Shown: one piece after another, positions 1 through 64,000 of the stretch
Position numbering within the stretch: the stretch's first letter is position 1
How the letters are laid out: each line of letters starts with the position of its first letter
DNA from: Bacteroidota bacterium
Lineage (GTDB): Bacteria; Bacteroidota; Bacteroidia; AKYH767-A; 2013-40CM-41-45
Length of the DNA stretch: 64,000 nucleotides
NCBI GenBank assembly: GCA_003389385.1
Contig: QQVM01000016.1
Coordinates: forward strand, 62,001 to 126,000
Direction of reading: 5' to 3'
Notes under the pieces: generated by a model
Seen by the model: the letters and a program-made list of their open reading frames with translations, nothing else
Database searches by the model: none
What the model was told of the DNA's origin: nothing
Program-made: the position numbers and the translations under genes

Positions 1-1449
1 GGAAAAACAAGTTTTGTGGAGCCGGAAGCCATGGTTGAGCTCAACAACCAGATTGCGGAACTGGAACAAATGGAACGAATGGAAGTAATGCGTTTGCTGC
101 GGGAACTCACCGGGAATCTCAGGCCTTTCTCAAAACTGATCCTGCAATATCATTCCTTTCTCACTGAAATGGATTTTATCAGAGCAAAGGCAATCTTCGC
201 AACAGAACTGAACGCGCATCTTCCTCAACTGGAAAAGAACTCGGTGATTGAACTGCATGACGCGCTTCATCCTCTCCTCTTTCTGAAAAACAAAACTCTG
301 AGTAAAATCACTGTACCTCTCAATATCAGGATGGATCAGGAACATAGAATTGTTATCATATCCGGTCCGAATGCAGGTGGTAAATCCATCACACTAAAAA
401 CAGTAGGTCTCCTTCAGATCATGCTGCAAAGTGGACTGCTTATTCCTGCGAAAGAAAGCAGTCGCATGTGTTTCTTCAACCATTTCATGGCAGACATCGG
501 TGATAGTCAGTCGATAGAAAATGAGCTCAGCACATACAGTTCAAGGCTGGTCAAGATGAATCATTTCATCCGAACAGCAAACAATCGCACTCTCATACTC
601 ATAGACGAATTCGGAACCGGAACAGATCCTGAATTGGGCGGGGCGATAGCGGAAACTGTTCTTGAAGAATTGAACATAAAAAAATGTTTCGGCGTGTTTA
701 CCACACATTACACCAATATTAAGCTGATGGCAGAAAGTCTGCCCGGCGTGCAAAACGCTTCCGTTCTGTTCGACCTTGACACTCTCAGCCCGAAATACAA
801 ACTCATTCAGGGACAACCCGGCGCTTCCTACACATTTGAAGTGGCAGAACGCATTGGCACACCGGCTCATATATTACAAAAAGCAAGGGCAAAAGTGCAA
901 CGCGATAAGTTAAAGCTCAACACCATGCTTGCAGGACTACACAAGCAAAAAAACATACAGGACCTGCAGCACCGTGATCTGCAATTACAGAAAGAGAAAA
1001 CAAAACAAGCAGAAGAAAAATATCTGCGACTCGCAGGCAAACTGGAAAGCAAAATGGCTCAGGAAGCTGAAAAGCGTGAAGAACTGAGGCGCTTTGCTGA
1101 TTTGGGAAGGAAAATGAACAGTCTGATTGAAGAATGGGAAAAGACAAAAGACCGGAAGGAAGTTATTCGAAAATTTGTTGGCTCACTGACTGCACAAATA
1201 AAAAAGAAGGCCGCAGAAAACACTCCGGGAAAGGTGGCCAGGCGAAGAGAGAAACTGATTGAAAAACTAAAGGCGGAAATACGCGAGGGAAGCCTCGTCA
1301 GAATGCTGAAAGGAAAACAGGTTGGCATTGTAGAGGAGATCCGAAAGAATGACGTAGTGGTGATTTTCGGAAATCTTCGAGTGACTGCCACATTCGAAAA
1401 TCTCGAACCTGTTCACAACCAGGAAGAGGACGTTTCCGGGAAGAAGTAA
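1..1449 (+). CDS. mutS2: MutS2-like DNA mismatch repair ATPase, 5'-truncated by the window edge
   Basis: Frame is open from base 1 (GKTSFVEPEAMVELNNQIAEL); Walker A GPNAGGKSITLKT, Walker B LILIDEFGTGTDPELGGAIAE, TTHYTNIK, then coiled coil and a short KOW-like end. No Smr domain before the stop. Confidence 0.93.
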   Translation, partial: GKTSFVEPEAMVELNNQIAELEQMERMEVMRLLRELTGNLRPFSKLILQYHSFLTEMDFIRAKAIFATELNAHLPQLEKNSVIELHDALHPLLFLKNKTLSKITVPLNIRMDQEHRIVIISGPNAGGKSITLKTVGLLQIMLQSGLLIPAKESSRMCFFNHFMADIGDSQSIENELSTYSSRLVKMNHFIRTANNRTLILIDEFGTGTDPELGGAIAETVLEELNIKKCFGVFTTHYTNIKLMAESLPGVQNASVLFDLDTLSPKYKLIQGQPGASYTFEVAERIGTPAHILQKARAKVQRDKLKLNTMLAGLHKQKNIQDLQHRDLQLQKEKTKQAEEKYLRLAGKLESKMAQEAEKREELRRFADLGRKMNSLIEEWEKTKDRKEVIRKFVGSLTAQIKKKAAENTPGKVARRREKLIEKLKAEIREGSLVRMLKGKQVGIVEEIRKNDVVVIFGNLRVTATFENLEPVHNQEEDVSGKK

Positions 1450-2421
1450 TTACTCAACGAATGCGGCAATCAGTTTTTCAACTGACATTCCTTCCGCTTC
1501 TGCTTTGTAATTGCGGACAACACGATGTCTCAGAATAGGTTCTGCGACTGCTTTCACATCTTCGATGTCAGGAGAGTATTTGCCGTGCAATGCCGCGTGG
1601 CATTTTGCCCCGATAATCAGGAACTGTGAAGCCCTCGGACCGGCTCCCCAGCTAAGGAAAGCGTTTGCCTCCTTAGTGGCAGACTCGGTGTTGGGACGTG
1701 TTTTGGCTGCGAGCTTTACTGCATACTGAAGCACATTATCGCTCACCGGTATTCTCCTGACCAGCTCCTGGAAGTAAAGAATTTCTTCTGCGCCCAGAAT
1801 CTTCTGCAGTTTCGGAGTAATATCCGAGGTGGTGTTTTTTACAACTTCAATCTCCTGACTTAATGTCGGATAAGTAAGCATCACATTGAACATGAATCGA
1901 TCCAGCTGCGCCTCGGGCAATGGGTATGTTCCTTCCTGCTCAATCGGATTCTGAGTGGCAAGAACAAAGAATGGAAGGTCAAGTGCGTATCTTTTACCGG
2001 CAGCTGTCACTGCGTATTCCTGCATGGCTTCAAGCAGAGCGCTTTGAGTTTTCGGCGGAGTACGGTTGATCTCATCAGCAAGAATTATGTTTGAAAACAA
2101 TGGGCCTTTGATGAATCGGAAGTGCCTTGATTCATCCAGAATCTCAGTACCAATGATATCTGAAGGCATCAGATCGGGAGTAAACTGTATCCTGTTATAA
2201 CTTAAACCAAGAGTCTGCGCAATTGTATTCACAAGAAGTGTCTTGGCCAGTCCGGGTACACCTACAAGCAGGCAATGTCCCCTGCTGAAAATTGAAATCA
2301 GTACGTCCCTCACTACCTCGTCCTGACCGATGATCACTTTACCGATCTCCGAACGAAGTTGCTTGTATTTGCTGACCAGTTCCTGAACCGCTTCCACATC
2401 TGAATTGAAATTTATTGCCAT
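1450..2421 (-). CDS. MoxR-family AAA+ ATPase
   Basis: 323 aa; GVPGLAKT Walker A, ILADEINRTPPKTQSALLEAMQE, ATQNPIEQEGTYPLPEAQLDRF. Confidence 0.95.
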   Translation of the reverse strand: MAINFNSDVEAVQELVSKYKQLRSEIGKVIIGQDEVVRDVLISIFSRGHCLLVGVPGLAKTLLVNTIAQTLGLSYNRIQFTPDLMPSDIIGTEILDESRHFRFIKGPLFSNIILADEINRTPPKTQSALLEAMQEYAVTAAGKRYALDLPFFVLATQNPIEQEGTYPLPEAQLDRFMFNVMLTYPTLSQEIEVVKNTTSDITPKLQKILGAEEILYFQELVRRIPVSDNVLQYAVKLAAKTRPNTESATKEANAFLSWGAGPRASQFLIIGAKCHAALHGKYSPDIEDVKAVAEPILRHRVVRNYKAEAEGMSVEKLIAAFVE

Positions 2422-2461
2422 ATGCTTTTAGAAATGTATTGCTATTAAATGAAGAATCTGA

Positions 2462-3829
2462 CTAAAATGTTTCGTCTTTCCAGTGTTTTAAAATATCGCA
2501 ACCTTTGTATTCTTCATTGATGTCAATGTATGTAGTTTTTTTTCTCTTGTCGATCCACTTTTCAAGGGTATTATTCTGTTTCTCTTGCAATGCAGTTTCC
2601 TGAATACGCTGATAATCTTCCTTGAGATTCGCTTTGTGCGGCAGAGTTCTGCTTTTCACCATCACTATGCGGTAAGCCTGTTTTCCGTCAGATGTATTGA
2701 TAAATAAGGGTGATGATACAGTGTTCAGCTTCATGGTGTCAACCTGGAAAAAGAGCAGGCGTTCCATCTTATCAGGCGACAGCCGTGTTGTGTTAGTCTC
2801 AGGATTGATGAGCAGTCCGCCGTTGTTGCGAGTATCTTCATCATCCGAAAACTTCTGAGCAGCTTCTTCAAAGGTGATTGTGCCAATGTTGATTTGCGTT
2901 CTCAGGCTGTCCAGAAATCTGACAGCTTTCACCAGATCATCATCTGTGGTTTTGGGCTGGAGAAGAATATGACGCACATTAATCTGATCAGCTCTTCTGT
3001 CAATCAGCTGAAGGATGTGAAATCCAAACTTGGTTTCAATCACCGGAGAAACGATCCCTGGTTTCAGGTTGAAGGCAGCCGCTTCAAACTCAGGTACCAT
3101 TGTACCTCTTTCAAAAAATCCTAACTCACCGCCTTTTTTGGCAGTTGTTTGATCCTGAGAATACAGTGCGGCATAAATTGCAAAATCCTCACCAGCCATG
3201 ATTTTCTGACGGTATTCTTCGAGACGTGCACGTACTTCTCTTCTTTCTTTGTCAGAAACAGGCGGCTTGCGAACAATCTGAGCGACTTCGATTTCCGCAT
3301 CCACATAGGGTAAGCTATCAGGATGAATGTTATTAAAAAATTCCCTGACTTCATTTGGTGTAACAACTACGTCTTTTGTGATCTTACCCTGCATAGTTTG
3401 TACCAGCAGCTGTTCCTTGATAGTCTCTTTCAGTTCTGCTTTAAGCGAGCGAATGCTTGTCTTGAAATATTCTTCCAGCTTTTGTTCTGATCCGATTTGC
3501 CTGATGTAAAAACGCATTCGTCGGTCAAGTTCTCCCTCAACCTGCGCATCGCTCACAGTCACACTGTCTAATTCCGACTGGTTCAGGAGCAGTTTTTGCA
3601 GAATAAGCTGGTCGAAAATGGCGCACTTCAATTCCTCTCCCTGTTCATACCCTTGCGCCTGATACTGCAGATATTGCTTTTCAATGTCTGACCTGAGAAT
3701 TATCTTACCTCCCACCACGGCCATTACCTGATCTACGATAACCTGTGCAGAGACGGCCTGCGAAATTATAAAAAGTGCAGGGAACAATATTCCGTGCCTT
3801 ATACGCTTTTGTAAATTATTGATTTTCAT
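2462..3829 (-). CDS. SurA-like periplasmic peptidylprolyl isomerase/chaperone
   Basis: ORF called to 3967, but the signal-peptide start MKINNLQKRIRHGILFPALFIISQAVSAQ maps to ATG at 3829; SurA_N plus parvulin-like repeats (SQDQTTAKKGGELGFFERGTMVPEFEAAAF, NVRHILLQP). Confidence 0.88.
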   Translation of the reverse strand: MKINNLQKRIRHGILFPALFIISQAVSAQVIVDQVMAVVGGKIILRSDIEKQYLQYQAQGYEQGEELKCAIFDQLILQKLLLNQSELDSVTVSDAQVEGELDRRMRFYIRQIGSEQKLEEYFKTSIRSLKAELKETIKEQLLVQTMQGKITKDVVVTPNEVREFFNNIHPDSLPYVDAEIEVAQIVRKPPVSDKERREVRARLEEYRQKIMAGEDFAIYAALYSQDQTTAKKGGELGFFERGTMVPEFEAAAFNLKPGIVSPVIETKFGFHILQLIDRRADQINVRHILLQPKTTDDDLVKAVRFLDSLRTQINIGTITFEEAAQKFSDDEDTRNNGGLLINPETNTTRLSPDKMERLLFFQVDTMKLNTVSSPLFINTSDGKQAYRIVMVKSRTLPHKANLKEDYQRIQETALQEKQNNTLEKWIDKRKKTTYIDINEEYKGCDILKHWKDETF

Positions 3830-3848
3830 GGACGGCAAAGTTAATCTT

Positions 3849-4709
3849 TTAATAGATTTCCAGCGCTCCTTCGTTTTTGGCTTCATCATATGCCTGCTGT
3901 TCCATCTTTTCCAGCAAAGCGAGTTTTCGCTGATTGATGATGAGGTTTCGAATGTTGTTCCGCTCAAAACTCAAAGGTGAGGTGCTTTTCTTGATCATGA
4001 ATCCTTTGATGCTGACCAAATAAATGCTGCTGGAATCCTCAATTTCAATATTTCTGTTATTCTGAAGAAACTGTTCTTTGTCGTAAGTCTTGATCGGAAT
4101 TTCCTTGAGCAAATCATCAAACATTAGCCAGGTCGCGTCATCAAGAAAATAGTTTTCCGCGTATTGCACACAGTATTCATGCAAGAGGTTACGGTCTTTG
4201 GGAATACTGCTCTTATACCACTCTTTGGCCTTGTTCAGTTTGGGAGAATTTTTTTTCAGCTTCAGATATATCACCCTGATGATATTATCCTTGAGCTCGA
4301 AATTGTTTTTATTCTTCTCGTAATAATCCTGGATTTCCGTGTCGCTCACAACAGTGTCCAGTTTTTGCCTGATTAATTCCGTTTCATACGCGTAGGTTAC
4401 AAGGGAATTTCGGTACTCTTCCAGCTTCTTTTCCACATTCTTCTTTTCCTCATCCAGATTCCTCTCAGCTTTGTGCAGCACAACCTTTTGTCTTATCCAG
4501 TTCTCAATGAAATTGCTGGTGATTGCGATACTGTCCTGACGAGAAGCGCCTTGCGGCACAATGCCGGTCAGATCTTCTTCCAAAAGAATGTAATCATAGA
4601 CTCTTGCAACAGCTTCGCCTTCACCGTGACTTGTCCTTTTCCCGAACCAGGAACATCCGCAAAGGCTTACGGATAAAAGCGAAAGAAGAATAAGACTGAA
4701 TTTTCGCAA
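3849..4709 (-). CDS. SurA/PrsA-like chaperone lipoprotein without an evident parvulin catalytic domain
   Basis: Signal peptide with lipobox LSVSLCGC; helical SurA_N-like body; position between two parvulin genes. Confidence 0.65.
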   Translation of the reverse strand: MRKFSLILLSLLSVSLCGCSWFGKRTSHGEGEAVARVYDYILLEEDLTGIVPQGASRQDSIAITSNFIENWIRQKVVLHKAERNLDEEKKNVEKKLEEYRNSLVTYAYETELIRQKLDTVVSDTEIQDYYEKNKNNFELKDNIIRVIYLKLKKNSPKLNKAKEWYKSSIPKDRNLLHEYCVQYAENYFLDDATWLMFDDLLKEIPIKTYDKEQFLQNNRNIEIEDSSSIYLVSIKGFMIKKSTSPLSFERNNIRNLIINQRKLALLEKMEQQAYDEAKNEGALEIY

Positions 4710-4796
4710 GCCTTCAATATTTAAAACGGATTCAACTATATCCGGATAAAAATCAATTCCGGATTGAAACGTGAAACAGGCGGAATTATTTGACGC

Positions 4797-6755
4797 TTAT
4801 TTCGAAGCCACTGAATCAACCACATCTTGATTCACCTTGACTGTATATTTCTTTTTAAGCTCTTCGATCCATTCCTTTTCAAGCGCATTTTGGTAATCGG
4901 CAGTTACGAGTCCTTTTGCTTCCTCAAGAGATTTAGGCTGAGCAGGAAGCACTCTTTTCACTTCTGCGAAAACAACCTGCTTATCCTTTACAATGTCTTT
5001 GGTGACTCCGGGCTTCCAATCAATCTGATCAATGATATCATTTTCTCCTCTAGGGAATTTACCGTATTTGACTTGCAAATTGAGCTGTGAATTTTTATTC
5101 ACCCTGGCCATCAGAGTATCAGGGTCATCAACTTTTTTCATCAGCTTTCTTACCTGTGCTGAGATTTCCGCATTTGCACAGGTATAAATGGTGGCTTCAA
5201 GACGTTCACTCCACATATAATTCATCTTGTTCTTTTCATAGAACTCTTTCAGTCCGGCTGTGTCTTTAACTGCCTTAGACCATACCTTTTTATCGGTAAG
5301 TTCGAAAAGTAAAATGCCATCGCGGTACTCCTGCATTAGGTTACGGAAATCAGGATACAGTGAATCCAGTTTGGATTCTTCATATGCAATGCAGCCATCC
5401 ATCACCCATTCACTATAAATATGATTTGCAAGAGCAAGCGGTGCCATGCCCTGGTTTCTTTTTGACTGGTGATTTGCGATATAGAGGGCAAACTGATCCT
5501 GTGTATGCGCTTTGTTGCCGATGGTGAACATGGTTGATTTCAGACCATCTGCTTTGTCGATAGTCCAGTTACCTTCGCTCAAAGTGCTGTCAATGCGTTT
5601 CATGAAATCAGTCTTGGATTTGGCGTTTTCAGTAAAGCCGTATTTTTCCTTGATGCGGCTTATCATAGAATACCTGCTCAGATCAGAACGCGAATCACGC
5701 TGAACTTTTTGACGGATATCATTTTGAAGGGTCTCGAAATTTCCAATTGGTTTTTTCTCCAGCAGTTTGATAATATGCCATCCATATGAGGTTTTCACCG
5801 GACCTGAAACATCATTTACGTTTTGAAGAGCGAATGCCGCTTTTTCAAATTCTGGCACCATCTTGCCGGTTGAAAACACGGGAAGAGTTCCTCCATTCCT
5901 TGCCGAGCTGGGGTCATCGGAATATTGTCTTGCCAACTCTTCAAACTTCTCGCCGGCCTTAAGCTTATCATGGATTTCATTTATTTTTTGCGCAGCTCTT
6001 AATGAATCTTCAGGTGTTTGGCCGGGTGATGTCTTCACCATGATGTGAGCGACTTTCACATCACCCTGTGCAGGTCTCGTATCAATTGTTTTAACGAGAT
6101 GGTAACCGAATCTGGTGCGGACCGGAAGAGAAATTTCTCCCACTTTCGTATTGTAAGCTGCCGATTCAAAAGGATAAACCATTTGCAGAACGGTGAAATA
6201 ACCCAAGTCGCCTCCATTCTCCTTTGCCGATGGATCATCAGAATATTTTTTTGCAAGCGTAGCAAAATCGCCTCCTCGCAAAAGTTCACTTCTCACCTTC
6301 ATAGCCTTGTTATATGCCTCCTGAGTGTCTTTGGGAAGTGCATTTTGTTCACACTTGATCAGAATATGACTGGCTCTTACATCCGTTTTCATTCTCTCAT
6401 GAGCTTCTCTGACCAGATTTTCCGTAACCGCTTTATCAACCAGGTAAGGCTGGGCCAGTTGCTTGCGGTATCCTGCCAGCTCTTCAACGAATGCAGCGAC
6501 AGTATCCATTCCCATTGACAATGCCTCTTTAACTTTTAGTTTATAGTTTATATAAAGCTGCAGATATTCATTTACAGCTTTGCTGTCAACTTTTGTGTCC
6601 TTGGTGTTATTCTTTCTGAACACTCTCTCGAATTCACTTTTAGTGATGCTTTCGTCATCAATCTGCATGATGACAGGATCTTTTACAACCTGAGAAAAAG
6701 ATTTTTGGCTTAAAGCGATGATCAGGACTGATGAAAGAATGAGAATTTTCTTCAT
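4797..6755 (-). CDS. PpiC/SurA-type peptidylprolyl isomerase with two parvulin domains
   Basis: 652 aa; signal peptide; two blocks RASHILIK...YSDDPSAKENGGDLGYF and VAHIMVK...YSDDPSSARNGGTLPVF. Confidence 0.93.
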   Translation of the reverse strand: MKKILILSSVLIIALSQKSFSQVVKDPVIMQIDDESITKSEFERVFRKNNTKDTKVDSKAVNEYLQLYINYKLKVKEALSMGMDTVAAFVEELAGYRKQLAQPYLVDKAVTENLVREAHERMKTDVRASHILIKCEQNALPKDTQEAYNKAMKVRSELLRGGDFATLAKKYSDDPSAKENGGDLGYFTVLQMVYPFESAAYNTKVGEISLPVRTRFGYHLVKTIDTRPAQGDVKVAHIMVKTSPGQTPEDSLRAAQKINEIHDKLKAGEKFEELARQYSDDPSSARNGGTLPVFSTGKMVPEFEKAAFALQNVNDVSGPVKTSYGWHIIKLLEKKPIGNFETLQNDIRQKVQRDSRSDLSRYSMISRIKEKYGFTENAKSKTDFMKRIDSTLSEGNWTIDKADGLKSTMFTIGNKAHTQDQFALYIANHQSKRNQGMAPLALANHIYSEWVMDGCIAYEESKLDSLYPDFRNLMQEYRDGILLFELTDKKVWSKAVKDTAGLKEFYEKNKMNYMWSERLEATIYTCANAEISAQVRKLMKKVDDPDTLMARVNKNSQLNLQVKYGKFPRGENDIIDQIDWKPGVTKDIVKDKQVVFAEVKRVLPAQPKSLEEAKGLVTADYQNALEKEWIEELKKKYTVKVNQDVVDSVASK

Positions 6756-6776
6756 GGTTATACTTTATTGGGAGCG

Positions 6777-6806
6777 CAAATTTAACAAACCGCGCGTATT
6801 GTCAAA
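6777..6806 (-). promoter_or_regulatory. Bacteroidetes-type promoter for the 4797..6755 PPIase gene
   Basis: Minus strand TTTG-N18-TAAATTTG, matching the -33 TTTG / -7 TAnnTTTG consensus; about 21 nt upstream of the ATG at 6755. Confidence 0.7.
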
Positions 6807-6916
6807 GTCGCGCAAATTTTTAATTATTAGTCTAATTTTCAATGAAGTATTAATGAAATCAAGTCATATAAAAATGCCTTAACATTTTATTAAACAAAAC
6901 AACAAAACATTGATGC

Positions 6917-8386
6917 TCAGCGGTGGTAATTAGGTGCTTCTTTGGTGATTGTCACATCATGCGGATGGCTTTCTCTCACACCAGCTGCAGTGATCCGGAT
7001 GAAGTTCACATTTTGCAGTTCTGATATGTTGGCAGATCCGCAATATCCCATGCTTGCGCGAAGTCCGCCAACCATCTGATACAATTCCTCACCCACATGA
7101 CCTTTATAAGGCACTCGTCCAACAATGCCTTCAGGAACCAGCTTTTTGACATCGTCTGTCTGTGCCTGAAAATAACGATCCTTGGAGCCCTCCTTCATTG
7201 CTTCAATGGAGCCCATCCCTCTGTACAGTTTGAACTTCCTTCCTTCGTATATAATCGTTTCACCCGGCGACTCTTCTGTGCCTGCCAACATCGAACCCAA
7301 CATCACGCTGTCGGCACCTGCAGCAATTGCTTTTGCTATATCGCCGCTGAACCTGATTCCTCCGTCGGCTATGACAGTCACTCCACTGCCTTTGATTGCC
7401 TTGGCCACTTCGTGAACTGCTGAGAATTGCGGGACACCGATCCCGGCAATCACTCTGGTTGTACAAATTGAACCTGGACCTATTCCTACTTTTACCGCAT
7501 CAGCTCCGGCCTTAACAAGAAATTTAGCGGCATCTGCCGTGGCTATGTTCCCCACGATTACCTGCAGGTTAGGAAATAGTTTCTTTACCTGTTTCAGTGA
7601 ATCTGCCACACCTTTTGAATGGCCATGCGCTGTGTCAATCGTGATTACGTCCACACCTGAATCCACAAGGGCTTTCACCCTTTCCAGATTGTCTTTTGTA
7701 ACACCTACTGCAGCACCTACTCTGAGCCTTCCAAATTCATCCTTGCAGGCATTTGGCCTTGACTTTACCTTGAGTATATCTTTATAAGTTATCAATCCAA
7801 TCAGGCGGCTTTTCTTGTCGACCACAGGCAGTTTTTCAATCTTGTATTTCTGAAGAATACGTTCTGCATCAGCGAGATTCTTTACACCTGTCGTGGTCAC
7901 AAGGTTTTCACTTGTCATGATTTCAGAAACTGGCCTGTTGACATTCTTCTCAAAACGCAAATCGCGGTTTGTGCAAATCCCAACCAGCACCTTATCTTTG
8001 TTGATCACAGGAATCCCGCCGATTCCGTATTCTCTCATAATCTGCAAGGCATCCCTGACCAAAGCGTTCTCATGAAGTGTGACCGGATCATGGATCATGC
8101 CGCTCTCACTTCGTTTTACTTTGCGCACTTCTGCAGCTTGTTGCTCAATGCTCATGTTTTTGTGAAGCATTCCGATTCCGCCTTCCTGAGCCATAGCGAT
8201 GGCCATGTCAGCAGCAGTTACAGTGTCCATCGCTGCTGAAATAACAGGAATATTTAACGGGATTTTTTTCGTCAGACGGGAAGAAACATCCACGTCGTTC
8301 GGCAGGACTTCTGAATAAGCAGGCACCAGAAGTACGTCGTCATAGGTGAGAAATTCTCCAAGGAAGCGGGGTTGTGCAACTTTCAT
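6917..8386 (-). CDS. guaB: Inosine-5'-monophosphate dehydrogenase
   Basis: IMPDH barrel with CBS pair; [46 protein letters not shown]. Internal start MKVAQPRF (8386) preferred over 8428 because a promoter-like box lies between. Confidence 0.97.
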
Positions 8387-8415
8387 GCGGAATGGGGTTG
8401 AAAAAAAGTTGCACG

Positions 8416-8445
8416 CGAAGATAAGCAATTAATTGCTCTTTGCAA
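8416..8445 (-). promoter_or_regulatory. Putative guaB promoter
   Basis: Minus strand TTG-N19-TATCTTCG (one mismatch in the -7 box), about 30 nt upstream of the ATG at 8386. Confidence 0.5.
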
Positions 8446-8475
8446 TTCGCTTCAATGACAACAAAACTCTAATCA

Positions 8476-10515
8476 TTAACGGATAAGCGTCACTGAGTCT
8501 ACAATGCGGATGGAACTGCCATCCGGATGTTCCGCCTCAAGCAGATAAATATAAACTCCTTCAGGGGAGCTTCTGCCATTGCTGCTTCCGTCCCAGCCTG
8601 CCCTAGGATCATTCGTCTGAAAAATTCTCTCCCCCCAGCGGTTAAAAATGCTCATGCTGTATGTGCGCGCATCCACAAATCCGTTTACAGGATAAAAGAT
8701 GTTATTAAGTCCGCCTCCGGGATGGAATGCGTTGGGTATAAAAATCTTCGGTGCCTGCACAAGACAGATTTCATTCGACCTTGCAGAATCGAGGAAGAAG
8801 AATGGGTTTCCAAAAGCTTCTACAGCTTCAATCACGTAGCAAAACTGCCCGTCACTGTAAAACTCATCTATTACTGTGTCTGTAAACATGAATGCTGAAG
8901 AAGCATAGATTACAGCAACCGGTGAAGCAGACAATACACCATTTATTCTTCTGTAAATGTTATAATGTGATACACCTCCGCCCCAGAGGGAATAAAAATC
9001 CCATGATAAAGAATTGGTGTAATCAGGATTCGCTGTGCCTGATAAAAGTATGGTTTTACTCACCTGTGACTCCAGAATACCCTGTCCGCAAGAATCCACA
9101 GTCAGCATTTTATAATAATACGGGCGCGCAGAAGTGTTCACGGTATTATCCGTGAGAATGACTGAAGATACACCTGTAACAAGAATGGTGGCGACTCTTA
9201 CGAAGGGACCTGACTGCGATTCCGATCTCAGCAAATCATAACCGCGAACTGTTGCAGCAGGATCAACAAATGCCTCTACACGCACAAGATTTTCACCTGC
9301 GACACTTACAGATCGAATGTATGAATACGCTGGAGGAGGCGGAAATGCAGGACTGACACATGCTCTGTTTGACGTGGACGACCTTGCGGTGAAAGATTCT
9401 TTTGCCCGAACCCGGTAGCAATAAGCGCTACCTGAAATCAGGTTCTGGTCGGAGTAAGTTGTGGAGGAAGTGCTTCCAATTACAAATTCTGCACCGCCGT
9501 TCACGCTCAGTAAAATATCATAAGTGACATTGTTACCCCAAAAAGTATAAGGATTCCAGCTTAATCTGTTGGCACGTTCGCACTGACTGAAACTCACATT
9601 CAGGAATATTGTGCTGTGCGGAACGCTTTGTGAGCTGGGATTTCCACAGCTGTCTACTGCAATAACATTGAAAGACTGAGATGAGTTGGATGCGCTGACA
9701 AATGAAAGATAGTTCGTATTGTTTCGGTTGAAGACAGTGTCAAGAATAGTCCAGATTCCATTGACAAGATGTAGTACCGCATAAGCTCGTGTGTCAGTAG
9801 AAGGATTTACATTCCACCCGATAATGCCATTTCCATTGATATCAGTACTCACAGAATCAAGAACAGGAATTGCAGGCGGCTGAAGGTCTCTGAACAACTC
9901 CCCGTCGAGATTCGATACTGAAATGCATCCGGAAGCATCAGTTGCGACTATCCTGTATTTGATTGTATCGCTGCAAATGGAGATCTGATCTGAATAGGTC
10001 ATTTGACCTGCAGATATTGAGGCGTCAACCGAATCCAGCAGAGTGAAAAATCCCCGAGGATACTCCCTGTAAATTTTGTACCATGAATTCTGACTGGCGA
10101 TCAATGGAGAATGAGTGGCATTCCATGATAAATTCGCGAAACCTGTCCGCGGATTCAGTACATTGATAAATATTGTTCTGATGGTATCTGAAATTACAGG
10201 AGGATTTCCTGAAAGAGGAATGAATGAAACAAAATAATACGCAGGATTATTATTGGCTAATGCAGTGAGGTGAATGCGATTGGTCTGATTGAAAAAAAAC
10301 ACGCTGTCAATCAGATTGAATGGCCCGCTTGCAGATGTGGAATGATAAATATACCAGGCTCTGAAATCTGCCGCATTCAATCCTGTATTTTCCCAGGTGA
10401 GTGTGACGTCTCCGGCCGGTCCGACTGAAGCACAGCGTGTTCCATATGCCAGGCTTTTTTGGACAGAAATTGCTGTTAAAATCAGCAAAAGAAGGAATGG
10501 ATGCAAAATTCGCAT
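8476..10515 (-). CDS. Secreted FnIII-like protein with T9SS type B (gliding motility-associated) C-terminal domain
   Basis: 679 aa; signal peptide; repeated FnIII-like modules; C-term KIFIPNAFHPGGGLNNIFYP...FNRWGERIFQTNDPRAGWDG...GVYIYLLEA. Confidence 0.88.
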   Translation of the reverse strand: MRILHPFLLLLILTAISVQKSLAYGTRCASVGPAGDVTLTWENTGLNAADFRAWYIYHSTSASGPFNLIDSVFFFNQTNRIHLTALANNNPAYYFVSFIPLSGNPPVISDTIRTIFINVLNPRTGFANLSWNATHSPLIASQNSWYKIYREYPRGFFTLLDSVDASISAGQMTYSDQISICSDTIKYRIVATDASGCISVSNLDGELFRDLQPPAIPVLDSVSTDINGNGIIGWNVNPSTDTRAYAVLHLVNGIWTILDTVFNRNNTNYLSFVSASNSSQSFNVIAVDSCGNPSSQSVPHSTIFLNVSFSQCERANRLSWNPYTFWGNNVTYDILLSVNGGAEFVIGSTSSTTYSDQNLISGSAYCYRVRAKESFTARSSTSNRACVSPAFPPPPAYSYIRSVSVAGENLVRVEAFVDPAATVRGYDLLRSESQSGPFVRVATILVTGVSSVILTDNTVNTSARPYYYKMLTVDSCGQGILESQVSKTILLSGTANPDYTNSLSWDFYSLWGGGVSHYNIYRRINGVLSASPVAVIYASSAFMFTDTVIDEFYSDGQFCYVIEAVEAFGNPFFFLDSARSNEICLVQAPKIFIPNAFHPGGGLNNIFYPVNGFVDARTYSMSIFNRWGERIFQTNDPRAGWDGSSNGRSSPEGVYIYLLEAEHPDGSSIRIVDSVTLIR

Positions 10516-10562
10516 TCTGATCAGGATAGGGCTAAATTACATTTTCGCCCAAGCGGTGTCAA

Positions 10563-11852
10563 TTATTTTCGGCCAACGACCAGTTCTGTCATTTGAGCAG
10601 GATCGAGGTATTTAACTGCCAATTCTCTGATTTCATCCGGACGAATGGATTTCAGCTTCCGAACAAAGCGATCGAAGTAACTGTAATCCAGCCCACTCAG
10701 GTAAATTGACTTGAATTTATCAGATATGTGGAATGCGTTTTCAATGCTTTTCAGGTGATTGCCCATCATATAATTCTTCACTGTCCTGAGTTCAGATTCA
10801 GGTACCAGATCATTTCTCAGCTTTTCAATCTCGAAGTAAATTTCCGTAAGCGCCTTTTCAGTGACATCCGCTCCAACTTCTGTGGAAATGAAAAATAATC
10901 CGTCACGACGGTAAGAAATATTAGCAGAACCAATTCCGTATGTATATCCTTTGTCTTCACGTATGTTGGACATGAGGCGAGAACCAAAATATCCGCCGAG
11001 AATTGTATTCATAACAGCAAGTCCGGGGTAATCAGGGTGAGACCGGTTAATGGACCTCTTCCCAATCCTGATTGCTGACTGTATGGCTCCGTCTTTCGGG
11101 ATGTAATTTTTCATTTCCCCTTCTCCAATTACATCAGGGAAACCTGCTACCTTTCCGTTACTCCTGCTCCAGGCAGCATCACCCAGACAAAGATTGATAG
11201 TTCTGATTACAGCATCATCAATCTTTCCAGACGCTACTATTGTGCAATGTCCGCTGATGTACTGGCTTTTGTAATAGTTCATAAGGTCAGACCTCAATAA
11301 GGTATTATAATCCTCTTTTATGAATTCGTGGCCATAGGGATGATGATTACCAAAACACATTCTTGCAAAATTCTTTCGCGCCACTGCACTCACTTTCTCA
11401 TCTTCAATTGCGAGGCGTTGCAAACTGTTTCGTTTTAATACGTCAATTTCTTCCTGCGGAAAAACAGCATCGCTGAGCATTTCCCGAACAGTGGGCAATG
11501 CAGCTCCGAGATGCTTATTCAATGTGAACAAGGACAATGACGAGTAATCGGGCGATTCGTAGCTATTAAGATATGCGCCATAATAATCGATCAGATCTGC
11601 AAGTTCCTGGGCGGAATGTCTGCTTGTGCCTTCTGACATCAGGCGATTGACCGCAAGAGGAATCACCGGCTTGTCAGCAGGAAATTCAAGATTCTCAAAA
11701 ATCAGCTCTACCTTAACCAATTCCTGCAATCCGGAATTGATATAATACATTGGCACTCCATTATCCAGAGTGACTTTTTCCGCTCTCGGAATTTTCACTT
11801 CCCTGATTTCCTTCAGTTCCGGCGGCATTGACCTGTCAATTATTCCCGACAT
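10563..11852 (-). CDS. M16 family peptidase-like subunit (no HxxEH; probable inactive partner)
   Basis: 429 aa M16 fold; RedKGYTYGIGS region; zinc motif absent; adjacent to an active M16 gene. Confidence 0.85.
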   Translation of the reverse strand: MSGIIDRSMPPELKEIREVKIPRAEKVTLDNGVPMYYINSGLQELVKVELIFENLEFPADKPVIPLAVNRLMSEGTSRHSAQELADLIDYYGAYLNSYESPDYSSLSLFTLNKHLGAALPTVREMLSDAVFPQEEIDVLKRNSLQRLAIEDEKVSAVARKNFARMCFGNHHPYGHEFIKEDYNTLLRSDLMNYYKSQYISGHCTIVASGKIDDAVIRTINLCLGDAAWSRSNGKVAGFPDVIGEGEMKNYIPKDGAIQSAIRIGKRSINRSHPDYPGLAVMNTILGGYFGSRLMSNIREDKGYTYGIGSANISYRRDGLFFISTEVGADVTEKALTEIYFEIEKLRNDLVPESELRTVKNYMMGNHLKSIENAFHISDKFKSIYLSGLDYSYFDRFVRKLKSIRPDEIRELAVKYLDPAQMTELVVGRK

Positions 11853-11862
11853 TTTCTTCAGA

Positions 11863-13101
11863 TTAATTTTTAGACATGTAATAAAGTACAGAACAATTTT
11901 CTTCCCTGAATATCTGTGCAGCCCGCTTTTGAATATCCCCCGCGCTCACATTTCTATATTTTTCCAGAGTGCTGTTAACCAAACTGATATCACCAAGCCA
12001 CTCAGCAGATGCGAGGTTTAACGCACGGTCACCTAAATCCATATCTCCGAATTCTTTTCTCGACTCAAGTTTGTTCTTTACTTTTTCCAACTCGAATTCT
12101 GTCACAGATTCATTGATGACTTTTTGAAGCTCCTCATCAATTGCCTTATCGGCTTCTTCCATCGTTTTTCCTTTCAATAACTTTCCTTCAATAACAAGGA
12201 TGCCTTTATCATGACTTCCTGAAACATAAGTATGAATTTCACTGAAGATTTTCTTTTCCTTGACAAGCGATAAATACATCCGTGAAGATTTTCCCTGATT
12301 CAGAATATCCGTCAGTAAATCTTCAGCATAGTATTCATCGTCTGTTCTCGCGGAACTGTGGTATGCACGGTAGAGAGAATTGAAAGGGACATCCCTTTCC
12401 ACTGTAAGCACACGTTTTTCAGTTTGAGGGGGCTCTACAGGGTAAGGAACTCTTGTCGCAGCACTTCTTGAAATTGAGCCAAACCATTCCTGCGCTTTAT
12501 TAAACATTTCTTCTGCCTTCACATTTCCAGCCACAACGAGAATTGCGTTATCGGGTGCATAGAAACGATAGAAAAAATCCTTCACATCATCCAATGTGGC
12601 ATTTTCAATGTGCGAAATTTCTTTTCCGATTGTCGCCCATTTGTAAGGATGAACTTTGTACACCAAGGGCCTGAGCAAGAGCCATACATCGCCGTATGGC
12701 TGGTTAAGATAACGCTGCTTGAATTCCTCTATCACAACACTTCTTTGAACCTCCAGACTTTCTTCTGTGAAAGCCAGACTGAGCATCCGGTCGCTTTCCA
12801 GCCAAAAACCGGTGTCAATATTATCTGAGGGCAAAGTCAGATAATAATTCGTGATATCGTTTGAAGTGAAGGCGTTATTGTCGCCTCCGGCAAGCTGCAA
12901 AGGAGTATCGTATGAAGGAATGTTCACAGATCCGCCGAACATCAGATGCTCAAACAAATGTGCAAATCCAGTCTTGTCGGGACTCTCATCTCTTGCTCCG
13001 ACTTTATAAAGAATGTTGATGGTAGCCAGAGGCGTTGAATGATCCTCATGTACAATCACAGTAAGACCATTGTCAAGTACTTTTCTTTTATAATTAATCA
13101 T
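11863..13101 (-). CDS. M16 family zinc peptidase (active subunit)
   Basis: HLFEHLMF (HxxEH) near the N-terminus and downstream Glu region; 412 aa. Confidence 0.93.
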   Translation of the reverse strand: MINYKRKVLDNGLTVIVHEDHSTPLATINILYKVGARDESPDKTGFAHLFEHLMFGGSVNIPSYDTPLQLAGGDNNAFTSNDITNYYLTLPSDNIDTGFWLESDRMLSLAFTEESLEVQRSVVIEEFKQRYLNQPYGDVWLLLRPLVYKVHPYKWATIGKEISHIENATLDDVKDFFYRFYAPDNAILVVAGNVKAEEMFNKAQEWFGSISRSAATRVPYPVEPPQTEKRVLTVERDVPFNSLYRAYHSSARTDDEYYAEDLLTDILNQGKSSRMYLSLVKEKKIFSEIHTYVSGSHDKGILVIEGKLLKGKTMEEADKAIDEELQKVINESVTEFELEKVKNKLESRKEFGDMDLGDRALNLASAEWLGDISLVNSTLEKYRNVSAGDIQKRAAQIFREENCSVLYYMSKN

Positions 13102-13135
13102 GATCCTTTTGAATCTTAATTGCAGTCTAAACTAT

Positions 13136-14092
13136 TCACACGGCAAAATTTAATTTTGCCAGCCTATCTTTTTCACTAAGGAACTCGTCCCAGATTTCCC
13201 TGACAATTTCTGCGGCAGGTTTAAGTTCAGAAATCAAAGCACTCACTTGTCCGATTTCCAGTTCACCCTCGTCCAGGTCTCCTTCAAACATTCCGAGCTT
13301 GGCCCTTGCCCTTCCTAACAATGACTTAAGTTCCTCTTTTGAAGCTCCTCTTTCTTCAGCCTGCCTCACACTTTCATAAAACTTGTTTCTGATCAGGCGC
13401 ACGGGCGTGAGTTGCTTGAGAGTGAGAATGGTGGAACCTTCCTGAGCATCCAGAACTGATTTTTTAAAATTATCATGTCCGGATGATTCATATGATGCTA
13501 CAAACCGGCTGCCTATCTGTACACCTTCTGCGCCCAAAGCGAATGCTGCAAGCATCGCAGATCCGCTTGCGATTCCTCCAGCAGCTATGAGCGGCAGATC
13601 AGTATTTTTCCTGATCAATGGCCAAAGCACTAAGCTTGTAGTTTCTTCTCTGCCGTTATGTCCGCCGGCTTCAAATCCTTCGGCGACGAGTGCTTCCACT
13701 CCTGCCTCCTCCGCTTTTTTTGCAAACTTTGTATTCGATATAACGTGAACCACGGTAATATCATTTTGTTTCAGAAAAGAAGTCCAGGTGGCCGGATTGC
13801 CGGCAGATGTGAACACAATCTTAACTCCTTCTTCCACAATGATATCCAAGATCCTTTCAACTTCTGGATACAGAAGAGCCACATTCACTGCGAATGGTTT
13901 ATTAGTCGCTTTTTTGCATTTTTGAATATGTTCCCTCAAGACATCGGGGTACATTGATGCAGAACCGATTATTCCCAGTCCGCCAGCCTCACTAACCGCA
14001 GAAGCCAGCCTCCAACCACTGCACCAGAGCATACCCGCCTGAATCACAGGATACTTGATATTGAACAACTTACAGATGCGGTTTTCTTGCAT
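13136..14092 (-). CDS. Nitronate monooxygenase/2-nitropropane dioxygenase-like FMN protein
   Basis: MQENRICKLFNIKYPVIQAGMLW start; GGLGIIGSASMYPDVL; EGFEAGGHNGREETTSLVLWP; PLIAAGGIASG. Confidence 0.88.
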   Translation of the reverse strand: MQENRICKLFNIKYPVIQAGMLWCSGWRLASAVSEAGGLGIIGSASMYPDVLREHIQKCKKATNKPFAVNVALLYPEVERILDIIVEEGVKIVFTSAGNPATWTSFLKQNDITVVHVISNTKFAKKAEEAGVEALVAEGFEAGGHNGREETTSLVLWPLIRKNTDLPLIAAGGIASGSAMLAAFALGAEGVQIGSRFVASYESSGHDNFKKSVLDAQEGSTILTLKQLTPVRLIRNKFYESVRQAEERGASKEELKSLLGRARAKLGMFEGDLDEGELEIGQVSALISELKPAAEIVREIWDEFLSEKDRLAKLNFAV

Positions 14093-14193
14093 AAAAATTT
14101 GACTTTTATCAAAAAAGCTGATGGACAAGCTCGTCAAAAATAATACTTTTACCCCCTCTTATTGAGAGCAATTTTCTCAATTTTAAAAGACTT

Positions 14194-15186
14194 ATGAAGG
14201 TTATTATACCAGTTGCCGGAATTGGCAGTAAACTCAGGCCGCATACGCACACTCAGCCAAAGGCACTTGTACCGGTGGCAGGAAAACCCATCCTTGCTCA
14301 CATCGTGGATAACCTGATTGAAGCAGGCATGAGGGAGTTCATTTTCATTGTCGGATACCTGGGAAACAAAATCGAAGATTACATCAAGATCAATTACCCC
14401 GGAATTGAAAAGTCATTTTTAATTCAGGAGCCCAGAGAAGGAACGGGACATGCTGTTTGGCTGGCAAAGAAAATGATTGACAAAGATGATGAGCTTGTGA
14501 TTGCCCTCGGCGATACAATCTTTGATGTAAACCTGAGGGAGATTATTGAAAAAACTGACTCCGCGCTTGGAGTGAAGAAAGTTGATGATCCCAGAAGTTT
14601 TGGAGTGGCCGAACTTGATGAATCAGGATTGATAAAAAATGTGATTGAAAAACCACCGATTCCTAAATCTAACTTAGCTCTGGTCGGTCTTTACAAAATC
14701 AAAGAAGGATTAATACTGATGGAAGCGCTTGAAGAGCTGATCGGAAAAAACGAAAGGACTCAGGGAGAGTTTCATCTCACCGACGGCATCATGAAAATGA
14801 TTGAGAAAGGCTCTTCATTCAAGACCTTTGCGGTTGAAAACTGGTACGACTGCGGAAGCAAAGACAGCCTGCTTGAAACGAATGCCATGCTGTTGAAAAA
14901 GCTCAACGGACGGGGATCAAAGCATCATTTTGAAAATACCATCATCATTCACCCGGTGAGCATTGCGGAAAACTGCAAGATCAGCAATTCAATCATAGGT
15001 CCGAATGTCTCCATAGGAGACCACACTATCATCAATCATTCGATACTTAAAGATGCCATCATTGGTTCATACAGCGAACTTGAAAACGCAGTGCTTCATC
15101 ATTCTGTAATTGGCAGCGATGCATCTCTCAAAGGAATGAGTCAGTCTCTGAATCTTGGTGATAGTACCGAAATCGATTTTGGCTGA
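14194..15186 (+). CDS. Sugar-phosphate nucleotidyltransferase with left-handed beta-helix C-term
   Basis: MKVIIPVAGIGSKLRPHTHTQPKALVPVAGKPILAHIVDNL; C-terminal hexapeptide-like repeats. Confidence 0.9.
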   Translation: MKVIIPVAGIGSKLRPHTHTQPKALVPVAGKPILAHIVDNLIEAGMREFIFIVGYLGNKIEDYIKINYPGIEKSFLIQEPREGTGHAVWLAKKMIDKDDELVIALGDTIFDVNLREIIEKTDSALGVKKVDDPRSFGVAELDESGLIKNVIEKPPIPKSNLALVGLYKIKEGLILMEALEELIGKNERTQGEFHLTDGIMKMIEKGSSFKTFAVENWYDCGSKDSLLETNAMLLKKLNGRGSKHHFENTIIIHPVSIAENCKISNSIIGPNVSIGDHTIINHSILKDAIIGSYSELENAVLHHSVIGSDASLKGMSQSLNLGDSTEIDFG

Positions 15187-15260
15187 TCAGAAGAATGAAT
15201 CAGCATAAGCCAAAATCAATCTTTCAGCAATCTTATTAAAACACATCCAGGAAAATTCAT

Positions 15261-16529
15261 ATGGAAAGAGATAAGGAAATATTCAGTCTTATTACAAAAG
15301 AGAAGAAACGCCAGCAACACGGAATTGAACTCATCGCATCAGAAAATTTCGTCAGCAAGCAGGTAATGCAGGCCATGGGTTCCTGTCTGACGAACAAATA
15401 CGCTGAAGGTTATCCCGGCAGAAGGTATTACGGAGGATGTGAAATCGTCGATCAGGTGGAGCAGCTTGCAATTGACAGAGCCAAATTGTTATTCAATGCT
15501 GAATGGGCTAATGTCCAGCCTCACTCTGGAGCGCAAGCTAACGCAGCAGTCATGCTCGCACTGTTGCAACCAGGAGACACAATACTTGGGTTTGACCTCA
15601 GTCATGGTGGGCACCTCACTCACGGTTCAGCAGTTAACTACAGCGGCAAACTTTACAGTCCCGTTTTTTACGGAGTGAAGGAAAGCAGCGGAAGAGTGGA
15701 TTATGACGCAATGGAAAGTGTCGCAAAAAAAGAGAAACCAAAATTGATAATTGCAGGCGCTTCGTCCTATTCGCGCGACTGGGATTATCCGAGGATGCGA
15801 AAAATTGCAGATTCAGTTGGCGCATTTTTAATGGCAGATATTGCTCATCCTGCCGGACTGATCGCACGAGGTCTCCTTTCAGACCCACTTCCATTTTGTC
15901 ATGTTGTTACTACTACTACGCATAAAACTTTACGCGGACCGCGTGGCGGGATGATTTTGATGGGAAAGGATTTTGAAAATCCCTTTGGACTAAAAACCCC
16001 CAAGGGAGAAATCAGAATGATGAGCTCATTGTTTGACAGTGCTGTGTTTCCCGGAATACAGGGTGGACCTCTTGAGCATGTGATTGCTGCGAAAGCAGTA
16101 GCTTTTGGAGAAGATCTTAGTGATGATTACCTCGAATATTGCGTACAGATGGTAAAGAATGCACAAGCCATGGCAAAAACTTTCATCGAGCTTGGTTACA
16201 AAGTGATCAGCAACGGAACAGACAATCACAGCATGCTGATTGATCTCCGCTCAAAAGACCTGACTGGAAAGCTGGCAGAAAACACTCTTGTGAAAGCAGA
16301 TATCACAGTAAATAAAAACATGGTTCCTTTTGATGACAAATCGCCATTCATCACCTCCGGTATACGTGTTGGCACTCCGGCAATGACTACGAGAGGAATC
16401 AGGGAGCGCGACGCCGTGAAAATCGTGCAGCTCATTGATGAAGTACTCATGAACCACGACAATGAAACCCGTCTGAATGCCGTTAAGAAAAAGGTGAATA
16501 CCATGATGGAAAGATTCCCACTTTATTGA
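15261..16529 (+). CDS. glyA: Serine hydroxymethyltransferase
   Basis: [56 protein letters not shown]. Confidence 0.98.
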
Positions 16530-16603
16530 GCCAACATTCAATAGGACATACTTAATTAAACAAGGATAAAATCAAACTGAAAAATAAATACTGAAGCATT
16601 CTT

Positions 16604-17650
16604 ATGAAACAACTTATAAAAAAGAAAATCCTCGCGCTTGCAATTCTTGCAACAGCTACGGGAGCGACAGCACAAAAAAACACAAATCAGCAAACCGGAA
16701 AAATGGATAAAGAATTCTTAGCCGCGCAAACTGACGGCATTTATGCAAAGATTGAAACAAATAAAGGTGACATTTACCTTATACTTGAACATGAAAAAAC
16801 GCCCATGACCGTTGCTAATTTCATTGGCCTTGCTGAAGGAAAAATTAAAAACAACGCGAAAGCAGAAGGTGTTCCGTATTACGACGGACTTAAATTTCAC
16901 AGGGTAATTCCTAATTTCATGATCCAGGGTGGATGCCCTCAGGGAACTGGCGCAGGCGATCCCGGATACAAGTTTCCTGATGAGATTGACACTACCCTGA
17001 AGCATACTGGTCCTGGTATCCTGAGTATGGCAAACGCGGGTCCTGCCACAAACGGTTCACAGTTTTTCATCACTCACGTGGCAACTCCATGGCTTGACGG
17101 AAAGCACACTGTTTTCGGACACGTTGTAAAAGGACAGGATGTGGTGGATTCAATTGCAGGAAATGATTCTATTATGCATGTAAGAATTCTTAGAAAAGGA
17201 AAACAAGCTGAAAATTTCAAAGCGGCAGAAGTTTTTGAAAATGAAAAAAACAAAATCATCGCGATGGAAGAAGCAAAAATTGCGGCAGCAAAGGCAAAAG
17301 TCGACAGCCTGTTTGCAGGAAGCACTGTTACAGCAAGCGGATTGAAATACATTGTAGTGCAGGAAGGGACTGGCGCTTCACCAGCTGCGACAAGCAATGT
17401 CACCGTACATTATACCGGCATGTTCATGGACGGGAAAATTTTTGACAGCAGCGTTCAAAGAGGACAGCCGGCTACCTTCGGACTCAATCAGGTTATTAAA
17501 GGATGGACAGAAGGATTGCAATTGATGAAAGAAGGCGGCAAAACGAAATTCCTCATTCCTCCGGATCTTGCATACGGACCAATGGGACGCCCAGGAATTC
17601 CTCCTAACAGCACATTGATATTTGAAGTGGAACTGATCAAAGTCAACTGA
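16604..17650 (+). CDS. Dual-family immunophilin: cyclophilin (N) + FKBP (C) peptidylprolyl isomerase
   Basis: Cyclophilin motifs FHRVIPNFMIQGGCPQGTGAGDPGYKF, GSQFFITHVATPWLDGKHTVFGHV; FKBP motifs VTVHYTGMFMDGKIFDSSVQRGQPATFGLNQVIKGWTEGLQLMKEGGKTKFLIPPDLAYG. Confidence 0.95.
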   Translation: MKQLIKKKILALAILATATGATAQKNTNQQTGKMDKEFLAAQTDGIYAKIETNKGDIYLILEHEKTPMTVANFIGLAEGKIKNNAKAEGVPYYDGLKFHRVIPNFMIQGGCPQGTGAGDPGYKFPDEIDTTLKHTGPGILSMANAGPATNGSQFFITHVATPWLDGKHTVFGHVVKGQDVVDSIAGNDSIMHVRILRKGKQAENFKAAEVFENEKNKIIAMEEAKIAAAKAKVDSLFAGSTVTASGLKYIVVQEGTGASPAATSNVTVHYTGMFMDGKIFDSSVQRGQPATFGLNQVIKGWTEGLQLMKEGGKTKFLIPPDLAYGPMGRPGIPPNSTLIFEVELIKVN

Positions 17651-17674
17651 TCAGTAAACTCAGAAAGATTCGAA

Positions 17675-18835
17675 TCAGCCCTCGTACCAGGATTTATAAT
17701 ATTCTCCTCGTATGAGGGCTTCGCCGTCTTTGGTAATCCAAAGAGGGCGAAAAGTATCAACCATTACCGCCAGTTCCTTCGTTTCCTTTTGACCTATGCC
17801 CTTCTCCACGGTACCAGGATGTGGTCCGTGAGGGATGCCGCCGGGATGCAGAGTAATCATTCCCCTACTAACTGTTTTGCGGCTCATGAAATCTCCGTCA
17901 ACATAATAAAGCACCTCGTCGCTGTCGACATTGCTATGATTATAAGGAACAGGAATAGCGAGCGGATGATAATCGTACATGCGAGGAACAAAAGAGCAAA
18001 TCACAAAATTCCTGGCTTCAAATGTCTGGTGTATTGGCGGAGGAAGATGCACACGGCCGGTAATCGGTTCGAAATCATGAATTGAAAAAGCGTAAGGATA
18101 AAAATTTCCATCCCAGCCAATGGCATCAAAAGGATGAGTGGCGTAAATGTATGGATACATCCGCCCTTCTTTCTTAATCATGATTTTAAATTCGCCCTTT
18201 TCATCAAAAGTCCGCAGCCTGTCAGGCTTGCGAATATCCCGCTCACAAAACGGTGAATGTTCTTCAAACTGCCCATATTCATTTCTGTATCTTCTTGGCA
18301 CTTCAATGGCAGTGAACGACTCTACAATGAAAAGCCTGTTCTTTTCTGTCTTGAACTCGATCTGATAAATTGTTCCTCTCGGAATGATCAGATAATCGCC
18401 ATAGCCGAATTCTATCGAGCCGTAAATCGTATGCAAGTCCCCTTCCCCTTCGTGAATGAAAATCACTTCATCTGCATCCGCGTTTTTGAAGTAATAATCT
18501 TTCATTGATTTTCTCGGAGCAGCCAAAGCTATCTGCAAATCATTGTTCATCAGAACAACTTTACGGCTTTTAAGAAAATCGTCTTCAGGCTTCAGATCAA
18601 AGCCCTCGAAACTTTGATGTTTCAATGATTTTTTGTGTGCGATTTCCGGTTCCACACTATAGCTCTCTCCCACTTCCTTGATGATTGTCGGAGGATGACA
18701 ATGATATATCAGCGAGTAAACATTTGAAAAGCCATGTGTACTGACCAGTTCTTCCGCATAGAGACTACCGTCCGGTTTGCGGAATTGCACATGTCTTTTT
18801 TTGGGAAATTGTCCGAGTGAGTGATACTGAGGCAT
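17675..18835 (-). CDS. hmgA: Homogentisate 1,2-dioxygenase
   Basis: 386 aa; cupin with FYPYAFSIHDFEPITGRVHLPPPIHQTFEA, FCSFVPRMYDYHPLAIPVPYNHSNVDSDEVLYY, ITLHPGGIPHGPHPGTVE. Confidence 0.92.
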   Translation of the reverse strand: MPQYHSLGQFPKKRHVQFRKPDGSLYAEELVSTHGFSNVYSLIYHCHPPTIIKEVGESYSVEPEIAHKKSLKHQSFEGFDLKPEDDFLKSRKVVLMNNDLQIALAAPRKSMKDYYFKNADADEVIFIHEGEGDLHTIYGSIEFGYGDYLIIPRGTIYQIEFKTEKNRLFIVESFTAIEVPRRYRNEYGQFEEHSPFCERDIRKPDRLRTFDEKGEFKIMIKKEGRMYPYIYATHPFDAIGWDGNFYPYAFSIHDFEPITGRVHLPPPIHQTFEARNFVICSFVPRMYDYHPLAIPVPYNHSNVDSDEVLYYVDGDFMSRKTVSRGMITLHPGGIPHGPHPGTVEKGIGQKETKELAVMVDTFRPLWITKDGEALIRGEYYKSWYEG

Positions 18836-18854
18836 TTCTTTCTTAATTATTTAT

Positions 18855-18862
18855 CAAAAATA
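18855..18862 (-). promoter_or_regulatory. Candidate -7 box (TATTTTTG) for hmgA
   Basis: TAnnTTTG on the minus strand about 20 nt upstream of the hmgA ATG; no clear -33 TTG at standard spacing. Confidence 0.4.
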
Positions 18863-19112
18863 CGCATTTCTGTAAAATTCGCCGGCATTAAACTGTAAGA
18901 AAATGCCAAAATGTGCAGCAATTTCCATTCTTATCCGCTTGAACAAGATGACTTCAGTCATAATTTATTTTCAGGATGATTAATTCTTAACAGAATCGAG
19001 CTTCTGATGACAAATTCATAGTTTTTATCCAGCAATCTTTCAAGTGCAAGTTTCCTTATGCAATACAATACACTAGCTTTTAATCCCATCGTTTATTTGT
19101 ATTGTAAACATC

Positions 19113-19193
19113 ATGCAGATGTGGTCAACAAAAAGATACGGCATCAAATGTAAAAAGAGCAGGTACAGCAGATATAAGCTGACAAGATATTAA
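19113..19193 (+). CDS. Candidate basic microprotein, 26 aa (MQMWSTKRYGIKCKKSRYSRYKLTRY)
   Basis: ATG...TAA read directly; no acidic residues, 9 Lys/Arg, 4 Tyr; followed 36 nt later by a strong intrinsic terminator that otherwise has no upstream gene on this strand. Confidence 0.4.
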   Translation: MQMWSTKRYGIKCKKSRYSRYKLTRY

Positions 19194-19229
19194 GATAGTT
19201 TTCATGGTTAGTTGTGATTTTGGTTAGTG

Positions 19230-19257
19230 AAAAAGGGCTCTGGGTCGGGCCCTTTTT
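19230..19257 (+). terminator. Intrinsic terminator-like hairpin
   Basis: Perfect 9-bp arms AAAAAGGGC (19230-19238) / GCCCTTTTT (19249-19257), 10-nt loop. Confidence 0.8.
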
Positions 19258-19318
19258 CGTTTTATACCTTTTCCTGATTGCCTCTTTTCGTATTTTAGCA
19301 GAAAATCAATTATCTGCC

Positions 19319-20350
19319 ATGAAACTATTGAGCTTTTTACTGGAAGGAGAGGAAAACTACGGTTTATACGTTGACGGAAACGTCTTCTCCCTTAGATCAT
19401 CCGCTGAAATCCTGAACATCAAGACATTTCCTAATACGATGCTTGAATTCCTTCAGGAAGGCGAATCTGCAATGAATGCCGCAATGCAAATTGAAACAGA
19501 AATAAAAAAAGGAAACAAAAAAATTATTCCCGTGCCAGTTTCCGCCGGGAATGTGCTGGCTCCTGTTCCACACCCAACCTCCTGCCGCGACGGTTATGCT
19601 TTCAGGCAACACGTTGCAGCCGCACGAAGGAATCGCAAGGTGCCGATGATTCCTGAATTCGACCAATACCCGATTTTTTATTTTACCAATCACAATGCTG
19701 TACAAGGCCCCGGTGATATTTTCTGCATGCCCGATCATTTTCAAAAACTCGATTTCGAACTCGAAGCTTCAATAGTGATCGGAAAGAAAGGAAGAAACGT
19801 CCGCGCTAAAGATGCAGACAAGTACATTGCCGGCTATATGATTATGAATGACATGAGCGCCAGAACTCTTCAGATGGAAGAGATGCTACTCAATCTTGGA
19901 CCGGCTAAAGGAAAAGATTTTTCAACTGTCATTGGCCCATGGCTTGTCACCCCTGATGAACTTGAACCTTACCGAGTGAATGCGAAGCCCGGTCACATTG
20001 GAAATTCATATGATCTAAATATGCGTTGTTGGGTCAATGAAGTTCTCGTAAGCGAAGGAAATATGAAAGACATGGACTGGACATTCGCAGAAATTATTGA
20101 AAGATGCTCTTACGGAGCCGACATATTACCCGGTGACGTGATTGGATCCGGCACTGTAGGCACGGGTTGTTTCCTTGAATTGAACGGGACAGGACTTCTC
20201 AATGATCCTGACTATAAAGTGCAGTGGCTGAAAGAAGGTGATGTGGTCGAGATGGAAATAAGCCTGCTGGGAAGACTTAAAAACACAATAAGGAAGGAAG
20301 ACAGCGACTTCAGCATTCTTTCTCTGAAAAAAATGCCTGAAGAAGCCTGA
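19319..20350 (+). CDS. Fumarylacetoacetate (FAA) hydrolase family protein
   Basis: Start MKLLSFLLEGEENYGLYVDG (ATG 19319) preferred over 19214, which lies before the terminator; FELEASIVIGKKGRNVRAKDADKYIAGYMIMNDMSAR, GPWLVTPDEL, DVIGSGTVGTGC. Confidence 0.92.
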   Translation: MKLLSFLLEGEENYGLYVDGNVFSLRSSAEILNIKTFPNTMLEFLQEGESAMNAAMQIETEIKKGNKKIIPVPVSAGNVLAPVPHPTSCRDGYAFRQHVAAARRNRKVPMIPEFDQYPIFYFTNHNAVQGPGDIFCMPDHFQKLDFELEASIVIGKKGRNVRAKDADKYIAGYMIMNDMSARTLQMEEMLLNLGPAKGKDFSTVIGPWLVTPDELEPYRVNAKPGHIGNSYDLNMRCWVNEVLVSEGNMKDMDWTFAEIIERCSYGADILPGDVIGSGTVGTGCFLELNGTGLLNDPDYKVQWLKEGDVVEMEISLLGRLKNTIRKEDSDFSILSLKKMPEEA

Positions 20351-20407
20351 ACATCACACTTAGCTTCTTGTTAAACCATCGAAATATCAATCTGAGAGAA
20401 TATATTC

Positions 20408-22633
20408 ATGTCCGAATCAATGCCTAAAATATTGGATGCAGAATCTGAGAAAGACCAGATTCTGAAAGCATACAAGGCCCTTCTGAGAGCCCTCAAGCCT
20501 TCATTGGGCAAGGGCGACAAGAAGATGATCCGTCTTGCTTTTGACATGGCATTAGAGGCTCATAAAGACATGCGCCGCAAGACCGGCGAACCGTACATCC
20601 TCCACCCTATTGCTGTGGCTCAAATCTGTGCAGAGGAAATCGGACTTGGCCCACTGGCTATTGCGTGTGCCTTGCTGCATGACACTGTGGAAGACACGCA
20701 CATGACCGTTGAAGACATTCGCGCTTCCTTCGGAGACAAGGCGGCTGTCATTGTCGACGGACTTACAAAAATCTCAGGAGTTTTTGACAAAGGCACTTCG
20801 CTTCAGGCAGAGAATTTCAGAAAGATGCTCCTCACACTTTCTGATGATATCCGTGTTATTCTAATTAAGCTCGCAGACCGCCTGCACAATATGCGGACTT
20901 TGGATTCGATGGCTCGTGAAAAGCAGCTAAAAATTGCTTCTGAAACTGCATATCTATATGCCCCGCTGGCACACCGTCTGGGCCTGTACAGCATCAAGAC
21001 GGAGCTGGAAGATCTGTCCATGCGCTACACAGAACCGGAAATATACGCTGACATCACCGCAAAGCTTGCGAACACTCGAAGAGAAAGAAACAGATTCATC
21101 AATGAGTTTACAGTTCCGATCAAAGAAGAACTCAACAAGCAGGACTTTCAGTATGAAGTGAAAGGAAGATCAAAATCAATTCATTCTATCTGGAGCAAGA
21201 TGAAAAGGCAGGGCGTGACATTTGATGAAATCTATGACCTCTTCGCGATACGAATCATTATAGACACTTCGCCTGATAATGAAAAAGCAATGTGCTGGAA
21301 GGCCTATTCAATTATCACGGATTTTTATCATCCGAATCCTGACCGATTAAGGGACTGGATATCCACACCCAAAGCTACCGGATATGAATCACTTCATACA
21401 ACAGTGATGGGACCCGGCGGAAAATGGGTTGAGGTGCAAATCCGTTCCAGAAGAATGGATGAAATTGCTGAAAAAGGATTTGCTGCCCACTGGAAGTATA
21501 AAGAATCCGCAGCTGAAACAGCACTTGATGAATGGATTCATAAAATAAGAGAACTACTTGAAAATCCCGAAAGCAATGCGCTTGATTTCATAGATGATTT
21601 TAAACTTAATCTTTTCAGCGATGAAATTTTTGTCTTCACACCAACAGGAGAAATGAAATCGCTGCCATCTCAGGCAACAGCGCTTGACTTCGCATTTGAA
21701 ATCCACACTGATCTCGGAAGCAAATGCATCGGCGCCAAAGTGAACCACAAACTTGTACCACTGTCACATAAGCTCAGAAGCGGTGACCAAATTGAAATTC
21801 TCACTTCCAACAAGCAGACTCCGAAAGAAGACTGGCTGAATTATGTGGTGACTGCAAAAGCAAAGTCCAAGATTAAAGGTGCGCTTAAGGAAGAAAAGAA
21901 AAGAGTCGCTGAAGACGGAAAAGAAATCCTTGAACGCAAGTTCAAGCATTTGAAGCTGCATTTCAACAACGAAAATATCAATGAGCTCCTCGCTTATTAC
22001 AAAATCCCGAACAGCATGGAGCTGTATTATAGGATTGCCAAAGGAATCATTGACATACAGGATCTGAGAGACTTCAAGCAGGATAAAGGAAGCATCAAGA
22101 TCCATACACCACAGAGAATTGAACAGCAATCACTCGAACAAATTGTAAAAAACGTAAGAGGCTCGAGTGACATGCTTGTGATTGGGGAAAGCCTGGAGAA
22201 GATAGATTACAAGCTTTCACCTTGCTGCAACCCAATTCCTGGTGATGACGTCTTTGGTTTTATCACTGTGAGTGAAGGCATCAAGATCCACCGGGTGAGT
22301 TGTCCGAATGCAATTCAGCTGATGTCGAATTACGCCTATCGAATCGTGAAAGCCAAATGGACGAACCAGCAGCAAATTGCATTTCTTGCGGGTGTTCGCA
22401 TGACCGGTATCGACGAAGTGGGTGTTGTAAATAAAATATCCAAGGTAATTTCATCTGAACTCAAAGTGAATATGCGAAGCATCAGCATTGATTCGAATGA
22501 CGGAATATTTGAAGGAACCATCATGCTTTTTGTTCATGACACACATCATCTGGACAAGCTTATCAAAAAGCTTAAAGAAATTCACGGAATACTGACGGTC
22601 AGCAGAATTGACACAGGAAACCAGTCTGCCTAA
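20408..22633 (+). CDS. RelA/SpoT family (p)ppGpp synthetase/hydrolase
   Basis: HD hydrolase (HPIAVAQICAEEIGLGPLAIACALLHDTVEDT), synthetase (YDLFAIRIIID...ATGYESLHTTVMGPGGKWVEVQIR), TGS and ACT-like C-term. Confidence 0.97.
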   Translation: MSESMPKILDAESEKDQILKAYKALLRALKPSLGKGDKKMIRLAFDMALEAHKDMRRKTGEPYILHPIAVAQICAEEIGLGPLAIACALLHDTVEDTHMTVEDIRASFGDKAAVIVDGLTKISGVFDKGTSLQAENFRKMLLTLSDDIRVILIKLADRLHNMRTLDSMAREKQLKIASETAYLYAPLAHRLGLYSIKTELEDLSMRYTEPEIYADITAKLANTRRERNRFINEFTVPIKEELNKQDFQYEVKGRSKSIHSIWSKMKRQGVTFDEIYDLFAIRIIIDTSPDNEKAMCWKAYSIITDFYHPNPDRLRDWISTPKATGYESLHTTVMGPGGKWVEVQIRSRRMDEIAEKGFAAHWKYKESAAETALDEWIHKIRELLENPESNALDFIDDFKLNLFSDEIFVFTPTGEMKSLPSQATALDFAFEIHTDLGSKCIGAKVNHKLVPLSHKLRSGDQIEILTSNKQTPKEDWLNYVVTAKAKSKIKGALKEEKKRVAEDGKEILERKFKHLKLHFNNENINELLAYYKIPNSMELYYRIAKGIIDIQDLRDFKQDKGSIKIHTPQRIEQQSLEQIVKNVRGSSDMLVIGESLEKIDYKLSPCCNPIPGDDVFGFITVSEGIKIHRVSCPNAIQLMSNYAYRIVKAKWTNQQQIAFLAGVRMTGIDEVGVVNKISKVISSELKVNMRSISIDSNDGIFEGTIMLFVHDTHHLDKLIKKLKEIHGILTVSRIDTGNQSA

Positions 22634-22644
22634 GACAAGAAAGC

Positions 22645-23142
22645 ATGAGCATTAAAAAAGAAACAAGACAACTGGTTCGCAAGGCATTCACTGAATATCT
22701 GGAAAAGCACGGACAAAGAAAAACGGCAGAGCGATTCAGCATTCTGGATGAAATATACTCCATGGAAGGCCATTTTGACATTGACCATTTGTACGAACAC
22801 ATGCTCTCAAAAGGACACAAGGTAAGCCGTGCCACGCTTTACAATACTATTGAACTCCTTCAGGATGCCAACCTGGTTACCAGGCATCAGTTCGGGAAAA
22901 ACCTCGCCCGCTTTGAAAAAAGCTTTGCCTACAAGCAACATGATCACTTGATTTGTGAAGACTGCGAACATGTTTTCGAGTTTTGCGACCCCAGGATACA
23001 GCAAATTCAGAGCATGATGGGTGATCTTCTTAAATTCGATATCAGTCATCATTCACTTCATTTATTCGGAAAATGCCGGGAACTTGCAGAAACCGGAAGC
23101 TGTAAGCACCAGATTCAGAGCCAAAAACAGAAGAATTCCTGA
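22645..23142 (+). CDS. Fur family transcriptional regulator
   Basis: 165 aa; FDIDHLYEHMLSKGHKVSRATLYNTIELLQDANLV, HDHLICEDCEHVFEFCDP. Confidence 0.95.
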   Translation: MSIKKETRQLVRKAFTEYLEKHGQRKTAERFSILDEIYSMEGHFDIDHLYEHMLSKGHKVSRATLYNTIELLQDANLVTRHQFGKNLARFEKSFAYKQHDHLICEDCEHVFEFCDPRIQQIQSMMGDLLKFDISHHSLHLFGKCRELAETGSCKHQIQSQKQKNS

Positions 23143-23222
23143 ATTAATTATTATTATTGCGTTGTTAAAAACTGTCTCAGCGCAGAATTTTGAACATTTG
23201 ATATTTCACATACCTTCACTAT

Positions 23223-23570
23223 ATGGACTTCAATTACAACATCAGCAATAAAGGGAATTACGCAATCGTTGAAATGAGCGGTAACCTGATTGACAAAAAC
23301 CAGGCTACGCCATTGCTGGAAGATATTCAGGCATTGATCGACAAAGGAATCAACTCTTTTGTGATTTCCATGGAGAACTTCCGTTACCTGAACAGCAACG
23401 GACTCAATGTGCTTGTCAATATTCTCACCAAGAGCCGTAAAAACGGAGGGGATACTACAATCTGCTGCATCAGCGACAAGATCAAGGAATTGCTCATCAT
23501 TACGAAACTGAATACAGTTTTCACAATCACGGAAGACCTCCCCGCTGCAATCAGCCAGTTTCAGAACTAA
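23223..23570 (+). CDS. STAS-domain anti-anti-sigma factor-like protein
   Basis: 115 aa; SFVISMENFRYLNSNGLNVLVNILTKSRKNGGDTTIC. Confidence 0.92.
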   Translation: MDFNYNISNKGNYAIVEMSGNLIDKNQATPLLEDIQALIDKGINSFVISMENFRYLNSNGLNVLVNILTKSRKNGGDTTICCISDKIKELLIITKLNTVFTITEDLPAAISQFQN

Positions 23571-23590
23571 GACCTTCAAAGATTTCTGCT

Positions 23591-23620
23591 AAATCACCTC
23601 CGCAAAGGGGTGATTTTTTA
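23591..23620 (+). terminator. Intrinsic terminator after the STAS gene
   Basis: AAATCACC ... GGTGATTT arms followed by a T-run. Confidence 0.8.
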
Positions 23621-23760
23621 TTTTGACTGATTTAGAAAGTTTTGGGAAAATTGTGGTGAAATTTATTCCTGTCCTGTCTGCTTCCTCTTATTTATTTTTT
23701 TCTTTGTATCGTATATTGAGTTATACGAATCCATTCAGATATTAAATTTTGAAAAAAATT

Positions 23761-25032
23761 ATGCCGGTAGATGTACTATTAGGATTGCAGTGGGGCGATG
23801 AAGGGAAAGGAAAAATTGTTGATGTATTTACGCCAGAATATGATGTAGTGGCACGTTTTCAGGGCGGACCTAACGCGGGACACACTCTCGAATTCGAAGG
23901 AATAAAACATGTACTGCACACCATACCTTCAGGAGTATTCAGGAAAAACTGCATTAATATTGTCGGTAACGGAGTTGTCATTGACCCAATCACACTTAAG
24001 AAAGAAATTGAGTCACTTCAAAAGCTGAATGTCGACATCAGTTCAATACTTCATATATCTCGCAAAGCTCACATTATTATCCCCACACACAGGATATTGG
24101 ATGCCGCCTCGGAGGCTCAGAAAGGAAAAGAAAAAATAGGTTCTACTCTTAGGGGAATTGGTCCGACTTACATGGACAAAACCGGACGCAACGGTCTTCG
24201 TGTAGGATACATTGAAGATGAAGATTTCATGCGCAGGTATGACAAACTGAAAAGCAAGCATGAGGAACTTCTCGAACAGATGAATTTCGAATATTCTCTT
24301 GATGAGGAGGAAAAGAAATTCTTTGAGGCCATCGGACTGATGCGCACGCTTTCATTCACAGACAGCGAACACATGCTTAACCGACTGATGAAACAGGGAA
24401 AGAAAATTCTTGCAGAAGGAGCCCAAGGCTCTCTTCTGGACATTGACTTTGGCTCTTACCCATTTGTGACTTCATCAAATACAATCAGTGCCGGAGCCTG
24501 TACGGGCCTTGGCATTGCTCCAGGAAATATCGGCAGGGTGTTCGGTATTTTCAAAGCATACTGCACACGTGTCGGCAGCGGCCCATTCCCTACCGAACTG
24601 AATGATGATACTGGTGAACAATTACGCAAAGCCGGTAATGAATTCGGGGCAACCACCGGACGACCCAGACGCTGCGGTTGGATTGACATTCCGGCGCTTC
24701 GCTATGCCATTATGATTAACGGCGTCACCGACCTGATCATGACTAAGCCGGATGTGTTGAGCGGATTTGATAAGATAAAAGTTTGCACCTCGTACAAAAT
24801 CGGAAGCAAGACGATTGATTATATGCCATTCGACTTTGTGAATGCCCCGATTGAACCTGTCTATGAAGAATTGCCCGGTTGGAAAACAGATCTTACAGAA
24901 GTCAGAGAAGAAAGCAACTTTCCAGCTGAACTCAGCAATTACATTTCTTACCTTGAAAAAACACTGGAAGTTCCCGTATCTGTAGTTTCAGTCGGACCAG
25001 ACAGGAGCCAGACAATTATTCGCAAGAAGTAA
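23761..25032 (+). CDS. purA: Adenylosuccinate synthase
   Basis: MPVDVLLGLQWGDEGKGKIVD; GSTLRGIGPTYMDKTGRNGLRVG; FGATTGRPRRCGWID. ATG 23761 preferred over TTG 23749. Confidence 0.97.
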   Translation: MPVDVLLGLQWGDEGKGKIVDVFTPEYDVVARFQGGPNAGHTLEFEGIKHVLHTIPSGVFRKNCINIVGNGVVIDPITLKKEIESLQKLNVDISSILHISRKAHIIIPTHRILDAASEAQKGKEKIGSTLRGIGPTYMDKTGRNGLRVGYIEDEDFMRRYDKLKSKHEELLEQMNFEYSLDEEEKKFFEAIGLMRTLSFTDSEHMLNRLMKQGKKILAEGAQGSLLDIDFGSYPFVTSSNTISAGACTGLGIAPGNIGRVFGIFKAYCTRVGSGPFPTELNDDTGEQLRKAGNEFGATTGRPRRCGWIDIPALRYAIMINGVTDLIMTKPDVLSGFDKIKVCTSYKIGSKTIDYMPFDFVNAPIEPVYEELPGWKTDLTEVREESNFPAELSNYISYLEKTLEVPVSVVSVGPDRSQTIIRKK

Positions 25033-25059
25033 AGAATAAGAAATCATCGGAAGTTTTCT

Positions 25060-26016
25060 TCAGTGTTCGCATAATCTTCCTTTTACTTTTATCGAATCTC
25101 CGGCAGACTCGATTATTTCTTCATTCGTGAGAAGGTCAGAGCTCATTCCTTCAAGATCAGGACTCCCTGCCTCCACCCATGCGCTGTACCAGAAAGATCC
25201 AACTGTGAATACCGAGGAGAGCATTCTCCTTTCAACTTGCCCGTTCAGCAAATTATGAAAGGCATCTGAAAATTCCCTGCTGTAAACCCTCTGAGTAACT
25301 ATGCCTCTTGCTTCAAATGTGTACTTCAAGTCCGACGGAAATGTGTCGCTCAGCAGCTTTTCGAAACGAAGCACAGAATCTACTGCTTGAAAACTCTCAG
25401 CTATTCTTTCCCAGATCAAATCAGATACATTCGGAATGTAAACAGCACTTCCGCTTAGCATATCGTAATCTGAACCGTAAAGTTCCGGAAGCCTCGATTC
25501 CCACAGGCCGTGAATGCCATGCTGATTCGTAAGTTGACCATTGTAGTTTTCTGTGCAATGCAATGGAACATGAGCATCTCCTATGTAATGACCGAGGTTT
25601 GCAGCGTAATAAAGAATCATTTTTTTATTTTTTTCATAAAATGCATGACTCAGATTTCTGTACACTTTCAGAATGTGCCAGGGTACAATGCCATGTGCCA
25701 TAAGCGTGTCTTCAGAATATTTTTGAACTGCGAGTTGCCATACCCTCGGAACAGAGTCGAGCGGATTTGCGCCATACTTATCGAGATCAATGTAATGCCG
25801 GGGAGCTTCATTCACGTCTGAGTGCCTACGCTTGTCTGCATCCACAGCGTGTTCACTCAGATACTCAATATGCTTTCGAAAAAATCCGAATAATGGTTCA
25901 GGCAATGTGAAGCAAGCCAGATAATTGATGCGTTTGTGTGCCCAAAAGCCCCAGGCAAGGCATTCATGCACGGGGATCATCAGGATAATAAAAATAAAGA
26001 CTAATTTTCTGTTCAT
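25060..26016 (-). CDS. Secreted zinc-dependent phospholipase C / S1-P1 nuclease-fold protein
   Basis: Signal peptide ending ...CLA|WGFWAHKRIN (mature N-terminal Trp); HYIGDAHVPLHCTENYNGQLTNQHGIHGLWES. Confidence 0.82.
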   Translation of the reverse strand: MNRKLVFIFIILMIPVHECLAWGFWAHKRINYLACFTLPEPLFGFFRKHIEYLSEHAVDADKRRHSDVNEAPRHYIDLDKYGANPLDSVPRVWQLAVQKYSEDTLMAHGIVPWHILKVYRNLSHAFYEKNKKMILYYAANLGHYIGDAHVPLHCTENYNGQLTNQHGIHGLWESRLPELYGSDYDMLSGSAVYIPNVSDLIWERIAESFQAVDSVLRFEKLLSDTFPSDLKYTFEARGIVTQRVYSREFSDAFHNLLNGQVERRMLSSVFTVGSFWYSAWVEAGSPDLEGMSSDLLTNEEIIESAGDSIKVKGRLCEH

Positions 26017-26083
26017 CCTGCAAGATCACAGAATGAATGAAATTCTAAAACCTAATTTATCAAGGATATTTTATTGCAATGCT

Positions 26084-26827
26084 TCAGGCAGTCTGAAGAG
26101 CCTTCAGGCGAATCAGAGCACCATCATGAAGGACAGGGATCACACGCGTTTGGTCATGAGTCAGGCAATACTTGATGTCTTTTTTCAGATTCAATCTCGC
26201 CAGTCTTTCACGATGTGATGAATGTTTTAAAAATTTATTCGGATCCTGCTCCGCCATTTGATAAAGATATTTCAGTGCCAGACAGGCATCGCCGCATTTG
26301 TAAGCATCCGACATCTGCGCGATCATTTCTGAAACAGCGCCTGCAAACAAAGCATCTTCGAGATTGAATTTATTTTTCCAACCGGAACACAAGAGCAGGA
26401 TATTCCTTTTTTCACTGATAAGCCATTCGCACAATGCAGTGATATTCAAGAAAGAACCAATCACAACCCGGTAAGCATTTTTTGCAGCCTCAATCGCCTG
26501 AGTGCCATTGGTAGTTGTAATTACTATAGTCTGGTCCTTCACCTTTTCACCCATGTATGAGAAAGGCGAATTGCCAAATTCGAAACCATCCACCTGAACT
26601 CCGTCTCTTTCAGCTCCAACCATATATCCTTTTTCCTTGTAAGAGCGAGCTTCATCTACAGTAGCCACCGGAATTATTTTTTCAGCACCATGTTCGAATG
26701 CTGTACATATTGCGGAAGTGGCTCTCAGAATATCAATGATTACCACTATGCTATCGTTATCTTTATAGACAGGATATAAATAAGGAGAAAAGCAGGCATC
26801 AATTTTCAATTCGTGCGAATCTGACAT
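26084..26827 (-). CDS. comB: 2-phosphosulfolactate phosphatase (ComB) family protein
   Basis: VVIIDILRATSAICTAFEHGAEKIIPV, GFEFGNSPFSY, ITTTNGTQAIEAA, ALFAGAV. Confidence 0.87.
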   Translation of the reverse strand: MSDSHELKIDACFSPYLYPVYKDNDSIVVIIDILRATSAICTAFEHGAEKIIPVATVDEARSYKEKGYMVGAERDGVQVDGFEFGNSPFSYMGEKVKDQTIVITTTNGTQAIEAAKNAYRVVIGSFLNITALCEWLISEKRNILLLCSGWKNKFNLEDALFAGAVSEMIAQMSDAYKCGDACLALKYLYQMAEQDPNKFLKHSSHRERLARLNLKKDIKYCLTHDQTRVIPVLHDGALIRLKALQTA

Positions 26828-26954
26828 GTGTTATTGATTAATGTGAAAAAACACCAGAGTATTTTACCTGTGAGATATACTTTTCAAATGTAACTAATTG
26901 CAGGAGAACATAAAATATTAAAAGCTTCCCAGGTTCATCGCAAAATATTAAATA

Positions 26955-28058
26955 TCAGTTTTTTATAAATGGAACCTTTACAATTTTAGCTTTCATGGCC
27001 TTATCCCGTATACTTATGAAGACTGTACTTCCGGGAGCAGCAAATTCACTTTCTACATATCCCATGCCTATCGCTTTCTGAAGTGTAGGCGATTGAGTAC
27101 CGCTGGTGACCCTTCCTATCTTTCTTCCATTGGCATCAAGGATATCATAATCTTTTCTGGGTATTCCCCTTTCTTCCATTTCGAATCCAGCCAGCTTTTG
27201 TTTTACTCCTTCTTCCTTTTGCTTTTTCAAGGCCTCCGAATTTGTAAATTCCTTGCTGAATTTGGTGATCCATCCAAGTCCGGCTTCAATGGGTGATGTA
27301 GTATCATCGATATCATTTCCATAAAGACAGAATCCCATTTCCAGACGCAGAGTATCCCTTGCACCAAGTCCTGCGGGTTTGATACCATGTTTTGCACCGG
27401 CCTCCATGATGCTTTTCCAAATATGATCAGCAGAACTGTTTTCAAAGTAAATCTCGAAACCACCGGCTCCGGTATAGCCCGTCGCGGATACAAGAACATT
27501 TTCAATTCCTGCAAACTTTCCTTTTGAAAAAGTATAGTAAGTCATTCCCTTCAGATCCATGTCAGTCAGTTGCTGCAATGCTTCAGCTGCAAGCGGTCCC
27601 TGCACAGCCAGAAGCGAGGTTTTATCCGATATGTTGTGCATCTCTACACCTTCTGTGTTACGCGAAAGAAACCACTGCCAGTCTTTTTCAATGTTGGATG
27701 CGTTGACTACAAGCATATAAGTATTCTGATCGATTCTGTATACCAACAGATCATCTACAATTCCGCCCGAGTGATTTGGAATACATGAATATTGAACTTT
27801 TCCATCTGTGAGTTTGCTGACATCATTGCTGGTGAGTTTCTGAATCAACTCAGCTGCCTTTTCACCCTTGAAGATGAATTCACCCATATGAGACACATCA
27901 AAAACGCCAAGTTTATTCCTCACATTCTCATGTTCCACATTAATTCCTTCGTATGAAACTGGCATCAAGCATCCGGCAAAAGGAACCATTTTGGCTCCCA
28001 GTTGAACGTGCTGATTGTAAAGCGCTGTTTGCCTGATTGTGCTTTCGGTTGTTTCCAT
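26955..28058 (-). CDS. gcvT: Glycine cleavage system aminomethyltransferase (T protein)
   Basis: [58 protein letters not shown]. Start 28058 placed downstream of the promoter box. Confidence 0.96.
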
Positions 28059-28076
28059 GTGAATGAATTTTGTGAG

Positions 28077-28110
28077 CAAAGATACTTAATCGGGCTGAAA
28101 AATCATTCAA
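28077..28110 (-). promoter_or_regulatory. Putative gcvT promoter
   Basis: Minus strand TTG-N23-TATCTTTG upstream of the ATG at 28058. Confidence 0.5.
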
Positions 28111-28122
28111 GCCTGAAGCGAA

Positions 28123-29214
28123 TCAGTTCTTTTCTTTCAGAAGATTATTGAAGGCAGAAAGGTAAGCGAATTGTTGACTGTTCACAGAGTACTCTGCTTC
28201 CACTGTTTTCCTTGCCTCCATGCCGAGACTTCTCCTGAGTTTTTCGTCTTCAATCAAAACAGAAAGTTTATGCACCCATTCTTCTTCTTTATCAGCCAAA
28301 AAACCATTGATTCCATCTCGAATGATCTCTGTATTCACTCCGACCGGTGACATCACTGTAGCAATTTCAAGAGCCATGTATTGCAGTCCTTTGAGACCGC
28401 ATTTGCCTCTGCTCCATTCATCATCCGGAATTGGCATGATGCCAATATCGAATTTTCTCAGCTGCACTATCTCATCTTCCCTTCTCCAGGGAAGTCCTTT
28501 GATGCCGAGCTCATCATTTGAATAATTCTCATCGCCTATCACACGGAACTCCAACTTGTCTCCGTACTTATTTCGAAGAGCTTTAAGAAAAGGGACTGCC
28601 AGTTCGAAGTGTCGTATTGTGGTCATGCTTCCGCTCCATCCGATTACAATTTTCTCTTTAACGGAAATAGAATATTCCGGAATATAAACTGAAGTATCAA
28701 TCGTTGTGGGAATTACAATCACATTCTTATTGAAATTTGAAGCGAAATCAGCGAGGTATCTGTTCCCGGCAATGACAAGGTCTGACATGGCAATGATTTT
28801 TCCGGTCTTCCCTGCGTCTTTCAGCCAGCCCAGCTTCCTGTTGGCATGCGATACATCGTGTCTCCAGATAGCATCATCAAAATCAAAAACAAGCTTTGCC
28901 TTGCTCATTGCAAACAGTCTTTCAAAAATCATCGACCCGGTCATGAAAGCTTCACGCTGAACAAAAATTATATCATACTTTCTTCCTCTCCATACGTCTC
29001 TCAATCTCCTATAGCTACCTTTGAGGAAGATGAGCGATTTTCGCAGCATTCTGCCGGGCTTGTAAAAAATACGATCGTCCCTTTCAGAAATAAGGAAAGA
29101 AAAATCACAATTGAAACCGTTGGCTTCAAGGAAGTGGAAATATTGCTCAAAACGAAAACGCTGTGATGGAGACCGGTCGAGCCTGTGTGACGCTATGAAA
29201 AGAATCCTGGGCAT
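28123..29214 (-). CDS. Glycosyltransferase (GT4-like)
   Basis: 363 aa; KIVIGWSGSMTTIRHFELAVPFLKALRNKYGDKLEFRVIGDE; CGLKGLQYMALEIATVMSPVGVNTEIIRDGINGFL. Confidence 0.88.
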   Translation of the reverse strand: MPRILFIASHRLDRSPSQRFRFEQYFHFLEANGFNCDFSFLISERDDRIFYKPGRMLRKSLIFLKGSYRRLRDVWRGRKYDIIFVQREAFMTGSMIFERLFAMSKAKLVFDFDDAIWRHDVSHANRKLGWLKDAGKTGKIIAMSDLVIAGNRYLADFASNFNKNVIVIPTTIDTSVYIPEYSISVKEKIVIGWSGSMTTIRHFELAVPFLKALRNKYGDKLEFRVIGDENYSNDELGIKGLPWRREDEIVQLRKFDIGIMPIPDDEWSRGKCGLKGLQYMALEIATVMSPVGVNTEIIRDGINGFLADKEEEWVHKLSVLIEDEKLRRSLGMEARKTVEAEYSVNSQQFAYLSAFNNLLKEKN

Positions 29215-29216
29215 GC

Positions 29217-30212
29217 TCAGTCTTCCAGCCAGACCTGAGGAAGATTTTCAGTGATTTCAATGTTTTCAAAGCGGCTGCTTTTTCGAATTCCTGCTTCTTT
29301 GGCCCAGGCAGCCATCCTGGTTAAACCTGTTAGAAGATCCACAGGATCTGAGGTGCCGAAGACTTTTCGAATTTTACTGTGATCAGAATGCGCATGAAGC
29401 ACTTCATTTCTTGCAGGCAGGAAACGGATTTCGCCTTCAATTCCCATGGCTTTCATGGTGGAGTCAGCCAGTTCCTTTACTGTGAACTGCCTGTCTGCGC
29501 CTACATTAAATACCTGGTTGTATGCATCCGGCACATCGACAGAGCGGGCTATGTGAGGAGCCACATCGGAGATATAACTGAATGCCCTTGTCTGTGAACC
29601 ATCACCGAAAACTGTGAGTGACTTTCCCTGCATTAACTGATTCATGAAAATTCCCACCACATTGCGGTAACGGTCACCGAGATTTTGATATTCCCCATAT
29701 ACATTATGCGGTCTGAAAATGATGTAATTCAAACCGAACATTTCATGAGTAGTCTTCAAATCCTGTTCCACCGCAAGCTTTGCTATTCCGTATGGATCTT
29801 CCGGCAATGGCTGGGTTTCCTCGCTCATAGGCGGGGGAACTGAACCGTACACTGCAATGGAGGAAGTGAACACAAAACATTTCACCTTGTGGCGGACAGC
29901 TGCATTAATTAGCACTACGCTTCCGATAAGATTGTTTGTATAATTGAATTTCTTGATAAAATGACTTAATCCCTCAGCCGCATAAGCAGCGAGGTGATAT
30001 ACATAATCAAATTTATATTGCATGAACAACTCTTCCACAAGCTGTTCATCCGTGATCGACCCCTCAGTAAACAAGGCATCCGGATGTACGTTTTCCCTGA
30101 ATCCTCCCGAAAGATCATCGAGCACAACTACCCTGTGACCCATTGCAATGAGTTCATTTGTTACGTGCGCTCCTATGAATCCGGCACCGCCGGTGACAAG
30201 TGATGTGTTCAT
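29217..30212 (-). CDS. NAD-dependent epimerase/dehydratase (UDP-glucose 4-epimerase-like SDR)
   Basis: MNTSLVTGGAGFIGAHVTNEL; YGIAKLAVEQ (YxxxK); FRPHNVYGEYQNLGDRYRNVVGIFMNQ. Confidence 0.92.
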   Translation of the reverse strand: MNTSLVTGGAGFIGAHVTNELIAMGHRVVVLDDLSGGFRENVHPDALFTEGSITDEQLVEELFMQYKFDYVYHLAAYAAEGLSHFIKKFNYTNNLIGSVVLINAAVRHKVKCFVFTSSIAVYGSVPPPMSEETQPLPEDPYGIAKLAVEQDLKTTHEMFGLNYIIFRPHNVYGEYQNLGDRYRNVVGIFMNQLMQGKSLTVFGDGSQTRAFSYISDVAPHIARSVDVPDAYNQVFNVGADRQFTVKELADSTMKAMGIEGEIRFLPARNEVLHAHSDHSKIRKVFGTSDPVDLLTGLTRMAAWAKEAGIRKSSRFENIEITENLPQVWLED

Positions 30213-30224
30213 ATTGAATACGGG

Positions 30225-30232
30225 CAAATTTA
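30225..30232 (-). promoter_or_regulatory. Candidate -7 box (TAAATTTG) for the epimerase gene
   Basis: TAnnTTTG on the minus strand 13 nt upstream of the ATG at 30212. Confidence 0.4.
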
Positions 30233-30425
30233 TAAATTAGTTATTATTAATACAGGGATGTATGGGCTCAGTTAGTGTATTTGTGCTTGTAATTAACCTG
30301 AATTTAATTCAACCTTATTAAGACCAGACATTTAGGTGCTTGAACTGAATCCTTTAATAATTCAAGAAAAAGTACATGTCTTTTGATCAAAATATTCAAT
30401 CCAATCAATAAAAAATGAATAATCA

Positions 30426-30433
30426 TATCTTTG
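30426..30433 (+). promoter_or_regulatory. Candidate -7 box (TATCTTTG) for the CapD/WbpM-like gene
   Basis: TAnnTTTG 18 nt upstream of the ATG at 30452; it overlaps the TTG start of the called ORF, arguing for the 30452 start. Confidence 0.4.
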
Positions 30434-30451
30434 GATTCGAATTCACAAAGC

Positions 30452-32335
30452 ATGCCCAGGCGTTTACTTGAAAAAAACACACCAAGATGGATTATCTTCA
30501 CCATCGACGTATGCATTTGTCTGCTTTCCTTGCTGCTTGCTTATGTGGTTCGATTCAATTTCAAAATTCCGGACATTGAAATCGAAAGGTGGATTTATGC
30601 ATTCCCTGCTGTAATCGGAGTAAGGATTGCGAGTTTCCTGATCACCAGAATTTACAAAGGAATCATACGTTATACAAATACCCGGGATGCCACAAGAGTT
30701 TTCTTCACCATCACCGCCGGCAGTGCCTTTCTCGCGCTTCTGAATATACCTGTTTATTTCTTAGTCGGAATTTATCTCGTTCCCTATTCCATCATAATCA
30801 TTGAGTATTTCAGTACGGTTTTTCTGCTCACGGCATTCAGGATTTTCGTAAAGACAATTTACAATGAAATTAAAAATCCTTCGCGAACCAAAAAGCAGGT
30901 TATAATCTACGGTGCCGGAGAAAGCGGACTAATCACAAAGCGCGCACTTGACAGAGATGCAGGCACACGCTACAAGATTCTGGCTTTTGTGGATGACGAT
31001 AAGGCCAAAGTCGGAAAGACCCTTGAGGGGATTCGGATTTATAATGCTACAACTGATCTTGAGGAACTGATCAGGTCTAACAGCATAGAGAATCTCATTA
31101 TCAGCATCCAAAATATAAGCGGTGCTGTCAAGCAAGATATCATTGAAAAATGTCTTGGCCTCAATGTAAATATCCTCAATGTTCCGCCGGTAAATAATTG
31201 GATCAACGGACAGCTTAGTTTTAATCAGATTAAAAAAGTAAGAATTGAGGACCTCTTGGAGCGTGATCCCATCAAGTTGGACCACAAGAAAATCGCTGAA
31301 CAACTAAAAGGTAAGACCATTCTTATCAGCGGTGGCGCCGGATCTATAGGCGCTGAAATCGTGAGGCAACTGATTCCATTCAGTCCGGGACTTTTAGTAG
31401 TGCTTGATCAGGCAGAATCTCCCCTGTATGAACTGGAACTCGAGATCAGCGAGAAATACGGATGGAATAAAATTGAAACTGTAATAGGTGATGTGCGCCA
31501 GATGGACCGCATGAAAAGAGTCTTTGATGCATTTAAGCCGCAGATTGTATTTCATGCTGCCGCATACAAACATGTGCCTGTCATGGAAAACAATCCTTCA
31601 GAAGCAATTCTCACCAATGTTCATGGCACAAAAATTCTGGCTGACCTGTCACTCCAGTTCGGAATTGAAAAATTTGTGATGGTAAGTACCGACAAGGCTG
31701 TAAATCCTACAAGCATCATGGGCGCTACCAAGAGAATCGCTGAGATTTATTGCCAGAGCATGAACAGCAAAGGTAAAACGAAATATATCACTACACGATT
31801 TGGAAATGTGCTGGACTCAAACGGCTCTGTGATTCCCCGATTTAAAAAACAAATCGAAGAAGGCGGTCCACTTACCGTCACTCATCCTGAAGTCACGCGT
31901 TATTTCATGACCATACCTGAAGCCTGCCAGCTTGTGCTTGAAGCCGGAACTATGGGTAACGGTGGAGAAATTTTTATTTTCGACATGGGTAAGCGTGTCA
32001 AAATTGCTGACCTTGCTAAAAAAATGATCAGGCTCAGCGGTCTCGAACCTGACAAAGACATCCAGATCATATTTACGGGGCTTCGGGCGGGAGAAAAAAT
32101 TTATGAGGAATTGCTGGCTGATAAAGAAACCACAATTCCGACACACCATGAAAAAATTATGATAGCTAGGGTGCAGGAGTGTAACTTTGAGTCAGTGCAA
32201 AAGCAAATTTCCGACCTAATTGAAATGTTCCGGACACAAAATAATGATGCTATAGTCAGAAAGGTAAAGGAAATTGTTCCTGAATATGTATCGGCCAACT
32301 CAGAATTTGAAAAACTGGACATCCGAAGTACGTAA
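30452..32335 (+). CDS. Membrane nucleoside-diphosphate sugar epimerase/dehydratase (CapD/WbpM/FlaA1-like)
   Basis: N-terminal TM segments, two Rossmann units (IIYGAGESGLITKRAL; ISGGAGSIGAEIVRQL), SMK-type ATKRIAEIYCQ. Confidence 0.94.
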   Translation: MPRRLLEKNTPRWIIFTIDVCICLLSLLLAYVVRFNFKIPDIEIERWIYAFPAVIGVRIASFLITRIYKGIIRYTNTRDATRVFFTITAGSAFLALLNIPVYFLVGIYLVPYSIIIIEYFSTVFLLTAFRIFVKTIYNEIKNPSRTKKQVIIYGAGESGLITKRALDRDAGTRYKILAFVDDDKAKVGKTLEGIRIYNATTDLEELIRSNSIENLIISIQNISGAVKQDIIEKCLGLNVNILNVPPVNNWINGQLSFNQIKKVRIEDLLERDPIKLDHKKIAEQLKGKTILISGGAGSIGAEIVRQLIPFSPGLLVVLDQAESPLYELELEISEKYGWNKIETVIGDVRQMDRMKRVFDAFKPQIVFHAAAYKHVPVMENNPSEAILTNVHGTKILADLSLQFGIEKFVMVSTDKAVNPTSIMGATKRIAEIYCQSMNSKGKTKYITTRFGNVLDSNGSVIPRFKKQIEEGGPLTVTHPEVTRYFMTIPEACQLVLEAGTMGNGGEIFIFDMGKRVKIADLAKKMIRLSGLEPDKDIQIIFTGLRAGEKIYEELLADKETTIPTHHEKIMIARVQECNFESVQKQISDLIEMFRTQNNDAIVRKVKEIVPEYVSANSEFEKLDIRST

Positions 32336-32344
32336 TTAACCAGA

Positions 32345-32782
32345 ATGAAATCAGCTTCAGATATATTCAGACATAAAAGTAAAATTGAAATCCGGTTTGC
32401 AGACATTGATGCTTTCAATCATGTAAACAATGCCAGGTATCTCACCTATTTTGAGCAGGCAAGAATCGAATACTTTAATGAAATAATTGGCTGGAATTAT
32501 GACTGGTCCAAGCAGGGTATCATCCTTGCCAGAGCGGAGATTGACTTCATTGTTCCTGTGAATTTGAATGATGAGGTTTATGTCCATACAAGATGCTCCA
32601 GACTTGGTAAAAAGAGTTTTGACCTGGAATATAAAATGACCAGGAAAGATGCAAATTCTGAGATTACAGTCTGCAGCGGAAAAACTGTGATGGTTGCATT
32701 TGACTATGAAATGCAAAAATCAATTGAGATTCCGGATGATTGGAAAAAAATCATTCGAAGTCATGAAGGAATGCAGGATTAG
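32345..32782 (+). CDS. Acyl-CoA thioesterase (4HBT hot-dog fold)
   Basis: RFADIDAFNHVNNARYLTYFEQARIEYF. Confidence 0.93.
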   Translation: MKSASDIFRHKSKIEIRFADIDAFNHVNNARYLTYFEQARIEYFNEIIGWNYDWSKQGIILARAEIDFIVPVNLNDEVYVHTRCSRLGKKSFDLEYKMTRKDANSEITVCSGKTVMVAFDYEMQKSIEIPDDWKKIIRSHEGMQD

Positions 32783-33360
32783 CCGTGAATGGTTTCTTTT
32801 TTTCCGTACTTACCTATTATCTGGGCTTCGTATTCAAGAAACTCTTTCCAGCGCTGATCCACATCAACATCAGTCGCATATTTTTTTGCCAGACCAATAA
32901 ACATAGTATAATGATTGGCCTCGGAAATCATTAACTCGCGGTAAAACTCCCTTAATTCCGGATCGTTGATGTTTTCACTCAGCAATTTAAATCTCTCACA
33001 ACTTCTTGCTTCAACAAGAGCCGAGAACAACAGTCGATCGCAAAGCACGATGTTTCTGGCATGTCCTTTTCTTATGAATTGATTGAGTTCATATACGTAA
33101 TCATCCCTTCTTTCCCTTCCGAGTACAAGATTTCTTTCCCTGATCTTTTCATGCACCATCTGGAAATGTGAAAGTTCTTCCCTTGCAAGTTCAAGCATTG
33201 CTTCCACAAGTTCAGGAATGTCAGGATACTGTATGATCAGGTTGATGGAATTGGTTGCGGCTTTTTGCTCACAATAAGCATGATCTGTAAGGATTTCATC
33301 AAGATTCTTTTCTACGATGTTTACCCATCTCGGATCAGTAGGAAGTTTCAAACCAAGCAT
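32779..33360 (-). CDS. miaE: tRNA-(ms2io6A) hydroxylase-like ferritin-fold protein
   Basis: 193 aa; DHAYCEQKAATN, ELAREELSHFQMV, ARSCERFKLLSENI, ISEANHYTMFIGLAKKY di-iron ligand pattern. Confidence 0.88.
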   Translation of the reverse strand: MLGLKLPTDPRWVNIVEKNLDEILTDHAYCEQKAATNSINLIIQYPDIPELVEAMLELAREELSHFQMVHEKIRERNLVLGRERRDDYVYELNQFIRKGHARNIVLCDRLLFSALVEARSCERFKLLSENINDPELREFYRELMISEANHYTMFIGLAKKYATDVDVDQRWKEFLEYEAQIIGKYGKKETIHG

Positions 33361-33463
33361 AAATATTCAGTATATATTGCAAAGAAAACACATTTGATGA
33401 AATGTAAGAAAATAAAATAATAAGAACCAACAAAAACGGATGCGATAGAAACCAATTCTGTGT

Positions 33464-33471
33464 TATTTTTG
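33464..33471 (+). promoter_or_regulatory. Candidate -7 box (TATTTTTG) for the 33486 gene
   Basis: TAnnTTTG 15 nt upstream of the ATG at 33486. Confidence 0.4.
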
Positions 33472-33485
33472 TATTAAGATCAAAC

Positions 33486-33962
33486 ATGCCGCCATTAGTA
33501 TTATACGGAGACAAACTGTGCGTGAAGGTGACACGTGAATTCAAGCAGCTGGTGAATATTTCCATTGCTGCAGGAAAGTTCATTCTGATTCATCCGAATT
33601 ATAATCTCATTCGAGAAGCAATGCGTCTGGATGTAATACAGGATTGTATGCTTGAAGATTTTGAAGTGCATAACTGGCAGTATGAAGTGGGCGAAATCAT
33701 TTCTTTCGACACAAAAGAGATTTTTTTCTTTTATGCACTGCTCGAGCTCAGCTGCAGAATCTTTCTTTGTGAAATCGGCGATGACCTGGAAAAAATGGCA
33801 ATTGAAAACGAAGAAACCGATGAAGAAGAATTTAAACGAGTAAGAGGATTTTATCTCAGGCAGGCTGAAGACTTCCTGCATGAAATTAAAAGAAGCTTTA
33901 ACGGCAACAGGCAATTTTATGAGCTCGACTGGAAAATCAACCAGTTGAATCTTACCGCATAA
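33486..33962 (+). CDS. Hypothetical protein, 158 aa
   Basis: Intact ORF with a nearby -7 box; mixed composition; no family recognised. Confidence 0.65.
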   Translation: MPPLVLYGDKLCVKVTREFKQLVNISIAAGKFILIHPNYNLIREAMRLDVIQDCMLEDFEVHNWQYEVGEIISFDTKEIFFFYALLELSCRIFLCEIGDDLEKMAIENEETDEEEFKRVRGFYLRQAEDFLHEIKRSFNGNRQFYELDWKINQLNLTA

Positions 33963-33973
33963 CAATTGAAATT

Positions 33974-35941
33974 TCAATGAAGGTCCGGGCTCTCAGCATT
34001 CTCCCTTAGGGTGTCAGCTTGCTCCTCGACGACAATAAAATTTCTCGCAGGCCCCGAAACTTCCACATCAGGCTTGAGATTGTCTGCTTCTTCCTGAGAA
34101 ATCAATCCTTTCTTCAGCATGAATGCTGAAACGATTCGGTAATAATCTGCAAGATGCGGACGCAATTGGCCGTCTGATCCAAATTGAAAACGAAATGCTT
34201 TTGGCTTGGGAAGGAGGCTGGCAAGGAAGATTCCTTCTGCGAGACTGAGGTCTTTGGGTTTTTTCATGAAATAAAATTCTGAGGCCTCCCCAATGCCGTA
34301 TACTCCGGGGCCCAATTCGATAATATTCAGATAAACTTCAAACATTCTCTCCTTGCTGCAAAGCCTATTGCTTTCAATCAGCCACACAAGCAGTGCTTCT
34401 TCTACTTTGCGCGCAATCGTTTTATTCCTGCTGAGAAATACATTCTTCACAAGCTGCATGCTGATTGTACTTCCTCCTCTTACAAATCTGCCTGCCTTGT
34501 AATTGGCAACGATTGACTGTTTGAATGCTTCAGGATTGAATCCGTTATGAAAAAAGAAGGAACCATCTTCGCTGGTAAGCACCGCATTTTTAAAGTTCGG
34601 TGAAACCTCATCCAGGGGAGTGAAATAAGGATTGCCAGGACCAACCTCAATCGTTCTGAATAGTTTTCCCTTTTCATACACCTGATGCAGAAAGACATCA
34701 TTCATTTTGTAAATATTCTGTTCACCGGATTTTGTAATCCTGAATTTCCTGGCTCGCAAACGAGATTCGAACTTCACACTGTCAGGTATATTAGTGTCAA
34801 ATTCAAAATTCAGCTTATAGGTTAATGTACCTTCTGCCTGTACACCACTTACTGCTGTAAATACACCTTGCGGAAGAGAGCCGAAAAAATTGTCAGCTGG
34901 AATTTCATCTGAATCTATTTTCAAATGAACCTGCTTGCCTTCACCGCTGTGAATACTGGCGAAAGCCCTGAATAAGATCTGATTGATCTCAGCCGTTGAA
35001 GTACTGTCCAGCTGCAAATAAGAAGGGCCAATTGCCAATCTGTAGTCAAAAAGAAAATGCTTTAAAACCGCTGTATCTGAGGAAATGCGCTCATGATAAA
35101 ACTTTAAATTCTCAGCTGAAAAATGTCCACTTAGCCTGACCTCATCACCGGCTTTTCCGGCCTCCTGCATTGAAGCATGGATGGTGTCGAGAGTGAAACT
35201 TAATCCGGTCATTGATTTCAGCAAGGGCAAATGTTTGCCGTGAAATGAACCTGGATACAGATATAAATCAAAATTTCTGCCCGACTTCGAGAACTCCCCC
35301 TTCAGATTCCAGCTTATGGTTGAATCACCGTTATTAAATACGCCGGATATATTGCTTTCATCCGATTGAAAATCCGGCATGATAAATTGTTCCGTATCTC
35401 CGTTCCGGCTGTGACTGATTGTTATATCCCTTAAATAAGCTTTCGAAGGTGCAAGTCTGAAGATGTTGTTCAGCACCCTTTCTGCAAGTCCGGAAAAATT
35501 TAAGGATGCCTTCTTATCAGATTGTTCTTCAATTTCTGATCCGGCTTTTATACCAGACCGGATAAAGCTGTCATAGTTGCAAATTGAATCTGTGCAGACG
35601 AGATTGATGCGAAGACCAGAAAGGAATAAATTCCTGATATTGACTCTTCCTGCAAGCATTTGAAGAACTGACGGAGACACATTTAGTGTATCAATGTGAA
35701 TCAGCTCTTCACTTTCTTTATTAATAATTGAAAAGTCAGAAAAGTACACTGATGTTAGAGAGCTAAATCCTGATTCACCTGTCTGAAACTTAATACCGTA
35801 ACGTTGGTTCAAACCAGACTCAATCTTGTCCAGAATCTTTTGAAGAATTGCGCCACGAAATGCAAACAACAGTGTGAATAAGATTCCTGTAACTACAGCA
35901 ATTGCGATGGCAATGCGGATAATAAACTGTTTTCTGATCAT
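33974..35941 (-). CDS. AsmA-like N-terminal region fused to GT51 peptidoglycan glycosyltransferase domain (no transpeptidase)
   Basis: 655 aa; TM anchor; C-terminal AVLTSEDGSFFFHNGFNPEAFKQSIVAN, GGSTISMQLVKNVFLSRNKTIARKVEEALLVWLIE, MFEVYLNIIELGPGVYGIGEASEFYF. Confidence 0.88.
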   Translation of the reverse strand: MIRKQFIIRIAIAIAVVTGILFTLLFAFRGAILQKILDKIESGLNQRYGIKFQTGESGFSSLTSVYFSDFSIINKESEELIHIDTLNVSPSVLQMLAGRVNIRNLFLSGLRINLVCTDSICNYDSFIRSGIKAGSEIEEQSDKKASLNFSGLAERVLNNIFRLAPSKAYLRDITISHSRNGDTEQFIMPDFQSDESNISGVFNNGDSTISWNLKGEFSKSGRNFDLYLYPGSFHGKHLPLLKSMTGLSFTLDTIHASMQEAGKAGDEVRLSGHFSAENLKFYHERISSDTAVLKHFLFDYRLAIGPSYLQLDSTSTAEINQILFRAFASIHSGEGKQVHLKIDSDEIPADNFFGSLPQGVFTAVSGVQAEGTLTYKLNFEFDTNIPDSVKFESRLRARKFRITKSGEQNIYKMNDVFLHQVYEKGKLFRTIEVGPGNPYFTPLDEVSPNFKNAVLTSEDGSFFFHNGFNPEAFKQSIVANYKAGRFVRGGSTISMQLVKNVFLSRNKTIARKVEEALLVWLIESNRLCSKERMFEVYLNIIELGPGVYGIGEASEFYFMKKPKDLSLAEGIFLASLLPKPKAFRFQFGSDGQLRPHLADYYRIVSAFMLKKGLISQEEADNLKPDVEVSGPARNFIVVEEQADTLRENAESPDLH

Positions 35942-36085
35942 GAGTCAATTACACTCACAATTTGAGGAATCTTTCCAATGAAATCAAAAGAGATTTCATA
36001 CACAATAAACCGTTGATAATTTTCGTCCCAAATGCCTTCCCTGACTGAATGAAAAAAATTACTTTCGGGCATATTCCCGATACAC

Positions 36086-37351
36086 ATGCGGATTCTGGGT
36101 CTTAGGTGTTTTTTACTTATTCCTGCTATTCTGATTTTTCTGAGCCGGGAAGCAGCATATTCATCTGCAGATACAAGCTTTTCATTCCTGGCTAAACCGG
36201 AATATACTTCCAAATTAAAGGAAGCATCAGCTAAAGCTAATGAGCACGAGTCCAGGAATCTCAATCGATACGCTATTGAGAAGCTGAAAGAATACGACAG
36301 AATGCTGGATGAAAATTCATCACGTGCAGCTGGTGACAGCATCGCAAAGATCGAAGCAATATTTGAAAAGATTAACGCGAACCGGCTTGCGGAGTTAAAA
36401 GGGCTTAAAGAGCAGATAGAAGTCCTAAAGGCCCAGAAGGAAAGCAATGACAGTGCATATAAGGAACTGCTGAAAAAAGCCGGGATAGCTTTCTTCATCT
36501 GGTTAGTGATTGTACTGGCATTGCTTAAGTTGCGGAAAATGCGCCTGAGTAAAAAACAAGCTGCGTTAAACAGAATACAAACTCAGTACAATTCAATTGA
36601 ATTCAACGCATCGAAAGGTGAAAAACTTATTAGTTCAGCAGAGAAAGAACTTCACAGGCTGCATGATTTGAAGCTTAAATCTCATGAACTAAATGAAGCA
36701 CTTAATTCTGAAATGGAATCTCTTGTTCCCGGAAGTGAAAACCTTCAGCAAATGCAAAGCGCCATCAGGAATTCGAAGGATCTTGGGCAAAAACTCGAGC
36801 TTGAATCCGCCGTTTTCGATACCATAAAAAACTTTCAAATTCAAGCCGGATCTGAATTTGAAGACTGCGACATGAACATCATTTGCGATTCAGCACTAGA
36901 GATCGCATACAGAGGTTTCAAAAGTGAAGACGCTCCCGAAAATCTGGCAATCGAAAGAAATTTTGAGAAAAAAATTCCTCCTGTGAGAGGCAACAAATCA
37001 GCCATTACCATTGCTCTGCTGAACATCCTGAAGAACTCCTTTGAATCACTGAAAGCCAAACAGGCAAATGCCGCAAAAGATTATAAGCCAAAGGTTACCA
37101 TCAGTACACGCATACTTCCAAATTTTGTTCAGATAAGAGTGAGAGATAATGGAGCAGGAATGGATGGCAAAGTGATGGAGAAAGCCCCTGAACAGTTTTT
37201 CTCTACGAAAGATGTTTTGGTTGGCACAGGATTAGGACTCAGCGAAAGCATTGGAATTATCCGTGATATGCACAAAGGGGAATTGAAAATTGAAAGTGAC
37301 CCAAACCATGCTACAGACGTGTATATAAAATTCTTTTTAAAAAAGAGATGA
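36086..37351 (+). CDS. Membrane sensor-kinase-like protein with HATPase domain, degenerate DHp
   Basis: Signal peptide, one TM, coiled coil; N box NILKNSFES, G1 DNGAGMD, F box FFSTK, G2 GTGLGLSES; no HE-x-x-N-P H-box. Confidence 0.85.
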   Translation: MRILGLRCFLLIPAILIFLSREAAYSSADTSFSFLAKPEYTSKLKEASAKANEHESRNLNRYAIEKLKEYDRMLDENSSRAAGDSIAKIEAIFEKINANRLAELKGLKEQIEVLKAQKESNDSAYKELLKKAGIAFFIWLVIVLALLKLRKMRLSKKQAALNRIQTQYNSIEFNASKGEKLISSAEKELHRLHDLKLKSHELNEALNSEMESLVPGSENLQQMQSAIRNSKDLGQKLELESAVFDTIKNFQIQAGSEFEDCDMNIICDSALEIAYRGFKSEDAPENLAIERNFEKKIPPVRGNKSAITIALLNILKNSFESLKAKQANAAKDYKPKVTISTRILPNFVQIRVRDNGAGMDGKVMEKAPEQFFSTKDVLVGTGLGLSESIGIIRDMHKGELKIESDPNHATDVYIKFFLKKR

Positions 37352-38124
37352 TGAAGTTGGTTAAATACACTCTGCTCAGCTTCGCGCTTTCATTCGCATT
37401 GTTTTCTCACGCGAATGAAAGTGAGCTTAAGAATATTTTGTCTGATGCGAAAACAGTTTATATAAAGCCAGAAGCGCTAGACCGGCTGATTATCAGGCTT
37501 AGGCCAATAGAAGAAAATCTGAATCCTGATCTGGAAACTGATATACTTGAAGCATACAAAGTGATATCTGACCAGTATGCGGCAAATCATCATTACAGTC
37601 AGGCTCTCGATGTCTTTAAGAAATATATTCAGCTAAAAGATTTCATCAGCGGCAGGGATTATTTACTAGCCATTAAATTCCGTCAGGATTCTGTGAAAGA
37701 ACTTCGTACTGCCCTTGGAGCCGAAATCATGAATCTGAAAAACGAAGCTGAAATGCTGCAAATCGACAACGATTATCTGGTTAGCAAGAAGCAGAATTTT
37801 AAAAAGTATTTTTCATTTATCATCATCACCCTGAGTGCAATCTTTGCGCTGATGCTCACAAGTTTCGCTGTGAAGTATTTTAAACTGCACTCTCAGATAA
37901 ACGAGTTTCGTGATGCAATTAAAAATCTTCATGGTGTGGCCACCTTGGGCTCACTTTCTCAGGGATTTATTTCAAATACAAACGAGAAAATTAACCAACT
38001 CGAAGAAATGCTTGAGCAACTTAAAAATGACGTATCTCATTCTCCCGGCAAAATTGACCAAATGCTTACTGGAATGAAAAATGAACTGAAAGATTTTTCC
38101 AAAAAACTCGGCACCGGCGTCTGA
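37348..38124 (+). CDS. Membrane protein with degenerate histidine-kinase DHp-like C-terminus, no HATPase domain
   Basis: 258 aa; signal peptide, central TM; C-term HGVATLGSLSQGFISNTNEKINQLEEMLEQL; start overlaps the upstream stop (ATGA). Confidence 0.65.
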   Translation: MMKLVKYTLLSFALSFALFSHANESELKNILSDAKTVYIKPEALDRLIIRLRPIEENLNPDLETDILEAYKVISDQYAANHHYSQALDVFKKYIQLKDFISGRDYLLAIKFRQDSVKELRTALGAEIMNLKNEAEMLQIDNDYLVSKKQNFKKYFSFIIITLSAIFALMLTSFAVKYFKLHSQINEFRDAIKNLHGVATLGSLSQGFISNTNEKINQLEEMLEQLKNDVSHSPGKIDQMLTGMKNELKDFSKKLGTGV

Positions 38125-38138
38125 CCGGAAAATAACCG

Positions 38139-39068
38139 ATGTCAACTCTCAAGCACGTTATCTGCATAGGCGCCTCTCTGGTCGACTTCAATTTTAATTG
38201 CTTTAAGAATCCGGTACTTAACACTTCCAATCCGGCAGCTATGTCCAAATCCCCCGGAGGTGTGGCAAGAAATATTGCACATCACCTGTCTCTGTTAGGA
38301 TGTAAAGTCACATTGATCACCTGTGAAGCTGATGATGCCGAAGGTAAATGGCTGAAAGAAATAAATGCATCTGCCGGTATCGACACATCACTTTCTTGCA
38401 GAGAAAGCAAAACTGGTGTTTACGCTTCAATACATGATCACCTGGGAAACTTTCATATAGGCGTTGTATCCTCTGATGTGGAAGATAAATTGAATGCAGA
38501 GTTTCTTTCCGGTGTGCTGAGCAGGATTTCTGAAGCAGATTTGCTTATTGCAGACTGCAATCTTTCTGTAGATTCGCTTAAGAGCCTGCTCGATATATCT
38601 GAAAAAAGAAAGTGGCCTGTAATACTTGATACAGTGTCCGTAAGCAAGGCATCCCGGATTATTTCCGCTCTTCCCGCTTCCGTGTTGATGATTAAACCGA
38701 ATGAAGATGAATTCAGGCAGTTTGCGACAGAATCAGAAAGCTTTTATCATGAAGATGAAATTTTCGAATTCCTGCATCGCAAAGGAGTGAAAAACGTTTG
38801 GTTGAGTCGCGGAGAGAACGATTCAATACTTTCAATCGGATCAGACTCTTTCAGTTTATCTGCACCTTCGGCCAATATCATAGATACAAACGGAGCCGGT
38901 GATGCGGCCGTAGCAGGATGGGCTTACGCTTTTCTACAGGGTAAAAACATACGGGAATGTCTTCAATTCGGACATGCAGCAGCAGGCGCGATACTGGAAT
39001 CGCAGGGATCCGTCAGACCAGACATGAGCACAAAGCTGCTGGAAGATTACGTGAAAAAATTAAAATGA
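38139..39068 (+). CDS. PfkB-family carbohydrate kinase, probable pseudouridine kinase
   Basis: SPGGVARNIAHHLSLLG, DTNGAGDAAVAGWAYAFLQG; overlaps psuG. Confidence 0.9.
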   Translation: MSTLKHVICIGASLVDFNFNCFKNPVLNTSNPAAMSKSPGGVARNIAHHLSLLGCKVTLITCEADDAEGKWLKEINASAGIDTSLSCRESKTGVYASIHDHLGNFHIGVVSSDVEDKLNAEFLSGVLSRISEADLLIADCNLSVDSLKSLLDISEKRKWPVILDTVSVSKASRIISALPASVLMIKPNEDEFRQFATESESFYHEDEIFEFLHRKGVKNVWLSRGENDSILSIGSDSFSLSAPSANIIDTNGAGDAAVAGWAYAFLQGKNIRECLQFGHAAAGAILESQGSVRPDMSTKLLEDYVKKLK

Positions 39069-39973
39069 AAAACCATATCGAGATACACAAGGAAGTTCAG
39101 GAAGCTCTTAAGCAAGGCCAGGCTGTCGTGGCGCTTGAGTCTACAATCATCGCACACGGAATGCCATGGCCGGAAAACATGGAAACTGCAATGGCTGTAG
39201 AGAAGATAATCCGCGATAAAAATGCCATTCCCGCAACCATTGCCATACTTGATGGAAAGATTTGCATCGGCTTAAAAAACAGTCAGCTTGAGCATGTGGC
39301 AAAAAGCAAGGACGTTCTGAAAGTGAGCACACGGGAAATCGCCTACGTTTGCTCAAGCGGAAAAAATGGCGCCACAACTGTGGCATCCAGCATGAAGCTC
39401 GCATCGCTTGCAGGAATAAAAGTATTTGTGACCGGAGGCACAGGTGGTGTTCACCGCAACGGAGAAAACACAATGGATGTTTCCACAGACCTGACTCTTA
39501 TGTCCAAAACTCCTGTCGCAGTAGTTTCAGCAGGAGTGAAATCCATCCTGGACATCGGACTTACTCTTGAAACTTTGGAGACGCTCGGTGTGCCGGTCAT
39601 CACATTCAGAAGCGATTATTTTCCAAGCTTCTATTCCTCGGCAAGTCCGTACCTCAGTCCCCTTCGAATGAATGACACAGCAGAAATTGCAAAATTAATT
39701 CGTACACATTTTGAATTAGGTATGGAAAGCAGTGTGCTGGTAGCAAATCCTGTTCCTCATGAAAATGAAATTCCCTATGACGAGATCGAATCATTAATAC
39801 AGACTGCAATCAATAAATCACAAAGGAATGACATCAAGGGAAAGGACATTACACCCTATCTTCTGAAGGAAATCGCGGAGGCAAGCGGAGGCAGAAGTCT
39901 TGCAACTAATATAGCGCTGATAAAAAACAATGCCGTGCTTGGTGCGGATATCGCAAAAGCAATGGAATTCTGA
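39065..39973 (+). CDS. psuG: Pseudouridine-5'-phosphate glycosidase
   Basis: VVALESTIIAHGMPWPENMETA, VFVTGGTGGVHR, DVSTDLTLMSKTPVAVVSAGVKSILDIGLTLETLETLGVPV. ATG 39065 overlaps the upstream TGA. Confidence 0.95.
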   Translation: MKNHIEIHKEVQEALKQGQAVVALESTIIAHGMPWPENMETAMAVEKIIRDKNAIPATIAILDGKICIGLKNSQLEHVAKSKDVLKVSTREIAYVCSSGKNGATTVASSMKLASLAGIKVFVTGGTGGVHRNGENTMDVSTDLTLMSKTPVAVVSAGVKSILDIGLTLETLETLGVPVITFRSDYFPSFYSSASPYLSPLRMNDTAEIAKLIRTHFELGMESSVLVANPVPHENEIPYDEIESLIQTAINKSQRNDIKGKDITPYLLKEIAEASGGRSLATNIALIKNNAVLGADIAKAMEF

Positions 39974-41206
39974 TCAGAAATTTTTCACCACATCGCGAAT
40001 GATCGAAATGCACTCATGCAATTCATCCTCGTTGATTGTGAGTGGTGGCGCAAAGCGAATGATATTTCCGTGAGTCGGTTTTGCCAGTAGACCTTTCTCC
40101 ATCAACTCGACGCAAAGGTCCCAGGCGTTTTTCTTCCAGTCGCTCTTAATTACCAAAGCGCAAAAGAGTCCTTTGCCACGAACCAGTTCTATGGCCGGAT
40201 GTTCAAGCTTTTTCAGTTCGTTTAAAAGTAAATTGCCGAGGCGGTAAGCGTTTTCTGCAAGTTTTTCATCTCTGATAACCTGAAGTGAAGCCATGGCAAC
40301 CTTACAGGCAAGAGGATTTCCTCCATAAGTAGAGCCATGCTCTCCCGGTTTAATGCATAGCATGATGTCATCATTGGCTAGCACTGCACTTACAGGCAAA
40401 ACACCACCGGCAAGGGCTTTTCCGAGAATGAGAATATCTGGTTTTACATTTTCATGATCGCAGGCAAGTAATTTTCCGGTTCTGCCGAGCCCGGTTTGAA
40501 TTTCATCTGCTACAAAGAGAACATTGTTCTTCCGGCATAGATCGGAACAAATTTTGAGATAGCCTTCATCAGGAACAACGACTCCCGCTTCACCCTGAAC
40601 AGGTTCAACCAGAAAAGCGGCAACAGACTTATCGCTTAGCGCCTTTTCGAGCGCCTTAGTATCATTATATGGTATTTTTATATAGCCCGGAGTGAAAGGT
40701 CCAAATCTTCCGTAAGAATCCGGATCTGTAGAAGCTGAAATTACACTGATTGTTCTGCCGTGAAAATTTCCTTCGCATACAACAATCTTAGCCTCGTTCT
40801 CTTCCACTCCTTTTTTATCATAAGCCCATCTCCTTGCAAGTTTCAAGGCTGTCTCCACCCCTTCCGCACCTGTGTTCATAGGAAGTACCTTATCGTAACC
40901 GAAGTAACGGGTAATAAACTCTTCGTAAGGCCCCAGGCAATCATTGTAGAATGCTCTTGAAGTCAAAGAAAGCTTGCCTGCCTGTTCAATGAGAGCTGAA
41001 ATAATCTTAGGGTGATTATGTCCCTGGTTCAGGGCTGAATAAGCCGAAAGAAAATCGAAATATTTCTTTCCCTCCACATCCCACACAAAAATTCCTTCCC
41101 CCCGCTCCAACACAACCGGAAGAGGATGGTAATTGTGTGCGCCATACTTGTCCTCCCGTGCAATAGCTTCTTCGGTAAGTTTCCTGTTTTCAGCAACTTG
41201 CTTCAT
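39974..41206 (-). CDS. rocD: Ornithine--oxo-acid transaminase
   Basis: [76 protein letters not shown]. Confidence 0.95.
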
Positions 41207-41230
41207 AAAAATATTAACTAAGATAATTGC

Positions 41231-41238
41231 CAAAGGTA
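41231..41238 (-). promoter_or_regulatory. Candidate -7 box (TACCTTTG) for rocD
   Basis: TAnnTTTG on the minus strand 25 nt upstream of the ATG at 41206. Confidence 0.4.
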
Positions 41239-41310
41239 ATTATAATCAATGAAAACAGACTCATGCGGCTATCATCATTAATTCAACATATAAGCTTATT
41301 TTCGCGCCTG

Positions 41311-42714
41311 ATGGGTAAAACTGAAGAATCCTTGGATCTTAATTCGCTTGTGGTTACAGACATTTCTGACAATGGCGAAGGCCTTGCAAGAATAGACAAT
41401 AGAGTGGTTTTTATCAAAGGCGCCGTGCCCGGTGATGTGGTGAATGCACATGTGTACAAGAAGCAAAAGAAATTTTTTCAGGCCAATCTTGAAAGCATTA
41501 TTACACCTTCCCCAGATAGAGTCATACCATTTTGCACTCACTTTGGAGTTTGCGGAGGCTGCAAATGGCAGCATCTTTCTTACGAAAAACAGGTTGAGTT
41601 TAAGCAGAAGCATGTTTACGATGCTCTTGTCAGAATAGGGAAGCTTGAAATCCCCGGCATTGAACCGATTCTTGGCTCAGTGCGAATAAAAAACTACAGG
41701 AACCGGCTCGACTTTTCATGTGCCGATAAGAAATGGCTAACTAAGCAGGAATTGCAGTCCGGTCTTCCAATGAAAGAAGATGTGATTGGTTTCCATGTTC
41801 CGGGAAGATTCGATAAAGTACTTTCGATTGAAAATTGTCATCTTATGGATGAAAGGGTAAACCTCATCAGGAACGAAATCCGTTCTTTCGCGGTGAAAAA
41901 TAAATTCAGTTTTTTCGACCCTGTAAATCAAACCGGATTTCTGCGCGATATTATCTTCAGGCATACATCAACTGATGAATGGATGTTGATTGTGGTTTTC
42001 AGGGAAGAAAAAGCAGCAGAAATCGAATTGCTGATGAATCATATAATTACGCGTTTTCCTTTCATCACTTCCCTGCTGTACATCATCAACCATAAAAGAA
42101 ACGACACTATATTTGACTTGCCAGTTAATTTGTATTCAGGAAAAGATCACATTACAGAAAAGATGGGGGACCTGAAATTTAAAATCAGCGCAAAATCCTT
42201 TTACCAGACTAATTCATATCAGGCTTGGGAGCTTTATAAGGTTGCTGCCAGATTCGCCGGTCTCAGCGAAACCGAACTTGTGTATGATCTGTATACAGGA
42301 ACAGGAACAATTGCCAATTTCATCGCTTCAAGGTCGAAGCATGTTATCGGAATTGACAATGTACCGGATGCAATAGAAGACGCGAAGGAAAATTCCTTAA
42401 ACAACGGGATTAAAAACACCACCTTCATAGCAGGGGATTTGAAAGCTACACTCACAAACGAGTTTGTTGCGAAACACGGAACACCAGATGTCATCATCAC
42501 TGATCCTCCTCGCTCTGGCATGCATCCTGACACTGTAACAAAAATGGCAGAATTTTCTCCTCGGAGAATCGTTTATGTTAGTTGCAATCCATCTACACAA
42601 GCAAGAGACATTGCAATGATCAGTGACAAGTACAGAATAACACGAGTTCAGCCTGTTGACATGTTTCCGCACACTACTCATGTGGAAAATGTAGTATTAC
42701 TCGAGAAAAAATAA
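41311..42714 (+). CDS. rlmD: 23S rRNA (uracil-C5)-methyltransferase (RlmD/RumA family)
   Basis: TRAM domain; CGVCGGCKWQHLSYEKQ cluster; LVYDLYTGTGTIANFIA; DPPRSGMHPDTV; VYVSCNPSTQARDI. Confidence 0.93.
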   Translation: MGKTEESLDLNSLVVTDISDNGEGLARIDNRVVFIKGAVPGDVVNAHVYKKQKKFFQANLESIITPSPDRVIPFCTHFGVCGGCKWQHLSYEKQVEFKQKHVYDALVRIGKLEIPGIEPILGSVRIKNYRNRLDFSCADKKWLTKQELQSGLPMKEDVIGFHVPGRFDKVLSIENCHLMDERVNLIRNEIRSFAVKNKFSFFDPVNQTGFLRDIIFRHTSTDEWMLIVVFREEKAAEIELLMNHIITRFPFITSLLYIINHKRNDTIFDLPVNLYSGKDHITEKMGDLKFKISAKSFYQTNSYQAWELYKVAARFAGLSETELVYDLYTGTGTIANFIASRSKHVIGIDNVPDAIEDAKENSLNNGIKNTTFIAGDLKATLTNEFVAKHGTPDVIITDPPRSGMHPDTVTKMAEFSPRRIVYVSCNPSTQARDIAMISDKYRITRVQPVDMFPHTTHVENVVLLEKK

Positions 42715-42741
42715 ATACTGATTGAAGAACTGATTTCACAA

Positions 42742-43272
42742 ATGAAATTTTTTCAATTCATATTTCTACTAACAATTCTGAATTTTATTCAGACGGGCAG
42801 ATCTCATGCAAACATTTCCGGACCCATACAAGACCCGGAACAGCAGCAACTGGAGTGGTGCTTTATATTTTCCAATCTCCTCGGATTTAACATGCAGTAC
42901 GTAACCAATCCCCGCCTTTATTACAATATCGGCGACTGGATGGGCACTCCATATAAGTACAGTGGCAAAAGCAAATCAGGGATTGATTGCTCAGGATTCG
43001 TTTGCAAAATGCTGAATGAATCCTACAATATTCCTATTAGCGGAAGTTCCCGGGATTTGTTTGATCAGGTTAAAGTGGTAAACACCTCAGAGTTAAAGGA
43101 AGGAGACCTTGTTTTCTTCAAGATCAGAAAAGGACGAATTTCACATGTAGGCATTTATCTCGGCAATGGTAAATTTGCACATTCAAGCACTACACGCGGA
43201 GTGATCATCAGTGATCTCAGTGAAAATTATTATGACCGGCATTTTTATAAAGCAGGCAGGTTAAAAAAATGA
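42742..43272 (+). CDS. Secreted NlpC/P60 (C40) peptidase
   Basis: GTPYKYSGKSKSGIDCSGFVCKML; RISHVGIYLGNGKFAHSS. Confidence 0.93.
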   Translation: MKFFQFIFLLTILNFIQTGRSHANISGPIQDPEQQQLEWCFIFSNLLGFNMQYVTNPRLYYNIGDWMGTPYKYSGKSKSGIDCSGFVCKMLNESYNIPISGSSRDLFDQVKVVNTSELKEGDLVFFKIRKGRISHVGIYLGNGKFAHSSTTRGVIISDLSENYYDRHFYKAGRLKK

Positions 43273-43283
43273 AATAATAAATC

Positions 43284-43790
43284 ATGAGCAATATGCGCAC
43301 AGTACTTCTCAGCAACAAAGAGATAAACCAGCGTATCAACCGACTTGCTTACCAGGTTTATGAGGATAATCCTGATGAAAAGGAAATCATTCTCGCCGGA
43401 ATATTGCAAAGCGGCTTTAAAGTCGCACAAATGCTGAATGATGTCATTCAAAGAATTTCAGCACTCAAAACCACATTGGTAAAAGTGGAAATTGACAAGC
43501 ATAGCCAGGTAGAAAAGGAAATCAAGATAAGTATCCCACGCGAACAGCTGAGCGGAAAAACCATCATATTAATCGATGACGTCCTGAATTCCGGAAAAAC
43601 CATGATGTACGCTCTCAAACCTTTTCTAAATGCAGACATCAGAAAAGTGAGGACGGTCGTGCTTGTAGACAGAAATCACAGGAGGTATCCGGTCGCAACT
43701 GACTTCAGCGGTCTTACTCTTTCCACTACCTTAAAAGAGCATGTCAGTGTGGAATTCACAGGAGACGAAGCCATCGCTTATCTCGATTAA
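43284..43790 (+). CDS. Phosphoribosyltransferase-family protein (PyrR/Hpt-like)
   Basis: IILAGILQSGFKVAQML; TIILIDDVLNSGKTMMYAL PRPP loop. Confidence 0.85.
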   Translation: MSNMRTVLLSNKEINQRINRLAYQVYEDNPDEKEIILAGILQSGFKVAQMLNDVIQRISALKTTLVKVEIDKHSQVEKEIKISIPREQLSGKTIILIDDVLNSGKTMMYALKPFLNADIRKVRTVVLVDRNHRRYPVATDFSGLTLSTTLKEHVSVEFTGDEAIAYLD

Positions 43791-44302
43791 TTGCTTTGGA
43801 TTCTATCCGAAATAAGTTTTGCCAGCTTCGAAGAACTCAGTGAGACTGCATTCACCTTTAAACTGGCCTGCTCATAAAATTTTTTTCGAACCTCCAGATG
43901 AGTAGTAATGTATTCAAGCAATTCATCTTCTGTGAAACCTTCAAGCAGCGGTCTTTTTGCACTGGAGGATTTTAAGCGCTGAAAAAGAAAACGAGGCGTT
44001 GCTTCCAGATAAACCGTAAGTCCGTTGTCATTCATCCACTCCATGTTGTTTTCAAAGCACGGCAAACCTCCTCCCGTCGCTACAACGGCGTTAAGTGTAT
44101 CTCTGAGCTCTTTTAGGATAAAGCTTTCCCTCTTGCGAAATTTTTCTTCTCCTTCCGTTTTAAATATATCTGAAATGTTTTTTCCAAAATCAATTTCAAT
44201 GAGGTCATCGGTGTCAAAATGCAGGAAACCCAACTTGGATGCAAGAGATTTGGATAAGCGGCTTTTACCGGAACCCATATAACCAATTAAAAAGATTTTC
44301 AT
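43787..44302 (-). CDS. aroK: Shikimate kinase
   Basis: MKIFLIGYMGSGKSRLSKSLASKLGFLHFDTDDLIE; FRKRESFILKEL; VVATGGGLPCF. Confidence 0.93.
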   Translation of the reverse strand: MKIFLIGYMGSGKSRLSKSLASKLGFLHFDTDDLIEIDFGKNISDIFKTEGEEKFRKRESFILKELRDTLNAVVATGGGLPCFENNMEWMNDNGLTVYLEATPRFLFQRLKSSSAKRPLLEGFTEDELLEYITTHLEVRKKFYEQASLKVNAVSLSSSKLAKLISDRIQSN

Positions 44303-44423
44303 TGCGCTAAAATTTGATTCATTCTCGGGAAAGTGATAATTCAATCGACAATTTACAAAGCTTTGATTCAAAAACTAAACTCGAGTTAATATTCTGCAAA
44401 TCAGGGTTAAGAAAAAATTCAAG

Positions 44424-44497
44424 TCGGGGTGGCGGGATTCGAACCCACGACCTCCAGCACCCCATGCTGGCGCGCTACCAGGCTACGCTACACCCCG
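44424..44497 (-). tRNA. tRNA-Pro (anticodon GGG)
   Basis: Cloverleaf folded by eye: acceptor CGGGGTG/CACCCCG, anticodon arm CCAGC-ATGGGGT-GCTGG, T arm GTGGG-TTCGAAT-CCCGC; no encoded CCA. Confidence 0.95.
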
Positions 44498-44522
44498 GGA
44501 AATTATTGAAATTTCAGGTTCG

Positions 44523-44551
44523 CAAATGTATTAAAAGTATGTAATGCGCAA
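44523..44551 (-). promoter_or_regulatory. Bacteroidetes-type promoter for tRNA-Pro
   Basis: Minus strand TTG-N18-TACATTTG, 25 nt upstream of the mature tRNA 5' end. Confidence 0.65.
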
Positions 44552-44851
44552 GACAAGAATTGTAAAATTCACTTGAATTTCAAAGAAAACTGTATTTCAT
44601 ATACTTGATCCTTTTCTACCGCTAACAATCTTTCATTACAAATGGAAAACAAACCTTACAGGTTTTGTGACAGACTCAGTTTTAGAGCAGAAAACTGCGA
44701 ATCGCATACATCTTGATTTCCATTTTGAGAAAAACCTTACATAGAGCCTGCATGGAGCTTTTCAAAAGCATTCCCCTTCTGGTCCGCCTTAGATTTATAT
44801 GCAACAATGCATGTCTGATATCAACACAGGCAAAGGCAAAGGGAGAATTGT

Positions 44852-47800
44852 ATGAAAAACATCATCAATCAGGTAACAGCTAAATACTTAGTATTTTTAT
44901 TTCTCCTCATCTCCGCCCAATCATCCAAGGGAAGCCATTCCATGGGCGCAGACCTGACATACGAGTGTCTCGGGGGAAATACCTACAGAATCACTGTTTC
45001 ATTTTACCGTGACTGTATTGGAATTCCGGCGCCATCTACTGCTTATGTAAGTATCAATTCTTCGAGCTGCGCACAAAGCCTTGGTGTAACTTGTTACCCA
45101 AGACCAGGAACAGGCCAGGAAGTAACACCGGTCTGTTCAAGCGCTACCACGACATGCAACGGAGGAAGTTTTACCGGAATTCAAGAATGGATTTATGATG
45201 GAATTGTCACGCTTCCGATGCAGTGTACAGACTGGACATTCGCATATTCTTTATGCTGCAGAAATGCTGCTATTACAAACATCAACAATCCGGGTACAAG
45301 TACATTCTATATTTATGCCAATCTGAACAATACGATATCACCTTGCAACAGCTCGCCTGTATTCAGCAATAAACCTGTTCCGTTTCTATGCCTGGGACAG
45401 CAGTTTTGCTTCAATCACGGGGCACATGACCCTGACGGAGATTCTCTTGTTTATGAATTGATAACTCCAAGGCAGAGTGTTTCAGCTACAGTTAACTACA
45501 AAGCTCCGTACAATGCGAACAATCCGCTAAACTCATCGCCTGCCACATCATTCAGTACTGTGACAGGTGATATTTGCATGACACCAATGGCACTTGAAGT
45601 TACTGTTATGGCAGTGCTTGTGAGAGAATTCAGGAACGGAGTTCAAATCGGTGCAGTGGAAAGAGACCTTCAGCTGACAGTAAGAAATTGCAATAACAAC
45701 CTGCCGTCTCTTACAGGAATAAACGGTACAAATAACTTTTCAATTACGATCTGTGCGAATACTCAAACTTGTTTTGACATATTCTCCATTGATCCGGATG
45801 CCGGACAAAATCTTACTGTTACATGGGATTATGGAATTCCAGGTGCACAGTTCAATACCAGTTCCGGACCAAGGCCGACCGGAACTTTTTGCTGGAATCC
45901 CTCATCATCGGAAATAGGGCAATCTTTTTCATTCACAGCGACAGTGGCAGACGATGCATGTCCCTATTACGGAACACAAACTTATTCATATACTGTCAAT
46001 GTTATCGGAATAAGCGTGAATGCAGGTCCGGATCAGGAAATTGCCTGCAGCGATTTAGCTACTTTAACTGCTGTTGCTAGCGGCGGAAGTGGTCCGTACA
46101 CATATTTATGGAGTACTGGATCTACCATGCAATCGATCACCATGGGCACAGGAACATATTGGGTGACTGCAAGTGACGGAACTTGTACTGCTACAGACAC
46201 AGTGGTAGTGACTATGCCTTATATTCCGACAGCTGCATTTACTTACACTCCAATTACCTGTATCAATGCCCCTATTACTTTTACAGATCAATCAACCACT
46301 CCAGGCGGTATCATTACCAACTGGTACTGGAATTTCGGTGATGGCAACACATCCACGATTAGGAATCCGGTTCACACCTTTCCTTCTGCCGGCACTTATA
46401 ATGTAAGTCTTGTTGTTGAAAACAACCTTGGTTGTTTGGATACGATTGTACAAGCGGTAGCAATAACAGATCCTCCGGTGAGCAATTTCAACTTTGTCAA
46501 TTCCTGTCAGGGTAATGCTGTTGTGTTTACAGACCAAAGCACTCCTGCAGGCAGCGTCAACGCCTGGGTTTGGAATTTCGGCGACGGAAATACTTCGGTC
46601 AGCCAGAATCCTTCACACATATACGCCAATTCAGGAACTTATACTGTTACATTAAATACCACTACAAGTAACGGTTGTACATCTTCAGTCCAAAGAAACG
46701 TGACTGTATATCCAAGACCGGTCATCAATGCCGGTGCTGACCAGACGATTTGCGCCGGTAACAGCATTACCCTCAGTGCCAGCGGCGGGCAAACTTATGT
46801 ATGGAACCCGGGCGGAACAGGAAGCACGATTACTGTCAGCCCTGGCGGTTCTACTACATATATCGTTAGCGGCACTGATATGAATGGATGCTCCTCGACA
46901 GATACAGTGGTAGTAAACATATTGCCTGTGCCTAATGTGAATGCAGGTGCCGACAGAACAATTTGTATTGGTGGTTCAGTAACACTTACTGCGACCGGGG
47001 CAAGCAGTTACATCTGGAACCCAGGTGGAATGACAGGAAGCACAATCACAGTGAGTCCGGGATCTACAACAAATTATACAGTAACAGGAACATCTTCCAA
47101 CGGCTGTACCGCTTCTGATGCCGTGCTTGTGACTGTTAATTCTTTGCCGCTTGCAAATGCCGGACCTGATGCAAACATCTGTTCGGGTACACAAGCTACT
47201 CTGACTGCAAGCGGGGGCAACGCATATAGTTGGACACCTGGCGGCAGCACAAACCAGACTATCACGGTCAGTCCTGGAACGACAAGCTCATATGTTGTCA
47301 CAGTTACTAATGCAAATGGTTGTACATCAAGAGACACTGTTGTAGTGAATGTTCACCAGCCACCGGCCGTACAGATGCAGTCAATATTCCTTTGTTCAGG
47401 AAGCTCCTTGACACTTGATGCTGGTGCAAGCGCAGCAACTTACATCTGGACTCCTACCGGGGACACTACCAGATCCATCACTATCAGCTCAGGAGGAACC
47501 TATACAGTCACTGCTACCTCATCTCAGGGATGCAGTGCCAGCGCAAGCGCAACAGTTACAGAAGGTACCATCATACAAGTCATGCTTGACGACGTTTCAT
47601 TCTGCCAGGGCGACAGCGCTGTGCTGGATGCAGGCCATCCTGGAATGAATCATAACTGGAGCACAGGCCAGACTTCGCAGAGCATTACAATCTACAATGG
47701 AGGAACTTACTCGGTAACCGTTAGTGACAACTTTGGCTGTACAGGTTCTGTGACCATAAACGCGACAGTATCACCGCTTCCGCAGGCAGGTTTTATTTCA

Positions 47801-50800
47801 GGCGCAGCCTGTGAAAACACAACTTTGGCATTCACAGACACCTCTTCGCTCAATTCAGGATCAGTAACCGGATGGAGCTGGGATTTCGGAGACGGAAACA
47901 GCTCTTCGGTCCAAAACCCATCACATACTTATACCAGTTCAGGCTTATACTCTGTTCAACTAAACATTAGCAGCGATGCAGGATGTACCTCATCGGTTAC
48001 AGGGAATGTTTACATAAACCCACTTCCATCAGTAGACTTCTCGGCAAACAATGCATGCGCAGGTTCTCCTGTTTCATTTAATGACCAGTCTTCTGTGAAT
48101 CCTGGAAATATAAATTCCTGGTCATGGAATTTTGGCGACGGTAATACTTCGGTCGTTCAGAATCCATCTCACGTGTATTCCGGTGCGGGAAGTTACACTG
48201 TAAGCCTGACCGTAACTACATCTTCGGGATGCTCTGCTACAGGAACATCGACAGTGACTATTCATCCAAAACCAAATGCAGCATTCAGCACCTCTTCAGT
48301 GTGCCAGGGCAATGCAAGCAATTTTATCAATAATACAACAATAAGCAGCGGCTCAGTTTCATCTTATTACTGGAACTTCGGAAATGCTTCCACTTCAGGA
48401 CAGAGTCATCCGGTTGTGAACTACTCAAATCCGGGCAACTATAATGTACAACTGATAGCCACCTCATCATTCGGATGTTCTGACTCTGTTACAGCGCCAG
48501 TAATTGTTTATCCTCGTCCGATCGCAAACGCAGGCAGCGATACAGTGATCTGCAGAAACAGCTCAGCCACATTGAGCGCAAGCGGCGGAACTTCATACAC
48601 TTGGACTCCCGGAAATTATAACGGTGCAGTTTATACTGTGAGTCCTGCTTCCAATACAAGCTACACTGTTACCGTAACAGACCTTAACGGATGTACTGCA
48701 AGTGATGCGGTGAACGTTTCTGTAAATCAGTTGCCCAGTCTTAGCGCTTCTCCTGCTACAAATATCTGTACAGGCAACACTGCAAACCTCTCTGCAAGCG
48801 GGGCCGTGACGTATACGTGGCAACCTGGAAACATTGGTGGTCAGAATATCAGCGTAACTCCGACAAGCTCCACCAATTATACTGTGACAGGTACAGACAT
48901 GAATGGATGTACAGCCACTGCGAATGTCAATGTAACAGTAAATGCATTACCGATTATCAATGCAGGTCCAGACAGGACAATTTGCAACGGCTCAACAATT
49001 TCAATCAGTGCTACCGGCGCTACAAGTTACAACTGGAATCCGACAGGCATGACAGGATCAAGCATATTGGTTTCACCTTCATCGAATACAACATACATTG
49101 TCACTGGTATAAACTCTAATGGATGTCAGAACAGCGATACAGTTAATGTAATGGTGAATCCCTCACCCAGTATCAGCCTGACTCCTGTCTTCATCTGTCA
49201 AGGATTCAGTGCAGTGATCGATGCAGGAAACAGCGGATCAAGCTATACATGGTCAACAGGAGAAACCACGCAAAGCATCACGGTCAGTAATGCCGGAAGT
49301 ATCAGTGTGACAGTCCGTAACAGTTTTGGTTGCAATACTAATGCCTCCACAAATGTTACAGTCGGAAACGCTCCGAACAATCCTCCTGTCCAGCTTGCTA
49401 TATGCGACGGACAATCAGCGACGCTGGATGCCGGAAATCCCGGAAGCACATATACCTGGTCTAATGGTTCCAATTCCCAAACTGTCAGCGTCAGCAATGC
49501 CGGAAACTATTCTGTTCAAATTACAAATCCGAATGGTTGCAGCGCTGTTCAAGTCCATACCTTGACTGTCAATCCACTTCCCATTGCCTCCTTCAGTTTG
49601 CAACAGGCTTGTGACGGATTGCCGGTGAATTTCAGCAATCAGTCTTCAATAAGCAGCGGAAGCATTCAGTCATATCTTTGGGATTTCGGAGACAACACAG
49701 TTTCATCCACTCAGAGTCCTTCACATACATATCCGAACTCAGGAGGCTTTACAGCAAGCCTTACTGTAACAAGCAATGCCGGTTGTACTTCATCAACTTC
49801 AAGAAATTTGGGAGTCTATCCATTGCCGGTTGCAAGATTCAGCAATACAAATGCCTGTCATGGCAGTCCTGTGAATTTCACCGACTCCTCTTACATCAAC
49901 AATGGCAACATTGCATCATGGAACTGGAATTTCGGAAACAATGCAAGCGCGAGCGGAAACAGCGCAAGCCATACATATGCAAATCCGGGAACATACCAGG
50001 CTATTCTCACAGTGGTATCTGATGAGGGCTGTACAAGCAGCGTTTCAAGACCTGTAAGTATTTATCAGTTGCCACAGGCAAGTATTTCGGTTGGCAATAC
50101 ATGCACAAATCAGAATGCGAATTTCAGCAGCTCGGTAAATCCTGGTTCAGGAAGCATTGCCTCCTACTCCTGGAATTTTGGTGACGGAAGTGTTTCATCG
50201 CTCTCAAATCCTTCACATCTATATTCTGCACCGGGAGTTTATTCTGTTCAACTTGAAGTAAGAAACAGTTATGGCTGTATAAGTTCAGCAAACAGCAGCA
50301 TTACATCATATCCATTGCCGCAAGCTGCATTCAGCGCACCTGACGCATGTCAGTATTCAGCAATCAGCTTCACCCAGAATTCTACAATAACTGCAGGTGT
50401 AATAAGTTCATACTACTGGAATTTCGGAGACAATAACAGTTCAGGACAGGCTTCACCGGTTCATTCATATAGTTCAAGCGGAACTTATACAGTAAGTCTT
50501 ATTGCAGTCTCGTCTAATGGCTGCATGGATACAAGTGAGATGAATCTGACTGTAAACCCTCTGCCTCAGGTTGTATTCTCTGCGCCTGATGCCTGTGCCG
50601 GAACCTTTATTCAATTTAACAATCAAAGTTACGCTTCGAACGGAAACATCAGCAGTGTACAATGGGATTTTGGTGACGGAACGATTTCCTCTCTTCAAAA
50701 CCCGGTACATACTTATTACAATCCTGGAACTTACAATGTTCAACTGACAGCAATTTCATCTGCCGGATGTATGGCAGTCTTCGCCATGCCGGTGAACAGT

Positions 50801-52567
50801 TATCCTACTCCACAGGCAGACTTTGCAAGCCAACCGGTTTGTGATGGTTTCTCAACAATATTCTACAATCAAAGTTATGTGCCGGGCGGATCTGGTTATA
50901 CAAATGAATGGAGTTTCGGAGATGGTGCGCGTTCAGTACAACACAGCCCTGTGCACCAGTATGGAGCCTCAGGTGTCTATGGCACAAGCCTCACTGTAAC
51001 CAGTGACCATGGTTGTACTGTTACAGTAGCACAGGTGAACAGAGTTTATGCGAATCCTGTTCCTGACTTCAGCACCGCTGACGTTTGCGTCGGAAATTCG
51101 ACAACATTCACCGACAATTCTGTATCCTCAGACGGAAATATATCTTCTTGGCGCTGGAATTTTGGTGACGGAAGTTCATCTAGTCAGAAAAGTCCTGTGC
51201 ATACATATCAGCAACCGGGAATATATCAGATTGAACTCATTACAGTAAGTGAGTTTGGATGTATGTCAAGAATGCTTGGCACGGTTGAAGTTTTCAGCAG
51301 TGCAAAGCCCCAAATACAAACTGCAAATGCATGTGCGGGCAGTTCAATCCAGTTCATCAATAACACAACGAATAATACCGGTTCACAACTGAGTTATTCA
51401 TGGGATCTCGGGAACGGTGTTCGCGTCGACAGCTCAAGCGTCAATGTTACATACAATACTCCGGGAAATTACAAAGTCATCATGACCGCAACAACAGCTG
51501 AAGGTTGCAGTGCGCAAGCAGAAGCTGATGTGGAGATCTATCCCTTGCCTGCAATATCAATTACGGCAGGTAATGCTTGTGAAAATGAAGCTATCCAGTT
51601 CAACAACTCCGCTTCCATTCTTTATGGAGCGATCACCTCCTACCAATGGAATTTGGGCAACGGACAAGTATCTTCTGATCCCACTCCGTCTTACACTTAT
51701 TCCTCAGCTGGAGATTATCAGGTCAGTCTGACTTCAAGTTCAGACAGAGGATGTGTTAATTCTGCAGTTTCTACACTTAGAGTTCATCCAAAACCTTCTG
51801 TTAGTTTCAACTCTGGAATTCAGGGATGTGCTCCGCTGAATGCAGGTTTCACTGATCTCTCTGTAATAAGTACTGGAAATATCAGCGGATGGCTGTGGAA
51901 TTTTGGTGACGGTTCAATTTCAACAAACCAGAACCCTCAACATCTCTACACTAATGGTGGATCTTATGATGTCACTCTGACTGTCGTTTCCGACATGGGT
52001 TGCAGCAATACTTTCACTAACAGGAACAGCGTAACTGTCTTCGGACAACCTACGGCAAATTTTACCGCAGATCCGATTCATACGGATATCCTGACTCCTA
52101 CAGTTCACTTCACAAATTTGAGCCAGTCATATACAAGCTTTGTGTGGTCATTCGGTGACGGGACGGTGAATACAACTGATATCAATCCTGTACATACATT
52201 CAGAGACACAGGGATTTATTATGCACAGCTGATTACTGTTAACGCTTATGGTTGCCGTGATACAGTGGCCAGATATATTGAAGTGAGACCTAAGTCTACA
52301 TTATTTATTCCTAATTGCTTTACCCCGAACGGTGATGGCCATAACGACCAGTTCATGCCATATCATACCAATATGGAAGATATACAGGTATGGATTTTTG
52401 ACAGATGGGGATTGCTGTTGACAGAATGGAATTCATTGCATGGTTCATGGGATGGATATTACCAGGGTCAAAAATGCCAGCAGGATGTATATGTGTATAA
52501 AATCAAAGGTCGTGGTATCGACGGTAAATTCTCAGAATGGGTAGGACATGTGAGTATAGTCTATTAA
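44852..52567 (+). CDS. Giant secreted PKD/Ig-like repeat protein with T9SS type B (gliding motility-associated) C-terminal domain
   Basis: 2571 aa; signal peptide; about 16 PKD modules (WNFGDGN...NPSHTY), about 10 Ig-like modules (NAGxDxxIC...YxWxPG), one SprB-like module; C-term STLFIPNCFTPNGDGHNDQF...FDRWGLLLTEW...GVYVYKIKG-type. Confidence 0.95.
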   Translation: MKNIINQVTAKYLVFLFLLISAQSSKGSHSMGADLTYECLGGNTYRITVSFYRDCIGIPAPSTAYVSINSSSCAQSLGVTCYPRPGTGQEVTPVCSSATTTCNGGSFTGIQEWIYDGIVTLPMQCTDWTFAYSLCCRNAAITNINNPGTSTFYIYANLNNTISPCNSSPVFSNKPVPFLCLGQQFCFNHGAHDPDGDSLVYELITPRQSVSATVNYKAPYNANNPLNSSPATSFSTVTGDICMTPMALEVTVMAVLVREFRNGVQIGAVERDLQLTVRNCNNNLPSLTGINGTNNFSITICANTQTCFDIFSIDPDAGQNLTVTWDYGIPGAQFNTSSGPRPTGTFCWNPSSSEIGQSFSFTATVADDACPYYGTQTYSYTVNVIGISVNAGPDQEIACSDLATLTAVASGGSGPYTYLWSTGSTMQSITMGTGTYWVTASDGTCTATDTVVVTMPYIPTAAFTYTPITCINAPITFTDQSTTPGGIITNWYWNFGDGNTSTIRNPVHTFPSAGTYNVSLVVENNLGCLDTIVQAVAITDPPVSNFNFVNSCQGNAVVFTDQSTPAGSVNAWVWNFGDGNTSVSQNPSHIYANSGTYTVTLNTTTSNGCTSSVQRNVTVYPRPVINAGADQTICAGNSITLSASGGQTYVWNPGGTGSTITVSPGGSTTYIVSGTDMNGCSSTDTVVVNILPVPNVNAGADRTICIGGSVTLTATGASSYIWNPGGMTGSTITVSPGSTTNYTVTGTSSNGCTASDAVLVTVNSLPLANAGPDANICSGTQATLTASGGNAYSWTPGGSTNQTITVSPGTTSSYVVTVTNANGCTSRDTVVVNVHQPPAVQMQSIFLCSGSSLTLDAGASAATYIWTPTGDTTRSITISSGGTYTVTATSSQGCSASASATVTEGTIIQVMLDDVSFCQGDSAVLDAGHPGMNHNWSTGQTSQSITIYNGGTYSVTVSDNFGCTGSVTINATVSPLPQAGFISGAACENTTLAFTDTSSLNSGSVTGWSWDFGDGNSSSVQNPSHTYTSSGLYSVQLNISSDAGCTSSVTGNVYINPLPSVDFSANNACAGSPVSFNDQSSVNPGNINSWSWNFGDGNTSVVQNPSHVYSGAGSYTVSLTVTTSSGCSATGTSTVTIHPKPNAAFSTSSVCQGNASNFINNTTISSGSVSSYYWNFGNASTSGQSHPVVNYSNPGNYNVQLIATSSFGCSDSVTAPVIVYPRPIANAGSDTVICRNSSATLSASGGTSYTWTPGNYNGAVYTVSPASNTSYTVTVTDLNGCTASDAVNVSVNQLPSLSASPATNICTGNTANLSASGAVTYTWQPGNIGGQNISVTPTSSTNYTVTGTDMNGCTATANVNVTVNALPIINAGPDRTICNGSTISISATGATSYNWNPTGMTGSSILVSPSSNTTYIVTGINSNGCQNSDTVNVMVNPSPSISLTPVFICQGFSAVIDAGNSGSSYTWSTGETTQSITVSNAGSISVTVRNSFGCNTNASTNVTVGNAPNNPPVQLAICDGQSATLDAGNPGSTYTWSNGSNSQTVSVSNAGNYSVQITNPNGCSAVQVHTLTVNPLPIASFSLQQACDGLPVNFSNQSSISSGSIQSYLWDFGDNTVSSTQSPSHTYPNSGGFTASLTVTSNAGCTSSTSRNLGVYPLPVARFSNTNACHGSPVNFTDSSYINNGNIASWNWNFGNNASASGNSASHTYANPGTYQAILTVVSDEGCTSSVSRPVSIYQLPQASISVGNTCTNQNANFSSSVNPGSGSIASYSWNFGDGSVSSLSNPSHLYSAPGVYSVQLEVRNSYGCISSANSSITSYPLPQAAFSAPDACQYSAISFTQNSTITAGVISSYYWNFGDNNSSGQASPVHSYSSSGTYTVSLIAVSSNGCMDTSEMNLTVNPLPQVVFSAPDACAGTFIQFNNQSYASNGNISSVQWDFGDGTISSLQNPVHTYYNPGTYNVQLTAISSAGCMAVFAMPVNSYPTPQADFASQPVCDGFSTIFYNQSYVPGGSGYTNEWSFGDGARSVQHSPVHQYGASGVYGTSLTVTSDHGCTVTVAQVNRVYANPVPDFSTADVCVGNSTTFTDNSVSSDGNISSWRWNFGDGSSSSQKSPVHTYQQPGIYQIELITVSEFGCMSRMLGTVEVFSSAKPQIQTANACAGSSIQFINNTTNNTGSQLSYSWDLGNGVRVDSSSVNVTYNTPGNYKVIMTATTAEGCSAQAEADVEIYPLPAISITAGNACENEAIQFNNSASILYGAITSYQWNLGNGQVSSDPTPSYTYSSAGDYQVSLTSSSDRGCVNSAVSTLRVHPKPSVSFNSGIQGCAPLNAGFTDLSVISTGNISGWLWNFGDGSISTNQNPQHLYTNGGSYDVTLTVVSDMGCSNTFTNRNSVTVFGQPTANFTADPIHTDILTPTVHFTNLSQSYTSFVWSFGDGTVNTTDINPVHTFRDTGIYYAQLITVNAYGCRDTVARYIEVRPKSTLFIPNCFTPNGDGHNDQFMPYHTNMEDIQVWIFDRWGLLLTEWNSLHGSWDGYYQGQKCQQDVYVYKIKGRGIDGKFSEWVGHVSIVY
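46721..50320 (+). repeat. Possible tandem supra-domain repeat: two blocks of [5 Ig-like + 3 PKD] of about 1.8 kb each
   Basis: Module order read from the translation; block A about 46721-48520, block B about 48521-50320; both begin after a VYPRP linker with xxNAGxDxxIC. Confidence 0.5.
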
Positions 52568-52598
52568 GATAGTGCGTTTAGTTTTTCGTGGTGTGTTT

Positions 52599-52630
52599 GA
52601 AAGGCCCTCGGATTTTCCGGGGGCTCTTTC
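52599..52630 (+). terminator. Intrinsic terminator-like hairpin after the giant PKD gene
   Basis: GAAAGGCCCTCGGA-TTT-TCCGGGGGCTCTTTC, one bulge and a mismatch. Confidence 0.7.
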
Positions 52631-52664
52631 ATTTGTTTCATCTCTGGCAACCCAAGCTGACAGT

Positions 52665-52853
52665 TCAGGCAATGTCCCAACCGGGAGGATAAACAGTCCG
52701 GGTGAAGGGCCTGGTTTTAGCAAGTGAGCGTAAGTATGCGATTTTGTTTGGTGTGCCAAAGATTGAGCGGAGCTTTTTGAAATCTTCGAAAAGCGTGATC
52801 TGCTTGTCGTTTTTCGGTGCAAAGCCGGCTGAATGAAATTCGTTGTAACGCAT
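52665..52853 (-). CDS. Possible small hypothetical protein, 62 aa
   Basis: MRYNEFHSAGFAPKNDKQITLFEDFKKLRSIFGTPNKIAYLRSLAKTRPFTRTVYPPGWDIA; balanced composition in a 930-bp gap; no homology known. Confidence 0.3.
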   Translation of the reverse strand: MRYNEFHSAGFAPKNDKQITLFEDFKKLRSIFGTPNKIAYLRSLAKTRPFTRTVYPPGWDIA

Positions 52854-53037
52854 TGATTATTATTATTTTATTACTATAAATATAAAGTATTGGTGCAGAA
52901 GTTTCAAGTATTGTTGGTACATGAATGAAATTTCAGGGTGAACGTCTGGCATCAACGGGTGAATAAAACATGCGTTTTTAACGTAAAAAGAATTCGAATT
53001 TGTTTCATTTTTTGAGGTTCTTATTCAAAGCCCAAAA

Positions 53038-53062
53038 CCCTTCCGTTTTTTTTGCGGAAGGG
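53038..53062. terminator. Hairpin CCCTTCCG-TTTTTTTTG-CGGAAGGG
   Basis: Perfect 8-bp arms; followed by TTTT on the minus strand and CTTT on the plus strand. Confidence 0.5.
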
Positions 53063-53498
53063 CTTTAGACATATTCACCTAAACAAAACCTGTATTGAAA
53101 ATCAATCCTGGTAACAGGCGGCAATCAATTAAAGCAGGATGGAAACGAGACCTGCTGTTAACGATTACCTGAAAAACTGCGAAAAGAGTGAGGGATTGAG
53201 GGGATTGACTCTCTTCGGATGGGATCCAGGATTTCAATATTTATATCTGATGAGGAAAAGATCAGATAAAGAACTCAATGAGGTAGCAAAACTAGAATTT
53301 AGATATTTCAGAAAATCTCAATTTTTGTCAATACCTGAATACAATGGGTGAAGAGTTAAAAATCGATTGCGAATAATTTAATCAAAATTTTTATCTCTAA
53401 ATAAAATCCTCTTTTTGTCTGAATATGGCTCAAATTTTCTAAAAACCTTATTTTGATTAATTTCGCAATCCGAAATTTTTAGCATAAATCCTTAAATC

Positions 53499-55613
53499 AT
53501 GATGATGAGAAATTACTTGCTCCTCTCCTGCTCTCTGTTAATCACAGGACTGATTAACGCTCAGAATTATCCGCAGACTAAAAAAGAACAAGTCACGGAT
53601 GTATATTTTGGAACTCAGGTGAGCGACCCTTATCGCTGGCTGGAAGATGATCGTTCTGCAGAAACCAAAGAATGGGTAAAAAGGCAAAACAAAACAACAG
53701 AAGAATATCTTTCTAAAATTCCATACAGAGATTCTGTAAAGGCCAGAATGAAAGAACTCTGGAATTACCCAAAGATGTCGGTTCCATTTCGTACCAAGGA
53801 TAATTATTTTGTATACACTAATGATGGATTGCAAAATCAATTCGTACTGAACATACTCCGCACAGGACCTTCCTCCAAGCCTGAACCTTTTCTTGATCCG
53901 AATTCACTTTCAGAAGACGGAACGGTAAACATTGGCGGTGTTTCTGTTTCAAAAGACGGCAGATACATGGCCTTCTCAACTTCAAAAGCCGGAAGCGACT
54001 GGAACGAAATACGAGTGAAGAATGTAGTCAACGGAAACTTAAGCGGTGACCTGGTCAAATGGGTGAAGTTTTCTGGTATCGCATGGCACAAAGACGGATT
54101 TTTTTATTCCCGCTATGATGAACCGGATTCAGCCCAATTGCTGAAAGGTAAAAACGAATTTCACAAGGTCTATTATCATACCCTTGGGAATCCGCAGAAG
54201 TATGATGTACTGGTCTATCATGACAAGGAAAATCCCCTGAGAAATTTCTATGCCGGAACTACAGAAGATGAGCGCTTTCTGATACTTGCCGGATCACAGG
54301 GCACAAGCGGAAATAACCTGATGGTAAAAGATCTCAGTCTGGAAAACAGCGACTGGATTACTATAGTGGATCATTTCAATTCTGATTATGACGTCATCGA
54401 TAACGACAGTACCCGACTGCTAATCCTTACAAACAACGGAGCACCCAGATACCAGCTGATCTCTGTTGATGTACGCAATCCGAACGAAACTCCCAAAGTA
54501 ATCATTCCTGAAAGCGAAGATGTACTTCAGTATGTTTACCCTGCTCACAATTTTCTTGTGGCTAAGTGCATGAAAGACGCTAGAACGGTGCTGAAAATAT
54601 TCACGCGTTCCGGCAAATTCGTAACTAATATTCCTCTGGCTACAATTGGCACAGTAGATCAGCTGTCGGCAAGCAAGAAAGATGAGCTTTTGTTTTATTC
54701 TCTCACTTCATTCACCAGTCCGTCTACAATTTACCAGTACAATCTGAGAACTAAAGTGCAGACAGAGTACTTTGCTCCGAAAATTAACTTCGATTTCTCT
54801 GCCTATGACACTAAGCAGGTATTTTATCCCGGCAAGGATGGGACAAAAATCCCGATGTTCATCGTGCATAAAAAAGGAATCCAATTGGACGGAAGTAATC
54901 CGGTTCTCTTGTATGGATACGGGGGGTTTAACCTTCCGCAAACCCCCTCTTTTAAAATTGAACGGCTCGTATTCCTTGAACGAGGCGGCATTTTCGCACT
55001 AGCCAATATTCGGGGAGGTGGTGAGTATGGTGAGGAATGGCATAAAGCTGGAACCAAACTCAGAAAACAAAACGTGTTTGACGATTTCATTGCAGCTGCT
55101 GAATATCTTATTTCTGAAAAGTATACATCTCCTGAAAAAATCGGAATTCAGGGGAGGTCAAACGGCGGACTGCTTGTGGGCGCAGTCATGACACAAAGAC
55201 CTGATCTTTTCAAAGTGGCTCTGCCGGCAGTGGGTGTACTAGATATGCTGCGATATCACAAATTCACGATTGGCTGGGCATGGAAAGGAGATTACGGCAG
55301 CAGCGAGAATGAAGATGAATTCAGATATCTGCTTGGATATTCACCACTGCATACACTGAAACCGGGAGTGCAGTATCCTGCCACCCTGGTAACGACAGGC
55401 GATCACGACGACAGGGTAGTACCGGCGCATTCTTTCAAATTTATCGCACAGCTTCAGGAAGTGCAATCAGGCAATAATCCAGTCCTTATTCGCGTTGACA
55501 TAGACGCAGGACACGCCAGTTCAACTGCGCTGGGTTCGTCCAAACCCGTGGCTAAGCAAATTGATGAGCATACCGACGTATTTTCATTCCTGATGTACTA
55601 CCTGGGAATGTAA
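53499..55613 (+). CDS. Prolyl oligopeptidase (S9A)
   Basis: VSDPYRWLEDDRSAETKEWVKRQN; GGGEYGEEWHKAG; IGIQGRSNGGLLVGAVMTQRPDLF; DHDDRVVPAHSFKF; DIDAGHA. Confidence 0.96.
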   Translation: MMMRNYLLLSCSLLITGLINAQNYPQTKKEQVTDVYFGTQVSDPYRWLEDDRSAETKEWVKRQNKTTEEYLSKIPYRDSVKARMKELWNYPKMSVPFRTKDNYFVYTNDGLQNQFVLNILRTGPSSKPEPFLDPNSLSEDGTVNIGGVSVSKDGRYMAFSTSKAGSDWNEIRVKNVVNGNLSGDLVKWVKFSGIAWHKDGFFYSRYDEPDSAQLLKGKNEFHKVYYHTLGNPQKYDVLVYHDKENPLRNFYAGTTEDERFLILAGSQGTSGNNLMVKDLSLENSDWITIVDHFNSDYDVIDNDSTRLLILTNNGAPRYQLISVDVRNPNETPKVIIPESEDVLQYVYPAHNFLVAKCMKDARTVLKIFTRSGKFVTNIPLATIGTVDQLSASKKDELLFYSLTSFTSPSTIYQYNLRTKVQTEYFAPKINFDFSAYDTKQVFYPGKDGTKIPMFIVHKKGIQLDGSNPVLLYGYGGFNLPQTPSFKIERLVFLERGGIFALANIRGGGEYGEEWHKAGTKLRKQNVFDDFIAAAEYLISEKYTSPEKIGIQGRSNGGLLVGAVMTQRPDLFKVALPAVGVLDMLRYHKFTIGWAWKGDYGSSENEDEFRYLLGYSPLHTLKPGVQYPATLVTTGDHDDRVVPAHSFKFIAQLQEVQSGNNPVLIRVDIDAGHASSTALGSSKPVAKQIDEHTDVFSFLMYYLGM

Positions 55614-55716
55614 GTCAGGTTTTGAACATGAATGATGTAAAAGTCGGATTGCTTTAATCTCCTAAAGGCATCCTTTTTATAACTTTACAGCCATCCTGTA
55701 AGGAGGCTGCACTACT

Positions 55717-58419
55717 ATGAAAATGAGAGTTGGAATAATATTCGGAGGCGATTCAAGAGAACGGGAAATTTCATTTGCCGGCGGAAGAACTGTATACGAT
55801 AATCTGAATAAATCTCTCTTCGAAGCTGTTCCGCTGTTTGTCGACAGTTTCAGGAATTTCATTTTAATTGACTGGCAATATATTTACAAAGGCAGCATCC
55901 GTGATTTTTATCCACCTGTTGAATTTCTTCCTGCCTCTGAAAACGATTTTCAGGTTTATGCCGAAAGTCTGGGAGAACGGAATCCACTTCAGGAAGAAAA
56001 ACTATTTTCCAAACTAGGGAAAAAAGTCAGGCCCGATGAACTGACCGATCTCATCGATTTCGCTTTTCTTTGTCTTCATGGTCCTTACGGAGAAGATGGA
56101 AAAATTCAAGGGTTGTTAGAATCCGTCGGCCTCCCCTATTCCGGCTCAGGAATATTATCTTCCGCAATCGGCATCAACAAAGTCATCCAGAAAAAACTGA
56201 TGAAGCATGCAGGTTTCCCCGGACCTGCGTTTACATCGATCAGCAGAAGAGAATGGCTCATTTCTGATAAGAACGCTTTTGAAGTAGTAAAGAAAATTTG
56301 CGGATTCCCTTGCGTTGTTAAATCTGCCAGCCAGGGATCATCAATTGGCGTAAGCATTCTGCATCAGGAAGATAAAAACTCATTCGAGGCCGCTGTAGAC
56401 AAATCGTTTTTCATTCGCAGAGTCAGCAACAAAGAATGGAATGCCATGGAGAAATCTGTCATGGCCGCATACATACGAAACCTCTGTGATATCCGGGAAG
56501 GAATCGGAATCCCTGTCAGACTGAATGCAGGAAAAAAATCTGAAATCATCTTCCATCCAGAAATACTGCTTTCACGTCTCAGTGATTTGTTTGAAGGCGG
56601 AACAGAGCAAGTGATCTTGGAATCGCTGGACTCTGAAAGCGAAGTCCTGGTTGAATCATTTATTGCAGGAAAAGAATTTTCCTGCATTGTGATTCGCAAC
56701 AATGATGGCGAACCGGTCGCTCTTCCTCCTACTGAAATCAGAAAAGGAAAAGAATTGTTTGATTACAGATCCAAATACCTTCCGGGACTTTCGCGAAAAA
56801 TCACTCCGATCCACCTCCCTGAGGAACAGATTGAACTCATTCGAAGTGAATGTGAAAGATTATTTAAATCGCTGGCGTTTAATGTTTATGCCAGAATCGA
56901 CGGCTTTATTGACAATAAGGGAAATGTATTCCTGAACGATCCGAATACAACAAGCGGCATGATGCCTTCTTCCTTCTTCTTTCATCAGGCAGCGGAGATC
57001 GGACTGAATCCTTCTCAGTTTCTCAGCTATATCATCAGAACCTCTTTGCTTGAACGCATTGATGGCATGAAGGATTTTGTAAAACTGCCGGATTTGCTGG
57101 ATCAGCTCGACAGAAACATAATTGAACTGAAGAAAGAAGCAAGAAATAGAATCCGAGTAGCTGTGATCATGGGTGGCTATTCTTCCGAAAGACATATCAG
57201 TGTTGAAAGCGGAAGAAACATTTACGAGAAACTTTCATCGTCTGTTAAATACGAAGCCATTCCTGTTTTCCTTAGCGGCGACAGCAATTCATACCGCCTG
57301 ATTCAGATTCCGGTGAATCTGATGTTGAAAGACAACGCTGATGACATTCGAGAGAAAGCTGAGAATTATGTCAATCATCCTGTCATAGACAGAATCATGA
57401 ATCAATGCCAGGGCATCACTTCTCGATACACCATGGAAGCGAATGTGCTTCACCCGCGTGAGCTCAGTTTTGCAGACCTGGCAGAAATGTGCGATGTGGC
57501 TTTCATCGCACTGCACGGAAGACCTGGTGAAGACGGCGCACTTCAAAACGAACTTGAAAAAGTCGGACTGCCATACAACGGATCCGGAATCGATTCTTCA
57601 CAGATAACAATTAACAAATACGAAACAAACGAAATCCTGAAGAAGAACGGATTTCTTGTCGCTGATCACACTCTTGTGAATGAGGCAGACTGGAGAAAGG
57701 ACAAGAAAGAGCTACTGTCCAGAATTTCTTCCAGATTCACTTTTCCATTTATCGCCAAACCTGTAGATGACGGCTGCAGCAGTGCCGTAAAAAAAATCAG
57801 GAATGAAAAAGAGCTTGATGCATTCGCAGAAATGATATTTCGAAAAAGCGAAGATCATGTTCCCTTACCGGCTGAAATTTTGCAATTGAAGCCGAAAGAA
57901 GAATTCCCGATGAAGAATGAATTTCTTATCGAGGAGCTCATCTCCCGCAATAATGCAAAGCGTTTTTTGGAAATTACCGGAGGACTTCTTACTACCGTAA
58001 ACGATGACGGAACAAGGAACTACCAGGCCTTCGAAGCCAGCGAAGCACTTTCGGAAGGAGACGTGCTTTCACTTGAAGAAAAATTTCTTGCCGGAGAAGG
58101 ACAAAATATTACGCCTGCACGTTATTCCACTGATTCTGACTTAAGAAATAAAATCAGTGAAAAGGTCAAAGCTGAACTTGTCCGTGCAGCACAGGTTCTC
58201 AATGTAGAAGGATATGCCCGAATTGACGCTTTCGTAAGGATCTACGACAACAATAAAACAGAAGTGATTTTTATTGAAGTCAACTCGCTTCCGGGAATGA
58301 CTCCCGCAACCTGCATATTCCACCAGTGCGCCATAGCGGGTTACAAGCCTTATGAGTTCATTGACGCAATACTCGAATATGGCATGCAGAGAAAAAAACA
58401 ACTTCAAAAAATAGCCTGA
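55717..58419 (+). CDS. Tandem D-alanine--D-alanine ligase-like protein (two complete ATP-grasp units)
   Basis: 900 aa; unit 1 VGIIFGGDSREREISF...HGPYGEDGKIQGLLESVGLPYSGSG...GSSIGVS...FDYRSKYLPG...DPNTTSGMMPSS; unit 2 VAVIMGGYSSERHISV...HGRPGEDGALQNELEKVGLPYNGSG...DDGCSSAV...EEKFLAG...EVNSLPGMTPAT. Confidence 0.93.
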   Translation: MKMRVGIIFGGDSREREISFAGGRTVYDNLNKSLFEAVPLFVDSFRNFILIDWQYIYKGSIRDFYPPVEFLPASENDFQVYAESLGERNPLQEEKLFSKLGKKVRPDELTDLIDFAFLCLHGPYGEDGKIQGLLESVGLPYSGSGILSSAIGINKVIQKKLMKHAGFPGPAFTSISRREWLISDKNAFEVVKKICGFPCVVKSASQGSSIGVSILHQEDKNSFEAAVDKSFFIRRVSNKEWNAMEKSVMAAYIRNLCDIREGIGIPVRLNAGKKSEIIFHPEILLSRLSDLFEGGTEQVILESLDSESEVLVESFIAGKEFSCIVIRNNDGEPVALPPTEIRKGKELFDYRSKYLPGLSRKITPIHLPEEQIELIRSECERLFKSLAFNVYARIDGFIDNKGNVFLNDPNTTSGMMPSSFFFHQAAEIGLNPSQFLSYIIRTSLLERIDGMKDFVKLPDLLDQLDRNIIELKKEARNRIRVAVIMGGYSSERHISVESGRNIYEKLSSSVKYEAIPVFLSGDSNSYRLIQIPVNLMLKDNADDIREKAENYVNHPVIDRIMNQCQGITSRYTMEANVLHPRELSFADLAEMCDVAFIALHGRPGEDGALQNELEKVGLPYNGSGIDSSQITINKYETNEILKKNGFLVADHTLVNEADWRKDKKELLSRISSRFTFPFIAKPVDDGCSSAVKKIRNEKELDAFAEMIFRKSEDHVPLPAEILQLKPKEEFPMKNEFLIEELISRNNAKRFLEITGGLLTTVNDDGTRNYQAFEASEALSEGDVLSLEEKFLAGEGQNITPARYSTDSDLRNKISEKVKAELVRAAQVLNVEGYARIDAFVRIYDNNKTEVIFIEVNSLPGMTPATCIFHQCAIAGYKPYEFIDAILEYGMQRKKQLQKIA

Positions 58420-58430
58420 ATCCGAAACCC

Positions 58431-59186
58431 GTGGGAATATTCAAGTTTCTTACCAGTAAAACTTTCCTGATCAACCTTGCTATTGCTGCCACAATAGTGG
58501 GTGTCGGAATGTTCACTCTGCTTCGTTGGATTGATTCATATACTTTGCACGGTGAAAGCATTGAAGTGCCAGACCTGAAGGGAATGAAAACCGAACAGCT
58601 CGACACCTTCCTGGCAGCACACAGTCTCAGATACCAGATCATAGACTCTCTATATGATACAAGCAAGAAGCCTGGAACTGTTTTAGATCAGGATCCTGCT
58701 TTTGAATCCAGGGTGAAGAAAGACCGGACAATCTATATAACAGTAAACTCTATACTCCCCCCTAAAGTAAAAATGCCTGATCTAATTGATGTTTCACACA
58801 GGCAGGCAGAAGCTATCCTGACTACTTATGGCTTTAAGGTCGGCAGCATTACATTCGAACCGGACCTGGCAAAAAACGCAGTGATTGCTCAACGCTACAA
58901 AGGCCAGTCTATACGTCCGGGTACAGAAATTCCTAAAGGCTCAGTGATCGATTTAGTACTGGGCGACGGAATGGGCAACTTGGACATCGATGTGCCTGAC
59001 CTTACAGGGCTCACAAAAACTGAAGCCTCCTTCGTATTGCGTGGAGCAGGGCTCAACATTGGGAAAGTGGTTTATGACGAAGAAAACCGAAATCAGGAGA
59101 AAGCTAAAATCTATAAGCAGGAACCTGAAGCCGGGCCAAACTCTTCAATCAGAAACGGCGACCCTGTTGACATCTATCTGCGCTGA
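58431..59186 (+). CDS. PASTA-domain membrane protein (three PASTA repeats, no kinase domain)
   Basis: 251 aa; GTG start; TM; VPDLKGMKTEQLDTFL, MPDLIDVSHRQAEAIL, VPDLTGLTKTEASFVL. Confidence 0.92.
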   Translation: MGIFKFLTSKTFLINLAIAATIVGVGMFTLLRWIDSYTLHGESIEVPDLKGMKTEQLDTFLAAHSLRYQIIDSLYDTSKKPGTVLDQDPAFESRVKKDRTIYITVNSILPPKVKMPDLIDVSHRQAEAILTTYGFKVGSITFEPDLAKNAVIAQRYKGQSIRPGTEIPKGSVIDLVLGDGMGNLDIDVPDLTGLTKTEASFVLRGAGLNIGKVVYDEENRNQEKAKIYKQEPEAGPNSSIRNGDPVDIYLR

Positions 59187-59216
59187 TTTATCCTGCTCAA
59201 ATCAAAATAGTTTCCG

Positions 59217-59224
59217 TAATTTTG
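59217..59224 (+). promoter_or_regulatory. Candidate -7 box (TAATTTTG) for the T9SS type A gene
   Basis: TAnnTTTG 32 nt upstream of the ATG at 59256. Confidence 0.35.
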
Positions 59225-59255
59225 AGTTTTCCTCAGGGAATTCTCAGGCAACAAT

Positions 59256-61121
59256 ATGACAAAATTTCAATTTATAAAGACCTCGCTGGCCTTCTTGGTT
59301 GCATTTGTACTGATACGCGGGTTGGCAAGTGCTCAGGAACATGTGTACCCTCTTGGAGTGAATCATGTCATCCTTGAATACCTTGAAAAAGATCCTGGTC
59401 TTGTATCGAGAAGAACAGCCATATTCGACACTGTACAGCTTCCCTTCGTGGATGATTTTTCCAGACCGGGCATTTATCCCTTTGACAGTCTTTGGGAAGA
59501 CAAGGATGTTTTCATCAATTCAAATTACGCCAATCGGCCTGTTACAATCGGAGTGGCAACGTTTGACGGACTGGATGCTTTTGGAAGACCACATGACAGC
59601 CTTTCCAGCAGCGATGCGATTGCAGACTACCTGACCTCAAGACCAATTGATCTCGGTGGATTGCAGAATGACCCAACGGTTTGGCTTAGTTTCTTTGTCC
59701 AGCCTCAAGGATTGGGAGACATTCCTGAGCCTCAGGATTCGCTGGTTCTTCAGTTTAAAGACAGCAGCGGAAACTGGAACTGGATGTGGTCTGAAGCAGG
59801 TCGCGCTGATTCAGCATTCAAACGCGTGAACATTCACATCAACGACAATAAATATCTCTACAAAGGATTTCAGTTTCGATTTTACAACATAGCCACAGTA
59901 AACGGAAACAGGGATCACTGGAATCTCGATTATGTCATCCTGAATAAAAACACCGCCGCGAATGACTCCATCCGTGACAATGCATTTATCAATGTCCAAG
60001 GTTCTTTGTTGAATGAATTTTCAGCCATGCCCTACCCTCATTATAAATCGCTGAGCAATCCTGCAAGTGCTGTTCGCACTTCGTTCAGCGATACAATCAG
60101 GAATATTAATTACGGCAACACTTCATTAAACTACATCCTTGAAATTCAGGATGAGCAACAAATCGTTCAGTACTCTTCCATTCCGAGCAACCTGAATTCA
60201 TCTTCAGGAACAAACACGATATTTAACACTACAACTACATACAGCTTCTCCAATTCGCTCCCAAAGGACAGCACTCATTTCCTCTTCAAAAGTTATTTCA
60301 GTCAGCCGGGAATTCTGTCCAACGCGAACAATGATACAAGTTACCACACCCAGTACTTCCATAACTATTACGCATATGATGATGGTTCAGCTGAAATAGC
60401 TTACGGCATCACTGGCAATGCTGATGTAAAACTTGCATACCTGTTTAATGTAAAAATGACAGATACACTCCGCGGAGTTCAGATTTATTTTAATCCTACC
60501 GGACTGAATGTGCATAATAAACTTTTCCAACTGGCAGTATGGAGCCAATTAACAGTCGGCAGCAGCAACGACAATCTGATCTATAAAATGATAGACCAGA
60601 AACCGGCCAATCCCGACAGCATCAATGGCTTTGCCACTTATTATTTCGATTCACTGCTGGTTATTCCTGCAGGAAATATCTATGTAGGCATCATTCAGAA
60701 TGAACCGCAGACACTTTACGGAATCGGTCTAGACCGCAACACAGATTCACGCTCGAAAATGTTTTATCACGTTGACGGTTTCTGGTATCAGACTTCAGTG
60801 AAAGGAAGTTGGATGATAAGACCATTCTTTGGAAAAGAGAGTCCGGTTGTTTCTGTGAATGAAATTAATCCCGAAACATTCGAAGTGACCCTTTATCCAA
60901 ATCCGGCCAATTCCCAATTCAATATTGAAATTCCCGGCAGGACGCATGATGATTACCAAGTAACTATGTTCAATATCACAGGCCAAAAGCTGCTGGAAGA
61001 AAAATTCAACCCTCAGCATATTTATAATACAAAGTTTCTGTCCCCTTCCATTTATTTCGTCAGAATTACTGATAACAGAAAGGGTACTGTTTCTGTCCGC
61101 AAACTAATTATCAGGAATTAA
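59256..61121 (+). CDS. Secreted protein with T9SS type A sorting domain
   Basis: 621 aa; signal peptide; C-term VTLYPNPANSQFNIEIPG...VTMFNITGQKLLEEKF...SIYFVRITDNRKGTVSVRKLIIRN. Confidence 0.9.
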   Translation: MTKFQFIKTSLAFLVAFVLIRGLASAQEHVYPLGVNHVILEYLEKDPGLVSRRTAIFDTVQLPFVDDFSRPGIYPFDSLWEDKDVFINSNYANRPVTIGVATFDGLDAFGRPHDSLSSSDAIADYLTSRPIDLGGLQNDPTVWLSFFVQPQGLGDIPEPQDSLVLQFKDSSGNWNWMWSEAGRADSAFKRVNIHINDNKYLYKGFQFRFYNIATVNGNRDHWNLDYVILNKNTAANDSIRDNAFINVQGSLLNEFSAMPYPHYKSLSNPASAVRTSFSDTIRNINYGNTSLNYILEIQDEQQIVQYSSIPSNLNSSSGTNTIFNTTTTYSFSNSLPKDSTHFLFKSYFSQPGILSNANNDTSYHTQYFHNYYAYDDGSAEIAYGITGNADVKLAYLFNVKMTDTLRGVQIYFNPTGLNVHNKLFQLAVWSQLTVGSSNDNLIYKMIDQKPANPDSINGFATYYFDSLLVIPAGNIYVGIIQNEPQTLYGIGLDRNTDSRSKMFYHVDGFWYQTSVKGSWMIRPFFGKESPVVSVNEINPETFEVTLYPNPANSQFNIEIPGRTHDDYQVTMFNITGQKLLEEKFNPQHIYNTKFLSPSIYFVRITDNRKGTVSVRKLIIRN

Positions 61122-61142
61122 CACTACTCCTGCATTCTTTAC

Positions 61143-62198
61143 ATGTCAGATTCAGAACAATTTAATTCCGGTGATTTTGAAAATCAGGAGCAGGATGAAC
61201 TTTACGAACATCACCGCATCATCGTAGATAAGGGGCAGTCTCTGCTTCGAATTGATAAATTCCTGATGAATCGCCTGGAGCACACATCCAGGAACAGGAT
61301 ACAACAAGCATGCGACGCAGGAAACATCCTTGTGAACGGAAAAGAAATCAAATCGAGTTACAAGGTAAAACCGGGTGACCAGATACAGGTAGTACTACCT
61401 GAACCGGTCAGGGAAATAGAACTAATTCCTCAGAACCTACCGATCAACATCGTTTTTGAAGACCACGATCTGGTGATCCTTGATAAAGCAGCGGGAATGG
61501 TTGTGCATCCTGCCTATGGAAATTATACTGGCACTTTGATGAATGCTTTGGTATATCATTTCTCAAACCTTCCGGCTTCAGAACACAATCTCAACAGACC
61601 AGGCCTGATTCACAGAATAGATAAAAACACCTCCGGCTTGCTCGTCATCGCAAAGACTGAAAAGGCGATGACCAAACTAGCCAAAGAGTTTTTTGACAGG
61701 ACTATTGAAAGAAAATATCTTGCTCTTGTATGGGGAGATTTTAAGGAAGACGAGGGAACTATTACCGGAAATGTAGGCAGAAACCTGAAAGACCGTAAAG
61801 TGATGGATGTATTTCCGGAAGGAGATCACGGAAAGCATGCAGTCACACATTATAAAGTGATAGAACGATTTGGCTATCTGACATTGGTAGAATGCAAACT
61901 TGAAACCGGGAGAACACACCAGATCCGTGTTCACATGAAATATATCAATCATCCCCTTTTTAATGATGAGTCATACGGCGGAAACAGAATTCTCAAGGGA
62001 ACTACATTCAGCAAATACAAGCAATTTGTAGAGAACTGCTTTGAGATAATGCCCAGACAAGCGCTGCATGCCAAAACACTGGGTTTTGTTCATCCTGTGA
62101 ATGGAAAGAAAATGTTCTTTGAAAGTCCGCTTCCTGAGGACTTTTCAACTGTTTTGGAAAAATGGCGGAATTATATCCGGCATAAAAAAGAAGACTAA
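61143..62198 (+). CDS. RluA-family pseudouridine synthase (RluD-like)
   Basis: S4 domain (LRIDKFLMNRLEHTSRNRIQQACDAGNILVNGK); PGLIHRIDKNTSGLLVIAKTEKA; ETGRTHQIRVHMKYINHPL. Confidence 0.96.
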   Translation: MSDSEQFNSGDFENQEQDELYEHHRIIVDKGQSLLRIDKFLMNRLEHTSRNRIQQACDAGNILVNGKEIKSSYKVKPGDQIQVVLPEPVREIELIPQNLPINIVFEDHDLVILDKAAGMVVHPAYGNYTGTLMNALVYHFSNLPASEHNLNRPGLIHRIDKNTSGLLVIAKTEKAMTKLAKEFFDRTIERKYLALVWGDFKEDEGTITGNVGRNLKDRKVMDVFPEGDHGKHAVTHYKVIERFGYLTLVECKLETGRTHQIRVHMKYINHPLFNDESYGGNRILKGTTFSKYKQFVENCFEIMPRQALHAKTLGFVHPVNGKKMFFESPLPEDFSTVLEKWRNYIRHKKED

Positions 62199-62214
62199 GT
62201 TATTCAGCTTTAAA

Positions 62215-63372
62215 TTACTGAGATAACTCCTCTGAATAATCCTTTATCACATTGTAAAGGGTATCCCTTTCAATTGGTCTCCTTCCGCTTTCACGTATGA
62301 GTTCAACAAGCTGCTCTGTTGACAAGGCAGGATTCTGGTCTTCAGCACCTGCCATGCTGTAAATCTTCGTCGAATCATCGATGGTTCCATCCAGATCATC
62401 CACTCCAAATGCCTGGCTTAGCTGAGCCGTGTTTCGACCAATCATCGGCCAGTAGGCTTTCACGTGAGAGAAATTATCGAGGTAAATTCTTGAGACAGCA
62501 TAATTTTTCAGATCTTCAACTACACTGACTTCAGGCACATGTGACATGTCATTTCCCTTATTCCTGAACTTGAGCGGGATGAAGGTATTGAAACCTCCTG
62601 TCACATCCTGCAGCTGACGCAATCTTTCCATATGATGGATTCGGTGAGAATAATCTTCGATGTGACCGTAAAGCATAGTTGCGTTGCTGTGCATTCCCAA
62701 CTTATGTGCGGTTTCATGAATTTCAAGCCACTCATCAGCGTTGCATTTATCTGCGCAAATTTTACTTCTGATTTCTTCATCAAATATCTCCGCGCCTCCA
62801 CCGGGCAAAGAATCAAGCCCTGCTGATTTCATCAGGCGCAAACCTTCTTCTATGTTAACTTTTGCTTTTCTGAACATGTAGTGAAGCTCCACGGCAGTAA
62901 ATCCTTTGATGTGAAGATCAGGTCTGAGCATTCTGATTTCTTTCAATAAGCGTATGAAAAAATCAAGATTCATTTTGGGGTGCACTCCTCCAACGATATG
63001 CACTTCAGTTACAGGTTGACCTTTGTACTTTTTTACCAGATCGAGCATCTGATCCAGACTTAACTCCCAACCTTCTTCCTTTTCCTTCAGCATTCTGGAA
63101 TATGAGCAAAAGTTACAGGTGAATACACAGATATTCGTGGGCTCAATGTGAAAATTCCTGTTGAAGTAAGTCGTCTTACCATTCTTCCGCTCTCTAACCG
63201 CATTCGCAAGTGAGCCTAAAAATCCAAGACTTGCATCGCTGTATAAAATAAGTCCTTCTTCAGGCGTGATTCTCTCAGAAGCAAGCACCTTAGCAGCAAT
63301 TGCTTCAAGCCTTGGATCCCGGTTCTCATCCTGATATATGAAGCTTTCGAAAACAGTTTGATTATAAATCAT
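62215..63372 (-). CDS. mqnE: Aminofutalosine synthase (radical SAM)
   Basis: CVFTCNFCSY (CxxxCxxC), IVGGVHPKMNLDFF, LKSAGLDSLPGGGAEIFDEEIR-type, FNTFIPLKFRNKGNDMSH. Start MIYNQTVF (63372) preferred. Confidence 0.92.
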   Translation of the reverse strand: MIYNQTVFESFIYQDENRDPRLEAIAAKVLASERITPEEGLILYSDASLGFLGSLANAVRERKNGKTTYFNRNFHIEPTNICVFTCNFCSYSRMLKEKEEGWELSLDQMLDLVKKYKGQPVTEVHIVGGVHPKMNLDFFIRLLKEIRMLRPDLHIKGFTAVELHYMFRKAKVNIEEGLRLMKSAGLDSLPGGGAEIFDEEIRSKICADKCNADEWLEIHETAHKLGMHSNATMLYGHIEDYSHRIHHMERLRQLQDVTGGFNTFIPLKFRNKGNDMSHVPEVSVVEDLKNYAVSRIYLDNFSHVKAYWPMIGRNTAQLSQAFGVDDLDGTIDDSTKIYSMAGAEDQNPALSTEQLVELIRESGRRPIERDTLYNVIKDYSEELSQ

Positions 63373-63379
63373 AACAGAA

Positions 63380-63387
63380 CAAAGATA
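63380..63387 (-). promoter_or_regulatory. Candidate -7 box (TATCTTTG) for mqnE
   Basis: TAnnTTTG on the minus strand 8 nt upstream of the ATG at 63372. Confidence 0.4.
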
Positions 63388-63482
63388 AGCAAAGCCATCC
63401 AAATGAAATCTTCATTGGAAAGGAATTCGTGCATTTCATCCTGATAAAAAACATTATGTATTTTTAAAGCCAGAACATTGCT

Positions 63483-64000
63483 ATGTGCGGAGTCGCAGGA
63501 TATATTTCATTTAGTCACAGCAACTCGGAAAAAGAACGTTTGCTGAGAATAGCCGTTTCCTGCTTAGCCAGAAGAGGCCCTGACAATAGCGGATACTATA
63601 ACGACAGAAACGTTTTTCTTGGTCATGCTCGCCTGTCGGTCATTGATATTTCCGATGCGGCATCCCAGCCAATGACAGATCCTTCGGGGAGGTATACAAT
63701 AATTTTCAACGGAGAGTTTTTCAACTTCAAGGAACACAGAGAATACTTGCTCTCAAAAGGCATCAGTCTGATTACTCAAAGCGATACGGAAGTGTTGCTA
63801 CATCTTTATATTCTTGAGAAAGAGAAATGTCTTGAAAGGATAAACGGATTCTTTGCATTCGCTATTTATGATAATTCTGAACAGGAAATTTTTATCGCGC
63901 GCGACAGGATTGGGGTGAAGCCATTGCTTTATTCTTTGGATGCCGGTAAATTCATTTTTGCCAGCGAAATGAAGGCGATGATGGCGATGGGAATTGAAAA
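63483..64000 (+). CDS. asnB: Asparagine synthase (glutamine-hydrolyzing), 3'-truncated by the window edge
   Basis: MCGVAGYISF (Cys2 Ntn), LARRGPDNSGYY, GHARLSVIDISDAASQPM, IIFNGEFFNFKE, SDTEVLLHLY; open to the window end. Confidence 0.93.
   Translation, partial: MCGVAGYISFSHSNSEKERLLRIAVSCLARRGPDNSGYYNDRNVFLGHARLSVIDISDAASQPMTDPSGRYTIIFNGEFFNFKEHREYLLSKGISLITQSDTEVLLHLYILEKEKCLERINGFFAFAIYDNSEQEIFIARDRIGVKPLLYSLDAGKFIFASEMKAMMAMGIE

Follow-up and report, generated by a model that had tools for sequence, protein, structure and literature searches.

Why would a bacterium use, as its only D-alanine:D-alanine ligase (Ddl), a protein in which two Ddl units follow each other in one chain, and what might the second unit do when its active-site triad is altered? 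A textbook case of an essential enzyme and drug target, Ddl is a single unit of ~300-370 aa almost everywhere. The question is raised by a gene within a 64,000-nucleotide stretch of DNA from a Bacteroidota bacterium, the whole of which is referred to as the window. The features on which the following analysis relies are listed below; substitutions such as S150C and the positions of conserved residues follow the numbering of E. coli DdlB.

55717..58419, + strand: double (tandem) Ddl gene, 900 aa, the genome's only Ddl (ORF, Pfam, genome-wide PF01820 search)
55717..57135, + strand: N half, aa 1-473, with the canonical E15-S150-Y216 triad (alignment, model)
56338..56340, + strand: N-half Ser208, equivalent to DdlB Ser150 (alignment, 129 doubles)
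56776..56778, + strand: N-half Tyr354, equivalent to DdlB Tyr216, in the omega-loop, of which aa 349-358 are low-confidence in the model (alignment, model)
56938..56964, + strand: N-half DPNTTSGMM, the Mg/acceptor motif with E270D and P275S (alignment, 129 doubles)
56974-56976, + strand: N-half L282F, after DPNTTSGMM (alignment, 129 doubles)
57136..58416, + strand: C half, aa 474-900, triad altered and ATP/Mg residues intact (alignment, model, 129 doubles)
57193..57195, + strand: C-half His493, E17H relative to DdlB Glu17 (invariant in 129 doubles)
57775..57777, + strand: C-half Cys687, S150C relative to DdlB Ser150 (invariant in 129 doubles)
58084..58086, + strand: C-half Phe790, Y216F, in the omega-loop, aa 780-794, low-confidence in the model (invariant in 129 doubles)
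58276..58302, + strand: C-half EVNSLPGMT, the canonical Mg/acceptor motif (alignment, 129 doubles)
58309-58314, + strand: C-half S281T and L282C, after EVNSLPGMT (alignment, 129 doubles)
58431..59186, + strand: PASTA-domain protein without a kinase domain, downstream; its adjacency to ddl, whether double or single, is conserved in the class

The 900 codons at 55717-58419 (+) were read through without interruption. In Pfam searches, the ORF matched Dala_Dala_lig_N in two stretches (E 2e-48) and Dala_Dala_lig_C in four (1e-60); PF01820 and PF07478 both scored over their curated cut-offs, and the whole protein exceeded the cut-off of TIGR01205. When each half was searched against the PDB, Ddl structures were retrieved, with best E-values of 2.7e-45 for the N half and 3.9e-22 for the C half. 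By all family-level features tested, the 900-aa protein belongs to the Ddl family, and the presence of two Ddl units in one ORF, noticed in an earlier sequence-only reading, was confirmed by Pfam and the per-half PDB matches. An AlphaFold2 model of the full protein built from an alignment of 75 doubles (pLDDT 86, pTM 0.86) was placed among Ddls by Foldseek, and for the C half modelled alone (pLDDT 82) the top Foldseek matches were all Ddls or Van/Lm ligases, supporting a Ddl fold in both halves. The segments of the full model below 50 pLDDT were the two omega-loops carrying residue 216.

The active-site residues were then assigned by alignment with DdlB and DdlA of E. coli MG1655 and 29 single Ddls. 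The equivalents of Ser150 and Tyr216 that had been proposed by eye for the N half, and the Ser150 to Cys and Tyr216 to Phe replacements proposed for the C half, all fell where the sequence-only reading had put them, and the three codon positions it gave, for Tyr354, Cys687 and Phe790, were correct. In particular, its EEKF and DGCSS motifs were checked for misplacement and were found at positions 216 and 150, and in a separate profile-based comparison with PDB entries EEKF was aligned with the EAKF of 1IOW, the Y216F mutant of DdlB. An N-terminal Glu, equivalent to Glu15, was aligned in both halves, and DPNTTSGMM in the N half and EVNSLPGMT in the C half were likewise as claimed. All of these placements were invariant in 129 doubles and are thus real rather than due to chance.

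Compared with the ordinary Ddl (TIGR01205, PF01820 plus PF07478; E. coli DdlB and DdlA), which it resembles in fold, ATP/Mg residues, and the role of sole Ddl, the double differs in having two units per chain, in S150C, Y216F, E17H, and S281T of its C half, and in E270D, P275S, and an insertion of ~70 aa in its N half, the last separating the equivalents of G153 and E180 (about aa 212-312). The Glu15-Ser150-Tyr216 triad of D-Ala-D-Ala-only Ddls is therefore present in the N half and altered in the C half. Meanwhile, the ATP/Mg set K97, K144, E180, E187, R255, D257, E270, and N272 was complete in the C half, and in the N half it showed the conservative replacement E270D. In all 58 single Ddls of the phylum that were compared, Ser150, Tyr216, Glu270, Pro275, and Ser281 were found. 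Phe at position 216 occurs also in D-Ala:D-Ser ligases. Ddls restricted to D-Ala-D-Ala are reported to conserve Ser150 and Tyr216, and DdlB in which these are changed to the residues of Leuconostoc LmDdl2 is reported to show weak D-Ala-D-Lac activity (PMC7691350). Another substrate does not follow from Phe216 and an altered residue 150 alone.

To what extent these residues are maintained was judged from 129 doubles, 119 of them distinct. In the N half, Glu15, Ser150, Tyr216, and the ATP residues were kept throughout, Asp270 and Ser275 were always present, and Phe282 was found in 128. In the C half, Cys150, Phe216, His17, and Thr281 were present in 129/129, as were K97, K144, E180, E187, K215, R255, D257, E270, and N272, and residue 282 was Cys in 122. 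The halves were equally similar among diverse doubles (49% for N, 51% for C), and the median dN/dS over 161 closely related pairs was 0.067 (N) and 0.045 (C); purifying selection on the C half is at least as strong as on the N half. These observations rule out the C half as a decaying pseudo-enzyme and show that it is no annotation fluke either, and the conservation pattern is, as far as sequences tell, that of two selected sites rather than of one site with a decaying copy beside it.

The double was found to be widespread. A contig search of genomes gave at least 568 relatives, of which the best 80 were without exception intact doubles, about 900 aa long; Pontibacter, Adhaeribacter, and Rhodocytophaga were among their named sources. 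In the order to which the window belongs, 30 of 34 genomes carried the double without any other Ddl, the remaining four being lacking, broken, or doubtful. Across the class Bacteroidia, the C-half profile matched in 163 of 396 species and 82 of 198 genera, two of these matches being single Ddls, so that about 160 of the sampled species and about 80 of the genera carry the double. In representative genomes of double-bearing genera, PF01820 was found only in the double, contig breaks aside, and no sampled genome of the other classes of the phylum had two PF01820 matches. Conservation across dozens of families rules out a fusion by chance or frameshift; the double is widespread and old, not a local oddity. 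Several apparent deviations were inspected individually. Four genomes (G441, G459, G475, and G404) were explained by contig breaks, and in three others (G403, G409, and G443) no Ddl was found, the gene probably being absent from the assembly. The fusion suggested by a 944-aa Ddl frame in G135 was rejected, since GC-rich DNA there seems to have produced an extended open frame. In one genome of the same family (G396), a short contig (C236) carried a single Ddl that grouped with the DdlA type and may be contamination; no double was found there.

In the phylogenetic tree, the C halves formed one clade and the N halves, together with a shortened form described below, another (100/100 and 100/99), both separate from all single Ddls (98/94). 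Although the branches were long and no root was inferred, this topology is consistent with an old internal duplication. The shortened or "1.5" form has an N half but ends after the first ~100 residues of a C half. In one Bacteroidia family (f11), it was the single Ddl of every genome (41/41); complete genes there were mostly 555-640 aa, and the PASTA gene was not adjacent; in a separate 41-genome sample of this family, each genome had exactly one PF01820 match. All 30 tails examined matched the profile of the C-half N-terminal part, 17 of them below 1e-5, and did so better than the N-half profile, which indicates that the ancestor of the 1.5 forms had a C half. For example, the 623-aa Ddl of Bernardetia sp. 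Wsw4-3y2 (WP_338815673.1; L263:4004-5875), encoded on a replicon of 602 kb that is recorded as a plasmid, has a tail that matched the C-half profile at 1.8e-12 and gave no match with the N-half profile. Nesting of the 1.5 forms among the N halves of the doubles is favoured by the tree (90/94), but a separate N clade was not rejected by the AU test (p 0.51), and either order of core loss and loop change would be compatible with these results.

Since Ddl is needed for peptidoglycan and the 1.5 form is the sole Ddl of its family, an N half of this type can evidently serve as a D-Ala-D-Ala ligase without the C-half core, and the ~100 aa that were kept hint at a structural function for the N-terminal part of the C half. 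In the doubles, the N half may nevertheless behave differently: the 1.5 forms retain Asp270 but have P275 and mostly L282 (26/30, as in DdlB), whereas the doubles have E270D with S275 in all and F282 nearly always. This covariation of the loop with the presence of the C-half core provides a lead rather than a test, few independent events lying behind it.

In its own genome (100% complete by tool estimate), PF01820 gave exactly two matches, both within 55717-58419. The check for another single-domain ddl, which the sequence-only reading had called for, thus retrieved none in a Pfam search of the complete genome, the double being the only PF01820 protein; further PF07478 matches, whose frames lack the N-terminal domain of Ddl, are presumably other ATP-grasp enzymes. 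In addition to the double Ddl, two other peptidoglycan-precursor genes of this genome are fused, namely those for Alr and MurF (contig C2:146658-149126, 835 aa, 1187 bits to NF008897), so that the surrounding pathway is normal and the Ddl product has its usual user.

Taken together, we consider the chances about even that the N half is the D-Ala:D-Ala ligase and the C half a second active site with changed specificity, a reading supported by the invariance in 129 doubles of the catalytic residues of both halves and of the triad changes, and by the low dN/dS. The sole D-Ala:D-Ala ligase of the cell would then be an ancient tandem-duplicated protein, in which the N half would make D-Ala-D-Ala for MurF and the C half, as a second working ATP-grasp ligase site with an altered triad and acceptor pocket, would use another substrate or make another product, for instance one whose second position is taken by a D-hydroxy acid or a different D-amino acid. 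The halves would stay permanently side by side, like a Ddl dimer with its subunits covalently joined. That the halves have diverged to different substrates, as proposed in the sequence-only reading, is an inference now well supported by the kept ATP/Mg residues, the invariant changes of triad and acceptor pocket, and the strong purifying selection. The breadth of the family, its status as sole Ddl, and the 1.5 forms had not been noticed in that reading.

The C half could instead be silent or slow and, in line with the sequence-only reading's remark that one half may be regulatory, a regulatory or structural partner that binds ATP or D-Ala and controls or stabilizes the N half, in effect a fused stand-in for the second subunit of the Ddl dimer. 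Ddl is normally a dimer (PMC6899670), and the 1.5 forms, which lost the ATP-grasp core and kept the C-half N-terminal segment, point to a structural role of that segment. Silent partners, however, usually lose some of their ATP/Mg residues, and the invariance of K97, K144, E187, R255, D257, E270, and N272 in all 129 C halves makes this explanation rather unlikely, although it deserves serious consideration.

We regard it as still less probable that both halves make D-Ala-D-Ala and that the changes only tune the kinetics, so as to raise capacity or to withstand a natural inhibitor, for example D-cycloserine. Such a protein would fit the role of sole Ddl of the genome and the presence of R255, K215, E15, N272, and either E270 or Asp in both halves, but the triad was changed in the C half only, at residues invariant in the single Ddls and, for Ser150 and Tyr216, reported as conserved in D-Ala-D-Ala-only enzymes (PMC7691350).

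A comparably low probability is given to the idea that the halves are complementary and interdependent, catalyzing a two-site reaction in which, for example, two different termini (dipeptide or depsipeptide) would arise or one site would hand its product to the other. This possibility arises because the N half has a changed loop and a kept triad while the C half has a changed triad and a kept EVNxLPGMT, and because S275/F282 (128/129) of the doubles stands against P275 and, for the most part, L282 in the 1.5 forms, from which the C-half core is missing. If true, it would imply a so far undescribed peptidoglycan precursor in a large part of Bacteroidia.

Finally, it is very unlikely that the C half is specifically a D-Ala-D-Lac ligase. 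It does share Phe216 and a non-Ser residue 150 with LmDdl2 (PMC7691350), whose structure 1EHI was its first Foldseek match, but this rank rested on a small margin of little weight (1.7e-21 versus 9.7e-21 for ordinary Ddls; TM 0.63 versus 0.60), 1EHI lay far down the PDB sequence ranking with both it and VanA matching more weakly than ordinary Ddls, Phe216 would also suit a D-Ala:D-Ser ligase, and a search for PF01427 (VanX/VanY-type) proteins found none in the genome, hence no VanX-type dipeptidase and, by this measure, no genomic partner of a D-Lac or D-Ser route. Some depsipeptide activity of the C half is nonetheless suggested as possible by its residues and model. LmDdl2 itself is a single unit with only ~21% identity, and the C half is known here from sequence and model.

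Among known fusions, Chlamydia MurC-Ddl and the Bacteroidota Alr-MurF likewise unite cytoplasmic peptidoglycan-precursor enzymes; these join different enzymes, whereas the double joins two paralogous copies of one. The large subunit of carbamoyl-phosphate synthase, an internally duplicated ATP-grasp protein with diverged halves, offers an analogy only, as it belongs to another family and reaction. No paper describing a tandem Ddl was found in the open-access literature, and the arrangement is apparently undescribed. Its relatives in public genomes, WP_338815673.1 among them, are annotated simply as D-alanine--D-alanine ligase, a name that calls for caution where doubles are concerned. A large share of Bacteroidia relies on the fused double, with a conserved second site bearing changes otherwise linked to glycopeptide resistance; either an unrecognized second cell-wall dipeptide would be made or Ddl would be regulated by its fused sister, and the 1.5 forms represent a natural experiment that makes both options directly testable.

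The neighbours of the double ddl were genes for a prolyl oligopeptidase, the PASTA protein, a 621-aa secreted-type protein, and an RluD-like synthase, with no vanHAX-like genes such as accompany VanA/VanB-type resistance ligases. The PASTA neighbour, taken in the sequence-only reading as a plausible cell-wall context, is real; it says nothing on specificity, since the same gene adjoins many of the ordinary, single-unit ddl genes in the class. The double sits in the usual ddl slot of the class, beside the PASTA gene as in the case of the ordinary Bacteroidia ddl. Elsewhere in the window, a 2571-aa protein upstream of the ddl region (44852-52567) showed, by eye, many repeated Ig/PKD-like units and, again by eye only, a C-terminal end of the gliding/T9SS type, and the gene at 62215-63402 (-) encodes the aminofutalosine synthase MqnE (TIGR03700, over the cut-off), which points to the futalosine route to menaquinone.
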